In this document: piece by piece, positions 1-64,000 of the stretch | Numbering within the stretch: position 1 is the stretch's first letter | Layout of the letters: each line of letters starts with the position of its first letter | The notes under the pieces: model-generated | The model's database searches: none | What the model was told of the DNA's origin: nothing | What the model saw: only the letters and a program-made list of their open reading frames with translations | Made by a program: the position numbers and the translations under genes | DNA from: Fragilariopsis cylindrus CCMP1102 | Lineage: Eukaryota > Bacillariophyta > Bacillariophyceae > Bacillariales > Bacillariaceae | Length of the DNA stretch: 64,000 nucleotides | Reading direction: 5' to 3' | NCBI GenBank assembly: GCA_900095095.1 | Contig: FMBT01000441.1 | Coordinates: 39,631 to 103,630, forward strand

Positions 1-56
1 TATTCGTATTTGTATCTGAAGTTTTTGTATGTGTTATCATTGTATTCATATCTGTT

Positions 57-1049
57 ATGTACTATCACACGACTCACTCTCTCTCTCTCTCTCTCTCTCA
101 CAATCAGAATGGCAAGTACACCATGCCGCGAACAGAAGTGAATCTACGTCGTAAGAAGGGCAGTATGTATTTCAAGAGCATGGAAATCAGAGGATCTGAT
201 GAAGGAGATGAAAAGAACCCAGCTTTTGCACTGAAGCGATTTTGGGAGGAGGAAGTTCTACCGGCACTTGATGCATTAGCACAACAACTAACTCATCTGT
301 ATCCTGGAAAGAAGATTGTATTTCTAAATCATTGGGACAATGCACCACCTCATGTGGAGGGAGAATTCATTGGATGGTTGACGGATCAACTAGCAACAAG
401 AGGATGGCATAACACACCACAACCAGCCCAATCACCTCTATTGAATATTTTTGATACTGCTTTATTCGCTGCAATGTCAAAGCATGTTTTAGCAAAGCAA
501 GGACTATTCAACCATTCACTTTACTTGAAGAAGGAGAGGCTATGGGAAATTCTACAAGCAGTTTGGAAGGAATATGATCTAGCAAAGATTGCTAATATGC
601 ATGTCCATCATCATCAAATGGTGAATGCAGTGATTTCTTGGAAGGGTGGTGATGGATTTGCTACTGCATCACGAGCTCTTCATTGTGGTGTGCGGAAGGT
701 GGTTGTTCCAGTATTCAGAGATGAGGAATCAAATGAACCATGTGGTGTTGAAGTGATAGAATCTTTGAATGAGGTAGGAGGATTGGACAGTCTTAGATAT
801 CCAACACCTGATGTGATGGCAGAATTCAAAAGAGATGGCGGATTACTACCAGCACATGAATACAATCCACAAAAACTACTACCAAATGATATATATGAAC
901 TATTGGTACAGGAAGGAAGTGTCAATCATCCTGATTATGAATATTTTACAGGTGGTATTGATGATGAATTTGATCAGATCTGGGAAGCAGATGAGGAACA
1001 GAGGAGACTAGTAGCACAATTTGAGGCATGGTACTGGGAATTGGATTAG
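57..1049 (+). mobile_element. Tc1/mariner-like DDE transposase, C-terminal part
   Basis: This reading frame resembles the C-terminal half of Tc1/mariner/IS630-type transposases. The DNAPPH motif near residue 94 matches the second catalytic Asp, and QPAQSP-LLN-FD near residue 122-132 matches the third acidic position with its usual SP-LN context. A downstream helical region (KERLWEILQAVWKEY) fits the family C-terminus. The first catalytic Asp and the N-terminal helix-turn-helix are missing and would lie left of the window or be lost. The first 20 codons read through a CT microsatellite, so the Met at position 123 is a more sensible start of what remains. A Stowaway-like terminal repeat about 630 bp downstream (ending 1679) could be the right end of the same element, but this is inference. 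It is probably an old or truncated copy. Confidence 0.6.
76..99. repeat. (CT)n microsatellite
   Basis: An uninterrupted CT dinucleotide run that falls just upstream of the conserved transposase frame. Confidence 0.9.
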
Positions 1050-1576
1050 TATAACTACAATATACAAACACAACAATATACACGATAATGGATGGATCCG
1101 ATCAAACGAACGGACTGATCAAACAACTAATCAAACGAATCCAATGGAACGAGTACAGTATTGATCTATTAATAACTGAAATACAAACACAACAATACAC
1201 ATGATAACACAACAATACACATGATAATGAATCAACGAACGAACGAACGAACGAATGAATCAACGGATCAACGGATCAACGGATCAACGGATCAACGGAT
1301 CAACGGATCAATGGATCAACAGGATCAACAGGATAACGGATCCATCCGATTGATACTGTACATACTGTATTTGCCATCACAACAAGCAACAAGTACAGTA
1401 TCTATCCATCATTAATACACACACACAGTAGTACTTATTAATATAAATATAGCATGTATAATTCAATCATTTGTACCGTATTGAGTATCGTTCCATCATT
1501 GTGTTGTGATTTATTCTGTTTTATCGAGTATCGATCCATTCTTATTCTTTTTATCTACAGTATTCTTACACATATT
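1050..1576. other. Non-coding stretch with minisatellites
   Basis: No gene is recognised. The stretch holds short directly repeated words: AACACAACAATACACATGAT twice around 1186-1226, an AACG tetranucleotide run at about 1235-1254, and an 8-bp tandem array (next entry). Confidence 0.7.
1258..1332. repeat. 8-bp tandem array (ATCAACGG)n
   Basis: Six to eight head-to-tail copies of ATCAACGG, degenerating at the 3' side into ATCAATGG and ATCAACAGG. It is most likely a simple minisatellite from replication slippage. Confidence 0.85.
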
Positions 1577-1679
1577 TCCCCGCGATAAGCGCGCTGATTG
1601 ACCGTTGAACGTGTTAATAACTCGCGCTAAATTTTCACGCGATAGCCCGCGCGGCACTTACGGTTGCACGGAGGAAGTA
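1577..1679. mobile_element. Stowaway-like element, right end
   Basis: The stretch ends in GCACGGAGGAAG followed by TA. This is the reverse complement of the TA-CTTCCTCCGTGC terminus seen on the complete MITE at 32329-32554. CTCCGT-type termini flanked by TA are characteristic of Stowaway MITEs and their mariner-like partners. No left end is seen within a few hundred bases. The transposase remnant upstream makes this a candidate right end of the parent element. Confidence 0.5.
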
Positions 1680-2089
1680 CAGTACTATAAATTATACGTA
1701 AAAGCAATTTTACTCCAAAGATCACCGTACAAATGGTTTTTTTGATAATAAGCCATAGTTTAAGACGGTGAGAGAGACATCGATTTGCCACGAGCATAAC
1801 GGCCCTTAGTTTCATCGCGTGAAGAAGTAGAGAGAATGAGAGAGAGAGATTTATATTCTAAAAATAAATATTTGAAAATAGTATTAAGTACTGTAATTAC
1901 ATATTTTTAGCACAGGATTTCCAATAGGTTTCTACGCGTTCTACTTGTGTTTTTAGCAGTTTCTGGTTTTATTTTGAATTTCTCCCCACTAGTGAATTAG
2001 TGTTTCACTTCATACCCGACTCGTTTTGACTACTTAGATTAGATTAATATAAAAATATTGTGTTGAACTTAATATTTCAATCTTGACCT

Positions 2090-2218
2090 GAAAATCTTCA
2101 TAAAATCCTTCGCTTATTTTTATTTTTTTCATACATTTCGTATTTTGTGAGCGTGCTTTAGCGCTTGTTAATTTTCATCGATAGCGCGTGTCGAATCATG
2201 CGGTGCCCGGAGGAAGTA
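2090..2218. mobile_element. Stowaway-like MITE, truncated (right half)
   Basis: About 50 bp here (around 2095-2150, TAAAATC-TTCGCTTATTTTTATTTTT and onwards) closely match the inside of the MITE at 9907-10103. The stretch ends in a diverged terminus CCCGGAGGAAG-TA. The left inverted repeat was not found, so this is a decayed or truncated copy. Confidence 0.55.
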
Positions 2219-2462
2219 AGTATTAGCATGCGCTAAATAAGAACAGTCCCCTTCGACGGAAAACTCCAGTAAAATCTCGGATAAATACCATTAGATACCT
2301 TCGGTGGTGCCATAATGTTTTGTATCGCCCCCTGACATACATCTCTTTTTTTACGGCACATAATTCTCATTCGAAATAAATTGCAATTCAACCTTACCAG
2401 AAAAGTTTCTTTATCAAGTTCAGCAACACCAACACACGCATCGCAAGCCTACTAACATCATC

Positions 2463-3006
2463 ATGGTCAACTTCTCCTTCAAGCAAGCGCTGTTTGTCAT
2501 CCTTTTCTCTGTTGCGGTCAAGGCGGCAGACGACAAGAACTTTCGTTTCCTAGGATCGACATCATCGGACAGCGATGACGATGGCGAAAAAGTCTGCACG
2601 TCAATTGACGGAACTCCTGTTGCAAGGACTCAGTCCATGAGTAACCAACGACGGAACGTTGTACTGCTCGAAGTTCGACATCGCGGTTTCCTCCGACGGG
2701 AAGGGAATCGAGAAAACCTACACGGACGGAGACACAGACACGGTGTGGTGGCTCAACATCGATCCGTGCCACTCAACTCGATGGATATGTGCCACTTTGA
2801 TCATGATGACGACACCACCGTTAGCGTCCAAAGCGACGCTACCGGGAGTAGACGGTGCGACGACCGATGTAGATAGCGGTAGTGTTTCTATTGTTGGATT
2901 GGGTCGTACTGTTGGAGTGTTGCTATTGTGGTTGTTGTTACCATCGCTGCCGTCCTTTCAATTTAAACAAAGTCGTGGCAATATCTCAGTAATTGTATCC
3001 AAATAG
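2463..3006 (+). CDS. Secreted cysteine-containing protein, frame broken
   Basis: The family is not recognised. The ATG at 2463 opens a clear signal peptide (MVNFSFKQALFVILFSVAVKA, then acidic residues). The first about 60 codons and the following stretch (TNDGT-LYCSKFDIAVSSDG, WWLNIDPC) are both rich in C/G third bases, but lie in different frames. The reading must therefore change frame near 2635-2645, through a lost or gained base or a missed intron. Beyond about 2790 either of two frames could continue: one acidic (stop near 2876), the other ending in a hydrophobic stretch (GRTVGVLLLWLLLP, stop 3006) that could anchor the protein. Higher GC at third positions than most neighbours supports real coding. 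Function unknown. Confidence 0.45.
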
Positions 3007-3823
3007 TCTCACAACGTTTGTTAATTTTATTCAGCGGTAATAATGATAATTTTCCTTGTTAGTAGAAGTCTACTAGATTCCTATTAGTTTTTAATTCTTT
3101 CCTATTTTACTTTTGACCCACACGAAATGTTCACGCACAAGCGAAAACATTATGTGTGAACACCTTATTGAAAGGCATTAGCAAGATCGAAGAAATCATC
3201 ATCGGCTTCGTCATCAATTTTATCTCCGATATTTAAGTTATAAAGATCGTCGTCGATATTATCGTCGTCGTCGTTGTCGTCATCTATAGTAATGATAACA
3301 ACTACATAATGCACAAATAGAATAGGACCATTGATGAATAGACCATAAAAGTACCGGTGTAATTAGCTAGTAAATCAAAAAGGATTTCTGCATTAAAACC
3401 ACAAATACCGACTACTACCGTAATAGTAAGTATACGTAAGCAATACCACAAAAGCATCGTACAAATAATTTGTTTTTAATTCGTGATCGCTTTTCCATTT
3501 CGTTTATTTACTAGGTGTCGGATTTATACTGACGTTAGATAAATAACTTTCATTTGTTTGTTTTGCCACGCGCCGCGAGCGTCGTCGTCGCGCTCCAAAA
3601 AGAACAAGATCTTGAAATAATACGACCATATAGTTCATAATATATATTATATGATACACTCGACAAAAATGGCCACCCTTGCGTCTAAGCAACGGAACGG
3701 GATATTCTTAAACGGAAACTTGCACAGAAAGACACACACACACAAAATAGATAGAGAAATAGAAATAGAAGAGAGAATAAGAGAAAGAGAAGACAAGCAG
3801 CAATATAAATTGGACTCGAGAAC
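3007..3823. other. Intergenic, nothing recognised
   Basis: Only a short CGT/GTC-rich simple repeat near 3245-3290 and a (CACA)n tract near 3730 stand out. A 95-115 codon frame on the minus strand across 3690-4055 lies opposite the arrestin-like exon and is treated as a shadow. Confidence 0.6.
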
Positions 3824-5819
3824 ATGAAATTGTTTGGAAAAAAAGTCGCCATGGGCGGCAGTAGCACCACGACCTCAAAAGTGAAGAAACCCAAATTTGG
3901 AATCGTTTTGGATTCGCCGGTCGTGGCGAGTGGTGATATGTTATCGGGAAGAGTATGGGCAGATATCCCCAATGTTTAAAAGGAACACGGATGCAAGTCG
4001 ATTTTGTCGGCAAGGAAGAAACGAAAGTCGAGTATATGGTATCAGAATCATACACCGATGGGAGTGGGAATCGTCAAACCCGGACTCGGCATGAACATGC
4101 CCACAGCAAACGAGATATTTTTCGGATTGCGTTACCGGTTTCCGAACAACTCCAGTTTACCCATACGGGTAAAATTGAACCGGGCCAATACGTCATGCCC
4201 TTCTCAACGGCCTTACCGGCCTTCTTACCGTCCAATATGGAAATTAATGCCAAGGGTGGATACGCGAAGATTAGTTACAAGATAAAAATGGCCTTAAAAG
4301 GAAGTGGGGTGTTTTGGGATTATACCGCAGAAGCATCCGTCTATGTCACTTCCGCATCGATCGGTACGAACATACAAATACACAACATATAGTCGTATTC
4401 TTTCTTCGTCGTTCGTCCATCGTTTTTCATCTTCTAAATAATCTTGATTTCTTCTTTCCATTTCTCCCAATCTTACCCCTCACAACAATTCTATATGATA
4501 TTATGATATATCAGCACGGTACGTGCCCTTTGATGGACCACCGGATGAACAAAAATAAAATCGTGCTGTTGTTTCGGCCGGGGTTCGATCTCAGTGGGAG
4601 CGAGTGTGGACAATACGTCGTTAGCAAAAGGTCAACAGGCCGTGATCAGTTACGCGTGCCGGAACCAATCCCGAAACGATGTCAAGGATATCTATGCGGA
4701 ATTACAGGAGGTCGCCACCTGGTCGGCGAGCGGGCATCGAGAAAAATATTCTCAAACGTTACACACCGTCCGATTTCCGATCAATGCGGCCATGTTAAAA
4801 GGAATGGACAAAAGGAGCTGGCGATACAACACCAGGAACCCAATACCAGTGGCAATAATACTGGATATCAGTATGCGGGGATGGTCCATGAATTGCATAA
4901 CCGAAGGAATAGTGCGACGTTTCTCTTACCGAGCAGTGCCCACAATACGTACCATGGTTCGATCATCCAAATATCACATCAATTAACCTTACAAGTCGAA
5001 ACAGAGGGATGCTGCACGAGTAATCCAGCAATTGTCATCCCGATCAACGCGTGTGATGTCATGAAACCACTACCACAGCAACAGCAGCAACAACCAATTT
5101 ATGCCGCACCCGCGATTCCCTTCGCCATTGATTCCTCCGATGTGATAACGACGGAACCCATTATTTGTACCTCGACATTTAATTACGTGTACGGTGGAGC
5201 AGCACAAACTGTGAGTGGTAACAATGACGATGAGGAGAATTATGATATACCGATTGCAGCCGTTGCAACACCAATCGGAGGAGGACAACAGCAGCAACCG
5301 CCACCACCATCCTTAGCACTTTTGTTATCCAAAATGCAAGAGGCCGGGATCGGTGATCGTGATGTGGTGATGAATTTGTACGGCACCAATAATCCCATGT
5401 GGGATGAATTTTTTGCGCAATTATCACCGCAGGACTACTCTGCAATCATTGGACAAATCTCCTCGTCGTTTGATGAATCGGACGTGGCGGTGTATTTAGC
5501 ATCGGACAAAATGGCCGCGACGTTTACATGTGACCATGTGGCGCAGGCGGTCCGGATCACGGAAGACTGGAATCGTACCAATCTGATTGAAAAATTAATC
5601 CCGTACTGTACCGATTTTCATCTCAAACCGAATCGGACCCGAATCCTCACCTCGTTAGATGATTGGAACCGCTGCAAGGCCGAAGTGGGGTTCCAAGAAT
5701 ATTTAAATTCGATGGCCGATACGGCACAACCCAAAAAGTATATACCCCATCCAAGAAATACCGGTACAGTGATGTTAAATCCAGCCTATGCGGATTGGAT
5801 GAAAGCGAATGGAAATTAA
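3824..5819 (+). CDS. Arrestin-like protein with C-terminal DUF4476-like region
   Basis: The N-terminal part (FGIVLDSPVVASGD, GTRMQVDFVGKEE, GKIEPGQYVMPFS, YKIKMALKG) has the beta-sandwich pattern of arrestin N domains. After an intron at 4364-4514 (GTACGA...TCAG, 151 bp) an arrestin C domain follows (SLAKGQQAVISYACRN, HTVRFPI), then a linker with CCTSNP and Gln runs. The C-terminus (RTNLIEKLIPYCTDF, RTRILTSLDDW) resembles DUF4476. Arrestin-fold proteins are adaptors for membrane-protein sorting. The frame breaks three times, near 3977, 4548 and 4815. Each break acts as one missing base in an A/T run and conserved sequence continues directly across it. Start: first ATG before the conserved strand. 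Arrestin assignment is firm; the DUF4476 part is tentative. Confidence 0.7.
4364..4514 (+). other. Intron of the arrestin-like gene
   Basis: Donor GGTACGAA after the conserved YVTSASI region and acceptor TATCAG before the PFDGPPDEQ segment. T-rich and full of stops in all frames. Confidence 0.65.
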
Positions 5820-6492
5820 AAGAACACGCAAACACAATAGCACCGAAATAATATATCGAATATCTATATCTATATGTGTTGTCACCATAAATTGTTACTT
5901 CTTATCTCATCAAAGAAATTAGAGAGAAATGTCAAAATTAGCTAAGTACTACTACGACAAGTAGTTCATTTATCTAGTCTTATATGATACACGCATATAC
6001 TATACTAACACACGCACAAATCATAGAAAAATAAAGAAATAGAAGATGTTACAAGTAAACAACAACAGCCACAGGAAGGAAGAGGAGGATGTGTCATTCA
6101 GGTCAATCGTAATTTAACGCTGGGGTTGTCGTTCTTCATGCTTTAACGACCCGGTTCACGGTTCTCTTGCATCACGAATGAATACGTATGCATTCTCTAC
6201 AGTAATAAGCGAATTCTATTATTTTATTTTATTTTATTCTATTCCAATTTATTCGATTTAGAAGTTATAATTGCCACCCAGAAGAAAAGTTTCAAAAACT
6301 TCGCCACTGACCGTTGAAAGTGTACCAGCTTCTACGTGTTTGTACGTACTTTTACACGATAAATCGGAAGCCATTTGTGTTGCCGGACAATTTTTACCAA
6401 CAAAGCTTGTGCACCCTACAAACCTAGTCGTATTTTTGTTTGAACTTAAATGTTGGATAATCCAATTGGTACTTATGTTACAACAATTATAT
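5820..6492. other. Intergenic, nothing recognised
   Basis: AT-rich spacer with a TTTTA pentamer run near 6218-6240. A 79-codon frame at 6271-6510 has no recognisable feature and lacks support. Confidence 0.5.
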
Positions 6493-6712
6493 CTATTTGT
6501 GAATTGCTAGCTGCTTTTGTGTAGGAGCCAAAGATGGAGTCTTGCTGGGCACATCAGTTGGTGAATTTGTTGGAGGTTTGCTAGGCACATCAGTTGGTGC
6601 ATTCGTAGGAGACTTGCTGGGCACATCAGTTGGTGTATTTGTAGAATTGTTAACTACAGTACTAGCAGGATAAAGGATAAAGTACAGGTCCTGTACTAGT
6701 CACGTTTTCACG
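6493..6712 (-). pseudogene. Tail of a Pro/Ser/Thr-repeat protein
   Basis: Read on the minus strand, three near-identical 42-bp units at about 6536-6655 encode PTDVPSKSPTNA-type repeats (PTDVPSKPPTNS, PTDVPSKTPSLA), followed by APTQKQLAIHK and a stop at 6493. Proline-rich PTxxPSxxPT arrays are very common in secreted or surface proteins of diatoms. An open frame continues upstream only to about 6712 and no start is visible, so this is an exon fragment or a remnant. A neighbouring minus-strand frame (6700-7068) could hold upstream sequence but overlaps the next plus-strand gene. On the plus strand the same repeat would read LLGTSVGAFVGD, which is less convincing. Confidence 0.4.
6536..6655. repeat. 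42-bp tandem repeat, three units
   Basis: Three copies of a unit containing TTGCTGGGCACATCAGTTGG with few differences; the length is a multiple of three and the repeat stays open on the minus strand. Confidence 0.85.
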
Positions 6713-6964
6713 ACTTCGCAAGACTCAATGATTTCAAATTTCAAATAAATGACATTTTGTTCCTTTCCTGGTATTTTTTCACTACTGTATCTCTCATGTC
6801 CTAATAATAAAAGGGAGAAGCCATTAGTAATCGTCCGATCTGACGTACTGCAAGGCAAAGCAGGTAGGATCAAATAGAATACAATCTCACAACAATCACA
6901 ACAGTCGCAACAATCGCAAAAAAGAACACTACAAAAATAAAAGAGACAGAGAGAGAGAGACACG

Positions 6965-7928
6965 ATGAAGATGAAAAAGAAAGGTAGTAGTAGCAGTAGT
7001 AGTACTCGATCCAATAATCCTCTCCTCGTCGCCGATGACAACAGCAGTAATAGTGACATCATCAACAATAACAGTAATAGTGGTGATCGTCGTCGTACTA
7101 GTAGTGTTGGATGCTGTGGTCACCTATTAATTTTATGTTTACCGATAGTAGCATCCACGTTTCATATTAGCATTGTTAATTGTTCTTTTACGATTTGATA
7201 TTACTAGTACACAAAATCAAAATCAAAATCAAGAAGCGAATAATGAAGTAGTAGTAGAAGGTTATTATGATACAATTCAATCCCAAACAATATCCATTAT
7301 TATGAAAGACTATTCACCCTATTGGGAATTAATTTTGTTATCCTCAGTCGGTGCATTCTTGACATGTGTCGTCACAATAGCACGTAACATACAAATTTAC
7401 ATTTATCAAAAACGTCATGTGGAGACAACCTATACAATGAATAAAATATTGAATCTAGTTGCCACCATAGTAAATATTATATCCTATATTGGTTTAATTA
7501 TAACTGTAGCAATTAAAGCTGACTCGTCTCAAGATGAAATTATACATTATATTGGTGCTGTTCTATTCTTTGTGGGTACCGGATTATATTCGGTATTACA
7601 TTCTTATTTATTATGGACCCAAAAAGAACAATACAACCTATTCCTAAAATTATTATTTACAGTATTTGGAGTCATTATTGGAATATGTAGTGTTGTATTT
7701 GGTTATTCTGTATTAGATGGTGGATTATCAGAAGCAGCAACACTACCGGAATATGAATGGGCAGCCTTGATCACAACGAGTATAAGTATTGGATTTTATA
7801 CTATCTTATTTTATATGGATCCTGTCGATGATGAAATACGTGATTTCTTTCTTTGTCGTTATAATCGTCGTGGGTTAGTTTGTTGTTGTTGTTGTGTATG
7901 TAAATGTAAATGTAAGTTGGGGTGGTGA
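6965..7928 (+). CDS. Frag1/DRAM/Sfk1-type membrane protein
   Basis: About 320 residues. A Ser/Asn-rich cytosolic N-terminus is followed by a first membrane segment (GHLLILCLPIVASTFHISIV) and a long polar loop. Five more hydrophobic segments follow: ELILLSSVGAFLTCVVTIA, LVATIVNIISYIGLIITVA, HYIGAVLFFVGTGLYSVLHS, LKLLFTVFGVIIGICSVVF and WAALITTSISIGFYTILFY. The six-span layout and the Y-E-W-A start of the last helix match the Frag1/DRAM/TMEM150 family (PF10277), whose members act in endolysosomal or plasma-membrane trafficking and lipid signalling. The frame breaks once near 7188. Unlike most breaks in this window, it acts as one extra base, in a TTTT run. The tail is Cys/Lys-rich (CCCCCVCKCKCK), possibly acylated. 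Family call moderate. Confidence 0.6.
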
Positions 7929-8269
7929 TGGGGTGGTAGAAAATAAAACAAATGATGATAAATCTTAGTTATATTAAGTATGGATGGTATTATTATGGAC
8001 AACAATAAAGTATATTGGCGGTGACGTCAATCCCATCCATTGTGTGTAACGAAAAACAAAAACGAAATGAAAAAGTAGGTTCGAGAGTAGTAGTTACTAC
8101 TGTCCTAGATGTAAAGATTTGATGAAAATACAAGGTAAAATTAGATAGTAATCTACTTATTTATAAATATATGAACTATCAAAGCATAAAAACATAGTAC
8201 AGTATGTATTCTTCTACTATAATAGTAAGATCCTCCAAATTCTGATAGACGATTTCGCCGCGAATTCGA
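7929..8269. other. Intergenic between convergent genes
   Basis: Shared 3' spacer between the DRAM-like gene (plus) and the multispan protein (minus). No structure recognised. Confidence 0.6.
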
Positions 8270-9316
8270 TTAGTTTCGTATTATACTGGGAGAGAGAGAT
8301 TTTGTGCCTTTGACTGAGTTACTTCGACTTATCTTATAGGAGAGGAGGAAACATTCTGTCATAATCATTCTATACGTTGTTGTTGTTGTTTCTTTTCTTG
8401 TTTCTTCTTGTTTGTCGCCGTTAAATTCCCATGTATCAATTATTGTTTCCATATTCATATGACAATACAATCCATAACAGGTATGGATAATAAGCAAGCA
8501 AATGGATAGAATATAACTAGCAAGGTTAAATGATAATGCTGTTCCTAATTTTCCGTAATAAAAACTAACATCACCAACAGTTAATAGTATAACATTTAAC
8601 GAGATTGCACCTAGATACACTCGAGATAATACTTGTATGTGTTGGTTTTCTTCAACCTTAGTTGATACAATCAATAGAGCGATAATTGGGCACAACATCA
8701 ATTGAACATACAAAAATGGTATGCATTGAATCAACGACAATGCAAATATTGATACAGCCATCATATAAAGCTGTTTTTGCTTTTGTTTTTTTTAAACGAG
8801 GAAGATATTTTTTAGGTGAGCAATATATTATTATGACTGGTTTCTTTTTTAACACTGTTAATTGTGTACGATATACAACCACATACCACTCATTTATAGT
8901 AGTATACGAGACGGTACTGACGTATGATTCGTATTATTAACATGCAAAATATCGGTTTTTTTTAATTGACTTACTTTATTGTTTGGCCAAAGTTCAATAT
9001 ACACCAAAAATAGATCATAAATACAAATTAATAATAACAGTAAATTAAATCCTAGAATAACTGAGGCAACACCTTGATCGTATAATATTGCATAAATGAT
9101 AATGAGAGGTGGAAAACAAAAAATAACAACAGTCGAGAGGAGATGGATGAATTTAAAAGTATTCCTGCTGCAATAATTGTTACCCCTGGTGGTGTGACGT
9201 GTAGTTCCACTACAGCTTCCATTTTCGACGATGCGGCTTTTCTTATAGGATGAGATCCTTGGCGGTAACGAGGTCCGACTTCGGATAAGTTTCTCTTGTA
9301 ATTGCTTTATCCTCAT
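8270..9316 (-). CDS. Unknown multispan membrane protein
   Basis: Two exons join in phase: exon 1 is 9316-8975, the intron is 8974-8771 (perfect GTAAGT donor, ACAG acceptor, 204 bp), exon 2 is 8770-8270. The product is about 280 residues. After a basic N-terminus it has five hydrophobic segments: two in exon 1 (LLSTVVIFCFPPLIIIYAIL; VILGFNLLLLLICIYDLFLV) and three in exon 2 (MAVSIFALSLIQCIPFLYVQ onwards; LGAISLNVILLTVGDVSFYY; FNLASYILSICLLIIHTCYG). A Thr-rich cytosolic tail follows. The family is not recognised. It lies tail to tail with the DRAM-like gene, and both are small multispan proteins, but sequence kinship is not evident. Confidence 0.6.
8771..8974 (-). other. Intron of the multispan membrane protein gene
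   Basis: Donor AAA/GTAAGT and acceptor AACAG/CTT, phase 0. Removing it joins two hydrophobic, membrane-type exons. Confidence 0.7.
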
Positions 9317-9906
9317 CGTCGGTGTTATAATTTTGCTGTCTAGATGTTTATGCGTGTAGTACGGTACGATTATTGTGTACGTGGTAGTATTTTAAGATGT
9401 GAAGCTTAATAATCCACAAGATGTCATGTCATGTCATGTATCATTTCAAATCATGTCGTGTCATGACAATGCATGCACCAAGTTTCCCACACGAAGTAGA
9501 CGATAGAGTTAAGATGTAAGATATGTTGGTTTTTAAAGCGTTTTCAAAGCTACAATACTCATGTTGCAATCTGGATCCGATACATAGGAGTAGTCTCCGG
9601 CGGGCGGACTAAGTTGTGTGCGAGGGTTGTTTCTTCGGATGATCTCCTTAAAATTGATAACAGTATTCGCAGTCCGTTTAGCCAGCATAGAAACGCCATA
9701 AGTAATTCTTACAGTTTCGGTATCTTACAATTGATTAATAATTAATTAGCTATTTAATGAATGATTTAACACATAACATTTTTATAAAGACAAATCAAGC
9801 ATTACGGTATATTGTAAGTATGAACGAATTTGATACTAATAACTACCCATCCACATTTCAATTTTGGCGCGCGCAAACGATTCAATTAGACGAGTGACAG
9901 CCCTAG
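9317..9906. other. Intergenic, nothing recognised
   Basis: Contains TGTCA/TCATG-type short repeats near 9422-9470 and otherwise no recognisable structure. Confidence 0.6.
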
Positions 9907-10103
9907 TACTTCCTCGGTGTATCGTTTGAAAATTAAAACGATAAAGCACGTAAAGCCCTTAAAATCTTCGTAAAATCTTCGCTTATTTTTATTTTTCTCG
10001 TACATTTCGCATTTTGTGGATATTTTAAGGGTTAAAATCGCTTTTATTGTGGAATGGTTTTAAGCCATAGCGCGCTGTCACTTAGCGGTACACGGAGGAA
10101 GTA
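9907..10103. mobile_element. Stowaway-like MITE, complete
   Basis: Flanked by TA on both sides. The left end is CTTCCTCGGTGTATCG and the right end is CGGTACACGGAGGAAG, which are inverted complements with a few mismatches. About 195 bp, non-coding, AT-rich inside. The interior matches the truncated copy at 2090-2218. Confidence 0.75.
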
Positions 10104-10320
10104 GTAATTCAATTGAAAAAAAATAAGAGGGATATTAAAACATGAATATTTTTAAACAATTAGTAATCTGATGATAGATATTATCATACTAGTCGTTATT
10201 TACAGAATATACAGTACTACAGTATATCACAGCACAGTACAACATGCACAGTAGCCATGCTGTTAATCATTATTTCATCTCAAAACAACGCACTTTGCTC
10301 CCTTTTTTTTCAATAGCATT
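10104..10320. other. Intergenic spacer
   Basis: AT-rich with CAGTAC-type words. No gene recognised. Confidence 0.5.
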
Positions 10321-10911
10321 TTACTTGATTGCTTGTTGTTGAAGCTTAGTTAATCGAAAACCTAATGTACGTCGTTTATTTACATCCATAATTGGTTTGT
10401 TCTTCCTCTCTTATTATTATTCGCGTCGTCTATTTCTAATAAATCAAATAATGATTCTAATACATGTAATTCGTCACGAATGCTACATCATCATCTTTGC
10501 TGTTGCCTCGCTTTATTTGATACGCCTCTTGTAAAATTATAAATGAATCTATTGATGTATGCAATGATAATTCAGATGCTTTTTCTGCAAAGATTATAGT
10601 ATCATTAATATCATTTAGTAGTAATTTCGATTTGCTTTATTACAATAAGCATTTATCAACCAATTTAATGATGATGCATCATCATTATTCGTAGTCTTAC
10701 TCTTCTGTTGTTGTTGTTGTTGTTGTTGTTGTTTTTCGATAATTGATATAATAATTGGATTATTCATACCGATATCAATTGCCATCGTATACTTTTCAAT
10801 TGCACTAATATAATCTTTAGATTTCAATGCTTTATCACCATCAAAATATAAATTAATCCCATCAAGTATTTTATTCATATTAGATCTAGATCTAGTACTA
10901 ATATTACTGTT

Positions 10912-10954
<43 letters not shown>

Positions 10955-11562
10955 CCGTCGTTTACGTTGTCGTCATCGTCTGATGATGATAATACCATAT
11001 CTAATATTTTATCATTTGATAATAGTACATTACGATATTTTTTATTATTACTTTTATCAAAAACAACAGGTCCATTCCCACAAAGAGAACAACAAACACC
11101 TGGTTGTACAACAACACCAACAGCATCATTATCATCAGTACCATCACCAGTTATTGACGACGATGATGATGATGATGATGATGATGATGATAAGGCCTGT
11201 AATTTTAATAATGCTTGATTAGCACCATCCGCAATACATCCAGGTGACATACAAACTTCAAGATTCATGATAGACGACGTCGTCATAGTTGAAGGAGAAG
11301 ATGAAGAAGGGCTACTAATACTTCCCAGAAGTAACGAATTTGTCTTCGTCGTCGTCGTCGCGAATAAAAATGACAACGTTGATGAGTGTCGTCGTTGCCG
11401 TTGTTGCTGTTGCTGATGTTGTTGCTGATGTTGTCGTCGACAATAATAATCAATACCACTATAGCCACTAATACCGCGAAAAGCAAATACAAGTAATGAC
11501 GAAGAAGAAATTCCTATCATCATGAGAATGAGAAGAAAAAACAATAATAATAATATCGTCAT
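10321..11562 (-). CDS. Plastid-targeted thioredoxin-like 2Fe-2S / TPR protein
   Basis: The N-terminus is a signal peptide with an aromatic cleavage site (ISSSSLLVFA-FRG) followed by a Ser/Thr/Gln-rich stretch, the bipartite import signal of secondary plastids. A segment with CMSPGC and, about 50 residues later, CCSLCGNGPVV gives the spaced Cys pairs of thioredoxin-like 2Fe-2S ferredoxins. A TPR-like region follows (LYFDGDKALKSKDYISAIEK, NAYCNKAN). The frame breaks near 10625, 10480 and 10410. Conserved-looking coding continues across each break (LLLNDINDTIIFAEKASEL, ELHVLESLFDLLEIDD, KPIMDVNKRRTLGFRLT) to a stop at 10321. Every break acts as one missing base. Long Ser, Asp and Gln runs are microsatellite encoded. 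A redox or protein-interaction role in the plastid is inferred. Confidence 0.6.
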
Positions 11563-12221
11563 TGACTTGACTTAAAGATAATTATTACGACTAGTAACGA
11601 AGCGAAAAGCAGTCCGTCCTCTCTGTTAATGTTAGTTAATGCTAGCTAATGTTGTTTGCTGTGCCGATATGCCGATGAGAGGTGGAGATATGAAGAGGTA
11701 AAAAAGACGTGATATATTATTTTTATAATATGATATGTATCGAGAATCCAACATTCAACATTCAACATTCAACATTCAACAGGGCCATACTGTGTATCCT
11801 TCCGAAGATCCTTTCCTTTCACGCGAATTTTAAAAATTGATTAAAATATCCCTCCCCCTCCCCCTTTAATATATTATTACACGTGTAAGTCACTCATTTA
11901 AAGAAAAAGTCAAAAATTCGAATAAGTCACAAACGTGAATGAATCAACCGAATTTTCAACAGGACCATCCTCCGAAAATCCTCCCGTTGATTTAAAAATA
12001 TAAATAAAATTACTTCACATGATGCCGACAATTGAGTTAGCACAACGACGAAGTATATTGTTGTGTGCTTTATTCCAGTTTCAAGTCAAGAATGACATCT
12101 AATACCTCGCTACAACTCCAACTCCAAAAACCAAACAACAGCAAAGTAAAGTAAAGTAAAGTAAAGTAAATCCCAAATGAGAATTTAATTTAAATTAATT
12201 GAATAGCACCCACCTAAACAA
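11563..12221. other. Intergenic between divergent genes
   Basis: Divergent promoter region of the 2Fe-2S/TPR gene and the J-domain gene. It holds a 7-bp array (ATTCAAC)n at about 11752-11780 and a 5-bp array (AAAGT)n at about 12144-12168. No defined promoter motif can be assigned. Confidence 0.6.
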
Positions 12222-12489
12222 ATGATGTTTGTTGCTTCTAGCATAATACGCCGACGTAGTATCATGCCAAGTAGCAGCATTACTGGTAGTACTATTGCAA
12301 TGATGAATAGTTATAATGGAACTAGGCAATTGTTATCGTGGTCATCCTCCTCCTCTTCCTCCTGCCACTGCAACCATTACCGACTTAAGAAGAAATCGGC
12401 GAAGACTATGACAACAATGATAATGAATAGGAATTTTCTTCACAATAACGGCGGCACGAATAGGAAGCCTTATCATTCTACTTCCACCG

Positions 12490-12532
<43 letters not shown>

Positions 12533-13546
12533 GTCATCATCATCACTACTCAATAAAACCAAGGAACAACGATCACCATATGTTGTATTAGAATTATTGA
12601 AACCTTCCAGTAATAATAATATGCATTTTGAAATCACAAAACAGGATATACAAACAGCATTCCGTTCCAAGGCAAAAATTTATCATCCGGATTTAAATCC
12701 ATTGGAATTGCCTATAAAAGAATGTGAATATTTAATGACAGAATTAGTGGATGCCTATGAAACATTAATGATAGGTGGTGGTGACAATGATAATGACAAT
12801 GATTTTATATCCAAATATCAAATAGGACATTCAAATAAAGTTGCATTAGCATGTGAATTATATACGATACAAGAATTACAAATTGATCGATTTCATAATG
12901 TATATCCAATACGGATTGAATATGAAAACGATGAAAACGACGATGAGGGTGAACACATCAACAACAATAGCGAAGACAGCAATCCTTTTACAAGTAGTAA
13001 TGTTGTGAACTCTGATAGCAGTAATATAAGTGCTACCAGTTGTATAAGTACATATAATATATATCCAATACATACACATCCAGATGATAGTGTATTAGAT
13101 TTGAAACGTATAATACAAAATTCACAATATGGAATCGAATGGAATTTAATATCTTCAACAACAACAGATAATGATCATGATCATGATAGCGATGGCAGTA
13201 AAAGCAGTAGCAGTAATATAAGGAAAAGGAAAAAGGATCGTGATGGTATAACAATTGGTTGGGAATTAATTGTTGTTAGGAATCATATTAATCAAATAAT
13301 AATCAAAATAATAACAGTCAAAAGAGAAAAGGAAAGATAAACGACGATGACGATGACGATGACGATTACAATGCCAATGACTACGTCCAGAGCAACAACA
13401 AAATCAGCATCGACGACGAAATCGAAATAGTTCAAGAAGAAGAAGAAAAAGTAGTAGTCAATGAGGTGTTAAGTTATCATTTGTTTCTGGGAGATGACTA
13501 TCAGATTCAAAATGGTGATACAATATATGCTGTTATACGGAAATAA
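12222..13546 (+). CDS. J-domain protein with C-terminal ubiquitin-like fold
   Basis: About 440 residues. A basic, Ser-rich N-terminus (organelle presequence possible) is followed by a J-domain (SPYVVLELL, DIQTAFRSKAKIYHPDLNP, YLMTELVDAYETL) with an intact HPD motif at about residue 154. J-domains stimulate Hsp70 ATPase. After acidic spacers, the C-terminal strands (DDSVLDLKRIIQ, GWELIVV, VLSYHLFLGDDYQIQNGDTI) have the pattern of a ubiquitin-like beta-grasp. The frame breaks near 13295 in an A-rich run, acting as one missing base. Downstream, SQKRKGKIND through YAVIRK stays open to the stop at 13544-13546. Without this extension the ubiquitin-like part would be cut in two. The Ser run (about 12492-12545) is a TCA microsatellite. 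Confidence 0.6.
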
Positions 13547-13679
13547 AATAGAATATAAAACTCATGTATAGAATAGTATGTACGGCGACTTAGTGAGATT
13601 CAATAGGTATATAAAAATAATGTATTATATTGACAAGAATTCATTGGTGTTCTGCAGTTAATATTTCCGTTTTACATAT
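13547..13679. other. 3' spacer
   Basis: Short AT-rich spacer before the tandem-repeat block. Nothing recognised. Confidence 0.5.
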
Positions 13680-14312
13680 ATCAATCCAGAACAGTTTTTT
13701 GACTATCGATATTCTTCTTATCCGTGATGTATATATTCAAATTAAATACGGTAGTTCATAATATATATGTGTTCTTCTTCTTTGCCCCTGGGAAGGAGAA
13801 CAACCCATTCTCCTGCCTTCCTAATTTTGCTCTTGATACAGGAGTACTGTATACGATGATTGCGATATCAAAATTTCCCATGCGGTCTTAATACTCATCC
13901 CGATTTATAAGCAAAATCCAAAAAGGTTTTTTGATTATTGATATTCTTCCGGTCCATGATGTATTCAGATTAAATACGGTTGTTTGTTCATAATATATTA
14001 TTCATTCCCTTTGCCCCTGGCATGGAGAACTCTTGATACTGTACAGGAGTACTGTATACGATACGATGATTGCGATATCAAAATTTCCCGTGCGGTCTTC
14101 ATACTCATTCCGATTTATCAATGCCAGTCCATGATGTATGTATTCAAATTAAATACGGTTGTTAGTTCATAATATATTATTCATTCCTAGTTTCCCTTTG
14201 CCCCTGTTATGGAGATCTCTTGATACAGGGATTACTGTATACGATACGATGATTGCAATATCAAAGTTTCCCGTGCGGTATTCATATTCATTCCGATTTA
14301 TCAATGCCATAT
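13680..14312. repeat. Long tandem repeat, about 180-230 bp unit, three copies
   Basis: Three head-to-tail copies share GATGTAT-ATTCA-ATTAAATACGG, TTTGCCCCTG-ATGGAGA, ACTGTATACGATACGATG and ATCAAAATTTCCCGTGCGGT. The copies begin near 13680, 13907 and 14110 and differ by small indels. No coding sense. Confidence 0.8.
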
Positions 14313-14339
14313 AAGCAATACATATTCTCTTCCCTGACT

Positions 14340-14580
14340 AACTTACTAGTCGTAGTATATATTCAATTTCTTTGCTAGTCGTAGTATATATTCAATTCCT
14401 TTGAATACGTTCTTTGCATACGGTATATGACTAACTTACATTCGTTAACTCTACTTCGGCTCCCAGTCCTCTTCTCTCTTCTCCATTGAATACGTTTTTT
14501 GCATACGGTATGGGAGTCATTCTATTCGTGAACTTTACTTCGGCGACTCCCAGTCCTCTTCTCTCTTCTCCATTCATTCC
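14340..14580. repeat. Nested tandem duplications
   Basis: CTAGTCGTAGTATATATTCA occurs twice (about 14346 and 14376). An about 85-bp unit from GAATACGTTCTTTGCATACGG to CTTCTCTCTTCTCCATT occurs twice (14403-14487 and 14488-14573). These directly follow the larger array. Confidence 0.8.
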
Positions 14581-15098
14581 ATATAAAAATGGCGATGAAA
14601 TCAATATTATTATATATCTTTCTACGATATATATGGGGTCTATTGAAAACGGTTTTTTAATTTACATTTTCCGCGTCCAGAACAAACATTTATGACACTA
14701 GTACGACATTCTCTTGTTCCAGTTACCTATTGCCCTTATGAAAAACACATATTATTTCATTAAGTACACAGATGAAATACCAACACTTATGTTGTAATCA
14801 TAACATGAACACAGATGACTTTTACCAACACTTCTTGGGCAGTTCTAGACTAAGCTAGTCTTGATCCTTCAATATATATGACCAATACAGTATCCTATGG
14901 TACTTATTACAGAATAAAATACCGTATTTTATGCAAAAAGAAGTGTGAAGAAAGACGAGGACAAAAAACTCTACTCAAACCAAACCATCATGTTTAAAAA
15001 AAAGTTCATCGCTCAGTGTTTCCGTGTGTACACATAAATCAAAAATTCAGTACACAAATAAAGTGGAAAAGAAGAAAGTAAAATAAACAAATACCATT
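14581..15098. other. Intergenic, upstream of the MYND-finger gene
   Basis: AT-rich upstream region with no gene recognised. The last 100 bases before 15099 are A-rich, typical of 5' leaders in this window. Confidence 0.5.
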
Positions 15099-16118
15099 AT
15101 GAAGATCGTTGCAAGATCCAATAAAAAGAAAAAAGGGGCTGGTAAGGATAAGAAGCTGAAGAAACAAAAAGAACAAGATGATTTGACGATATCAAAATTA
15201 AATAATCCGGATGGGTATAAAGTATCGAAATTCTTTTTACGTGCGTATGATTTAATTAAAAAGTTTCAAGAACCGGGACAAACGAATGCTCAAGTACGCA
15301 ATGCCTACAAGATCGGGGCTGAAAATGGTTGTATTATCTCCATTAAAGAATATGCCTTAGCATTAGCGGTCCGTCATGAAACGACGAATGATTGTATCCA
15401 ACTCGCATTGCCATGGGCCTTAGAGGGTGCAATTCGTGGTAATAGTGATTGTTATCGGATACTGATTAATATCTACGCGGCCGCCTGTGAAAAAGTAGAT
15501 GCTTATAGTCCCTGTGCCTTATGTGATTATTGGATGAAATTTAGTAATAAATGGGGTATCAAGAATGATACTAAAGATGATAATGAAGAAATCATTACAA
15601 GTAAAGATCAAAAAAAACGTTGTGGTGTCATTCGGAATGAATTAAAAGATACTTTATTATTTAAAGAATGTGCTATGTGTGATGAAGCTGATTCTGTCGA
15701 ATTTAATGTTACATTACAACGATGTGAACAATGTAAAATGTATTATTATTGTTCGGAGAAATGTCAAAGTCATCATTGGAACAATCAAGGTCATCGATCG
15801 GAATGTAAACAATATCAAATATTACAGAAATATCATAAACCATATGCCAAAGAGATCAGGGATGCAATTAAACGTGGTGATGATCCAAAAGATATAGTAA
15901 GACTACAAATCTTACGTAAAAAATTAGGTCTAACACGACCAAGAAATGACTATGAACAATATCAAACTATTAAAGGATCAGAAGAATCAACAGAATTGAC
16001 AGCAGAATTTTCAACATTCTCTTTAGAAGAAGAAACACCTGCAGTAAATCCATATAGTTTACTCATTGCAAGAGAAGATGGAACGGTGTATCTTGGATCT
16101 ATTCCAACAGCGATCTAA
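15099..16118 (+). CDS. MYND zinc-finger protein
   Basis: A single intact frame of 339 residues. A Lys-rich N-terminus (NKKKKGAGKDKKLKKQK) suggests nuclear or nucleolar location. The middle is helical with Sel1/TPR-like character (AYKIGAENG, ALPWALEGAIRGNSDCYRIL). A MYND finger at about residues 190-235 reads CAMC, CEQC, YYCSEKCQSHHW and GHRSEC, with all the expected Cys/His ligands. MYND fingers bind proline-containing peptides and are widespread in diatom proteins of unknown role. The acidic C-terminus ends in REDGTVYLGSIPTAI. The start is the first ATG after an A-rich leader and is well placed. Function beyond protein binding is unknown. Confidence 0.8.
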   Translation: MKIVARSNKKKKGAGKDKKLKKQKEQDDLTISKLNNPDGYKVSKFFLRAYDLIKKFQEPGQTNAQVRNAYKIGAENGCIISIKEYALALAVRHETTNDCIQLALPWALEGAIRGNSDCYRILINIYAAACEKVDAYSPCALCDYWMKFSNKWGIKNDTKDDNEEIITSKDQKKRCGVIRNELKDTLLFKECAMCDEADSVEFNVTLQRCEQCKMYYYCSEKCQSHHWNNQGHRSECKQYQILQKYHKPYAKEIRDAIKRGDDPKDIVRLQILRKKLGLTRPRNDYEQYQTIKGSEESTELTAEFSTFSLEEETPAVNPYSLLIAREDGTVYLGSIPTAI

Positions 16119-17312
16119 AGTAGGTTCCAGTACAGTACAGTACAGTATTTGTATTGTGCATATTGTGTTCATAACTTTATAGGTTTATCCGGTGAATATA
16201 TGATGCAAAACGAAACGGAACGATACTAGATAAGGGAGAATAGCTTCTAATAGTGTACGATATATATGTATATATATATATAATTTTATAAAACTTAAAT
16301 GAAAATAAACAAAACATGAACTGATTCATTCATTCTCGACATACTATTTCTAGCTACGATTATCATTATCTTTACACCAAATACCGAAAGTTTGGCTGTG
16401 TTTTTGTTTTAGATTTGAATTTTGTAAAATGCTGTTCTCTTTTGTGAAGAAGGTAAAAGAACTGTTCTGTTTTCTTTTTTTTAATTGATATATCATTTTC
16501 AGTCCAACTGGGACTGAAAACCCTACCTACTGTATGCCCATTGAAGCGCGATGAAGCATGCAGTGGGCACACGCCCCTGGTAGCAAGCAAAAAGATACCA
16601 AAAGAAAACTGTCCGAAAGGCTCACTAACTTGTTCTATTCGTGAAATAACTGAGCTACCAAAAATTACAACCTAATATATAGATTAAGAAAGTTAAAGAT
16701 ACATCATCGAATATGGAACATCGATCATCATCATCATCATCATCATCATCATAAACTCAGTATCAACCAACAATACATACCTTATCAAATAATCGTATCG
16801 TATTGTGTTACGTGTCCTACTGTTGTTTATAGAAACTTTATGTTGTTGTCGTCGGAAATGGTGATGTCATTTTAGAAGCAGTACAAGTTGCTCGCGTTGC
16901 GATTCATTCATTCATAGTTCACGAGAAGGGAAGGCTTTAAAACGTTACCTACATCATTCATAGGAAAAGAGGGAGAAACGAAAATATTGTAATAAAATAA
17001 GAAAAACCACACTATCGTATGGCTTGATTATCAGAACACTTGAAGGGGATGAAAAAATAGAATTGAGTTGAGTTGAGTTGATAGGTAAGAGAGAAATTGA
17101 GGTGAGAAGACTAGACGTGGCAAATGACGACAAAGGCGTCCAAACAAACAGACTTATCTCTCTCTCCCTTCTTTCTCAACGATTGAATTTACTTACGTTT
17201 TACTGGTACAAGTACAAGTGATTCCTGACTTTTGAATTACATTGCGTTCCTTTTTTCAATCTTTCTTTTAATATATATCAAAAACATTCATTCGTTATTT
17301 GTTTTTATTCGT
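16119..17312. other. Intergenic, nothing coding
   Basis: Contains a TATA dinucleotide tract near 16260-16282, an imperfect hairpin near 16530-16573 (TATGCCCATTG pairing with CAGTGGGCA), a CAT run near 16724-16752 and a GAGTT repeat near 17064-17080. No gene recognised. Confidence 0.6.
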
Positions 17313-19781
17313 TCATTCGATATAAAATTTGTGTTGACCATTATAATGTATTTTCGATTGTTTCGGATAACAAGTGGAACATAAATCATAATCAAAACAT
17401 ATTGAACATTTATATATCATTTTATTGTTATTGCCATTTACAATACTACCAGTATTATTTATTATTTGAGAACATCCATCACAATTTGCAATTTCTTCAT
17501 AAGTTGTTGTTGTTGTTTCTTCTTGTTCCTGTTCTTGATCTTGATCTGTGTCGTGGTCGTCATCTCTATTACTATTAGTCCTGTCTTTCTTGCTGTTATT
17601 AGTAGTGGTGGCGAATAGTGACGACGAAGCAGACATAAAATCAGCCCCAGGAAATACAATTATACGTTCTGGTGGAATTTTACCAATATTAATATTACTT
17701 CCAATATCATCATCGTCATCATCATCATCATCATCATCGTCATCGTCGTGTTCGCCTTTACCACTTTTCTTGTGTGTGTTTTCATCTCGAAGAACCGTTG
17801 TTAATAGTCTTGCTGAAGCGTCTGATGCGGCGTATCTATTACTATTATTATTAATATTCATGCTGGGTCGTGGTGTTGGTGTTGGTGTAGTTTTAGCTGC
17901 TCTATTCTTCCTTTTTCCATTGCTCTTATTGTTACTGTTGCTCTTATTATTATTGTGCATGTTGGTGTTGTTAGTAGTAGTATCAAAACCTAATCCTAAT
18001 TGTTTCCCTAATGCACGTGATATATCATCACAATAACCTAATAGGTAACTATCAAATACATAATCCTTACGAAAATCTATATCCTCATTGTCATTACTAT
18101 CATCATCGTAATTTTGTTTTTGTTTTTTTGGTACTTTAATATTTGGTGTTTTATTAATTAATATTCTTGGTATATTTGTTGGTAAATAGTCGATAACTTT
18201 GGATATTGGTGCCACACTTAAGGATGTACCAATCACAATTAATGCATCAACTTTTTGACGATCATATTCAATACGTTTACTGACATGATTTGATAAATTT
18301 TCACCAAAAAATGTGATACTCGGTTTTAATATACCATTGCAATAATTAGTACTGTCATTATGTTCCTGTTGTGGATACTCGTCATTGTCATTGTCGATGC
18401 CTCCTGATACAGAACGACAACGTTTTCTTATGTTTCTACTACTTGTCCTACTAGGTGATGGGAATGGAGAAGATGCTAAGTTGGATGATGTAGTAGACAT
18501 GCCGTTTTTCTTCTTCTTCTTCTTCTGAGAATTTTGTTTTGATGGTTCTTTGCAATACGGAACGGATCCTGTTTGAATTGATGACATGAAATGTTTTCTA
18601 TTGTTGTCATCGTTCTTATCTTCTTCCCCTTTTGAATCCTCTGATCCTGTTGTTGTCGAACTTGGTGGTGGTGGTGGTGGTGTTGCTGTTGTATTAAAAC
18701 TGTGATTACAACGTAAACACTTTACTTGTTTTAAGGAACCATGACAATACACAATTTTGGATTCGGATACACCTGCTACAGATTCGAATCCATCAATATT
18801 TTGTGTATAGACACGTAATAACATTTTCTTTTTTTCTAATAATGCTAAAAATTTATGTGAATCACTTACGACTGTTGTTTTTGTTTCATTTCCAATAGTT
18901 TCAATTTGTGTTTGTATTTTGTTACCGATCTTATCGGTGGTTCTTTCTTCTTTTTCTTTTTCTTCTTCCTTCTTTTTCAATTTTTGATTCCTCGTATTAT
19001 TATATGTCGCAGCATTCGTCCTCGTCTCTATTTTAGTTTTCTTTTTCATGTTGTTTGTGACTACTACAGCAGTTGTTGATACACCGTCATCATCTTCCTT
19101 CTGTACTATGTCATCCTTCTTCTTGTTCTTATTCAATTTTGGATAATATAATTGTTTTGCAAATTTATAAAATGGTCTTGGATTATCTTTGAAAAATTCA
19201 ATACAAAATAAATCTTCGGGACAACTTAATCCTAATTCATTACGGTCTAATGTATTATATAAACCAATATCTTTGGATCGAAAATCTGGAATACCTAAAC
19301 TTGTGGATATACCAGCACCAACTAATACTACAATATTCTTTTTAAATTTTAATAAATTACAAACATTTTCAAATACATCATCCACTGTGTTAATCTCAGT
19401 ATCATCATCGTCATCATCGTCAACATTTTTGTTACCGTCATTGTTAATGCTTGCAGGGAATTTTCGGGATGGAGGTCGAACCGTTAAATCATATGGCGGA
19501 CGAAGAGCACAACAATCTGTTGGTGGTGGCGGTGGTGGTTTTTCCTTCCTATTATTTTTACGGATTGATTTTTTCATCTTGATATTAGTTCCTGTTCCTC
19601 CTCCCGTTACACCTCCTCCGTCGTCAGCAGCAATAACAGCAGCGGCAAAACCCGAAACAGTAGTCAAAGATCTACTACTAGTACATGTAGATTTCTTCTT
19701 TGTCATGTTTTTATGGTTACTGTATATATAAGTTATGGTTGCTATATTGCATGCCTTCTCCCCTTCGTCGTCATCATCCAC
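17313..19781 (-). CDS. Sirtuin (Sir2) deacylase with C-terminal ZZ zinc finger
   Basis: Up to 822 residues in one intact frame. NAD-binding GAGISTSLGIPDFR lies near residue 155, the TQNIDGFE motif and catalytic His in YCHGS near 330-345, and zinc ligands in CLRC, PYC and NYC. KPSITFFGENL, VIGTSLSVAP and INKTPN follow. Sirtuins remove acyl groups from lysines using NAD. Large low-complexity inserts (Lys/Glu, Thr, Pro, Asp) interrupt the catalytic core. The C-terminus is a ZZ-type finger: CDGC, CSIC, DLCSTCY and two His. The ZZ finger may recognise histone or N-terminal peptides, suggesting a chromatin role. A later Met (MTKKKS, at 19706) is a more plausible start than the first Met at 19781. 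The start is uncertain, the enzyme call is firm. Confidence 0.85.
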   Translation of the reverse strand: MDDDDEGEKACNIATITYIYSNHKNMTKKKSTCTSSRSLTTVSGFAAAVIAADDGGGVTGGGTGTNIKMKKSIRKNNRKEKPPPPPPTDCCALRPPYDLTVRPPSRKFPASINNDGNKNVDDDDDDDTEINTVDDVFENVCNLLKFKKNIVVLVGAGISTSLGIPDFRSKDIGLYNTLDRNELGLSCPEDLFCIEFFKDNPRPFYKFAKQLYYPKLNKNKKKDDIVQKEDDDGVSTTAVVVTNNMKKKTKIETRTNAATYNNTRNQKLKKKEEEKEKEERTTDKIGNKIQTQIETIGNETKTTVVSDSHKFLALLEKKKMLLRVYTQNIDGFESVAGVSESKIVYCHGSLKQVKCLRCNHSFNTTATPPPPPPSSTTTGSEDSKGEEDKNDDNNRKHFMSSIQTGSVPYCKEPSKQNSQKKKKKKNGMSTTSSNLASSPFPSPSRTSSRNIRKRCRSVSGGIDNDNDEYPQQEHNDSTNYCNGILKPSITFFGENLSNHVSKRIEYDRQKVDALIVIGTSLSVAPISKVIDYLPTNIPRILINKTPNIKVPKKQKQNYDDDSNDNEDIDFRKDYVFDSYLLGYCDDISRALGKQLGLGFDTTTNNTNMHNNNKSNSNNKSNGKRKNRAAKTTPTPTPRPSMNINNNSNRYAASDASARLLTTVLRDENTHKKSGKGEHDDDDDDDDDDDDDDIGSNINIGKIPPERIIVFPGADFMSASSSLFATTTNNSKKDRTNSNRDDDHDTDQDQEQEQEETTTTTYEEIANCDGCSQIINNTGSIVNGNNNKMIYKCSICFDYDLCSTCYPKQSKIHYNGQHKFYIE

Positions 19782-19890
19782 ACCTTAATTGTCGTCGTCA
19801 ACAGACGTCTGGAGAGCCCGCGATTGGACAAATTACAATCGAGTCGCGCGTGTTTAAAAAATTTGGCGAGCGTGGAGGGCGCCCGGTAAT
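19782..19890. other. 5' region of the sirtuin gene
   Basis: Short spacer between the sirtuin start and the composite repeat; holds CG-rich words (GAGTCGCGCGTG). Confidence 0.5.
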
Positions 19891-19894
19891 TTTT

Positions 19895-20205
19895 CTTCTG
19901 CGACCAGAATATTTTTTTAGGGCAATTGAGTTTGTTTTGGGGGACAGAAAAACAAAAATGTATAAGCCACTAATAGATTTATCAGTCCGCTAATAGATTT
20001 ATTTTCACACTTATACTTATATTTTTATTTACACTTATACTTATATAAATAAATATTTTAACGTGAACCGTTAGTAAAATACTTATAAATGTATAAGCCA
20101 TTTTCAAAATACATATATAAGTATTTGTCCACTAATAGATTTTTCAGTCCGCTTATAGATATATTTAAAAACTGCGACCAGAATGTTTGTCCCCCAAAAT
20201 AAATA
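19895..20205. repeat. Composite repeat with inverted TTTTGGGGGACA ends
   Basis: TTTTGGGGGACA at about 19935 is repeated inverted (TGTCCCCCAAAA-like) at about 20188. CTGCGACCAGAAT occurs directly at 19898 and 20173. CACTAATAGATTT-TCAGTCCGCT-ATAGAT occurs directly at 19966 and 20130. The arrangement looks like a small non-autonomous element with subterminal repeats, class unknown. Confidence 0.5.
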
Positions 20206-20269
20206 GGTGCGCCCCCTTATTTTAGTATAAGCCTTCAGATAAGATTCCCGCTTCCCCCACAAGCGCCAA

Positions 20270-20446
20270 GAATTAATTTTAATCCCGCGCGATCGTGAGA
20301 AAAGCTTTCGTTCGCGGGCTCTCCTGTGTTCAAAGTTTCAATTTCCAAAATGAGGATTTGCAAATTTCGAATTTTCGTGGAGACCAAGCTGAAGTTTTTA
20401 ATTTGACATTAACGCTAAGTTAAGCAGGCGTTGCACGGAGGAAGTA
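20270..20446. mobile_element. Stowaway-like element, right end
   Basis: Ends in GCGTTGCACGGAGGAAG-TA, nearly identical to the right end of the MITE at 32329-32554. The left terminus is not visible; it is probably truncated. Confidence 0.5.
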
Positions 20447-20804
20447 GGACCTAGGGGAAAGTAGTACACACTGGTACTTTTGATAAGTATACGTATTTGA
20501 TACTTTCTTAAAAACAAGCGAATCCCGTATACTTTTACGCAAGACTGCATGGCGAAGTTCTGAGTGGCGAAGCTTTTGGATGATGAGTGAAAGATATCTT
20601 ATGAAGTGAAAGCGCGATATCTTTTGTTTGGGTTTGGAATCTGACGTGAACCTCTACTACGGTATCATCGCAATAATATAACAAGGCAAACAACAAACAA
20701 CCAACTTCACATAAATAATTAGCTAAGTTCAATTGAAAGGAATAAATAAATAAAATAAACAAAGTGTTTAAAAAGCAACGAACAACGGAAATTAATAATA
20801 CACC
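20447..20804. other. Upstream region of the SURNod19-like gene
   Basis: AT-rich leader, no gene recognised; an opposite-strand frame here appears to be a shadow. Confidence 0.5.
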
Positions 20805-22788
20805 ATGACGGTCGTCACGAATAAAAACGAAATAACACGTCTTGTAGTTGGTTACGGTAGCAGCGGGTTGTTGGTAGATGGTGAAGATGATTCGGATGAT
20901 CTCGAACATCTCCGGAATCAACAGCATCCACAACAACGTCAATGGGAAGACGACGATCAACAACAACAACTGAAGAGTTTCAAATCGAAGGCGGCCGCAC
21001 GAATTGGATTCTCCTTATTTGTGGTGGCATCGGTTGTCATTATGGTCACAACGGCCTATTCCACGGGGTACAATAAGGGCACAGTAGCAACAACTGCAAC
21101 CGCAACACATCATCACAAGCAAGAAGGAAAAATGGTATTGGATGAACTGGTGATGACAACGACCGCTAGTAGTAGTGATAGTGGAAGTGGTAGCAGTAGT
21201 GGTAGTGACAAAGGAAGTGATCAAAACTTACACGTGAGTTTTGATAATACGGATGCGATTGTCTTACCGATCCGACGAAAGGAACGGAAAGGTCGGGGAT
21301 GTATGTTTTGTCATTTGAATACCGTACCACCCGTTGTGAAGGAGGAATTAGTAGAAACGATGGTCTTCGTCGATGACGGTAATAATAGTGATGAGAGTGT
21401 TCCTCTAACAACCTCAGTCGAGGTGACACCCATGACCTTTACCTACAATTATGAATTGCACAATGGTCAATTATTATTTACCGATCCCCGTTCGGAACTA
21501 ATCCCGAATTTACAGTTTGATTATGCCGTGCTCGGATTGATGTCGGTCCAGAATATCAATCGTGAAACATTGGAGAATGTGAGTTTGGATGAAGTCTATG
21601 TTCATCACATCGTCTTTCCCCCCTTGGGGATGTTAGGTGCTGAAGTCTTAACCGCAGATCCTCTCGTTTATCCGAAAGGGTACGGATATCATGTCATTGC
21701 AAAAGAAAAACCCAATATTGTCATAAATGCACATTTGTTATCCAACAAAGATTTAAAGCCCATTAATGGTTCTTTACCATTGGCACGTAAATTATGCAAT
21801 GAATGTTATTATGCACCGGTACGTTCATAATATATATAAAGTCTCTGGATCCTCTCACCGTATGGAATCAATTCGTTGGTTCGTCAATTTGTATTCCCAA
21901 TTTAGTTGTTACTCAACTCACTCTTAACCTGTTACGTACGTTGTATTGTTTTATTATTATTATTATTAGGGCAAGGGTTCAGATTGTACGCCAGAAGTAT
22001 CAGGCACATTCAAGTGTTGCGGTGATAGTGAGTCGTGTACGAGCGACGAGGAAAGTTGTTTGTGTGCGACAAATTTGGAATACAACAAACATGAAACGAC
22101 AAAGTATCAGATCCAAGTTGATATGCTGATTACCCGTGATATTGATAAGATCAAACGTGCCGATTCTTGGACGTTAGCGGCACCCGAGTGTCATGTGAAT
22201 TTAAAGGGTGAAGCGGTCTTTGAAACATATAAACCCGATAGTTTTTGCTACAACAACACCCTATCGACCTTTACTGGTGATAATTCATTGTTTCATCATA
22301 TTGAATTACAAGAAGACGATGAAAATCCGTACGTCAAAACAATGGTGTCGTCAGTGGCACCATCATCGGGATTGATCGTCCTTGCTAACAGTCACATGCA
22401 TACCGGTGGTGTCAATGCGACGTTGATGATTAATGGTATACCATTGTGTTCGACGGGAACAATTTATGGTACCGATTCCAACACCAAAACGAATGCACGG
22501 AACGAACAAAACCATTTGATTCATATCGAATCGTGTTACCATGCTGACTTTTATAAGAAGGGTGGTCATCGATTCAAGGCCGGGGACATTTTTACCATGG
22601 AATCCTTCTATCACGGTGGGAATAATGATGCACGGTTTATTGGCGATGGTGCCGCCGGTGAGCACAAAAATGTGATGAGTTACTTTACTACCAATGTCGT
22701 CTTTGATGGTGATGCATCCTACATGTCTAAAAAACGCACCTCCTTTAGTGCCACTGGAAATATCATCCATACACTTGGATTGTATTAA
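20805..22788 (+). CDS. Type II membrane protein, SURNod19-like
   Basis: Exon 1 is 20805-21818 and exon 2 is 21970-22788, joined in phase at ECYYAP/GKGSDCTPE across an intron of 151 bp. About 610 residues. A cytosolic Gln/Asp-rich N-terminus, one membrane segment (GFSLFVVASVVIMVTTAYS, near residue 70) and a large lumenal domain. That domain has conserved-looking YELHNGQLLF, VYVHHIVFPPLGM, the Cys cluster CNECYY/CCGDSESC, LANSHMHTGGVNATL and MESFYHGG. The His-rich pattern and the Cys cluster recall the plant stress-up-regulated Nod19 family (PF07712), whose biochemistry is unclear. The ATG at 20805 has the context ACCATG. The assignment to SURNod19 is moderate; the membrane topology is clear. 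Confidence 0.6.
21819..21969 (+). other. Intron of the SURNod19-like gene
   Basis: Donor CCG/GTACGT, acceptor TTATTATTATTAG/GGC, phase 0. Stops in frame; flanking exons share one frame sense. Confidence 0.85.
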
Positions 22789-22816
22789 GAACGAAATCCT
22801 AGAATACGACAGCAGT

Positions 22817-22850
<34 letters not shown>

Positions 22851-23059
22851 GAATCAAACAAATCAAAAACACGTTCACGAAATCTCGATTAAAAATTGTT
22901 TGATCGAAGCCACTACGTAGTATCTGCCGGAATTCGATATATCATTGCATACGTACATACATCTTGCATACACGAGTCTTACATACATAATTTTCTTAAC
23001 AAATAGAGATCCATATTATTAATAGGTCCTCTACTACTTCTACTACTACGCATGGTATC
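22789..23059. other. Intergenic
   Basis: Contains a (GA)n microsatellite at 22817-22842. No gene recognised. Confidence 0.6.
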
Positions 23060-23516
23060 TACAGCAAAACAAGTCTCGTGTTAGACTGTTGGGTGTTTAT
23101 TTTCCAAGAAACACACGTCCATCATAGTCGAATTTGACCAAATCTAGATTCGAGCCATATTTTTCTGCAAAAGCAGTGAACACATATATATATTTATCAA
23201 AGTGGCGTGTCTTCGTATTGCAGCGAAACCTCCTTTCCTTCAGCATCATCATAATATTACAGACGACTTCCTTCGGTATCTGTGACTTTATCACGAAAAT
23301 AAACCGTAACAATTAGTTTGTTCCCCTAGGAAGAAGAAGGTGTGGCTGTAGTGCAAGTAACCTTCGTTAGTTGTGTTATAATCGCGAAGTGGAAATGAGC
23401 TGCCGTCGTTGGTATAGCCATCGATAGCATCGCAGCAGTATTTGTAGTTCTAATACTATTTGGCAATGCATCTCTATTGGTTGTGGTGACATTATCGTCT
23501 TCCGACAAAGCATTGA

Positions 23517-23549
<33 letters not shown>

Positions 23550-23779
23550 AGGTGTTGCTGTGCGTATCGTACCTCTTCTGGTACAGTCCGGAGAGAATCC
23601 CCGTCACCGCCTATACTACCACTACTATCATCGTTCCGACTATCAGTTGCAACCGGGCGACAAACGCAAGAATTATTAACCTCGATTGTTGATGATTCCG
23701 TCTTCTTGTTGATAAGGTTGTTGGATTGACTTGACGGCACTGTTGATTTGGCTATATTATTTCTTGGGCCATCTGACAA
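23060..23779 (-). pseudogene. SUMO/Rad60-SLD-like protein, broken
   Basis: The N-terminal part from 23779 is polar and disordered (MSDGPRNNIAKSTVPSSQ, a Gln/Ser-Asn microsatellite). A small C-terminal domain then shows pieces of a SUMO-type beta-grasp in changing frames: KLIVTVYFRDKVTD, RRFRCNTKTRHFDK, FTAFAEKYGSNLDLVKFDYD and G-TPNSL. The F-DG-TP order is typical of SUMO and SUMO-like domains. The frame changes near 23560 in the repeat. In-frame TAG (23326-23328) and TAA codons also interrupt the domain. It is either a decaying gene or a region with several sequencing errors. The C-terminal Gly-Gly cannot be placed. Confidence 0.35.
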
Positions 23780-23944
23780 AAGATGACACTGTGAAAAAAG
23801 GTTTGTTGTCTTGCAAAATCAAAGAAGAAAAGGGTGATCCCACAATTGGAGGCATCAAATACTACAAAGCTAGTGGGATAATATTCAAACGCATCATTGT
23901 TCAAAGAAAACTTTTTACACAGAAGGAAAAGTAAGTTTTGTGTT

Positions 23945-23981
<37 letters not shown>

Positions 23982-24648
23982 GAACTCTTAAAAAAATAAG
24001 ATAAGCCATTTCGTGTTTGAAAGATTTCAGTCGCACGCTCGCTCCCGGAAAGTATCTTTCCTACTGTATATCCCAACTGTCGTGCTTTCACCAACGTGCA
24101 ACGTCAAAAATAGAACTCAATGTATTGGATTTTTGTTGACGAAAATGACTGTACGTCGCAGTACTTAACTGTACTTTTACCTTGTTATATAAATAAATAT
24201 ATATGACTTCCTAATAATATTATCATTACGAATAAGCATCGCATTGTACAAAGTGTACGTTTACCGCCAGTTACCGCTACGTGTCAACACGATTCATACG
24301 GTATATCCTCATAATTCTATAGCTAGCATCATAATTGTATTACATATCATTCTCTCTCACTGGCTTCAACTAATAAAGACTAAACGCGTAACATTTGTAT
24401 GGGCATGATTTCCCATTGGAAAGTTGCTGCTGTCCACTAAACTATAGTACGAATTACGTGATGAGGTAAATGAAAAAAAATCCTCTGTGTACCTCGATAG
24501 GGTATCAACAAGTGATGTAATGTATTATTACTTATTATTAAACAAGAACATAAGGACTACCCCAGATTTGCACTGCTATAACATACTTTGCAACGTTTGT
24601 GTGTGTGTCTCTCTCTCTCTCTTGTTTATTGTCTATTTATTTTGTGAC
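23780..24648. other. Intergenic
   Basis: A (CT)n run at about 23950-23978 and a second CT tract near 24605-24625. A 67-codon plus-strand frame ending 23934 is rich in Lys but unsupported. Confidence 0.5.
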
Positions 24649-26313
24649 TCACGTTGCAACAATCTTGCTGACTAGGCATCGCCACGCACGTTTTTCGTGG
24701 TCATTAATGGTACCTGATGTCAAAAGCGGAACAATACCTTCCAATACGCCTGTTTTTTCAATAGTTAGTGTACTGACTCCCGGAAAGTAACAAATACAAG
24801 TAAGCAACTGCCGGACATTTTTTCGAAGATGATCATTTGTTGGAAATTCTTTAAGACCTAAGATACAAAGAGGAATAATACTCAAATAATCCTTCGGTGT
24901 CGGAATAAATAAATTATGACGGTGAATTGTTTCAATAAAATCAATTGCTCGTACAATTAACTTTTCAGAACCATATACCCAAGTGCTATCGTTGTCGTCC
25001 TTTTTGAAAACATTCAAACAATGTGGGATAATATTTTCCTTTTTGAACTCATTATTTGTCATATAATTAGTTTCAGACATGATACATTTCAAAGCATCGA
25101 ATACCTGTGCACCAATTTCAGAAGCGAAATATAACTGTGCACCAATTTCTGAAGCGATATGGATGTCAATAGTAGCATTTTTAAATCTCTTAATGATATC
25201 TATACCGGAGCCAAACACATACATCGTTCGTTCTCTTCCTACCAAGCCAAATATACCATCACATGAAGTGATATTTACTAATGCAATCCAAATTTCCTTT
25301 AATGCAGCTAGCTGGTAAAGTTTGTACCAGTTGTTTTCATCATCCTCATCGTCATCCTCCTCGTTGCTGCTGCATTCATTACTCGCACGAAGGAGGGTAA
25401 GTAGTTCATCATATTTCACGGCAGTCGTCGCGATCTCCAATGAAGTACCCGTCCCCTCAACACACACGTTACCAACAATACGTGCTGCACATTGAATGCT
25501 TCTCATACAACGGCTGATTACTGCGTTATAGTTTTTGTTGTTGCAGGAATTATACTCATCAATATCCTTTAACACTATGTTTATAAAATCCAATACTTTG
25601 ATGATTCCACCGTGGAGTAAAAAATAATTGAAGAAAGTTGAATCTTGCGTAGAAGCCCATACCTCCAATTTCTGTAATGTACACAACGATTCGTCGCGTG
25701 AATACTGATCGGTATCGACAATCTTACATAATTCTTTTGATAGTTCAGTAGATGTTGGTAGATTAACACTACTACTACTGCTACTGTTACCGTCGTTATC
25801 ATCATCATCTTCTTCTTCATTATTGTTGTTACTGTTTTTGTCCTCGTCGTCGTCGTCGTCGTCGGATTGTTGTTGTTGTTGGCGTGATAGCTGCGTGACG
25901 ACGGGAGATACAATTTCTGCAGCAGTAGCAGTAGCATCCGGTTGTAATAGATTATTATTAGTATTGCTATTATCGCATGTCGTCGTCGTCGTCGTCGTCG
26001 ACTCGTTGTTAGGAAGTCGACGTTTCTTACTGAAATGATTTTTCTTTTCACATCCTTGTTCGATTTCTATCATTGTCTTGTCGTTACTACTACTAGTAGT
26101 AGCACTACTCGCTGTCCTCATCATTGCTCCTGTTTTCCTCTGTTCCTCCATTTCCTCTACTTTCCTATCTGCTGCTACTGCTGCCGCCGCCGCCGCTGCT
26201 GCTGCTGCTGCTGCAGCAGCTCTTGCCACGTGCGCATCGTCTGCTTTTGCTTTCAATCTTCTTTGTCGTTGTTGGTTCAATCTTCTTTCATATTTCGTAA
26301 TTAGATGATCCAT
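24649..26313 (-). CDS. ARM-like repeat protein, lineage-specific family (copy A)
   Basis: One intact frame of 554 residues. The first 190 residues are low complexity (Ala run, Thr, Gln, Asp/Asn, Ser) with a basic patch. The remainder is helical with armadillo-like periodicity, starting at PTSTELSKELCKIVDTDQYS and SRDESLCTLQKL. Further segments are FLLHGGIIKVLDF, AARIVGNVCVEG, LKEIWIALVNITSCDGIF and IEKTGVLEGIVPLLTSG. The same segments occur in the divergent neighbour at 26806-28710, so they form a paralogous pair. A 33-bp in-frame duplication (about 25105-25165) repeats the ASEIGAQ motif. Function unknown; a scaffold role would fit the fold but is inference. Confidence 0.7.
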   Translation of the reverse strand: MDHLITKYERRLNQQRQRRLKAKADDAHVARAAAAAAAAAAAAAAVAADRKVEEMEEQRKTGAMMRTASSATTSSSNDKTMIEIEQGCEKKNHFSKKRRLPNNESTTTTTTTCDNSNTNNNLLQPDATATAAEIVSPVVTQLSRQQQQQSDDDDDDEDKNSNNNNEEEDDDDNDGNSSSSSSVNLPTSTELSKELCKIVDTDQYSRDESLCTLQKLEVWASTQDSTFFNYFLLHGGIIKVLDFINIVLKDIDEYNSCNNKNYNAVISRCMRSIQCAARIVGNVCVEGTGTSLEIATTAVKYDELLTLLRASNECSSNEEDDDEDDENNWYKLYQLAALKEIWIALVNITSCDGIFGLVGRERTMYVFGSGIDIIKRFKNATIDIHIASEIGAQLYFASEIGAQVFDALKCIMSETNYMTNNEFKKENIIPHCLNVFKKDDNDSTWVYGSEKLIVRAIDFIETIHRHNLFIPTPKDYLSIIPLCILGLKEFPTNDHLRKNVRQLLTCICYFPGVSTLTIEKTGVLEGIVPLLTSGTINDHEKRAWRCLVSKIVAT

Positions 26314-26805
26314 CTTTTTTTAAATAGAAGAGGACTTATGATATTATTATGACGGGTCTTGATTCTTTTATCTATGGAATAGAAGCCAGGTATTGTATAT
26401 ATTCTACTCTCTCTCACTCTATCTATCTATCTATCTTTTCCCTCTGTAATATGTCTTATGCTTCTTCGACTGTCGACCGACACGACTCTTACTCTTTTTC
26501 TCTCTCTCTCTTTCTATTCTTTTCAATGTGTACGTTTTACAAGAACTGAGTTCGCGTTAGGTCAAGCAGAAGGTTTTGATTTGACGCTAACTTTGTCTTT
26601 TCTTGAATTTTTTTAATCGCGCTATCTTTGAGTCCCGGTAAAATCCTTCGCAGAAAGAAAATTGACAAATATTATCAAAAGAAATAAAAGAATGTAGCTA
26701 TTACGCATCGTGTCGACAGTCGACACAAAAGCGAGAAGCAGTCCTTAAGGGTCCTTAAGGAGGCAGGAGAAAATAGTAGAAACAGAGAAAAATAGGAACA
26801 ATAAT
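26314..26805. other. Shared divergent upstream region
   Basis: A 492-bp spacer between the two divergent ARM-like paralogues. It has CT-rich tracts (26405-26440, 26490-26520), a direct duplication GTCCTTAAGG at about 26742-26760, GTCGAC repeats, and a stretch near 26640 (GTAAAATCCTTCGC) resembling the Stowaway-like elements. Confidence 0.5.
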
Positions 26806-28710
26806 ATGGCGAGTAATAATGACAATATGATAAAAGTCGAAGGTGGTGAAGATAAAAATCCTAAGAAGCGTCGGATGTCCGCTGTTGCTAAAGATGGCGA
26901 TGATGACAGCAACGAAAAGAAGAAAAAGAACGAATCGTCGACAGGCGATAGAAATACTAATAATAATCTAATTCGACCGGATACTGTTCGATCAAAATCG
27001 ACGACTTCTACTAGTGCTACTGGTGCTACTAGTGCTACTGCTACTGCTGCTAGTGCTGCTGCGGCTGCTACTGCTACTGCTACTGCTGCTGCAAGAATTA
27101 AAAGCAGAGCTGATAAAAAATGGAATAACAATTATGAAGAGATATTAAAATATTATGATAAACGTACAAATTCTGTAGAGAATCCACACGAAGCAATATC
27201 GTCACGAAATAAATTATTTGGAAATGTAGCACGACAGGAACAAAAACGAAAGATATCAAATTTGTGGCAATGGTTATTGTTGCAACGTCAAAGTGTGAAG
27301 TTATCCCAGGAGCAAAAAGATAGATTAGAACGTATCAAATACAAGACTGTGTCATTTTCAAGAACAACCTTACCGGCTAACGACGACGCCGTAGCGGCAT
27401 CGGCTACTTTTGCAGAAACTGTATCTCCTGTCATCACGGACCCATCACAACGGAAGGAATCTTACTGCGTTGATGCAGCGGATGATGATGATGATGACAG
27501 CAACGAAAAGAAGAAGAACGAGTCGTCGACAGGTAATGGCAATAATTCTAATAATCTAATGAATCGATCAAATACTATAAGATCAAAATCGTCCTCTGCT
27601 ACTACTCATACTCCTACTGCTGCAGAAACTATGCCACCTGCTATCACGCAGCCATCACAACAGGAGGAATCTGACGCTGAGCTACCAACATCCATTGAAC
27701 TATCCAAAGAATTATGTAAGATTGTCGACACAGATCATTATTCACGCGACGAGTCCTTATGTGCATTAAAGAAATTGAGTAGGTGGTCGTACACGGAAGA
27801 TTCAACTTTCTTAAAATATTTTGCATTTCATGGAGGAATCGTAAAAGTATTGGATTTCTTGACAATAATTTTAGAAGAACCCGAGTTGACAATCGGTACA
27901 AATAGCATGGAATGCATCGAGTTCGCAGCAAGTATCGCTTGTAACGTTTGCATTAATGGAAATGTTGGTATCAATTCTGATATTTGTTTAGATATCGCGA
28001 CAACTGCCGTGAAGTATGATAAATTAGGAACGCTCCTTCGTGCGAATAATGAATGCAATGATTTTGAAAATAACATTTCACACTTAAAAGCAGTGAAAGA
28101 TATTTGGATGACATTTATAAATATCACTTCATGCGATGGTATATTGGATTTGGTCGGAAAAGAACAAACAATGCATTTGTTTGATTCCGGTATGGATATC
28201 ATGAAGAAACTTAAATTTATCAATGATCGTCATACAATTGCTATCACTACGAATATCGGCGGACTGGTATTCGATGCTTTGAACAATATTTTCTACGGAA
28301 CCAATTATGTGACATATAATGAGTTCAAAGATAAGAATTTCCTATCTCATTGTTTGAACGTCTTCAAAAAAGATGATAACACTTGGATATATGGTTCTGA
28401 AGAACTAATAAGATGCGCAATTAATTGTATCGATACTTGTCACAGTAAAAAACTTTTCACTGGAATAAAGGATTATGAAAGTATTCTTCCTTTCTGTACT
28501 TTGTGTCTAAAAGAATTCCCAACAAATGACAAGATTAGAGCAAATATTCGTCGACTACTTACTGGTGCTTGTTCATCGAGAGTTAATAATCGAACTATTG
28601 AAAAAACAGGTGTATTAGAAGATATTGTTCCACTTTTGACTTCAGATACAATTGACGACGATGAAAAAACGAAGTGGCGTGATATTGCCACCAAGATTAT
28701 TGCACCGTGA
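26806..28710 (+). CDS. ARM-like repeat protein, lineage-specific family (copy B)
   Basis: One intact frame of 634 residues, homologous to the opposite-strand neighbour. The conserved core begins at about residue 285 (PTSIELSKELCKIVDTDHYS, SRDESLCALKKL) and continues with FAFHGGIVKVLDFL, AASIACNVCING, WMTFINITSCDGIL, LNVFKKDD, IEKTGVLEDIVPLLTSD. The N-terminal half contains Thr/Ala repeats, Asp/Asn/Lys-rich stretches, and a basic helical segment (RNKLFGNVARQEQKRKISNL). The phrase SNEKKK-NESSTG-N-N-N-L-R-T-RSKS occurs twice, at about residues 41-70 and 215-250, so part of the disordered region has been duplicated. Function unknown. Confidence 0.7.
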   Translation: MASNNDNMIKVEGGEDKNPKKRRMSAVAKDGDDDSNEKKKKNESSTGDRNTNNNLIRPDTVRSKSTTSTSATGATSATATAASAAAAATATATAAARIKSRADKKWNNNYEEILKYYDKRTNSVENPHEAISSRNKLFGNVARQEQKRKISNLWQWLLLQRQSVKLSQEQKDRLERIKYKTVSFSRTTLPANDDAVAASATFAETVSPVITDPSQRKESYCVDAADDDDDDSNEKKKNESSTGNGNNSNNLMNRSNTIRSKSSSATTHTPTAAETMPPAITQPSQQEESDAELPTSIELSKELCKIVDTDHYSRDESLCALKKLSRWSYTEDSTFLKYFAFHGGIVKVLDFLTIILEEPELTIGTNSMECIEFAASIACNVCINGNVGINSDICLDIATTAVKYDKLGTLLRANNECNDFENNISHLKAVKDIWMTFINITSCDGILDLVGKEQTMHLFDSGMDIMKKLKFINDRHTIAITTNIGGLVFDALNNIFYGTNYVTYNEFKDKNFLSHCLNVFKKDDNTWIYGSEELIRCAINCIDTCHSKKLFTGIKDYESILPFCTLCLKEFPTNDKIRANIRRLLTGACSSRVNNRTIEKTGVLEDIVPLLTSDTIDDDEKTKWRDIATKIIAP

Positions 28711-29242
28711 ATTACAAAAGAAAAAAAAGTGAGATATTTACGTGCATTATATGATATCAATGCAGATCTGCGATGATTCTTGCAATTTGATTGCATCATT
28801 CTTGCTAAATAATTACTACTTTATATTTTACATCACTTATTTCTTTTGTTTAAATAAAGCTAATTTACTAATATATTGTCCAACCATTACACATTCTATA
28901 TAGTTGGTGCATTCGATATAAACGGACATCCCAATTTAGACAAAGGAAAGTGCTATAGAGTTTTGAGCTTCAAAGAAGTAAAAACAAAACGCAGCAGGTA
29001 TGTATTTATTTGAAGACTGGATTAGACCTCATCGGCCTCTTTTTCGCCTCACATCATCACACATCACACATTTTGTTACGTACCACCACATCACACAGCC
29101 GTTCCTTCTCTATCAGCAACCTTAATATAAAAGTTATATTTCAGGTTATTCTCGTCCAGTGCTGTATCGCTGTATTTGCTATAGCTAGCTAGCTAGGCTA
29201 GCTAGCTAGCTGAGGGCAGTTTACCGTACTTTTCTTTTTTGC
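28711..29242. other. Intergenic
   Basis: Holds a palindromic GCTA run at about 29183-29212 (CTAGCTAGCTAGG-CTAGCTAGCTAG). No gene recognised. Confidence 0.6.
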
Positions 29243-30723
29243 ATGGATCTCAAACAAAACGACGATGGCATATACACAAATACAAGGCAAGCAACAAATA
29301 AGCAATCAACAACAATGTCAACCAACAGTAGCATTCATACTCAAGAAGAAATAAAAGCGGAACCCTCGCCTACCCTCCTCCGCCTGGTATTGTTATCATT
29401 TGGAAATATTCTGGAAAAATTTCCAGAATTTCTTTACAAGTTTATCGTACATTCCCGATAGGATTGTTTGGAATTCGATCGCATCATCTCATAAAAAGAT
29501 TTATGAAAATCAAAACAAGAAGCGTATCCACCACCATGGCCAGCGAATTTTAAATTATATGTGCCTGGTAATAACTACTATGGGAGATGTATCATCCTGT
29601 TTGGTCCCCGGATGGCACTCAAATAGCATGTAGTACTGGATCTTGCTATGAACATAGAATAGTAATCTTTGATCAACGACGCGGTCTTCTTCGTTTTCGT
29701 CATCATGGCGACGAAATTAATGACAACAACGTCAATGAAATGGATGGATCGCTCATGAAAAACATATGTAGGCCTTGATTTGAAATTCTCTCCGGACGGG
29801 AGTTTTCTAATTTCGGCTTGTGATTCTTCTGTTAAAATTTGGGATTATGATAGCACTGATGGGTACTATCGACAATTACAAGATTGGAATATATATCAAG
29901 ATTTGGCAGAGAATACCGGCACGTAACTAGAACTGACGTGTCTCCCTGTTGTAGATATGTTGCAATTTTGTATGGAATGAGTGTTTCTTAAAAGATGTTC
30001 AAAACGGAAAAACTATTAAATCGCTCTTGCTACCTGAAAATGAGGTAGGAAAGCAACTTATTTTTCCAATATTGATGACCGTTCTTCAATTTTATTTCGT
30101 TCCTGGGATAATGAAAGCGGCGGCTACATTATCAGGATTTGGCGCCCCTATGTATTGTTGATGACGAAAATGATGAGGACTGGATACCTATCGATTACTA
30201 CAGCTTCTTTGATCACCATCTGGGAAAATTATGGGGCAGTTTTTGAATACCACGATTTTGCACTATCTCATGATAGTTCGATGATAGCAATATTCGCGAA
30301 TGGCAAGGTGATGCTGTATTCTATTGATAACGGCAGTAAACTAATATTGAAACAGTCCTTCTCAGGATGGAATCACACAAAATTTAAATTTACACCGGGT
30401 GATAAATACATCACTTACTTCAACGGAACAATAATGGACTAGGATTTTGGAATGTAAACACAGGAAGGGATATTACTGATCCGATAAATGTGACAAAGAC
30501 AAAACCCTATAGTAAAAATGAAGGAGATATTTTTCTTATTGTGTATGCATTTGCTCCTGCTGGTAGCACTAGTAGTCAGCAACGAGTTTTAGTCAAGGAC
30601 AATGCAGGTTGTTATTATATTACCTCATTTTGGGAAAAGTTTAGTCCCATTAAATTTGAAAACGACAACAACAACTTCGATAAAACGATGATAATGATCA
30701 ATCGATCTGTTCGGTGGTGGTAG
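29243..30723 (+). pseudogene. F-box plus WD40 protein with many frame breaks
   Basis: Pieces of one protein appear in successive frames. An F-box-like segment (YIPDRIVWNSIASSHKKIY, about 29433-29500) is followed by PPPWP at 29528. WD40-type blades come next: VWSPDGTQIACSTGS, GLDLKFSPDGSFLISACDSS with VKIWDYD, RSWDNESGGYIIRIW, and FALSHDSSMIAIFANGKVML. The last pieces are LGFWNVNTG and FAPAGSTSSQQRVLV. The order is the expected one for a nuclear or cytosolic F-box/WD40 protein. At least six frame changes occur between 29390 and 30450. Several are repaired by a single added base, so this may be an expressed gene with sequence errors rather than a dead copy. Confidence 0.5.
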
Positions 30724-30898
30724 TGGAGAAAATGTTCTCCAATCAAGTCCGTCCCATACGAATTGGTTTGGAGTATGTATATCATATAAGTTATAAAACG
30801 GAAAACATACGTTCGTAGAGTTACTACAACAATTATATCGATATGCTGTTTACTATTTCATTTTCTTCTCTGTATACATCAATTTTTTTCATTATCAT
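30724..30898. other. Spacer between convergent genes
   Basis: Short convergent 3' spacer, nothing recognised. Confidence 0.5.
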
Positions 30899-32143
30899 TC
30901 ATTTCATTGATTTACCAATTTCTAATCCCATTGCAAATAAATATAATCCTTGTATAGCCATTGGTGATAATAATTTACCATCTTGATTTTCATCTTGATC
31001 ATCTTGTTGTTTCGTCTTCGTATCTAACATTTGTTGGAAACCATCTTTTAATGAGACACGATGTAGTTTAATATATTCCCCCTCATCGGGATTGGGTTTT
31101 CTATGTTGATCATTATTATACGGATTATCTAAATCCACCACCACTACTACACATTGTACTACCTCATCACAGATACCCGGTGACATACAAACTTGATTAC
31201 TCACAATTGGTACTATCTGACAGGATTCACCCACATATCCAGTTTCTTCCCGTAATTCACGCAATGCAGCTTGGACTGGTGTTTCATCTTGATCAATTAA
31301 TCCAGCAGGGAATTCTAATGTAGTACGTCCTAATGGTGGACGAAATTGTTCTACTAATAATGTATCAAATATAGAAGAATCTGTGGAGAAGTCCTTTGCA
31401 TTTGCATTTGCATCATCTTTAGTAGCATAGGGACGTTTTAATAATGGTATAATAACAACAGCATCCGTAGAATTTTTCGATTGTTTGGTGGTACGTGTGG
31501 CATAATCCCATAATCGATCTTTCCCTTCTTGATCCTGATAGGATAATGTTTCTAATTTTAACCATTTAGTGGATGCCACTGTTTTCGAATTAATTATTCT
31601 GGGTAGAATTTCAGTTTGTTCCCTACTTTCTTTGTTGGTATTGTCGTCATTGTCGACACCTTCTTTGTCATCCTCGGTAGTAGTAGTAGTCGACATTTTC
31701 CTGCTTGTACTTGTACTTGTGCTTATGCTTTTATTGATTCTTTTAGTGAATATTCTTCTATTTGAGTAGACGATGGAAGATTTTCTTGATGATGACAAGA
31801 GAGGAAGGAATGCGGTTACAGTTGCGAAGGTACTAATATTGTTGGTGGTGATGGCAACACTAGCGAGTACTATGCAAAGCAAAAAAATATTAATGGTGGT
31901 CGTGGTCGTGGTGGCTGGTGGTGGAGGTTTTGTTGTACTGTGATAAGATGCATTCCTTCCTTGAGTGTTGTGTTGTGTTGTGTTGTGTTTGATGACGATC
32001 AATGCTGAATGCTGAATGCTGAATGAGTTGCTTGTGATCTTGTGCGAGACTGCCTTGTTGTGATCTAAAAAGAAATCAACGAGCGTACCGTAGAAGAGCA
32101 AAGATTCGATTGACTCTAGATTCATTCCCTCTGCCTTCATCAT
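30899..32143 (-). CDS. Nudix hydrolase, ADP-sugar pyrophosphatase type
   Basis: The catalytic part covers about residues 190-414. The Nudix box is perfect: G-LIDQD-E, seven residues, then RELREETGY, fitting GX5EX7REUXEEXGU. Upstream TLLVEQFRPPLGRTTLEFPAG is the hallmark of ADP-ribose/ADP-sugar pyrophosphatases (NUDT5-like), and the PxS-NQVCMSPG-CDE block agrees. The enzyme hydrolyses nucleoside diphosphate sugars to sugar phosphate and NMP. The N-terminal region holds a hydrophobic segment (INIFLLCIVLASVAITT) and an AF-type site (VTAF-LPL) suggesting plastid import. However, the upstream 80 residues look unlike coding sequence and no Met lies just before the segment, so the true start may use an upstream exon. 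An internal Met (RKMSTTTTTED) could give a cytosolic form. Confidence 0.8.
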   Translation of the reverse strand: MMKAEGMNLESIESLLFYGTLVDFFLDHNKAVSHKITSNSFSIQHSALIVIKHNTTQHNTQGRNASYHSTTKPPPPATTTTTTINIFLLCIVLASVAITTNNISTFATVTAFLPLLSSSRKSSIVYSNRRIFTKRINKSISTSTSTSRKMSTTTTTEDDKEGVDNDDNTNKESREQTEILPRIINSKTVASTKWLKLETLSYQDQEGKDRLWDYATRTTKQSKNSTDAVVIIPLLKRPYATKDDANANAKDFSTDSSIFDTLLVEQFRPPLGRTTLEFPAGLIDQDETPVQAALRELREETGYVGESCQIVPIVSNQVCMSPGICDEVVQCVVVVVDLDNPYNNDQHRKPNPDEGEYIKLHRVSLKDGFQQMLDTKTKQQDDQDENQDGKLLSPMAIQGLYLFAMGLEIGKSMK

Positions 32144-32328
32144 TCGCTTGTTTGGCGTGTTGCGTTGTTCGTGTCATCTCAAACATCGTCCCACGAAAGA
32201 ATGCATAAAAAATCTTTGACTATTTTGAATCTGTTTTTCTTTCAATGAACGCCTTACACGTGTAATAATATACAGTTATCCGATCAAGAATAGAACAGGA
32301 CCAGCCACCATCCAAAGATATGATAATC
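32144..32328. other. Upstream spacer
   Basis: No gene. Within the 5' part of the preceding gene lie TGTTG and GAATGCT short tandem repeats (about 31962-32025). Confidence 0.5.
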
Positions 32329-32554
32329 TACTTCCTCCGTGCAACGCTTAATTCACCTTCGCTATCGTTTGAAAATTTAGAGCGTGTAAAAGCACACTAA
32401 AACCTTAAAATATTTTGATCTGCTCACAAAATAGAGGGTTAAAGTCACAAGTTTCCCTCATCCTCCTTGCAAATTTCGTAATTGAACGTCTTCATTAAGC
32501 GCAAAATTTTTCAAACGATAGCGCAAGTGAATTAAGCGTTGCACGGAGGAAGTA
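32329..32554. mobile_element. Stowaway-like MITE, complete
   Basis: TA target duplications on both sides. The left end TA-CTTCCTCCGTGCAACG continues with CTTAATTCAC, and the right end is GTGAATTAAG, then CGTTGCACGGAGGAAG-TA. This is a perfect inverted repeat of 26 bp or more. Subterminal TATCGTTTGAAAATTT and AAATTTTTCAAACGATA are also inverted, extending the palindrome. 226 bp, non-coding. It is the best-preserved member of the family in this window. Confidence 0.9.
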
Positions 32555-32974
32555 CTAAGCAATATTGCTGACTTCAGCCCGTCACCGTACTTTACTACAG
32601 TAAACAAACGGAGGGAAGGATTATATATTTTAATCCCGGGAATTTTTGACACGACAAGCACACTTTCAACTTTGGACAGCACGACTCAGATTTAATGTTT
32701 CTTTTTTGAATACAAAATTCATAAAATTAATATTAAATCATAACTACACAAATCACATACGGTTATCTTATTCACTACTACTATATCTGTCGTAACCAAC
32801 GAGAGGTAAACAAACACTGGGTTTCGATTTTTTTAATACCTCATAGAAAGAAAACAAATACAAGGTCAACCAACTCTAGTTACTAGTAGCACAAAGGCAG
32901 ACAAAACCGCAGGAGGAGGCACTAGCACGGCAACGGCAACGACATCAGCGGCGACACCTCATACTCATCAAAAG
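32555..32974. other. Upstream region of the TMCO4-like gene
   Basis: AT-rich; a CAACGGCAACGACATCAGC repeat-like stretch lies just before the start. No gene recognised. Confidence 0.5.
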
Positions 32975-35761
32975 ATGGATAAGAAACAGAATAATAGTAT
33001 GACAAGACTTCGTCGACCCCATGATGATCTCATTCCTAGTGAACAGGATCGAAAAGCAACTATCGGTTGTCTGGCGGCCGTACTAAACATTATGTTTACA
33101 CATCAATTATGTAATATTCAACCACCACCACCACCACCACCACTATCACAATCATCATCATCACAATCATCACAGCAAACATCGTCGTCGTCAGTGACAG
33201 CAACAGCAGAATCATCAGCAGGTTGTGTTGATGTTGATGTTGATGGTAGTGTATCATCAAATAATAGAAGGACAAAAGAATTCCAAGAAGAACTTTTATT
33301 GATGTCCACAGAATTATTATATCTGAATCCTGCAACTCATGCGGAAGAATATTTACCAATTCTTACATCAACAACAAAAACAACATTATCATTAGAACAA
33401 CTTTTATTAGATCCATTCCTATCATCTTTTAGTAGTGCAGAAGGTGGATTCCAATGTATATCATTATTATTATTTCGTTTTCTGTTACTAAGTAATAATA
33501 ATGATAGCAATGATAATGTTGAGATTGACAATGGCAATGACAATGGCAATGGCAATGGCGAGCAGAAAAGAAAGTCGAAAAAAACTATTATTGGGTACGA
33601 TGCTAGAGTACGATATGCATTTAAATATTTATCAGTATCAATCTTCAAATATTTGGATTTACAACGTGAAAGGAATAGTAGTGATAAAAGTAGTCACTAT
33701 TATGCATTCACATCATCGACATCAGCAACATCTTATGCAACACGAAAATTTGAAGCACTTGAAGATAGTATTTCATATCGTCTTTTTATTATATCATCTA
33801 AACAACAACAAATAATCCTTGATGTAGCAGCAGCAGCAACTGCGGAACAAGACAACAACAACAGCAACAGCAGTAATAATGATCCATTTTCTTTATCCAA
33901 ATTAAAATGTCATTCAAATCCGATGCAGAAAAAGAAAAAATCAATAGGAAGGAATGTATCACGTGGATTAAAAATTGGTGGTGCTGCAGTAGTTGGTGGT
34001 ACGTTAATTGCTATAACAGGTGGAATAGCTGTTCCTGCAATTGTTGGTGGTATTGCAGCTATTGCTGGTATAACAGCAAGTGTTACTGCCATTGTTGGTA
34101 TAAGCTTGTTAATCATACCAGCAACAGTCACAGTTTTTGGTGTCGGGAGTAGTATATTAGTTGCAACTAAAATGAGTAAAAGAACAAAGGGACTAACTGA
34201 ATTTGATATTATTCATCATCCTCATACTCAAAGTACAAACAATAATAATAATAAGCAACAGGAACAACCAAAATTATCACGAACGATTTGTATTAATGGT
34301 TGGTTAACTGATGAATATGATTTCGAACGACCATTTGGTGTTACACCTAAGTTACTTACTAATAAAAAAGAATTACTCTGTCGATTCTGTTCAATATATG
34401 CACCACAGGTCATACCAGAATGTGATAATATACTTCAAGAATGGAAAGGTAAAGAAAATGAATTATGGGATATCCTAAAATCAGCGTATGGCAAAGATCC
34501 AAATTCACTTTTACCAATCGATAGTAATGAAAATGCTATGATGCTTTCAATTGACGAAAACAAATCAATCGATTCAATGATAGGAAATATGATGGGTATA
34601 CAGGTACTATCATTATTCAAGGAGGAGGAAGAGAAAACGAAGAAAGACAGTAACAACAATCGTCCTCTACATCCAGTAAATCTACTCGACGATGTTTTGT
34701 CAGGTAAGAATAAGAACAATATTACAAGGACATCCAAGAAAAGTAGTAGTAGTAGAAGTAGTAACAGAGATCTAAAGAGAGCTGATGATGATGATGTCGT
34801 TAACAACAAGAAGTATCGTTCTTATATGGCATGGGATTTCCAATCTAAATATAGTGGTATGGAATTGTATACAATTGCTTGGGAGAAAGATCTATTGATT
34901 CAATTACGTGGATCTGCTAGAGACGTACAAAAAGATTTAGCCACAAAGGGTGCTGAATTGGCAATAAAGAAAACAATTTTTGCATCATTGATGACAGCTG
35001 TTGCAATACCTGCAACATTATTAGGTCTAACAGGTATCATTGATGAAAAATGGACGTTAGTAGCTGAACGTGCTGATGAGGCTGGAATATTACTAGCAGA
35101 ATCATTATTAAAAAGTGATGCCGGGCATCGACCCGTAAATTTAATTGGAATTTCCTTTGGTGCTCGAATGATCATTTCTTGTCTATCCGAACTTGCTCGT
35201 CATCAAAAGAAATGGGAAAAACACCAGCAACAACAACAACAGCAGGAAAGTAACATGAGCAGCGGGAGCAACAGTCAACGCTTTAGTAGTAATAGTAGTA
35301 ACAGAAGAGGATCATCAGTACTATTAAAAGCTGGTGATTCAATCCGAAAAAGCATCAGTAGTAGTGTGACATCAAAAGTAGGAGGAGGCTCGTCATCTAG
35401 CACATCAAAAGTAAACAACCCCGATAGTATCTATCTCAGAGAACCAGCTAGTATTATTGAGAATGTAATATTAATGGGTTGTCCGTCCTCAATCAAATCA
35501 CCATCATGGAAAATAATTCGTGGGATGGTTGCCGGTAAATTAATTAATTGCTACTGTAAAAATGATATGATGCTTGCATTAATGTATCGTATCAAAAACC
35601 CAACCAAGTTATTTACTCCACCTGCAGGAATAACCGAGATAAAGAATACAGGTATAATCAATTATGATGTTTCTAATTTAGTTTCCAACCATGGTGAGTA
35701 TCGACTTGCTGTAAATGATATCCTTGATTTAGTCGGATTCGATCAACCAGGATTCAAGTAA
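32975..35761 (+). CDS. TMCO4/DUF726-type alpha/beta hydrolase membrane protein
   Basis: A single intact frame of 928 residues. The N-terminal region (RKATIGCLAAVLNIMF, poly-Pro, Ser-rich) precedes a Gly/Ala/Ile-rich membrane hairpin at about residues 330-395 (LKIGGAAVVGGTLIAITGG, IPATVTVFGVGSSILV). The domain continues with RTICINGWLTDEYDF, MAWDFQSKYSGMELYTIAWE and WTLVAERADEAG. The nucleophile elbow HRPVNLIGISFGARMI (GISFG) lies near residue 725. This order (glycine hairpin, Gly-Trp-Leu strand, WE-L, G-S-x-G elbow) is that of TMCO4/DUF726 proteins, putative hydrolases of internal membranes. Ser/Asn/Gln runs interrupt the domain, notably at 555-600 and 750-800. The substrate is unknown. A later segment, NVILMGCPSS, fits another core strand. 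Confidence 0.8.
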   Translation: MDKKQNNSMTRLRRPHDDLIPSEQDRKATIGCLAAVLNIMFTHQLCNIQPPPPPPPLSQSSSSQSSQQTSSSSVTATAESSAGCVDVDVDGSVSSNNRRTKEFQEELLLMSTELLYLNPATHAEEYLPILTSTTKTTLSLEQLLLDPFLSSFSSAEGGFQCISLLLFRFLLLSNNNDSNDNVEIDNGNDNGNGNGEQKRKSKKTIIGYDARVRYAFKYLSVSIFKYLDLQRERNSSDKSSHYYAFTSSTSATSYATRKFEALEDSISYRLFIISSKQQQIILDVAAAATAEQDNNNSNSSNNDPFSLSKLKCHSNPMQKKKKSIGRNVSRGLKIGGAAVVGGTLIAITGGIAVPAIVGGIAAIAGITASVTAIVGISLLIIPATVTVFGVGSSILVATKMSKRTKGLTEFDIIHHPHTQSTNNNNNKQQEQPKLSRTICINGWLTDEYDFERPFGVTPKLLTNKKELLCRFCSIYAPQVIPECDNILQEWKGKENELWDILKSAYGKDPNSLLPIDSNENAMMLSIDENKSIDSMIGNMMGIQVLSLFKEEEEKTKKDSNNNRPLHPVNLLDDVLSGKNKNNITRTSKKSSSSRSSNRDLKRADDDDVVNNKKYRSYMAWDFQSKYSGMELYTIAWEKDLLIQLRGSARDVQKDLATKGAELAIKKTIFASLMTAVAIPATLLGLTGIIDEKWTLVAERADEAGILLAESLLKSDAGHRPVNLIGISFGARMIISCLSELARHQKKWEKHQQQQQQQESNMSSGSNSQRFSSNSSNRRGSSVLLKAGDSIRKSISSSVTSKVGGGSSSSTSKVNNPDSIYLREPASIIENVILMGCPSSIKSPSWKIIRGMVAGKLINCYCKNDMMLALMYRIKNPTKLFTPPAGITEIKNTGIINYDVSNLVSNHGEYRLAVNDILDLVGFDQPGFK

Positions 35762-36002
35762 TTAGTAAGCTACATGTAGTAGCACAGGAAAAAAAGAATG
35801 TCTGCTCGATTACAAAAAAAAGATCGAATGGAAAGGTTTACTTACTCGTTCATCACTCATTACGACAACAAGCTAATGCAATGTACCGCTTTAACGGATA
35901 AAGAATAATATGCTGGCGCGAGTAATGTAGTAGTGTAAATTAATTTTACCTATTCTACTATTCATTTATTTTACTATTTATTTATATTGCAGCCAACACC
36001 CT
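35762..36002. other. 3' spacer
   Basis: AT-rich 3' flank; the words TTTATTTTACTATTTATTTATATT near 35965 recur near 38860-38910, so the 3' flanks of two genes share sequence. Confidence 0.5.
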
Positions 36003-38160
36003 TTAACTTTTCTATTTGGGGGACTTCCTGAAAACCTAGTGTTTCTAATTAACTATTTTTTGAATCTCTAAAATTAGTGTAACTGGTTGTAATTAATAAT
36101 CCCCCCAAATTAGCATAGAGGGGGCCCCGAAAATCAAATGTATTTGGGGTCACAACAATTTGTAGTGGACAAAATATTTCGTACAAAAATATTGTTTATG
36201 TACTACAATACACTAATATCTTGTTTGAAAGTGTTGCAGAGGACAACACTGGATGGGTTGGGTGTAGTAACATCCACATAGTGGACTAGAACATTGTGTT
36301 TGCCTCCAGCAACTTTTCTATTCCTGTGGTTGAGGAATAAAACTCATTTTGCTGTTGTGGAAGGCACACAAGAAAAAAAACTAACTGATTTTTGATAAGA
36401 GATAAACCACAAAATATCTTGTTTGAAAGTGTTGCAGAGGACAACACTGGATGGGTTGGGTGTAGTAGCATCCACATAGTGGACTAGAACATTGTGTTTG
36501 CCTCCAGCAACTTTTCCATTCCTATGGTTGAGGAATAAAACTCATTTTGCTCCTGTGGAAGGCACACAAAAAAAAACTAACTGATTTTTGATAAGGGTTA
36601 GGGTCCATGTAGTAGCATCCACATAGTGGACTAGAACATTGTGTTTGCCTCCTGCAACTTTTCTATTCCTGTGGTTGAGGAATAAAATTCATTTCACTTT
36701 TATGGCAGACACACAAAGAACATGATTTTTGATAGAAATTTATTGAACACAAAATATCTCATTTGAAAGGATTGCAGACAACAAAAACAGATGGGTCTAG
36801 CGCGCAAACATTCTGAAAGCGCACTTGAACATTTTACTTTCCTCCTACTATCCCTGGTGGTCCATCATCACTTCACTATAGTAATTCTGATTGGTATCAT
36901 CTTTCACTCACAATTTTCTCTCACAAAATCTCCAGTGGAGTTTGGTTACTGGAGTATTAAACAACTTTGAATAATAAGATGAATAGCTTCTCCTTAGGTT
37001 CTACAACCAGCATGGTGCACCAAAATACCACCCAGTCATCCATCTCATCCCCATAGGGGATGAACCAAGGGTCATGATCCCTCATACATACCTTACAACA
37101 TTGCATTTTGGCCAATATGTCATATTTCCATGCCCAAAGTATCATTCAGAAATAGGCTGCAATAACATCAAAAGGGAATGGACCATGGTTTGAACACTCT
37201 GATACCTTTCATATGCATATGGTCAAAACACATTAATCATACTTGAACATTTGCCATATTGGTGGTGTGCTGGGGTGGGGAACATTAAAATAGACATAAA
37301 ATAGCCCAAAATGCACACATTGAAAAAATATATGAGATGCTACCGCATCCATACCAGGTATGTTGAGTCCCAAATAAATAGCTAGGCATCAGCATAATTC
37401 ATAAAGGTTTTTGATTCTATCATTGCTTAGGTATTCATACATATATTTGGGGTGTCACGGGTCAAAACCAACCGCTATTAAAACACACAATTTCTCTAAG
37501 TGCCAAGTGCGCATGTAATCAAGGCCGTGATGCACCATCAATGCAGACCTAATAACTTTGAAAGACTATATGGAGCTCAACATTATACCTATGGGTACAA
37601 GGTCCAACTATTGCTTAGGGCTGTAGGGAGGTTAGGAAGGTGTCAAGGTGTGCTAAGCCCCAAAAAGGGTCATTTAGGCCCCAAAACAGGTTTTCCCCCT
37701 TTAGCGCCCACATCAGCATGGTCCTGCTCATAGCTTGCCAAGTTTATATTGCCCTTGGTATAACGGTTAACCCCATGTGCTTACTTTGGGATCTTTCATC
37801 CCTTTGAGTGTGTACTAGGTCACATACCCCCCCAAATGGGCCATTTTCCCATGTCCTAGGCTGCATCACACCCTTTGCTTCACCACCTTCAAGTGTGATA
37901 AACACATACCTAGAGCCCAAAGTCTGGTCCAGGTATCCACCCTATGCATATTAAGCTCAGATTATACCATCTAATTGGGACTTTATACATGCTAGGATTG
38001 GTTAGAATGCCAGAAAGTGAAGTGTTACAGCTACAGGTAGCAAGTACCACAGGACATGATTTAGTGTTTTTAAAATAAAAATAAATAAGTACAAGTCTTT
38101 CCTTTGACGAGAAGTTGCCGGTGTTGATAAATAAGACTTTTTTTGCACAAAAGTCTTCGT
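36003..38160. repeat. 2-kb dispersed repeat, copy 1
   Basis: About 2 kb matching 61730-63655 in the same orientation over nearly all its length. Shared landmarks in order: AACTTTTCTATT; AATAATCCCCC-AAATTAGCATAGAG; GTGTTGCAGAGGACAACACTGG; GGTTCTACAACCAGCATGG; ATACCTATG-GTACAAGGTCC; GGTCATTTAGGCCCCAAAAC; CCAGAAAGTG; a T-rich end with AAAAGTCTT. No long frame and no recognised protein, so it is a non-coding or long-dead mobile element. It contains an internal array (next entry). It ends about 60 bp before the MAPEG gene and may supply that gene's promoter. Confidence 0.85.
36207..36830. repeat. About 198-bp tandem array inside the dispersed repeat
   Basis: Units begin AAAATATCTTGTTTGAAAGT near 36213, 36411 and 36750. 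They contain ACATAGTGGACTAGAACATT and TTCCTGTGGTTGAGGAATAAA; one partial unit starts near 36605. The second copy of the element (62096-62390) carries about two units of the same array, so unit number differs between copies. Confidence 0.8.
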
Positions 38161-38219
38161 GTTTTAATCAAAACTAAAAGCGCAGAAACTCATCAACACC
38201 ACAATAAAGAATCATTATC

Positions 38220-38731
38220 ATGGACGGATACGACACTCCCTGTTTGTACCAGCTACAAGCTCCTTCTTTCTGGTCGTGGGTGTGGCCACTGCCATCAAAG
38301 AACAAGTCAAGTCGCGGTATGCTGCCAAGGATGATAATGGAAAGCCACTCTACGAGCACCCCTACCGACCCTGGATCGAGATTGACCCCAAATACAAGGA
38401 ACAAGGAGACAGGGCTTGGAGAGCCTTTAAAATGTGCGAAAATGTCAAGGAATGGACCGTCTTTAGTATGCCATTGGTATGGATTATTGCTATGTTTGGA
38501 AGCTCGCTGCCATATGTCGAGGATTCGTATGTCAACTACTTCTTGGCAGCAACCAGTGTCCTATACGCTTATGCGAACCACCAATTCATTTTTGGATACT
38601 TGGAATCACCAGAGAAGCGCATGAAGGGCTTTAAGCTACGCATGCTAGTCTTCAAGCTATGGTTGCTGGGATCTGGACTATCCTTGTTGGGATATGGTCT
38701 GACTACTGCCGCAGCGAAGCTTTCTGCATAG
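38220..38731 (+). CDS. MAPEG-family membrane protein
   Basis: About 170 residues. After MDGYDTP the frame must shift near 38241, as if one C were missing from a CCC run. Reading then continues LFVPATSSFFLVVGVATAIK (first membrane segment), a polar loop, and the MAPEG core: AWRAFKMCENVKEWTVFSMP, LVWIIAMFGSS, YFLAATSVLYAYANHQFIFG, and a last segment (LWLLGSGLSLLGYGLTTAA). The CEN-KEW-F-P and R/N-H-Y-G-Y patterns match membrane-associated proteins in eicosanoid and glutathione metabolism: microsomal glutathione S-transferase, leukotriene C4 synthase and FLAP. Codons are clearly richer in C/G at third positions than neighbours. It starts about 60 bp after the end of the dispersed repeat. Confidence 0.65.
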
Positions 38732-38907
38732 GATAGGATAGCGATGAAACAACAAAGATCAACAACAAGTACTACCACTTAAACAGATTTAAAAAAAAAA
38801 CTGGCGCTAGTACTTGTAGTATAAATTAATTGTGCTTTATTTTATTTTACTATTTGCTTTATATATTTTACTATTTATTTATATTATATATACTTTATTT
38901 TACTATT

Positions 38908-40430
38908 TTATTTATTATGCAATCCATCCCATTCATCAATTGTCATTGATTTACCAGTTTGTACACGTAACCATCGACCATGTAATTCTTCATTATCACA
39001 TTTCGATACACAATCTAATGCAGCTTTGGGACTTGCAAAGTATATACCACAATATCCTTTACTACGATTGGAATCTTCAAATTTTGGAAATAATACAGAT
39101 TTAATTAAATGCTGTTGTTGAGTTTGATCTTTTGAATTATCACCACTACCATTACCATTACCTCCTAACTTTGATTGAATAAATTCTTTAATATCATTTT
39201 CGGTTGTATCATAATTTAATCCAAATACACGTACACATAATGGTTGTTTTTCTTTTCTATTATTTCCTCCTTGATAATTACTATTTGTATTTGATCTCTT
39301 GTTGGAAACATCGCCGTCGTCTTCGTCTTCGTGATTATCATTATCATGTTTACGTTTTTTACTATTTTGTTTTGTTTTAATTGCCTTCTTATCAAGTGCA
39401 ATCTTTTGTAATTCTAAATCATGTTTGTATACACATTTATCACCCTTACGACATTTACCTTTTGTTTTCCAATTAATACAATCCTTTAATGAATTTGGAA
39501 TTTTACTTTTACTTTTGGTACTTTCAGACTTGTTGTTGGACCTGTCATCATCTTTCTTCGTGTTGTCGTTCTTTTTTTCTGATTCTGGTACTACACATTC
39601 AAAATCATGTGAATATAAACATTCGTCACCCTTCTCACATTTGCCTTTCTTTTTATAGATAAAACATTTACCATTCCTTTTTCTTTTAATTTGTTTTAAT
39701 TCTTCTGGTGTTAAATCTTCATCTTTTTTTAAACAACTACCAATTCCTACATGACGAAATTTACAGTCGTTCCCATATGGACAACGATGTAAATTCCATA
39801 AATAACAGATATCTCTTGCATTATTAGTATTTGCATTATCACTACTACTTGTTGCTGCACCTTCTTCTTTCTTATCACCACCATTTTCATTTTCATTATC
39901 ATCATCATCATATGTGATTGCAACATAGGGACGTAAATACATGGTATATAATTTTTTGGATGTGACTTTACGTCCACCACGTATCGTTTGTAATTTTAAT
40001 GCATCATCGCGATATTTTTCTGTGGAAAATATAATAAAACCAAATCCACGATGTTCAACATCAATGCCATGTTCTCTATCCAAATTACGTTTCTTTATTT
40101 CCTCTTCTTTATCTTTGGAGGATCTTGGTACTTTACTTTCATTATTATCATCATTATTATCATCATCATCATGAGGATAGATCAATTCAACTTTTCAATA
40201 ATGTTCGTATCATTACTACTATTACTACTGTCAGTAGTAGTTCCTGTTTCTGTTGTTCCTGCTAACATCATTTTTTCAATAAGGATTCGTTTCACAGTAT
40301 CTTCTGTAAATTTCGTCGGTACACGTCCAATATATATTTTATGTGTATACTTTTCTTCATCCGGATTATCATTATCATTCGCTGTTGCTGCCGCATCGTC
40401 GTTTTTTTCTTCGTCGTCGTAATTTGTCAT
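38908..40430 (-). CDS. RNA-binding protein: RRM, three CCCH fingers, RRM
   Basis: About 505 residues. RRM1 starts KIYIGRVPTKFTEDTVKRIL and ends RGFGFIIFSTEKYRDDAL. Three CX8CX5CX3H fingers follow: CYLWNLHRCPYGNDCKFRH, CFIYKKKGKCEKGDECLYSH and CINWKTKGKCRKGDKCVYKH. RRM2 begins LCVRVFGLNYDTTENDI and ends GYCGIYFASPKAALDCV with RWLRVQTG. Such combinations bind RNA in processing or decay. The frame breaks at about 40186, acting as one missing base, and splits RRM1; bridging it joins strand 1 to the RNP1-like GFGFIIF. Acidic and Lys-rich linkers suggest nuclear location. Start: Met before DDEEKND, as in many acidic diatom N-termini. Confidence 0.8.
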
Positions 40431-41039
40431 AGTGCAGTGTAGTGTTGTTGCTGATGCTGTTGCTGATGCTGTTGCTGTTGCTGTTGCTGCTGATGATGCT
40501 GACTTCTGCGATTTCGATTTCGTTGAAAACGTTAGGTCAGGTATAAGTAAGTATGTGTATAACAGTAGTAACCGGTACAGTAGTATCGTCTCTTGATAAA
40601 GTTTGATCTATCCTGTCCGCTTTAACGTCCTTCTCGTCGTGCTGTCGCTGTCTGATCTCTGTGTATCATGTGAATGAAAAAGTAAAAAGTAAAATATAAA
40701 CAAGAAAGAATAGCAAGCCAAAGTAAAAAAGCAAGAAGGAAAAAACGCAACAATTATTTGAATGGTCAGCGCCGAAGCAAAATGTCCGTCCGTCCATCAT
40801 CCATGAAACAATCGAATTGTAATCGAATCACGAATATATCGCTCGGGAATCAAAAACATCATTCCATCGCTCACATCGTCAATCGGATAGAAAAAGAAGA
40901 AAGCAAGAAAAAAAAGTACTCTCCTTCCGAGTCAAGAAAAAGAAAAAGAGGAAGAGAAAGAGGAAAGATACGAATATAAGTAATTACACATGCATACAGT
41001 AAGACACAACAGGCAGGAGTGATATGAGGAGGATGCTGG
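40431..41039. other. Divergent upstream region
   Basis: Between the RRM/CCCH gene (minus) and the UvrBC gene (plus). A GCTGTT/GATGCT repeat lies near 40440-40505. A 74-codon Lys/Arg-rich frame at 40758-40979 is not supported by any recognised feature. Confidence 0.5.
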
Positions 41040-44000
41040 ATGACGACAATAACAATAACAATGGTGGCAACTGTTACGAAAACGCCAGGAAATTTTGAAT
41101 ACTGTCACAGATATCATTCCAGAAGTAGAATAAGACAACGACGACAAATAAGACGTCGTGTTCTAATAGCTTTTGTTGGTTTCATAATAATGTTAGGAAT
41201 AATCATGAAAAACAACGTTACTCTTAATCGTAGTAGTAGTAGTGCTACTCGTCGTTTTAGTAATAACAATTATTATTATTATTACTGTCATGCATTTTCA
41301 CCCTCATCAATGCCATCGACAACGACAAGGCATACGTCGCCGACGCATACGCATAATAGCCGGAATTGGGGCGTTAGTCAAATCCATTTACAACAACAAC
41401 TACAGAATCAACAGAATAAATGGCGGAGTAGTATTAGTACACAATATTTTTCAACAGCAACAGCAACTGCAACAGCAACAGCAACTGCAACAGCAGCCGA
41501 AGAAGATGTATTAATAGCTACTTCATTAGAATCAGCTACTACTACTACTACTACAACTATCACCACCAATAGCACCACTAATACCAAAAGTAAAAGTAAT
41601 AGAGCAGTATGGGATAATATGTATAGACTTCTTGTCAAATACAAAAAAAGGGAAGGACATTGCAATGTACCAAATATGTACAAAGAAGAAAAAGAAAAAA
41701 GGAATGGAGTAGGAGGAGGAGAAAATCTCGGAAAGTGGTTGGTATACCAACGACGATCCAAGACGAAAGGTACACTTGATTCTTATAGAGAAGAACAACT
41801 TGATAAGATTGGTATGGTATGGGATATGAAAGCACAACAATGGGACGATATGTTCACACTACTTGTGAAGTATAAAGAGAGAGAAGGAGACTGTAATGTA
41901 CCAGTTCGGTATAAGGAAGTAGACGTAGATGGAGAGGCGAAGAAGAAACAAAAATCTTGGTAAGTGGTTAATTAGACAACGATATGTCAAAAAGATGGGA
42001 AACTTGATCCTTTCAAAGAAGAACGATTGATGGATGTAGGTATTGTTTGGGATTTATTTTCGCACCAATGGGAAGATATGTTTACAATGCTTGTTCAGTA
42101 CAAGCAAAGAGAAGGTGATTGTTATGTACCTATTCGATATACTATAACAGAAGATGGAGGGGAAAAAAAATCTTGGACGATGGTTAGGACAACAACGACG
42201 GCGTCAAAAGATAGGAAAACTTGATGCACCTTACAACATCGTTTAGATGATCTTGGTGTTGCTTGGGATACAAATAGATTAAGTGTAATGCAATGTATAC
42301 AACAACAACACAACAACAACAACAAAGAAATGAGGGAGTACTATAGCGTAGACGATAACGTCGACAATGTCATACATACCAAGCGTGATCGTTCTTCTAA
42401 AACCGATATTCAAGAGTACCAAAGTAACAAGGACGATGATACCATCTTGCACAGAAACAGTACGGCTCTTGATTATAATACTAACAGTCGATGGGTGGAG
42501 ATAACATGGGTGGAGGATAAATGGAACGTCGATAATATCACCATCGATAAAGACCACAACAACAACGTCGGCAGTAGAAAAGTCGATGACGACGGTCAGG
42601 AAAAGAATCGAATACCAATATGATGATGATGATGAAAAAAAATCATCAACAAATTGAAGTCAGAATCAAACTTATTTGAAATTACTTCACCGTATGGACC
42701 AATGGGAGATCAACCAAAGGCGATATCGAAACTCGTCAAACAAATAAATCGTGATGATAAATATTCTGTGTTAAGAGGTTGTACTGGGACAGGTAAAACT
42801 TTGTTATGTCGCAGGTAATTGCACAGACGAATAAACCCGCATTAATTTATGTCATAATAAATCATTAGCAGCCCAACTTGCACGAGAATTACAGTCTCAT
42901 TTACGGAATAATCATATCCGATTATTTGTTTCCTATTACAATCATTACAAACCAGAATATTACGATCCAATTCATAACAAATATGGTTCCAAAAAATCAA
43001 GTGTCAATGATGAATTAGATGCATTACGACATTTAGCAACTGAATCATTATTACAACACAAGGATGTTGTTATTGTGGCATCTGTTTCTTGTATATACGG
43101 ACTCGGAATGCCACAAGCGTATATGGATGCAAGTGTTAGATACACCGTCGGTGATACTATTATTGTGGGGAAACAAAACGGTATGAGAAATAATGGTTTA
43201 GATACGATCCAAACGAAACTTGAATCACTTCTGTATGTAACACCAGAGCGATCAATTGGAGGCGATTCCACCATGACAAGTGACGCAGAAGATCTAGGAA
43301 GGGGTTGTTATTACTGGTCGTATCATAGTCGTGGTACCATATCAAGTTTAATGATATGGCCTCCATCAGAACGGTATCCAGTAAGAATTGATTTCGAAAC
43401 GCAACAAAAGCACCCGCCGTCCTCAACGTCACAGTCGTCATCCTCATCATTAACAGCATCGCAGTCAACAATGTATACAATTTCTTCTATATATCATGGA
43501 AATTCGAAAGGGATGGTACCGATGGAATCAACCACGATATTCCCCGCAAAGCATCATATCTCTGGTACGAAAGAAGAATTTGAAGAATCTTTAAAACGAA
43601 TCGAAGATGAAGTAGCCGAACGATACAAGGAGTTATGTAATGCATCAAAGAAAGAGGAGGCTGATCGGATATCAAAACGTGTTGCTCAAGATTTAGCGTT
43701 GTTGCGAGAGACAGGAACATGCCCTGGTATTGAAAATTATAGTCGACATATGGCTCTTAAAGATGCGAATGTTCCACCCAGTACACTACTGGACTATTTT
43801 GGATTGATCAATGGTGACGACGACAATGATGATGATGACGAAGGAAGTAGCGACGAAATCAAAATCAATGATGATTGGCTCCTCGTGGTGGATGAATCAC
43901 ACGTAACGATCCCTCAATTGAAGGCTATGTACGGGGGAGATCGTGCAAGGAAAGAAAAACTTGTAGAGCACGGGTATAGACTTCCTTCTGCATTAGACAA

Positions 44001-46942
44001 CCGTCCATTACGAAGCGAGGAATTTTGGGAACGTATCCCTCAAACATTATTCGTCTCGGCAACTCCATCACAACGAGAATTAGATTTGATCTCAAATATT
44101 CCCGATAATGAACCTGTTGATATGATGATACGACCGACGTTCGTATGTGATCCACATATTGAAGTCCGACCGATAGAAAACCAACTCGAAGATTTGGTGA
44201 AAGAAATATCCGATCGATCGAAACGTAATGAACGGACCTTAGCGATGACAGTAACAAAACGCGACGCGGAAGACCTTGCTACGTATTTGATTGCAACCGG
44301 TGGTGTCAACGCAATGTATATACATTCAGGTCTAAACACACATGAAAGATCGAAGGCATTACAAGCTTTACAAAGTGGCGAAATCGATTGTTTGGTCGGT
44401 GTAAATCTTTTGAGAGAAGGATTGGATTTACCACAAGTGAGTTTGGTTGCAATATTGAACGCAGATTTTGAAGGGTTTTTACGATCTGAAACCGCGTTAT
44501 TGCAAACGATTGGACGTGCCGCACGGAACATAAACGGGAAAGCGATTTTTTATGCTAATAAAATCACACGTAGCATGAAAAAATGCATGGACGCAACAGA
44601 ATCTCGAAGGAAGGCACAACTCGACTACAATTTGAAGAACAATAAAGAAATGAAATCCACACAAGGTTCTTCGACACAATCCATCTTTGATCTACTCAAA
44701 GACCAAATTGATGCGGGAAAACAACGACGTCAGGCATCGACCACCGCCAAAGTTGGTATTGACGTGATCACTTCGCCATTGGAAGGCGGTTCGGCGGCTG
44801 TTTCTTCCCTTTATCCTGCGGTACAATCCCCACAGGGTAGCAAAGGCAATAATATCGTGACCGATCATCTGCCGAGCAAGCCGGGAGTTTACTTTTGGAA
44901 AGATGAGGACGAAAACATTCTATACATCGGAAAGGCGAAGAAATTACGTAGCAGGGTAAAGTCTTACCTAAATCCTGGAGCGAAGCACAGCCCTCGAATA
45001 CGAACAATGGTACAGAAATCTCATTCGGTTGAATTTATTTTAACACCATCTGATCGCGATGCACTCATATTAGAAGATAAATTGATAAAGCACCACCAAC
45101 CATTGTATAATGTTCTGTTAAAGGATGATGAATCATATCCATACATATGTGCGACCGTAGGTGATGAATTCCCATCTTTTACGATCGTGCCGAGGAAATT
45201 GGATGGAGGACAAACTTCAGAATATCGCTATTTTGGTCCGTACCCACATTATTCCGAGATAAATAAAATGTTAGATGGGATCGAAGAAAAGTATAGCCTG
45301 AGATCGATTGCCTTTCAAGCTCGCCATGGAACGATGAAAAAAATGGAATACCAAAAGATATTTCTTCAAGCACTCGATGAAATCTTTGATCCTAATACTG
45401 ATACCACTACAACGGCAAGTAGTAGTAACATCAGCACAGAAGATAAAGCCGACGACTTGGCACATATGCGAACACGGTACGAAGAGGCATCTATGCTATT
45501 TGATTCTGATAGTAACAAATCTCGAGATGTTGTTGCTGTGGGGAAAAGTGATGATGGGTCTACAACTGTTATCTACGTCTTGCAGCTTCGGGATGGTATG
45601 GTGCGTTTTGTGATAATAAATGAAGTGCATATGTATTCGTGGAAGCGTCACGTATTTTTTTGTGTGGTATGTGGATCGAATTCATGAAAAGTGGATTCTC
45701 ACATTTTATTCTCGCTTTTTTGTCGCTTTCTCCTTCTACGTGTCGTCCGTGGCATCCTCAAATAAAGGTAACGGGACAGTTTTCGTACAATTGCGAGGTT
45801 GCATCGGAACTACAAACAGAAGAAGAACTTGCAGATGCGATGCAACGTATCCTTCAGTACCATCATTATCCATCGGGTGCAACACCAATGCATAACAATC
45901 GATCCTTTTTTCCTACAGATATTCTAGTTCAATATCCGATACAAGAAATTAATGAGTTGAAAAAGGTTATTTCATCTACACGAAAGTTTGTAGAACCTTC
46001 AGCATTTACTGCTAAGAGCAAGAAACAACAACACAAAGTCTCGATCCGTAAACCCGCAAATCGTGGTGCACGAAAAGAAACGGACCGTCGAGCACTCCAA
46101 TGTGCAATCGATAATGCTGTACAGGTTGCAAATGAAAAGGCTTTGATAGCGAAATCGGAGAATAATAATGTTCCAGTAAGTTCAGTTGACGGTACAGCGA
46201 TGAACGAATTGAAGGAGATGTTGTCTCTAGAGAAGGATCCACGACGTATCGAATGTTATGATATAAGTCATACACAGGGAGAAAATACCGTCGGTTCAAG
46301 AGTTGTTTTCATTGATGGAAAACCAGTACCTAGTTTATATCGTACGTTCAATATCAAGAGCGTACCAATGGAAAACCAGATGACTATAAAAGTCTTGAGG
46401 AGGTATTAGAACGACGATTCCATAGAGTTTGGAAGAAGGAGACGAATAGTAACCACAACCTTCAACTGGTCGATGAAAACGATCCATGGTCGATGCCCGA
46501 TCTTGTAATTATCGATGGAGGGAAAGGTCAACTAAGTGCCGCGTTAAAGGGTATGTCTCGAGCCAATATTCTTCCATACGAACAAAATAGTAATAATTCC
46601 GAAGAAACATCCAATGTGTTGGAGGTAGAAGATGACGATGACGATCATCAATATGAAAATGATGATCATTCTATCATGGAGGAAGCTCATTATTCCTCCT
46701 CGTCGCCGTCGCCGTCATCGCCAACATCACTACTTGGTTCTTCTTTACATGTTGCAAGGGTTCCCATCGTAGCTCTTGCAAAGAAAAGAGAGGAAGTTTT
46801 TGTAAACAATAACTCGAATCCTGTGAATACAAATTCGAATGATGCAAAAATGTTACTATTGCGATCCTTACGAGATGAAAGTCATCGATTCGCATTAAAT
46901 GCAATGAAAAGACGACGACGGAAAATGAATGGCGGATTTTAG
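41040..46942 (+). CDS. uvrB-uvrC: Helicase-associated-repeat / UvrB / UvrC fusion
   Basis: About 1,900 residues in one plus-strand gene. The N-terminus is hydrophobic then Ser/Thr-rich with an AF-type site (CHAF-SPSS), possibly plastid targeting. Three helicase-associated repeats (about 41605-42280) carry [24 protein letters not shown] and QREGDCYVP. UvrB follows: [13 protein letters not shown], Walker A GCTGTGKT (42780), [14 protein letters not shown] motif [42 protein letters not shown]. UvrC comes next: GIY-YIG nuclease ([26 protein letters not shown], catalytic Glu in LEDKLIK), then an RNase H-like nuclease with [28 protein letters not shown] and RDESHRFA. One intron is at 45601-45767. 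Frame breaks near 41952, 42002, 42168, 42230, 42610-42660, 42800, 42848 and 46372 lie between perfectly conserved motifs. The helix-hairpin-helix tail of UvrC is absent. Confidence 0.8.
45601..45767 (+). other. Intron in the UvrC part of the fusion
   Basis: Donor GGTATG/GTGCGT, acceptor AATAAAG/GTAACG. Splicing joins LQLRDGM to [14 protein letters not shown], restoring the expected UvrC sequence in phase. Its presence shows that this is a nuclear eukaryotic gene. Confidence 0.8.
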
Positions 46943-47494
46943 TAACGATTAAAAAAGAATGGTACTATGACAAGTCCATGTACATGGTGTTAATAAATTA
47001 AATATCTAGAAAATAGAAAACGAAATAAATACATCTTTTATATTTAAAAAAAAATACTAAGGTTGTTTGCTTATTGCATGAGCAAATTATGCTATGAAAT
47101 TTTACATCAGGTATTATCTACGGGACTTCTTGCAAACGAAGTATAAAGGAAGGCCGTAGGCGCGCGCGTTCCCCTGAAAATTACAACTCGAACTTGCTGT
47201 TCCTTCTCTACTGGATCATTTTCTTCTCCTTATCATGATATCAACACCCCTTCCTGGCTCGGATCGATGTGATCTGATGCGTCGAAAACGTGCCGAGAGA
47301 GTAGTAACTCACGTACACATATAACACGGCTGGATAGGGTTTGAGTTGGGGATGATTCCATTACAAGTGCATGCAAGCATGCCGTTTCTTGGGCAGACCA
47401 TGCAGATATGTCCTGCAGTCATGTCATGTCATATCAGCACTGGCTACGCCACCTACAACGGCACCGGCAACGACGGGAATTTGGAGAGATTGAT
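46943..47494. other. Spacer between convergent genes
   Basis: Nothing coding; GCGCGCG near 47160 and GTCATGTCATGTCAT near 47420. Confidence 0.6.
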
Positions 47495-48251
47495 TTATTG
47501 AAAATCTTTATTCAAAAAATCTAATCCTTCACCAACTGCTGGATGGAATCTCCATACTTGATGTCCCTCAATAGTATTTGTTGCTTTATTTTTATTATTT
47601 GGTGACGAACTAACCTCATGTGACACTTGTATTAATTCTTTTACACGATCACCTGCATCATTATATACCACTGATAAACTGGATGTCATGATAATCATAC
47701 CGGATACCTTTTCAACTTCATTAATCATGATAGTATCAGGACTCATTTCAGTTACCACCATAAAAACAGGACCACTAGAACTAGTACCATCCTCATTTTT
47801 TGATTTTGGTGAATCTAATCTCATTGATGGGTATTCAATCCGAGCACGTGTGCCTCTGTTTGATATATTGTTGTGTAAAGAGATAGACGGAGAGAGTTAT
47901 AACAGTCAAGATTGTGAGTATCAGCCAAGCAATACAATAAAAGAGCAAACAAATTAAGAATACATATATATTCATATCCATCATACGGTAATTCCAATAA
48001 AACTGAATCTACATATTGTTAAAAGGGGTCTAATCCTTTCAGACTGGTGCCAGTATACTTGTAATCAATTGGATATAATATAACATCATGCACATACACT
48101 CATGCACACACCCACAAAGACTTTTTAATATTCATCATACGGTAATTCCAATAAAACTGAATCTACATGTTGTTAAAAGGGGTCTAATCCTTTTCAGACT
48201 GGTGCCAGTATACTTGTAATCAATTGAATAATAATAAATATATCTTCTCAA

Positions 48252-48310
<59 letters not shown>

Positions 48311-48859
48311 TGATCGGGTAGAGACAAGAGAGAACGCGTGTTTTTTTTTCAGTTCAATTTTGTAACACGTACCTCATTTCAATATCACGACGATTGCCAT
48401 TTGGAAATGTTAGATAACTATTCAATTCCACACCATTCTTTCCTAAAAAATCAAATCGTAGTCCACCCATTAATTTTAATTCCTTTTGGGGTATCAATTC
48501 ATCATTCACATATCGGCATGTGCCAACCCAATTCACACCATTAATTTTTGATAATACAGGAAATAAATAGGTCCATGAATCTAACATTGTCATACTACTT
48601 GTAGCACTTGAACTGGATGATGACTCTGATGATGTTTCTGATGATGAATCTGATGATGCGTCATCATCGGCAGCATTATTGAGTTTTGTTGTTGATGATG
48701 TTGTCACAATAGCAGCAGTAGCTCTACTACGGTAGTACTGCTTCTTATGCTGTTACTACTACTAATCGTAAATCCGTGTGTTACTTTTGCTTGTGGTGCA
48801 AGTAATACTACCAACAGCAGTAATAACGATAGGAACGAGCACGACGAAGAAGACATCAT
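47495..48859 (-). CDS. Plastid-targeted conserved protein of unknown function
   Basis: Exon 1 is 48859-48373 with a frame break near 48715, the intron is 48372-47856, exon 2 is 47855-47495. About 280 residues. The N-terminus is a signal peptide (FLSLLLLLVVLLAPQAKVTHG) with F after the cleavage site (THG-FTIS), the secondary-plastid import pattern. An acidic Ser run follows. The mature part has LDSWTYLFPVLSKINGVNW, VGTCRYVNDELIPQKELKL, GGLRFDFLGKNGVEL, then across the splice site IEMR/GTRARIEYPSMRLDS, and later VVTEMSPDTIMINEVEKVSG. The beta-rich pattern suggests a barrel-like lipocalin-type fold, but the family is not recognised. Splicing uses GAG/GTACGT and AACAG/AGG and restores the frame exactly. 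Confidence 0.65.
47856..48372 (-). other. Repeat-rich intron
   Basis: 517 bp, the second longest intron identified here. It contains a direct duplication of about 105 bp (47971-48080 and 48129-48235, sharing ATCATACGGTAATTCCAATA) and a (GT)n microsatellite of over 50 bp (48255-48307). Confidence 0.75.
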
Positions 48860-49593
48860 TATTATTGTATTGATTTCTCTCTTTTGAAAATAATAATGAA
48901 TGAAAGGGAAATTAGATGATGATGATGATGATGTTGTGTGTCTTTAATGGTAAAAAAAGATAAAACAAAGATGAGATCTTTCGACGAGGAGCGAATGATG
49001 TGAACAGATGATCATAGATAGTTTTGTGGTTAGAAATTAAATTGATGGACGCGACAGTGCACGCGCTACGCACACACAATGGAAAGGTAGATACGGTAGA
49101 CAGAAGGACGGACTACTGTTATGCGGACTGTACAGTACAGTACAGTACCTGCTTTCTTCCTACTACAGTAGTACAGTAGCTCTGTAATGTACTAGCTTAT
49201 CTTCCTGTTAGGTTAGCTACTGGACAATAAATAACATACCCCTTCCCAATGCAATCCAGAACAAGAATTTGATACAAAATTTTCCCAGACAGTGAGGTTA
49301 GGTGCAGTGCAGTGGCCGCTAGCTATTCAAAACAAAGCATCTGTTTTCTTTTTCTTTTCCCCTTCCAATATATAATATACATACAAACAACAACAATAAC
49401 AACAAGAGTTGGTCTGTTGGTCAGTTTTTGTTTCCAACCATCATCAAAGTTACTAATCACCAGAGCCATTCCATGAATCCTAGTCCACTGCTGTTGAAAA
49501 TTTGGTTGGAATACTCTCTCATCAGAAACATGTGGGAAAATGAATCAATAAAGAAGGAGAAATTTTAAGAGTACAGAACGAAGAATGAACTCA

Positions 49594-49635
<42 letters not shown>

Positions 49636-49660
49636 CAGCAATATGGTATGATATCAGCTT
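48860..49660. other. Intergenic
   Basis: GATGAT run near 48916-48932, CAGTACAGTAC repeats near 49135-49180 and a (CAG)n tract at 49597-49641. No gene recognised. Confidence 0.6.
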
Positions 49661-51239
49661 CTTGCTAACCTTCATTGGTTTTAATTACCAACAGAATAGA
49701 AATACCCCCCCCCCCCCCCCAAAAAAAACCCAACAAAGTCTTTTTCCAGTATTACCACACATATCCTACCCCAATGCATGTACTAAAGAGGGATTTCACA
49801 GCCATGGAAAAAGCATGTTGTATGAAGGAAAGAAGTCAAGTGTAGTTAAGTTATTTCATCTGGAGGACTAAATCAACAAAGAAAGGGACAATGAACAAGA
49901 ATCAATAACAGAAGCAGTACTACTAGGTAATCATATCGAATTTGAACAGATTGGTATGAAATGTGATGGGAGCTCTCTGCACCCCTCACCTTCCAACTTT
50001 ATGATTTTGTTTACATCATCAATGCATGGACCTGACAAGCAAATTAATAATCTAGCATTTTGTGTTGCATGGTGGTATCTAACATTGCTGACAACACCAG
50101 AGTAAAATGCATTTTGGTGTGATCTCAAAAAACTTGCAGTAGTCTAACTTAAAAAAGGATATGATAGTAGAGTCACTCAATTTGCAAAGTCTTTGCGCAT
50201 CTTCAGAACAAGTACAACAAGAATAAGCAAACATGGTCCAGACAATATGGAAACCAAACTTCCCAACTCAAGAAGGAGCCAATCACTCTAGTAGCAACAA
50301 TGGTAAAAATTTATGGAAATAAAATCACCTCCTGCATCTTATCGAAGCAGATAAGAACAAGTTTGGATCTCCTTGTTAAAAGTTTTACATTCATCACACA
50401 GCCATAGTGTTGATGATTTGATAGTATCTTCCTGTTCTATGTATTGTTTTTCCGTCAACACTTCTTGTTGCAGCTGTGATGATGCTTGTTTATAATCAGC
50501 TCTCATGTATGGTGGAATTTCTTCAATGGGTAAGACCTTAAATGTGCAAAACCTGCTCACTAAACTAATACATCTCTTCTTGTCACCAACCCACTGGCTG
50601 TCTCAATCTTCTTCCCTCCAACAAAATACCATTCACAGTATCATTGTGTGGTCCCTTTGTTTTGCTTTACTACCCGACTGTTTTCAACTCATCCAATCAC
50701 TTCACATCTAGATTTGTCTACTGCCAAACACTATTAGAGCCATCATCATCATCAACAACAACAATATCACGACACGCAGTAGCGGCAGCATTGTCAGCAG
50801 TACCAGTATTATATACCACTCCCTCAACAGCAACAGCAACAACAACAACAACAACAGCAACCACAACAACAGCCGCAACCAAATCATCATCTAAAGGATC
50901 CACCCATTCATCATTATTATCATTATTATCACCATCATATAGGACCTCGTCATCCTTGTAAGCACAATAGCGTTAATCGACACACCCAAATCATTATCTA
51001 AAGGATTTACCAATCATCATTGTTATCATTATTATCACCATCATATAGGACCTCGTCATCCTCGTAAGCATAACAGCATTAATCGACACACTCACAATTT
51101 ATGCGAGAATCAGCAGCAACACCAACAGCATCAACACCAACAATATCAGTAATACCATCATGATTAGTATCAGTATCAATATCAATATATGCAGCAGCAG
51201 CAGTAGCCTTTAAAAGAAGCATCGCAATCATAAATCCCC
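49661..51239. other. Gene-poor stretch with repeats
   Basis: A 17-base C run next to an A run (about 49704-49728), several short frames of 60-80 codons without recognisable homology, CAACAG-type microsatellites (50750-50880), and a tandem duplication (next entry). It may contain old transposon sequence, but no domain could be identified. Confidence 0.5.
50886..51092. repeat. Tandem duplication of about 105 bp
   Basis: Two copies of a unit with ATCTAAAGGAT, TATCATTATTATCACCATCA, TATAGGACCTCGTCATCC and GTTAATCGACACAC at 50888-50985 and 50996-51092, with few differences. Confidence 0.8.
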
Positions 51240-51580
51240 GTGGCAGCAGAAAAGAAATTCAAATTGCCCCCAACGCCGTCATCGCACGTACCAGTTGCAC
51301 GAACAGTAGTAGTAGACGCAGCCCACCCCGACGGTGGTTCCAACTCAAGCTACATCACGGACAACACCCCCATCAAAGATCCATCAAAGATGGTCATTGA
51401 CAACCCACATGCTAACGATGTACTTTGTTGCCGTGGGTTTCAATATATTCATTTGCACGAAGGGAATATATGGTATTAGAATGCTATGGAAAGTAAGACA
51501 GGATCTAATTTTAAACGAAAAAGAGCTAGCTGTCGATGTAATTTATATTAAGGGAACTATGTTTCTTGTAATCAAATAAA
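51240..51580 (+). pseudogene. DUF6824-like fragment
   Basis: An open stretch reads DNPHANDVLCCRGFQYIHLH then EGNIWY. The pattern N-DVL-RG-H-GN matches the start of DUF6824, a DNA-binding-like domain abundant in diatoms (usual form NDVLxGRG, HPGN). The first Gly of the motif is replaced by Cys, the frame stops directly after IWY, and only weak continuation (RMLWKVRQDLILNEK) is found in another frame. No Met start. Most likely a gene remnant; single-base errors could also contribute. Confidence 0.45.
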
Positions 51581-51743
51581 CAACTATATAATATCTTTAT
51601 TAGTTCAAAAAGATCTGATAAGTTAGTTATGTAGAAAAACATTTTCGGCTCTTGTTTTTTTCATTCTTTTTTAGTTCACTCACTATAACCATAGTCAATC
51701 TCTCTTGATACTGCTGCTGCTGCTGCTGCTGATGATGATTTCT

Positions 51744-52148
51744 TTACAAGAATAAGGAAATAATTCCACAAGTTCCAATTAACGTTAAAAGAAAAGAATC
51801 CATACGTATCAAAGCAACACCACATGCAATTATAACAAAAATACCTGGTTCAGATCTTGATACACGAGGATGAGATACAATAATAAAAAATTGTATTACC
51901 AATACAACTGAATTATTCGATGAAAAGTTTGCTATAGCAACCATTGCTATTAAAATACCACAACTCGGCCAAAACCATATTGGTATATCACCAACGGATT
52001 CATTACTTTCATTAAATATACCACGTAAATATCCTGTACATGGTTCTGTTATTGCTACTATACTAAGTGAAATAAATGCTATTGATTCGATAACACGCAA
52101 TGCAAAATCTATACTACCATAATCAACAATATTTACTGTCGTCGACAT
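51744..52148 (-). CDS. Small four-span membrane protein, unknown
   Basis: A single intact frame of 134 residues with Met start in MSTTVNIVDYGSIDFALRVI. Hydrophobic segments: SIAFISLSIVAITE, WFWPSCGILIAMVAIANF, VVLVIQFFIIVSH, and a final FVIIACGVALIRM / FLLTLIGTCGIISLFL pair. Polar turns contain GYLRGIFNE and RVSRSEPG. The compact layout is reminiscent of DoxX-like or TMEM-type small membrane proteins, but no family is recognised. A CTG/GATGAT repeat lies in the 3' flank (51711-51740). Confidence 0.55.
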   Translation of the reverse strand: MSTTVNIVDYGSIDFALRVIESIAFISLSIVAITEPCTGYLRGIFNESNESVGDIPIWFWPSCGILIAMVAIANFSSNNSVVLVIQFFIIVSHPRVSRSEPGIFVIIACGVALIRMDSFLLTLIGTCGIISLFL

Positions 52149-52739
52149 CGTAGTGTTGTTATGCTACAGTGTATGTAGTATTCACCTTTTTCTTTTTGTG
52201 ACATTTGCCCATCGTTGTCGTTGCCTCGTTACTGATGTTGGCTGATATTAGGCTTTCGTTTATAAAAGCTCTGTACAAGTAAATTTGTTGGTCCTATTTT
52301 GTACCTGCCTCGTTGCTGTAAGGTAGCACGACTTAATAGAAATCTAATATGTAACAGTAACAGTGCAATGTACTGTATGTTTAATATTTTACTATGACAT
52401 AAAAAGCAATTCAAGAATTCTAATTCACTAGTAACTTAAGCAATCAATCGCATCATCGCACGACTTAATTTTCTCTATTCGGCAGTCACGCAAGACTTAA
52501 CTTTCCACGTGCGATCGAAAGAAGAAAAACTTCAACTGCGCGCATACTAGTAAAAAATAGATGCACATATCGTCGGCACATTGAAACTGTGTAGCAGCAA
52601 AAACACCACCAAGACGACGGAACAGGAGAAGAGAAAACATCGTAACAACCCAACAACTTCTAAAACAACCTGTGCTTTAGCAGTAAAATAAATTCAAATA
52701 AATAGTAAATAAAAACATACATACATACACGAAACAACC
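52149..52739. other. Divergent upstream region
   Basis: Between the small membrane protein (minus) and the complex III hinge gene (plus). No gene recognised. Confidence 0.5.
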
Positions 52740-53512
52740 ATGGTAAGAATGCTTGAACGTTTCCGAATCAACTGCGGTAGTGGCAATTTGCCTTGCTTTG
52801 CTCAGTTGGATTATAATATCTGTCAACAATTGAATATATTTTTTCACGACGAGGAGCATATACGACGCGAAGAATGAATGTCGAAGAAGGTTATCTTTTT
52901 CCGCGTCGATGACGTCGACGATGTATTCTTATTTGGTGAATGAACCAAAAAGTTCAGCTGAGTGGAATGGAGTTGAAATTATGAAACGAATTATTGATCC
53001 GTCCTGTACTGTACTGTACTGAAGAAGGAATTGAAATTGAAATCCACCCCAATTGAATTTGCGTTTGTGTATGTGTGCATGTGTGCGTGTGTGTGTCATA
53101 CGTTATATACCAAACACCTCACCACTGAGTAGAAATTTATTATCAAAATCTAACCGCTCTCTCTCTCTCTGTCTCTCTATTCCCAACTTTGTGCATTTCA
53201 TCTCTCAATAAAATTTCACAACCCAAAAAAATGCTACTAAATTAAATTAAATTGATTCCAACAAACAAAACAAACCAAAACAAAACAAAAAACATACAGT
53301 CCGAGGAAGATAATGAACCAGTGGATAAGATGGCGGAAATTCGGAGATTATGTATACCGACCTGTCCCAAACCCTTAGCAAATTATGAAGCCTGTAAGGA
53401 TCGTATTAAGGGTAAAACGGATGGTACCTCGTGTGAAATCTGGTATTATGAATTACATCATTGTGTAGATATCTGTGTGGCACCGAAAATATTTGCGGCC
53501 ACACAAGAATAA
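52740..53512 (+). CDS. UQCRH: Cytochrome bc1 complex hinge protein (QCR6/UQCRH)
   Basis: Exon 1 consists of only the start codon ATG (52740-52742), followed at once by the donor GTAAGA. Exon 2 (53300-53512) begins SEEDNEPVDKMAEIRRLC after the acceptor ATACAG. The product is about 71 residues, the usual mature size of this subunit. Cys pattern: LCIPTCPKP, YEACKDRIKG, SCEIWYYELHHCVDIC. This gives the paired Cys of the acidic hinge subunit, which lies on the intermembrane side of mitochondrial complex III and assists cytochrome c1/cytochrome c contact. The acidic N-terminus fits. The ATG-only exon is inferred from perfect splice signals and phase; without it exon 2 has only an internal Met (MAEIRRLC). 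Confidence 0.8.
52743..53299 (+). other. Intron directly after the start codon of UQCRH
   Basis: 557 bp, donor ATG/GTAAGA, acceptor AACATACAG/TCC, phase 0. It contains GT-rich (53070-53097) and CT-rich (53157-53180) simple repeats and a CAAAA-rich 3' end. Confidence 0.7.
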
Positions 53513-54130
53513 AATAAATAAGTAAATAAATCAATAAATATACTTCGTAAATGATAAACAAAATGAAATAATGTGAATACAATTGTGGATTGTTGATTGT
53601 GGATAAAAAGTAAATTGAATTTACGAATAATAATATGTAAAGCAGGTATAATATAATGGTTGATGGTTTTCTTTCCTTTCGATTGCAATTGTGGTCGATG
53701 TCGTTTTTGGTATTTGTATCTATATATGCATTATCTCATTTCATTTATTCTATTTTTAAGTTGTCGTAGACGTAGACACAATCCGAATGTCTTTGAAATG
53801 AATTTTACCATCCAATCCAATCTATATCCCAATGATAATCTATTTGTTTTGCTGTTTGCACATACTGATCATATTCAGAATACATTCTTTATTCATACCA
53901 CCACCCCCAATACCCTACTGCAAATGATTATGATAGAGAATTCGCAATGCAACCAATGCATCGTATATCTGTTATAATTGCTCTTTCGTATCTCTGATAT
54001 GGTACTACCAACAGTACAGTCTAGATATTACTTAGCAAATTATGTGTATATTATCTATAGCTTGCAAATTCATTTGTTGTTGTGAAGAACTAGAGATAAT
54101 GTACTGTAATTCTTTGCATAGGGATGATGG

Positions 54131-54165
<35 letters not shown>

Positions 54166-55522
54166 TGGTAACCTTCCCTTGAGAGATCCCCTCAGGAAAA
54201 AAAGAGTACACTAAAACAAGCAACCCCACTGCTGGATGAAGAGCATGCTTTACATTGCAGGACCCCAACTATACAGGGCTATCAGAACCATGATGTACAG
54301 CTGACAATCAATCATTAATCCTTCCTTGTATTATACAATATTAACCAAACCCATTCATAGGATAAAAATTCCTGGCACTTACAGCCTTTATATATGGGGG
54401 GGGGGGGGGGTCAGTTGAGAGAGATAATAGTGGACACAGACCGGAGTCATGAATAAAATATCTATACTTAATATAGTATAAGAGCTATGCGGTATACAGC
54501 ATCACTGCTTGAATCGTACATAAAAGTGACCCAGTTACAGACGCAAATATAAAATCACTGCATTCACATGGTCTGTCATTGTACAAGATGCCATTATGTG
54601 AAGCACTTTAGCATTAGTATTAAAATATCACTATCAAATCTCTGCCATCGATAACTTCAACAACACAATAACAGCATACCTGACAAAGACATTCGACTGA
54701 TTTGACTGAAAGAGAAATGTACATGGCAGCGCAGTATAATATTCAATGCTATTGTGCTTTTTGCTCCTAGCTCTCCTATGCCACATCAAATTTGAACTGC
54801 AGTTCCATCCACAGGAAATTTCAAATAGTAGAAAAAAATCAAATTTTGGTGAATGGTAAGTATTGTATGTAGAGGGAAGAACTTGTCTATCCCTACTGGA
54901 CTTTTATCATATTATTACAATGCTACTTTTACTATCTTTTGCTGAATTTATCTAAAATTGGTACCTCCATTAGAATTGTTTTCCCCCATTATATATCATG
55001 GTTTATGTAACTCAAAGGATCAGCAATGAATCACATATGACTAAAGCATAAGTAGCAGTAGCAGGAGGTTCCAAAGAGCAAGGAAAGATGTAATGCTAAC
55101 ATTGAATCAACAATAAATGCAAATATTCCACTTTGTTTTCAAATCACAAATGCAGCATGTACTATTATCAACATACAAATAATACCAATAATAGTCTCAC
55201 TTTTTATGTGCTCATGATGTATGTGGATGGACCTCTGAGTTCAGATAAACAATTACAATTTTGTTATTGTATCTTGCAACTGACGTTATTACTAGTACTA
55301 GTACTAGTACTAGTACTACCAGTACACTTGTAGCAGATGCATATTCATTACAGCAATGTATGTAGCAGTAAGGGGAAAAACACCTCTACTAGATGCTGGT
55401 TCAGGGCCAGGCAAAACATTTGAGACGCACGACGACGAACGTAAAAAAAAAAAACAGGCATTCAAACAAAACTTTTCAAAAACATCATACCGTAAAGGTC
55501 ATAAAGGAAGCAAATAGCCAAC
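53513..55522. other. Long gene-poor region
   Basis: Holds a (CA)n microsatellite (54133-54163), a G homopolymer of about 14 (54397-54410), and a CTAGTA hexamer array (55291-55318). No coding feature recognised. The composition resembles 49.7-50.7 kb and may be old mobile-element sequence. Confidence 0.5.
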
Positions 55523-56914
55523 ATGGACGCCAATATTGAAGACGAAGAGGACCAGCAACATTATGCAGAGGCAGAGGTAGAGGCAGATGACACCTCTGAT
55601 GACACCTCTGATGACACCTCTGATGACACCTCTGATGACACCTCTGATGACACCTCTGATGATGATGATGATGATAATGATGATGATGATGACGACGATG
55701 ATGATGATGATGACGACGATGATGACGACGACGATGATGACGACGACGACGACGACGACGACGACACCATTGATGATGATGATGATGATGATGATGTACG
55801 GTTGACGAGACGTATCAAAACAATTTCAGTCATTGAACGACATGGTAAACTTCCTAAGCGAACAAGAAAGAAAGTGGATAGATTGATAAAGAGATTCCTT
55901 GAAGATCTAGAAAATGACATACACAAGCTTTTGTGCAGTAATGAAACCCTTGATTCTTCTGAATATCATAATAATCGTGGCTTAGATAGTGATCGCGAGA
56001 CGGAAGAGGAAGTTGAAACAGCTATACGTTTTTTCCCCGACGTCCTTTCAAGAAAAATAGGAGTGTTCTATCCAATTCAACTACTCGCATTCACACGCTA
56101 CAGTTATCACACGCTACACAGTAATACTAGCAACTGGTGTTGCAACGTGAAGGCTGTTTCTTTTATCCCTATCTTGGCTAGACTAGCAAGAGAACTGGGC
56201 GTGTTTGAGGAAGAAGAAAGAGGAGGATTATTGATTAAAGATGATTTATATAGATATAATGGCGATGAAAATGCTCTGCATTTGCTCATGCTTAATGTTA
56301 TAGAGAATCCCCAGAATCAGGGACATCAGGAACAATGCGAACACAATGATGATGTATATTTACAAGTTTTGATACAATTAAGAAAAATTGGTCTTCTACA
56401 GAAAGAAGACATTCAGAAGTATGACTTACTCATAAGGTTTTGCACCGAATACAATTATTTTCCGGAAAAGCGATTTCGCTTCTTGGTTGAATGGGATCCG
56501 AATGTATTAATAACTCATGGGAATTTGTTTCCAGTCCATGGATCTATTCGAAGTTTTCAAGTCGTATTCGAAAATGGAATACGTTATTTCCCCAAAAAGA
56601 AAGGACTTAGTCTGCTATTCAAGAAATATGTTTCTGATGGCATGGGTTATGGTACACCCTTCCAATGGGCGTGTGCATTACATGGGTACAAGAAAGTCTT
56701 GGAAGTCGTAGAAGATACTCTGAGTCGTTATTCGGACACCCCGATCAATATTGTAGAAGCATTGGTAATGGCAGCTATTGATGAAAATATTCATTTAGAT
56801 TGTGTATATTTTTTGATACGGAGAGAACCAGATGTTTTACGAAATTCACTACCATCAACACCAACGACACCATCAGCAATGGTAATGAAGGATGACGAGA
56901 ATGGGGGACGATAA
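55523..56914 (+). CDS. Ankyrin-like protein of a diatom multigene family
   Basis: 463 residues in one frame. The N-terminus is acidic: seven TSDD units from a 12-bp tandem repeat, then a poly-Asp tract of about 45 residues encoded by GAT/GAC. A basic segment (KLPKRTRKKVDRLIKRFLED) follows. The rest is helical: ETAIRFFPDVLSRKIGVFYP, IPILARLARELGVF, ENALHLLMLNVI, RFRFLVEWDPNVLI, PVHGSIRSFQVVFENGIRYF and GTPFQWACALHGYKKVLEVV. These repeats (a pair of helices, P-H at the turn, LL-WDP) resemble the degenerate ankyrin-like proteins that are highly amplified in some pennate diatoms. Function unknown. It ends DDENGGR. Confidence 0.65.
   Translation: MDANIEDEEDQQHYAEAEVEADDTSDDTSDDTSDDTSDDTSDDTSDDDDDDNDDDDDDDDDDDDDDDDDDDDDDDDDDDDDTIDDDDDDDDVRLTRRIKTISVIERHGKLPKRTRKKVDRLIKRFLEDLENDIHKLLCSNETLDSSEYHNNRGLDSDRETEEEVETAIRFFPDVLSRKIGVFYPIQLLAFTRYSYHTLHSNTSNWCCNVKAVSFIPILARLARELGVFEEEERGGLLIKDDLYRYNGDENALHLLMLNVIENPQNQGHQEQCEHNDDVYLQVLIQLRKIGLLQKEDIQKYDLLIRFCTEYNYFPEKRFRFLVEWDPNVLITHGNLFPVHGSIRSFQVVFENGIRYFPKKKGLSLLFKKYVSDGMGYGTPFQWACALHGYKKVLEVVEDTLSRYSDTPINIVEALVMAAIDENIHLDCVYFLIRREPDVLRNSLPSTPTTPSAMVMKDDENGGR
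55587..55795. repeat. Coding 12-bp repeat and GAT/GAC microsatellite
   Basis: GATGACACCTCT repeated six to seven times (55587-55658), then a GAT/GAC run to 55795. All units are multiples of three, so length changes leave the frame intact. Confidence 0.9.
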
Positions 56915-57398
56915 TGGAGATAGAATCAGAAACGCATCCATTACAAGTGCGATGGATTCGAGTAGCAACAAACGAAAGAGAGAGGATAAGACCTGCAACT
57001 AGAAGTTTCCCTCCGTGCAGTTTTCATTGTTCGTAGTAATAGATACGACTGATCGATGGATCGATGGATCGATCGAAGCAAGTTTTGACTACAGTATAAA
57101 GTAGTACCGCACTAGTGCTATACACTGCACACTGCACACTGTACAGTATTACATTATTTATCGAAGTATAATCACTTGTACATACATACACGTAGAATAC
57201 TCTGCTAATCACATAATAAATACACACCATATCAAATTAATGTAGAATCTCAAATCAACCTACTACCGTACTTCTAGAATATTGTATTATTAGTAATAGT
57301 AGAAGTATTATTCTGTGTGTTTGCTTTTTTAAAAATGTACTATGCTATTATTATATTTCGGATTACTTAATTTTTCATTTTGCGCAAATTCTTTTAAT
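56915..57398. other. Spacer between convergent genes
   Basis: GATGGATCGATGGATCGATCG near 57054-57075 and CACTGCACACTGCACACTG near 57121-57141. No gene recognised. Confidence 0.6.
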
Positions 57399-58873
57399 TT
57401 AATTTGGTTCTAAAATAAAACTTGGTGTGGAACGTGCAATTTTTAATTCAGCATCATTCATATCAGCATCAATCGATGCAAATAATGGTGTTGATAAATA
57501 ACGTTCACCAGTATCTGGTAACATACAAACAATAACATCGCCCTTCTTCGCACTATTCTTGGCCGTTTCAATGGCAGCCCATACAGTGGCACCACCAGAA
57601 ATACCTGTTAATATACCTTGTGTTCGTGCCAACTTCATGGATGTTTCCACAGCTACACCATCAGGAATTGAGACGTATTCATCCATTAATTTATTGTCAC
57701 CATTCATTGCTAAACCTTTTTCTAATACTAATGGAATAAAATCGGGTGTCCATCCTTGAATTGGATGTGCCGCAAATGCTGGATGTGTCTCAGCAGGCGA
57801 TCCATCATCATTACGTTTCGTTTGAATACCAGAATCAATTAATGCTGCTGCACCGGGTTCCGATAATACAATTTTAGTGGTAGGTGAATTTTCTTTGATA
57901 TATTTACCGGCACCATGAAAGGTACCACCGGTACCATATCCTGTGACCCAGTAATCACATTTCGCATTAATTTTCGCTAAATCATTGATAATTTCTGGTC
58001 CAGTGGTTTCTTCATGAATTTTCCAATTTGCATCAGTTTCAAATTGATGACATAAAAACCAACCATGTTTTTCTGCTAATTCAGCAGCCTTATCTACCAT
58101 ACCCTTGCCTTTTGATTAAAGATGTGTGTAAGATTGAATAGATTAAATGTAACGGGTTTGTGTTTGTGTGATGTGTGAGATAGACAAGATACTAGTAATA
58201 CAGTAGTATTGAATAAATGATGAAGAAAAACAACAACAACAGCGTATATCACGAATAGAAAAACGAAACACAAAATTTAAAAAAAAACACTTACCTTTTC
58301 CGGCTTTAGGTGTAACGATGACTTGTGCACCAAGCATTCTCATTAATTTACGTCGTTCGACACTAAATGGTTCTGCCATGGTAATCACACATTTATATCC
58401 ACGTTGAGCACACATCATTGCCACAGCAATACCAGTATTACCCGATGTTGCTTCAATGACCGTATCACCCTTTTTTAATTTACCCTCCTTTTCTGCTGTT
58501 TCAATGATACTTAATGCTAAACGATCTTTGACACTGGATAATGGATTTGCAAATTCCGCTTTGGCATAAATTGTGATACCCGGTGTACCCGTGATTTCAT
58601 CACTTAATTTAATTAATGGTGTATTACCTACCATTTCGGAAACATTCTCTAATGGTGCACCATATCCTTCACCGCGTGCTTTCACACCACGTTGACTATT
58701 ACTAGTACCAAATACACGCTTCGCAATACGACGAAATAAAAATGCTTTTGTGGTGATTGTGATGCAGCATCCGAACTACTACTACGAGCTAAAGTGTGAT
58801 GAGTAGTTAATGGAACAGGCATAAATGCATCCGCGTGAAGCATCGCCATCATAGCGATGACGACGACACTCAT
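57399..58873 (-). CDS. cysK: Cysteine synthase (O-acetylserine (thiol)lyase), plastid type
   Basis: Exon 1 is 58873-58295 with a frame break near 58762, the intron is 58294-58109 (GTAAGT...AAAAG), exon 2 is 58108-57399. About 430 residues. A signal peptide ends in an AF-type motif (MLHADA-FMPVP) with a Ser/Thr-rich transit part, so import into the plastid is likely. The enzyme starts VSEMVGNTPLIKL. The PLP lysine lies in NPLSSVKDRLALS, the substrate loop is EATSGNTGIAVAM, and the cofactor phosphate loop is TGYGTGGTFHGAGKYI. GWTPDFIPLVL and TGISGGATVWAAI also agree. It makes cysteine from O-acetylserine and sulfide with PLP. Splicing joins PKAGKG to KGMVDKAAELAE in frame. The break acts as one missing base near an AAAA run. 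Confidence 0.85.
58109..58294 (-). other. Intron of the cysteine synthase gene
   Basis: 186 bp, donor AAAAG/GTAAGT, acceptor TCAAAAG/GC, joining conserved cysteine synthase sequence in phase. Confidence 0.85.
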
Positions 58874-59300
58874 GTTGTTGTACTGAATTTCATGATGGAT
58901 GGATTGACTGATTGATTGATTGATTGATTATTACTAGTATATCGTTAGAGGAAGATAATAGATTATGACCTTTGCTATGAATGCACAAAATGTATGGTCT
59001 ACAGATACAAGGTAGAAGTAACGTCAGTACACAACAATGAAAAATAAAGAATACTAGCAGCAAAAATATCTAATGATCGCATTTTTTCTGTTGAACCCAA
59101 AAGAAGATCCAAAAATCACGACAGAAGCAACATGGAACGTGCACAAAACTTAGGGGTAATAATTACTACCCCCGCGCCACCATACATTTTATTATATTAC
59201 AGTATTAGGCCATTTGGGTTATAAGAAGAAACATTATGCCACGTACGTACGCACAAGCCATCTGCTGTTTCCATAGTACACAAAGAAAAATAATACTATT
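58874..59300. other. Intergenic
   Basis: A (GATT)n tract lies at about 58908-58928. No gene recognised. Confidence 0.6.
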
Positions 59301-59309
59301 TTCAATTTT

Positions 59310-59342
59310 GACAATGATTTTTAAACGCGCGCGGAGGAAGTA
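59310..59342. mobile_element. Stowaway-like terminal repeat, solitary
   Basis: GCGCGCGGAGGAAG-TA at 59327-59342 matches the right terminus of the MITE family. No left end is seen, so it is a truncated or decayed copy, and chance similarity is possible. Confidence 0.35.
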
Positions 59343-59724
59343 TGGATATCACGCATCACCGAAGAACATTTCTTCCGGTAATTCTCTGCTCGAACAACGA
59401 CGACGGATGTAACGTTACAGAACAGACGTTACAGAACAGTAGTATCTTCATTTTTTTTCGCTTTTTACTGTGTGAAAGGTTGGAAGGTTATGTTCAGTAT
59501 GTGCGTGTATTAACCATTGACACAACCCATCATCATCATCATCATCATCTGATCTATCGGTGCTTTCTATTGTCTTAGTTCTGCCTTCGACGAAATCTAT
59601 CGCCATCTTTGCTTTTCTATCGCGTTTCTTTTCTGCCTCGACGACAACTATCGTATATCGTAGATAACAAGTTGAACAAGCAGTACCTGTAATACCAGCA
59701 TTCAACAACGTCCCCCCTAAAACC

Positions 59725-61435
59725 ATGACGAATGAAACAACTCCACTTCAAGCTGGTGATGGATATAAGATTCCTCCGACTCCTCTAAGTTCAAATTCAA
59801 ATCCAAATTCAACAACAACAATGAAAACAATTTTTATTAATTTTTATGAAACAAATCATTTTTTAATAAAAGCAATTTTAGCAATACTGATCGCAAAATT
59901 ATATCCACCATTAGGTGCTGAACTATTATATCCACAAATTACTGGACAATGGTGTGCTGTTATGTTTATATTTTGTATGGCAGGCATATTAATTAAAACA
60001 TCGGAATTAGGTACAGCTGTTACACGATGGAAATTTAATATATTTGTATTAGGTTTTAATTTTTTGGACTATCATTTATTGTCTATTGGTCGACAAGATT
60101 ATTACTAAAATATAATTTATTAAATGATGGTATGGCGGATGGGATGATTGTTTGTTCGGTACGTTCACGTTTTACGTTCACATATGTTTTGTCTCGTTTT
60201 GTGTTGTTTCGTTTCGCTTCGCTGGCGGGATATTATTCATCTTCGATCGGATTAATTCTTGATCTTCGTTTATCAAATCTCGTAACTGATGCATCATCGT
60301 CATCATCATCATCATCATCGTCATGAATTTCATTTTTTGATCAGACGACGACACACGATGAGACGATGTTACGGGTGGAGATTTGTTGGGAGACCTAGAA
60401 GAGCAGTGTGAAAAAGAACATTTCATTCATGTACTACTTGTATCTTACTTTGTCAAGGTCATACATATTATATATTCCTTTACTTACAATTTTCTCGTCT
60501 TCTTTTCTCAAAAATACAATACAAATACAAATACAAATACAAATACAAAACAGTGTATGCCAATGAGTATTTCTATGGTTATTGTATTTACACGTACAGC
60601 AATGGGTGAAACAGCAAGTGCAACATTAATTGCACCAACCTCAAGTCTAATATCTGTATTTCTATCACCATTTCTAATATTATATTATATTGGTACTAAA
60701 ACAGAAATTGATTTACCATCTGTTATAATTAAATTATTATTAAGAGTTCTATTACCAATGATTACTGGACAATTGTTACAACTCTATGTTAAATCTGTTG
60801 TTGTTTATGTTGATGAACATATTTATACATTCAAGCGTGCACAAGAATATGCATTAATATATATTGTTTATACAGTATTTTGTAAAACATTTCAACAGTC
60901 AATTGAAGGTGCAGGTATAATGGATATTGTTAGTATGGCAATATTCCAATTTACATTACTATGTGTTTGTACTGTTATTGCATGGTTGGCACTAAAATTA
61001 TTATTTCGCGACGAGCCACGATTACGTGTAATGGGTATATTTGGGTGTGTACAAAAAAGTGTAGCAGTTGGTATACCATTAATTGGTGCAATATATGAAA
61101 ATGATCCGAAGTTAGCTGGACTGTACACGTTACCATTACTAATTTGGCACCCATCACAAATGATTTTAGGTTCAGCATTGGTACCACATTTAGCTGCCGG
61201 TGTTGAAAAACTGGAAGGTTGTTTAGAAAATAGAACATCTGTACGTACATCATTCTTTGGTAGTAAAACTCGTGTACGTGCTAGTCGAGAAACAGCCCAT
61301 ATCATAAATGATGCATTAGGCGCAGTCGCGTATGAAGATGAAGATAAGTTACTAAATACATTAGATACAGCAATTGCTGCCGATAATAGAGCATCAGTAA
61401 TTGCAAATAATCACGGTGTAGAAGTTCATGTCTAA
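59725..61435 (+). CDS. SBF-type (SLC10A7-like) membrane transporter
   Basis: Exon 1 is 59725-60158 with a frame break near 60065, the intron is 60159-60553, exon 2 is 60554-61435. About 438 residues. It contains roughly ten hydrophobic segments: FLIKAILAILIAKLYPPLGA, CAVMFIFCMAGILIKTSELG, LGFNFFGLSFIVYW, and NDGMADGMIVC joined by splicing to CMPMSISMVIVFT. Then come IAPTSSLISVFLSPFLILYY, LLLRVLLPMITGQLLQLYV, FQFTLLCVCTVIAWLALKLL, and KSVAVGIPLIGAIYEND with LLIWHPSQMILGSALVPHL. The PMSISM and H-P-Q-M-I-G motifs are those of SBF-like proteins related to SLC10A7 and bacterial bile-acid/Na symporters. Substrate unknown. The cytosolic tail is charged. The break in TTTTT acts as one missing T. Confidence 0.8.
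60159..60553 (+). other. Intron of the SBF-type transporter gene
   Basis: 395 bp, donor TTCG/GTACGT, acceptor AAAACAG/TGT, phase 0. It carries a CAT/ATC microsatellite (60292-60323) and an (AAATAC)n array just upstream of the acceptor (60518-60546). Confidence 0.8.
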
Positions 61436-61729
61436 TGTAAGTTTAATATAAAAAGCATACACGTGTATGTGTATGTGTGTATGGTACCAATGATGTGTAG
61501 CAAAATAGAAAAAGTATCAGCGTAAGTGTAGTCAAGAATCATGCATGTCAGTGCTATACTAGGACTACAGTTATAGTAAATGCATCCCAATAAATAAATA
61601 AGTGAAAGTCCGTCGATTTATTCTTTTACCTCAATAAAAAACTAATACAGTAGCCTCTTTACTACACATTGTAGGGTCGTTGAGTAAAAATACCATTTAA
61701 AAAAACTGAAAACTAGGGGCAACACACAT
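61436..61729. other. 3' spacer
   Basis: AT-rich with GTATGTGTATGTG near 61464; nothing coding. Confidence 0.5.
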
Positions 61730-63655
61730 TAACTTTTCTATTAAAGTGGTTATAATTAATAATCCCCCAAAATTAGCATAGAGGGGGCAAAAAAAAAAAT
61801 TATTCGGGGACACAAAAATGTAGTTGGGGATAAAATAAATTCTAAGTATAAAAACTAAATCATGCCCAAAATTTTACTAGTATTTGTTAGTGTAGTATAT
61901 AATAACAACTTTAGCCTCAAGTATATACACCTAAAAAGTCATTTTTTTGGAAAATTAAACTATGAAGTTTACATTTGACCTATTGGATGGAGATTTGTTG
62001 TATTCCTTAGTCTTCTTAGCCTACTGGTTTCTCACAATGTAGGCTCACACACAGCACACATTTTAGGGATTTAAAATGTATGTGTACACACAACAAAATA
62101 TCTCATTTGAAAGTGTTGCAAAGGACAGCACCAGATGAGTCAGGTGCAAAAACATTCACATAGTGTGCCAGAACATTATGTTTGCCCCCTACAACTTTTT
62201 TCTCATGTGGTTGCGGAATAAAATTTGTTTTGCTAATTTGGTAGGCACACAAATAACAAGATTTTTGATCAAAATGAACAACAAAATATATCACTTGGAA
62301 GGGTTCCATAGGACAACACCAGATGGGTCAGGTGCACAAACACTCACATAGTGTACTAGAACATTGTGTTTTCCTCCTACCTTCCTTGGTGGTTCATCAT
62401 CACCTGACTAAAGTAATTCTGATTGGTATCATTTGTATCTCACAAATTCTCCAGTGAAGTTTGGTTATAAAAAATGAATAACTTCTCCTTAGGTTCTACA
62501 ACCAGCATGGTGCACCAAAATACCACCAAGTCATCCAAATCATATCCATAGGGGATGTCCATAGGGGATGAACCAAGGGTCATTATCCCTCATGCTTACC
62601 CAATTCTTGCCTCCAGAACACAACATTGCACAACATGTCATTTTTCCATGCCCAAAAGTATCATTAAGAAATAGGCTGCCACAACAACAACAAAAGGAGT
62701 TGGACAATGGTTTGAACACTCAGATACCTTCCATGTATGCATAGGGTCAAAATAGACCAAAAATACATGGAGCATCTGCCATATTGGTGGTGGGTGGGGT
62801 GGGAACAATAAAATAGACAAATAGTCTAAATGCACAGGTTGCAAAAACATATGAGATGCTACCATGCCCATACCAAGTGTGTTGAGTCCCAAATAAATTG
62901 CTAGGCATTAACCTATCTCATAAAGTTTTTGATTATATCATTGCTTTAGGTAGCCGGACATACATTTTGGGTGTCACTGGTCAAAACTGACCGCTATTAA
63001 AACACACATTCCTCTAAGTGTCAAGTGCATGTGTAATCAAGGCTGTTTTGTAATCAAGGCCGTGATGCACCATCAATACAGACCCAATAACCTTGAAAGA
63101 TTATATGGAGCTTAGCACTATACCTATGAGTACAAGGTCCAACTATTGCTTGGTAGGGCTGTAGGGAGGTTCAGAAGGTGTAAGGTGTGCTAAGCCCCCA
63201 AAAGGGTCATTTAGGCCCCAAAACAGGTTTTCCCCTTTTAGCACCCACATCAGCATGGTCCTGCCCATAGCTTGCCAAGTTTGTATTGCCTTTGATATAT
63301 CTGGTCGACCCCATGTGCTTACTTTGGGAATGGGCCATTTTCCCAAGTCCTAGGCTGCATCACACCCTTTACCACCTTCCAGTGTGAAGAACACATACCT
63401 AGCGCCCCAAAGTCCGGTCCAGGTATCCACCCTTTGCATATTAAGCTCAGATTATACTATCTGATTGGGACTTTATACATGCTAGGATGGGTTAGAATGC
63501 CAGAAAGTGGAGTGGTACATCTTTCAAGTACCACAGGACATGATTTAGTCCGCGTTATTTAAGATAAAAACTAAATAAGTACAGGTCTGTCCTTTGACTA
63601 GAAGTTAAAGTGTTACTAAATACTTTTTTTTGCAAAAAAGTCTTAATGTTTTTAA
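61730..63655. repeat. 2-kb dispersed repeat, copy 2
   Basis: Same orientation and same order of landmarks as 36003-38160 (AACTTTTCTATT, AATAATCCCCCAAAATTAGC, GGTTCTACAACCAGCATGG, CCTCTAAGTG, GGCCCCAAAACAGGTTTTCC, CATGATTTAGT, AAAAGTCTT). It is about 230 bp shorter, partly because it has fewer internal 198-bp units and lacks a stretch near 37800. One extra local duplication (TCCATAGGGGATG twice, about 62546-62570; TGTAATCAAGGC twice, about 63032-63061). No coding sequence. Confidence 0.85.
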
Positions 63656-63686
63656 TTAACTCAAATTCAATCTCAGAATTCTAACT

Positions 63687-64000
63687 TTAAACTTTTAATT
63701 TCCATTCAGACCATAATTCTTCACCTATTTGATTTAATTTATTTGCAAGACTTGAACAACGATCAAATTGATGTATAACAGGTGATACAGATCCATCCCA
63801 TTTAATACGATAGGTAGTTTTGTCCTGTTAGTAGCAGATATATTATGCTGTTCGTAATCTTTTTCTTCTTTATGTCGTTTGGTCAATCCATAATACTGTA
63901 GAATATCATTATCATATTCTTTTCTTTTCTTCTTGGTATTGAACGAAAGCCACAGAACATTCCTAGTGCATTAACTGCACCATATCCCTTGATATAAATT
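63687..64000 (-). CDS. C-terminal end of an unknown protein, runs off the window
   Basis: Minus-strand coding enters from the right edge. One stretch reads NDILQYYGLTKRHKEEKDYE and, after a frame break near 63825 (one base missing in AAAA), TTYRIKWDGSVSPVIHQFDR, CSSLANKLNQIGEELWSEW, ending KLKV and a stop at 63687-63689. The family is not recognised. The 2-kb repeat starts about 30 bp beyond its stop codon. Confidence 0.5.

Follow-up and report, generated by a model that had tools for sequence, protein, structure and literature searches.

The closest described counterparts of the gene analysed here are the UvrB and UvrC proteins of the bacterial UvrABC system, those of cyanobacterial type in particular. 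In the sections of PMC5814901 on which we draw, UvrB and UvrC of E. coli, a bacterium ordinarily equipped with UvrA, are two separate proteins linked through their UVR motifs, and UvrBC binds damage without UvrA; the paper states that there is no evidence for damage excision by UvrBC alone. Cho and other UvrC-like proteins, as covered in the part of PMC1564403 used here, are relatives of UvrC that lack some of its domains; they are without the RNase H-like (EndoV) part and are unjoined to UvrB. According to excerpts of a review (PMC6981420), nucleotide excision repair (NER) is seemingly absent from organelles, flowering plants are said to be without UvrA, UvrB and UvrC, and Arabidopsis has a TRCF/Mfd homologue that is predicted to be chloroplastic.

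The window, a 64,000-nucleotide stretch of the genome of the diatom Fragilariopsis cylindrus, carries a gene whose product shares with bacterial UvrB and UvrC the helicase motifs and the motif residues of the GIY-YIG and RNase H-like nucleases. In contrast to these proteins, it is a single fused chain from a genome in which UvrA was not found, and it is without UVR motifs, a recognisable UvrA-binding domain, the cysteine cluster and the helix-hairpin-helix. Like the UvrA-independent E. coli complex it combines UvrB with UvrC, and action without UvrA is proposed for it, but its two parts are joined covalently rather than by UVR motifs. As in the excerpted account of Arabidopsis, an Mfd-type protein with a plastid-like presequence was present and no UvrA was found; the diatom differs in retaining UvrB and UvrC, in fused form. 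It differs from the Cho-like proteins in keeping both the RNase H-like part and the connection to UvrB. We read the locus, at a probability of about 0.55, as a nuclear gene of the diatom whose product is an excision nuclease in one chain, consisting of the fused UvrB and UvrC of the plastid ancestor.

UvrB and UvrC in one reading frame

The span from 41040 to 46942 (forward strand) uses more than one reading frame and is interrupted by one-base shifts. Within it, a stop-to-stop ORF of 950 amino acids (42835-45687, +) joins the UvrB helicase to the UvrC GIY-YIG nuclease. The uninterrupted frame that a preliminary description had placed at 43075-45600 was longer than claimed, since 922 codons of this ORF (42835-45600) precede the intron donor. 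This single ORF scored 577.5 bits with the NCBIfam uvrB model TIGR00631 and 161.4 bits with the uvrC model TIGR00194. These scores are far beyond chance, and the UvrB-UvrC join in the diatom gene is real. The uvrB score fell below the cut-off of 750.1 because the first 55 UvrB residues sit in another frame. The suggestion that the UvrB and UvrC motifs form one run held for the two profile matches, whereas some motifs lie across one-base shifts: GDQPKAI and GCTGTGKT are upstream of two shifts near 42813 and 42843, and a shift near 46353 lies ahead of VIIDGGKGQ and RDESHRFA. Several further shifts were found in the upstream part that carries helicase associated (HA) repeats.

The intron noticed earlier within the UvrC part was located, from the sequence and its translation, at 45601-45767 (+, 167 bp) and is of spliceosomal type (GT-AG, phase 0). 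Once it was spliced out, PF22920 matched with E=5.2e-5 and 23.6 bits, just below the curated cut-off of 24.3. In a profile search of the diatom genome no second UvrB or UvrC was found, the fused gene being the only copy of each that was found.

The one-base shifts in the fused gene are probably assembly errors. Two neighbouring ORFs in the window lack single bases that are present in the other haplotype (C296), and the window copy and the C296 copy have different shifts in the HA part; both observations favour errors of assembly. A PALP-family gene in the window, a cysteine synthase by eye, was without any shift, so such errors would be patchy.

No UvrBC fusion was met in the literature searched, in agreement with the preliminary description, and none was detected among the best 80 of at least 586 prokaryotic genome stretches, a scan in which rare fusions could be missed. 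The best genome match (L034) and three matches extending past UvrB (L054, L056 and L106) were rejected as sources of the fusion, as each had uvrB and uvrC as separate genes. None of the 113 UvrB ORFs in 117 loci was also UvrC, UvrC open frames were at most 802 amino acids long in all 30 bacterial genomes of 30, and no single site in any of 72,556 plasmid and 50,697 phage records covered 80% of the query. A viral origin was likewise rejected; a first viral scan revealed no relative, and a second yielded UvrB matches at 37 loci, none of them joined to UvrC.

It is extremely improbable that the locus stems from contaminating bacteria or that bacterial uvrB and uvrC genes were wrongly joined during assembly. 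Both families are bacterial, and in some bacteria the two genes lie in tandem, but contamination was rejected on account of the intron inside UvrC, the upstream neighbours that the other haplotype also has and the silicon transporters of the genome; the plasmid, phage and bacterial ORF results also argue against this explanation. In trees, the UvrB half (best identity 47%) and the UvrC half (best identity 36%) each grouped with cyanobacteria on a very long branch. Since both halves group with cyanobacteria, plastid ancestry is the best reading, and UvrB and UvrC are probably derived from the plastid ancestor.

Domains kept and lost

The UvrB half (+) begins with an N-terminal part that contains Walker A and one stop (42675-42839, model positions 2-56; 42.2 bits, C525:82305-82469), followed by the part with the beta-hairpin (42844-43161, model positions 59-164; 117.2 bits), the domain 2 region (43162-43473) and the helicase core to the end of domain 3 (43474-44727, model positions 219-608 of 658). 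Walker A, DESH and the C-terminal helicase motifs were all retained. The lesion-probing beta-hairpin could be aligned, with four tyrosines kept and one now H; residues D, Q, A, I and E, at positions where 84 bacteria show little or no variation, were changed.

Domain 2, which binds UvrA in bacteria, was diverged and contained insertions. PF17757 gave no match to the fused protein at E<=10, compared to 118.4 bits for a control cyanobacterial UvrB, and identity to cyanobacteria was 24.5%, with remote similarity still visible in the alignment. Erosion limited to this domain was expected at first, an idea that was dropped, as the entire UvrB half is fast-evolving: in each of the four regions examined, every one of the 77 other bacterial rows was closer to cyanobacteria. 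In relative terms domain 2 was the most reduced region (0.245 versus a mean of 0.431), and on these sequence comparisons the part of UvrB that docks UvrA is eroded. The UVR motif expected after domain 3 (44727) was missing, domain 4 (PF02151) being absent at E<=10 when the control cyanobacterial UvrB gave 38.7 bits. An in-frame linker (44728-44865, +) leads from UvrB to UvrC.

The N-terminal part of UvrC with the GIY-YIG nuclease (44866-45315, +; model positions 7-149) matched PF01541 at 38.1 bits and retained the motif columns. Neither the cysteine cluster nor the UVR motif was present at their expected site (45325-45450, +): three cysteines that are near-invariant in 34 bacteria were deleted, and the UVR motif was absent at E<=10 in a search that was positive in three of three bacterial UvrC controls. 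The RNase H-like nuclease was recovered with PF08459 in two pieces (66.5 and 84.8 bits), one with the ECYDISH motif (45768-46352, +) and one in the next frame that ends in the stop codon (46353-46942, +). Its conserved D, D, D and H columns, taken to be catalytic, were retained. Overall, 42 of 53 near-invariant UvrC columns were kept, and eight of the 11 changed ones fell in the cysteine/UVR stretch. These profiles and motif columns bear out the earlier view of a eukaryotic UvrB-UvrC fusion, in which the helicase motifs and the motifs of both nucleases have been preserved. The chain stops after RDESHRFA, and no helix-hairpin-helix family matched at E<=10, a domain that was detected in three of three bacterial controls. 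This domain is said to be required for the 5' cut (PMC7835731); it is not universal in UvrC, since the bacterial UvrC L056 likewise ends after RDESHRFA.

The altered beta-hairpin, the fast-evolving UvrB, the long branches, the missing helix-hairpin-helix and the one-base shifts speak against an excision nuclease. Together with the low identity across UvrB and the absence of the cysteine cluster and UVR motifs, they would suit a real fusion without a function in excision repair, either a fast-evolving nuclease or translocase that serves the plastid in some other way, in DNA turnover or recombination, or a slowly decaying gene. We consider this rather unlikely, given the 42 of 53 nuclease motif columns and the helicase motifs that were kept, the 922 open codons, and the single-base losses in neighbouring ORFs, which make the shifts look like assembly errors. 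The excision nuclease remains our preferred reading.

HA repeats and putative presequence

The first complete HA repeat (PF03457) lies upstream of UvrB at 41601-41816 (+; 67.2 bits, C525:81231-81446). More repeats follow at 41817-42280 (+) in several frames, by way of one-base shifts, with two stretches in ORF 41028-41963 and another (42060-42152) in ORF 41976-42224. A low-complexity linker of 132 open codons (42225-42620, +), in the frame of the start of UvrB, is then followed by five in-frame TGA codons (42621-42635, +). The placement of the HA repeats N-terminal to UvrBC, as first described, was upheld in that they are upstream on the same strand; their continuity with UvrB was not, because the one-base shifts and the TGA run part them from it, which weakens the case for membership. 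The HA repeats are nevertheless likely to be part of the UvrB-UvrC protein.

The alternative is that the HA repeats and UvrBC are two adjacent genes, with UvrBC starting near an ATG run at about 42620 and having no presequence. This arrangement, which is compatible with a real UvrBC fusion, is possible but somewhat unlikely. The TGA codons and shifts favour it, as does the abundance of HA repeats in the diatom genome (583 candidates, 150 of them scored). Against it, the linker shares its frame with the start of UvrB, the TGA run could be spliced out by any of six candidate GT-AG introns whose lengths are multiples of 3, and no ATG was found in the linker frame between that run and the first UvrB residues. 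A plastid-bound protein of cyanobacterial type would, moreover, need a presequence upstream.

A putative N-terminal presequence, proposed from hydropathy and motif position, occupies 41040-41330 (+). It has a hydrophobic segment at about 41160-41204, from residue 41, and an A-F pair at 41292-41297 (residue 85), about 40 residues past the start of that segment. In the part of PMC4329603 consulted, diatom plastid proteins have a signal peptide and, close by, an ASAFAP-like motif. The two elements are further apart here (41, 85) than in Mfd (19, 46), and the presequence would match the diatom plastid pattern only loosely. Haplotype C296 had the same layout with an in-frame stop there, and the haplotype differences in the HA and presequence part showed no excess at third codon positions; both findings count against the preferred reading. 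Of the plastid role suggested at the outset, the cyanobacterial affinity of both halves was consistent with the proposal; targeting was less so, given this loose fit.

UvrA, Mfd and a possible plastid repair route

A genome search for UvrA, proposed in the preliminary description, found none with three profiles. TIGR00630 gave 10 weak matches of at most 37.7 bits (the best 10 of 43 candidates in a genome of 818 contigs), the best of which was rejected as its ORF reads by eye as a transmembrane ABC transporter, and PF17755 and PF17760 were each without a match in the assembly. Mfd was picked up by this method with a score of 540.3 bits. This Mfd carries a plastid-like presequence and covers only model positions 291-905, the UvrB-homology (UvrA-docking) module being absent upstream; PF17757 matched nowhere in the diatom genome.

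UvrA could be hidden in an assembly gap. That it was missed, through such a gap or division into many short exons, and that the fusion is part of a conventional UvrABC pathway, is improbable: the assembly is in 818 contigs and was searched exon by exon with the best candidates scored, but three profiles failed where other plastid-type genes were recovered, and the UvrA-docking domain is eroded in UvrB and missing in Mfd.

The fused protein is probably UvrA-independent and plastid-targeted, its location being suggested by cyanobacterial ancestry and by an Mfd with a plastid-like presequence. Binding by UvrBC alone in E. coli, as far as PMC5814901 is cited above, provides a precedent for action without UvrA. 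With the two proteins fused, contact through UVR motifs would no longer be needed, and without its domain 4 UvrB would lack a brake that is normally released with the help of UvrA. The protein could then load without UvrA on distorted or melted DNA, candidate sites being those where Mfd removes stalled plastid RNA polymerase; UvrB would inspect the strand, and the two attached nuclease domains, GIY-YIG and RNase H-like, would cut on either side of the lesion. If the HA repeats belong to the protein, they may bind DNA and so stand in for both UvrA and the helix-hairpin-helix of UvrC. Only tentatively, and at less than even odds, do we propose the full scheme of UvrA-free, one-polypeptide NER in diatom plastids, in which HA repeats load, UvrB verifies, both UvrC cuts are made in cis and melted sites at the stalled polymerase come from the action of a shortened Mfd.

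If true, the scheme would give organelles, in which excision repair has not been recognised, a pathway of this kind, and it would be a naturally occurring version of the UvrBC-only route of uvrA-deleted E. coli. A diatom that has a UvrBC chain and no detected UvrA, and whose UvrB and Mfd have both shed their UvrA-docking surfaces, would demonstrate that verification and incision can suffice for excision repair, and whether UvrBC repairs DNA without UvrA would become testable using a single protein.

UvrB and UvrC in one frame

The window was located at positions 39631 to 103630 of contig C525 of the G000 genome (67.9 Mb, 818 contigs), which is that of a diatom, since profile searches gave 27 matches to the silicon transporters (PF03842; top score, 756.9 bits). 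The preliminary description had placed the UvrB and UvrC motifs in one uninterrupted frame; this was confirmed by a stop-to-stop ORF of 950 amino acids at 42835-45687 (922 codons before an intron donor), which carries both sets of motifs and matched both NCBIfam profiles (UvrB, 577.5 bits; UvrC, 161.4 bits). The proposed intron within the UvrC part was also found, at 45601-45767, with GT-AG borders and in phase 0; after splicing, PF22920, which represents the N-terminal portion of the RNase H-like region in UvrC, was visible (E = 5.2e-5, slightly below the curated cut-off). UvrB and UvrC are fused, with their motifs retained. All four genome matches to the UvrC profile (TIGR00194) fell at this locus. 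The UvrB profile (TIGR00631) gave 26, three here (459.8, 117.2 and 42.2 bits) and 23 of no more than 34.6 bits that were limited to the helicase C-terminal half of the model. The fused gene is the sole UvrB and the sole UvrC copy found in the genome.

The span 41040-46942 did not form a single open frame: there were one-base shifts in the helicase-associated (HA) repeat part, near 42813 and 42843 just past the UvrB Walker A motif, and near 46353 in UvrC. Assembly error is the likeliest explanation. A DNA search identified contig C296 as the other haplotype (87% match to 38000-42040); its match stops at 42040, within the HA part, and is therefore uninformative on UvrBC. Gene decay is less likely, because in two neighbouring ORFs (near 38228 and 40190) C296 carries single bases that are missing from the window, the HA-part shifts differ between the two copies, and some silicon transporter matches, on contigs C600, C639 and C77, also split across adjacent frames. 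Against assembly error, no shift interrupts the window's PALP-family gene, the C296 presequence holds an in-frame stop, and the copies differ over 41064-41960 at 74, 51 and 67 first, second and third codon positions, with no third-position excess, although the C296 shifts blur this count.

The HA repeats were described as N-terminal to UvrBC. They do lie upstream on the same strand, but five in-frame TGA codons separate the HA linker, 132 open codons in the frame of the UvrB start, from UvrB. Six candidate GT-AG introns could remove the TGA run, and a single protein seems the likelier arrangement. A separate HA gene adjoining UvrBC is not absurd, since HA repeats (PF03457) are very frequent in the genome (583 candidates; all 150 scored were above cut-off). 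The HA part at 41330-42039 was only about 76% identical to C296, compared with 94-98% for the preceding genes and spacer, as if hypervariable or swapped with paralogues. Elsewhere in the window were dispersed repeats at 38000-38190 (more than 30 genome matches, 76-89% identity) and 47976-48082 (matching contigs C195, 98%, and C756, 89%), and a minus-strand ORF with Sir2 (PF02146) and ZZ zinc finger (PF00569) domains at 17316-19784.

Features kept and lost

The diatom UvrC keeps 42 of 53 columns that are near-invariant among 34 bacterial UvrC sequences, and both nuclease motif sets (GIY-YIG and RNase H-like) are among those kept. Of the 11 columns that changed, eight fall within the cysteine cluster and UVR motif stretch, which is mostly deleted. 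It stops where the helix-hairpin-helix would start, and its pieces gave neither a UVR nor an HHH match (E≤10). Two control cyanobacterial UvrC proteins matched UVR (35.7 and 40.7 bits) and HHH_2 (38.9 and 37.7 bits); an acidobacterial control had UVR and a weak HHH_5. The UvrC of a proteobacterial MAG (L056:5830-7425) also lacks the helix-hairpin-helix, its chain stopping directly past the RNase H-like domain.

The ORF gave no match to UvrB_inter (domain 2) or UVR (domain 4) at E≤10; a cyanobacterial control scored 118.4 and 38.7 bits, respectively. Weak similarity was still detectable in the domain 2 alignment. Mean identity to seven cyanobacteria was 0.531 (hairpin part), 0.245 (domain 2), 0.503 (next part) and 0.550 (domain 3), compared with averages of 0.729, 0.431, 0.576 and 0.661 for 77 other bacterial rows. 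The diatom fell below the lowest of these rows in all four regions; thus the whole UvrB is fast-evolving, and domain 2 the most reduced. In the hairpin, four tyrosines are kept and the fifth is H. Changes also affect D, Q, A, I and E positions at which 84 bacteria show little or no variation, and this counts against the hairpin being an unaltered lesion sensor. Although the components are those of UvrB and UvrC, two of the UvrB and three of the UvrC features tested are missing or no longer recognised.

Ancestry of the two halves

In a tree of 85 UvrB sequences, the smallest starred set with the window comprised nine rows (SH-aLRT 100): the window, seven cyanobacteria and an unclassified bacterium (L052). 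In a careful 32-row tree the branch parting the same nine from the other 23 had 94/98, slightly below the star, and the smallest starred set was 11 rows. In the UvrC tree (34 bacterial rows, 30 from genomes also yielding UvrB) the window was sister to seven cyanobacteria (88/86), with L052 next (87/98). Given the length of the window branches (3.7-3.9 and 2.2), the cyanobacterial placement of both halves is probable, not certain; both are consistent with a plastid ancestor as source.

No UvrC match was found in 113 UvrB ORFs (117 loci), UvrC open frames were at most 802 amino acids in all 30 bacterial genomes, and a search of 72,556 plasmid records and 50,697 phage records found none with 80% of the query covered at a single location. 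Three bacterial loci (L034, L054 and L106) had uvrB and uvrC in tandem, yet as separate genes. In the acidobacterial one (L034:3318-7157) they lie 36 bases apart, in the same frame by coordinates, and therefore offer a ready path to fusion.

UvrA, Mfd and a possible mode of action

The genome search for UvrA that the preliminary description proposed was run with three profiles, and UvrA was not found. With TIGR00630, 10 matches were obtained, none above 37.7 bits (the best 10 of 43 candidates scored); the ORF of the best reads as an ABC transporter. PF17755 and PF17760, which each match in 13 of 14 control genomes, had no genome match at E≤1. The same method found Mfd at 540.3 bits. UvrA may be present in an assembly gap.

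The Mfd match (C40:89736-91789) covers model positions 291-905 of 907. Its preceding ORF has a hydrophobic stretch near the first methionine and an A-F pair, which resemble plastid presequences, then low-complexity sequence and, at residues 338-441 of the stop-to-stop ORF, the RNA-polymerase-binding domain (PF02559). The 2.1 kb upstream contains no further forward ORF of 120 amino acids, and PF17757 had no match anywhere in the genome (12 of 14 controls match). The locus at C40:88600-91800 encodes an Mfd without the UvrB-homology module. The UvrA result, this Mfd and the eroded UvrB domain 2 all point in the same direction.

A 2006 survey of 318 UvrC proteins counted 310 bacterial, eight archaeal and no eukaryotic sequences (PMC1564403). 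A 2020 review describes nucleotide excision repair as apparently absent from organelles, and flowering plants as encoding no UvrA, UvrB or UvrC (PMC6981420). Among the matches listed in open-access full texts, nothing was on point for a UvrB-UvrC fusion, or for UvrB or UvrC with diatoms or plastids.

In bacteria, the UvrB ATPase is described as held down by domain 4 until UvrA and single-stranded DNA relieve it, the 3' cut as requiring contact of UvrB and UvrC segments, and the 5' cut is said to require the helix-hairpin-helix (PMC7835731). In a covalent fusion without UVR motifs, both domain 4 relief and that contact would no longer be needed. Something else, perhaps the HA repeats, would have to take over from the missing helix-hairpin-helix; otherwise the 5' cut would be lost. 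According to one report, Escherichia coli UvrBC locates damage without UvrA, and additional UvrC helps uvrA cells to survive low UV doses. The report also states, however, that excision of damage by UvrBC alone is not supported by any evidence, and that its cutting of damaged duplex has been demonstrated only on substrates that are pre-nicked or contain a bubble (PMC5814901). We infer that the diatom protein, loading without UvrA and capable of dual incision, would act in the plastid at distorted or melted DNA, perhaps at sites exposed once Mfd clears a stalled plastid RNA polymerase.
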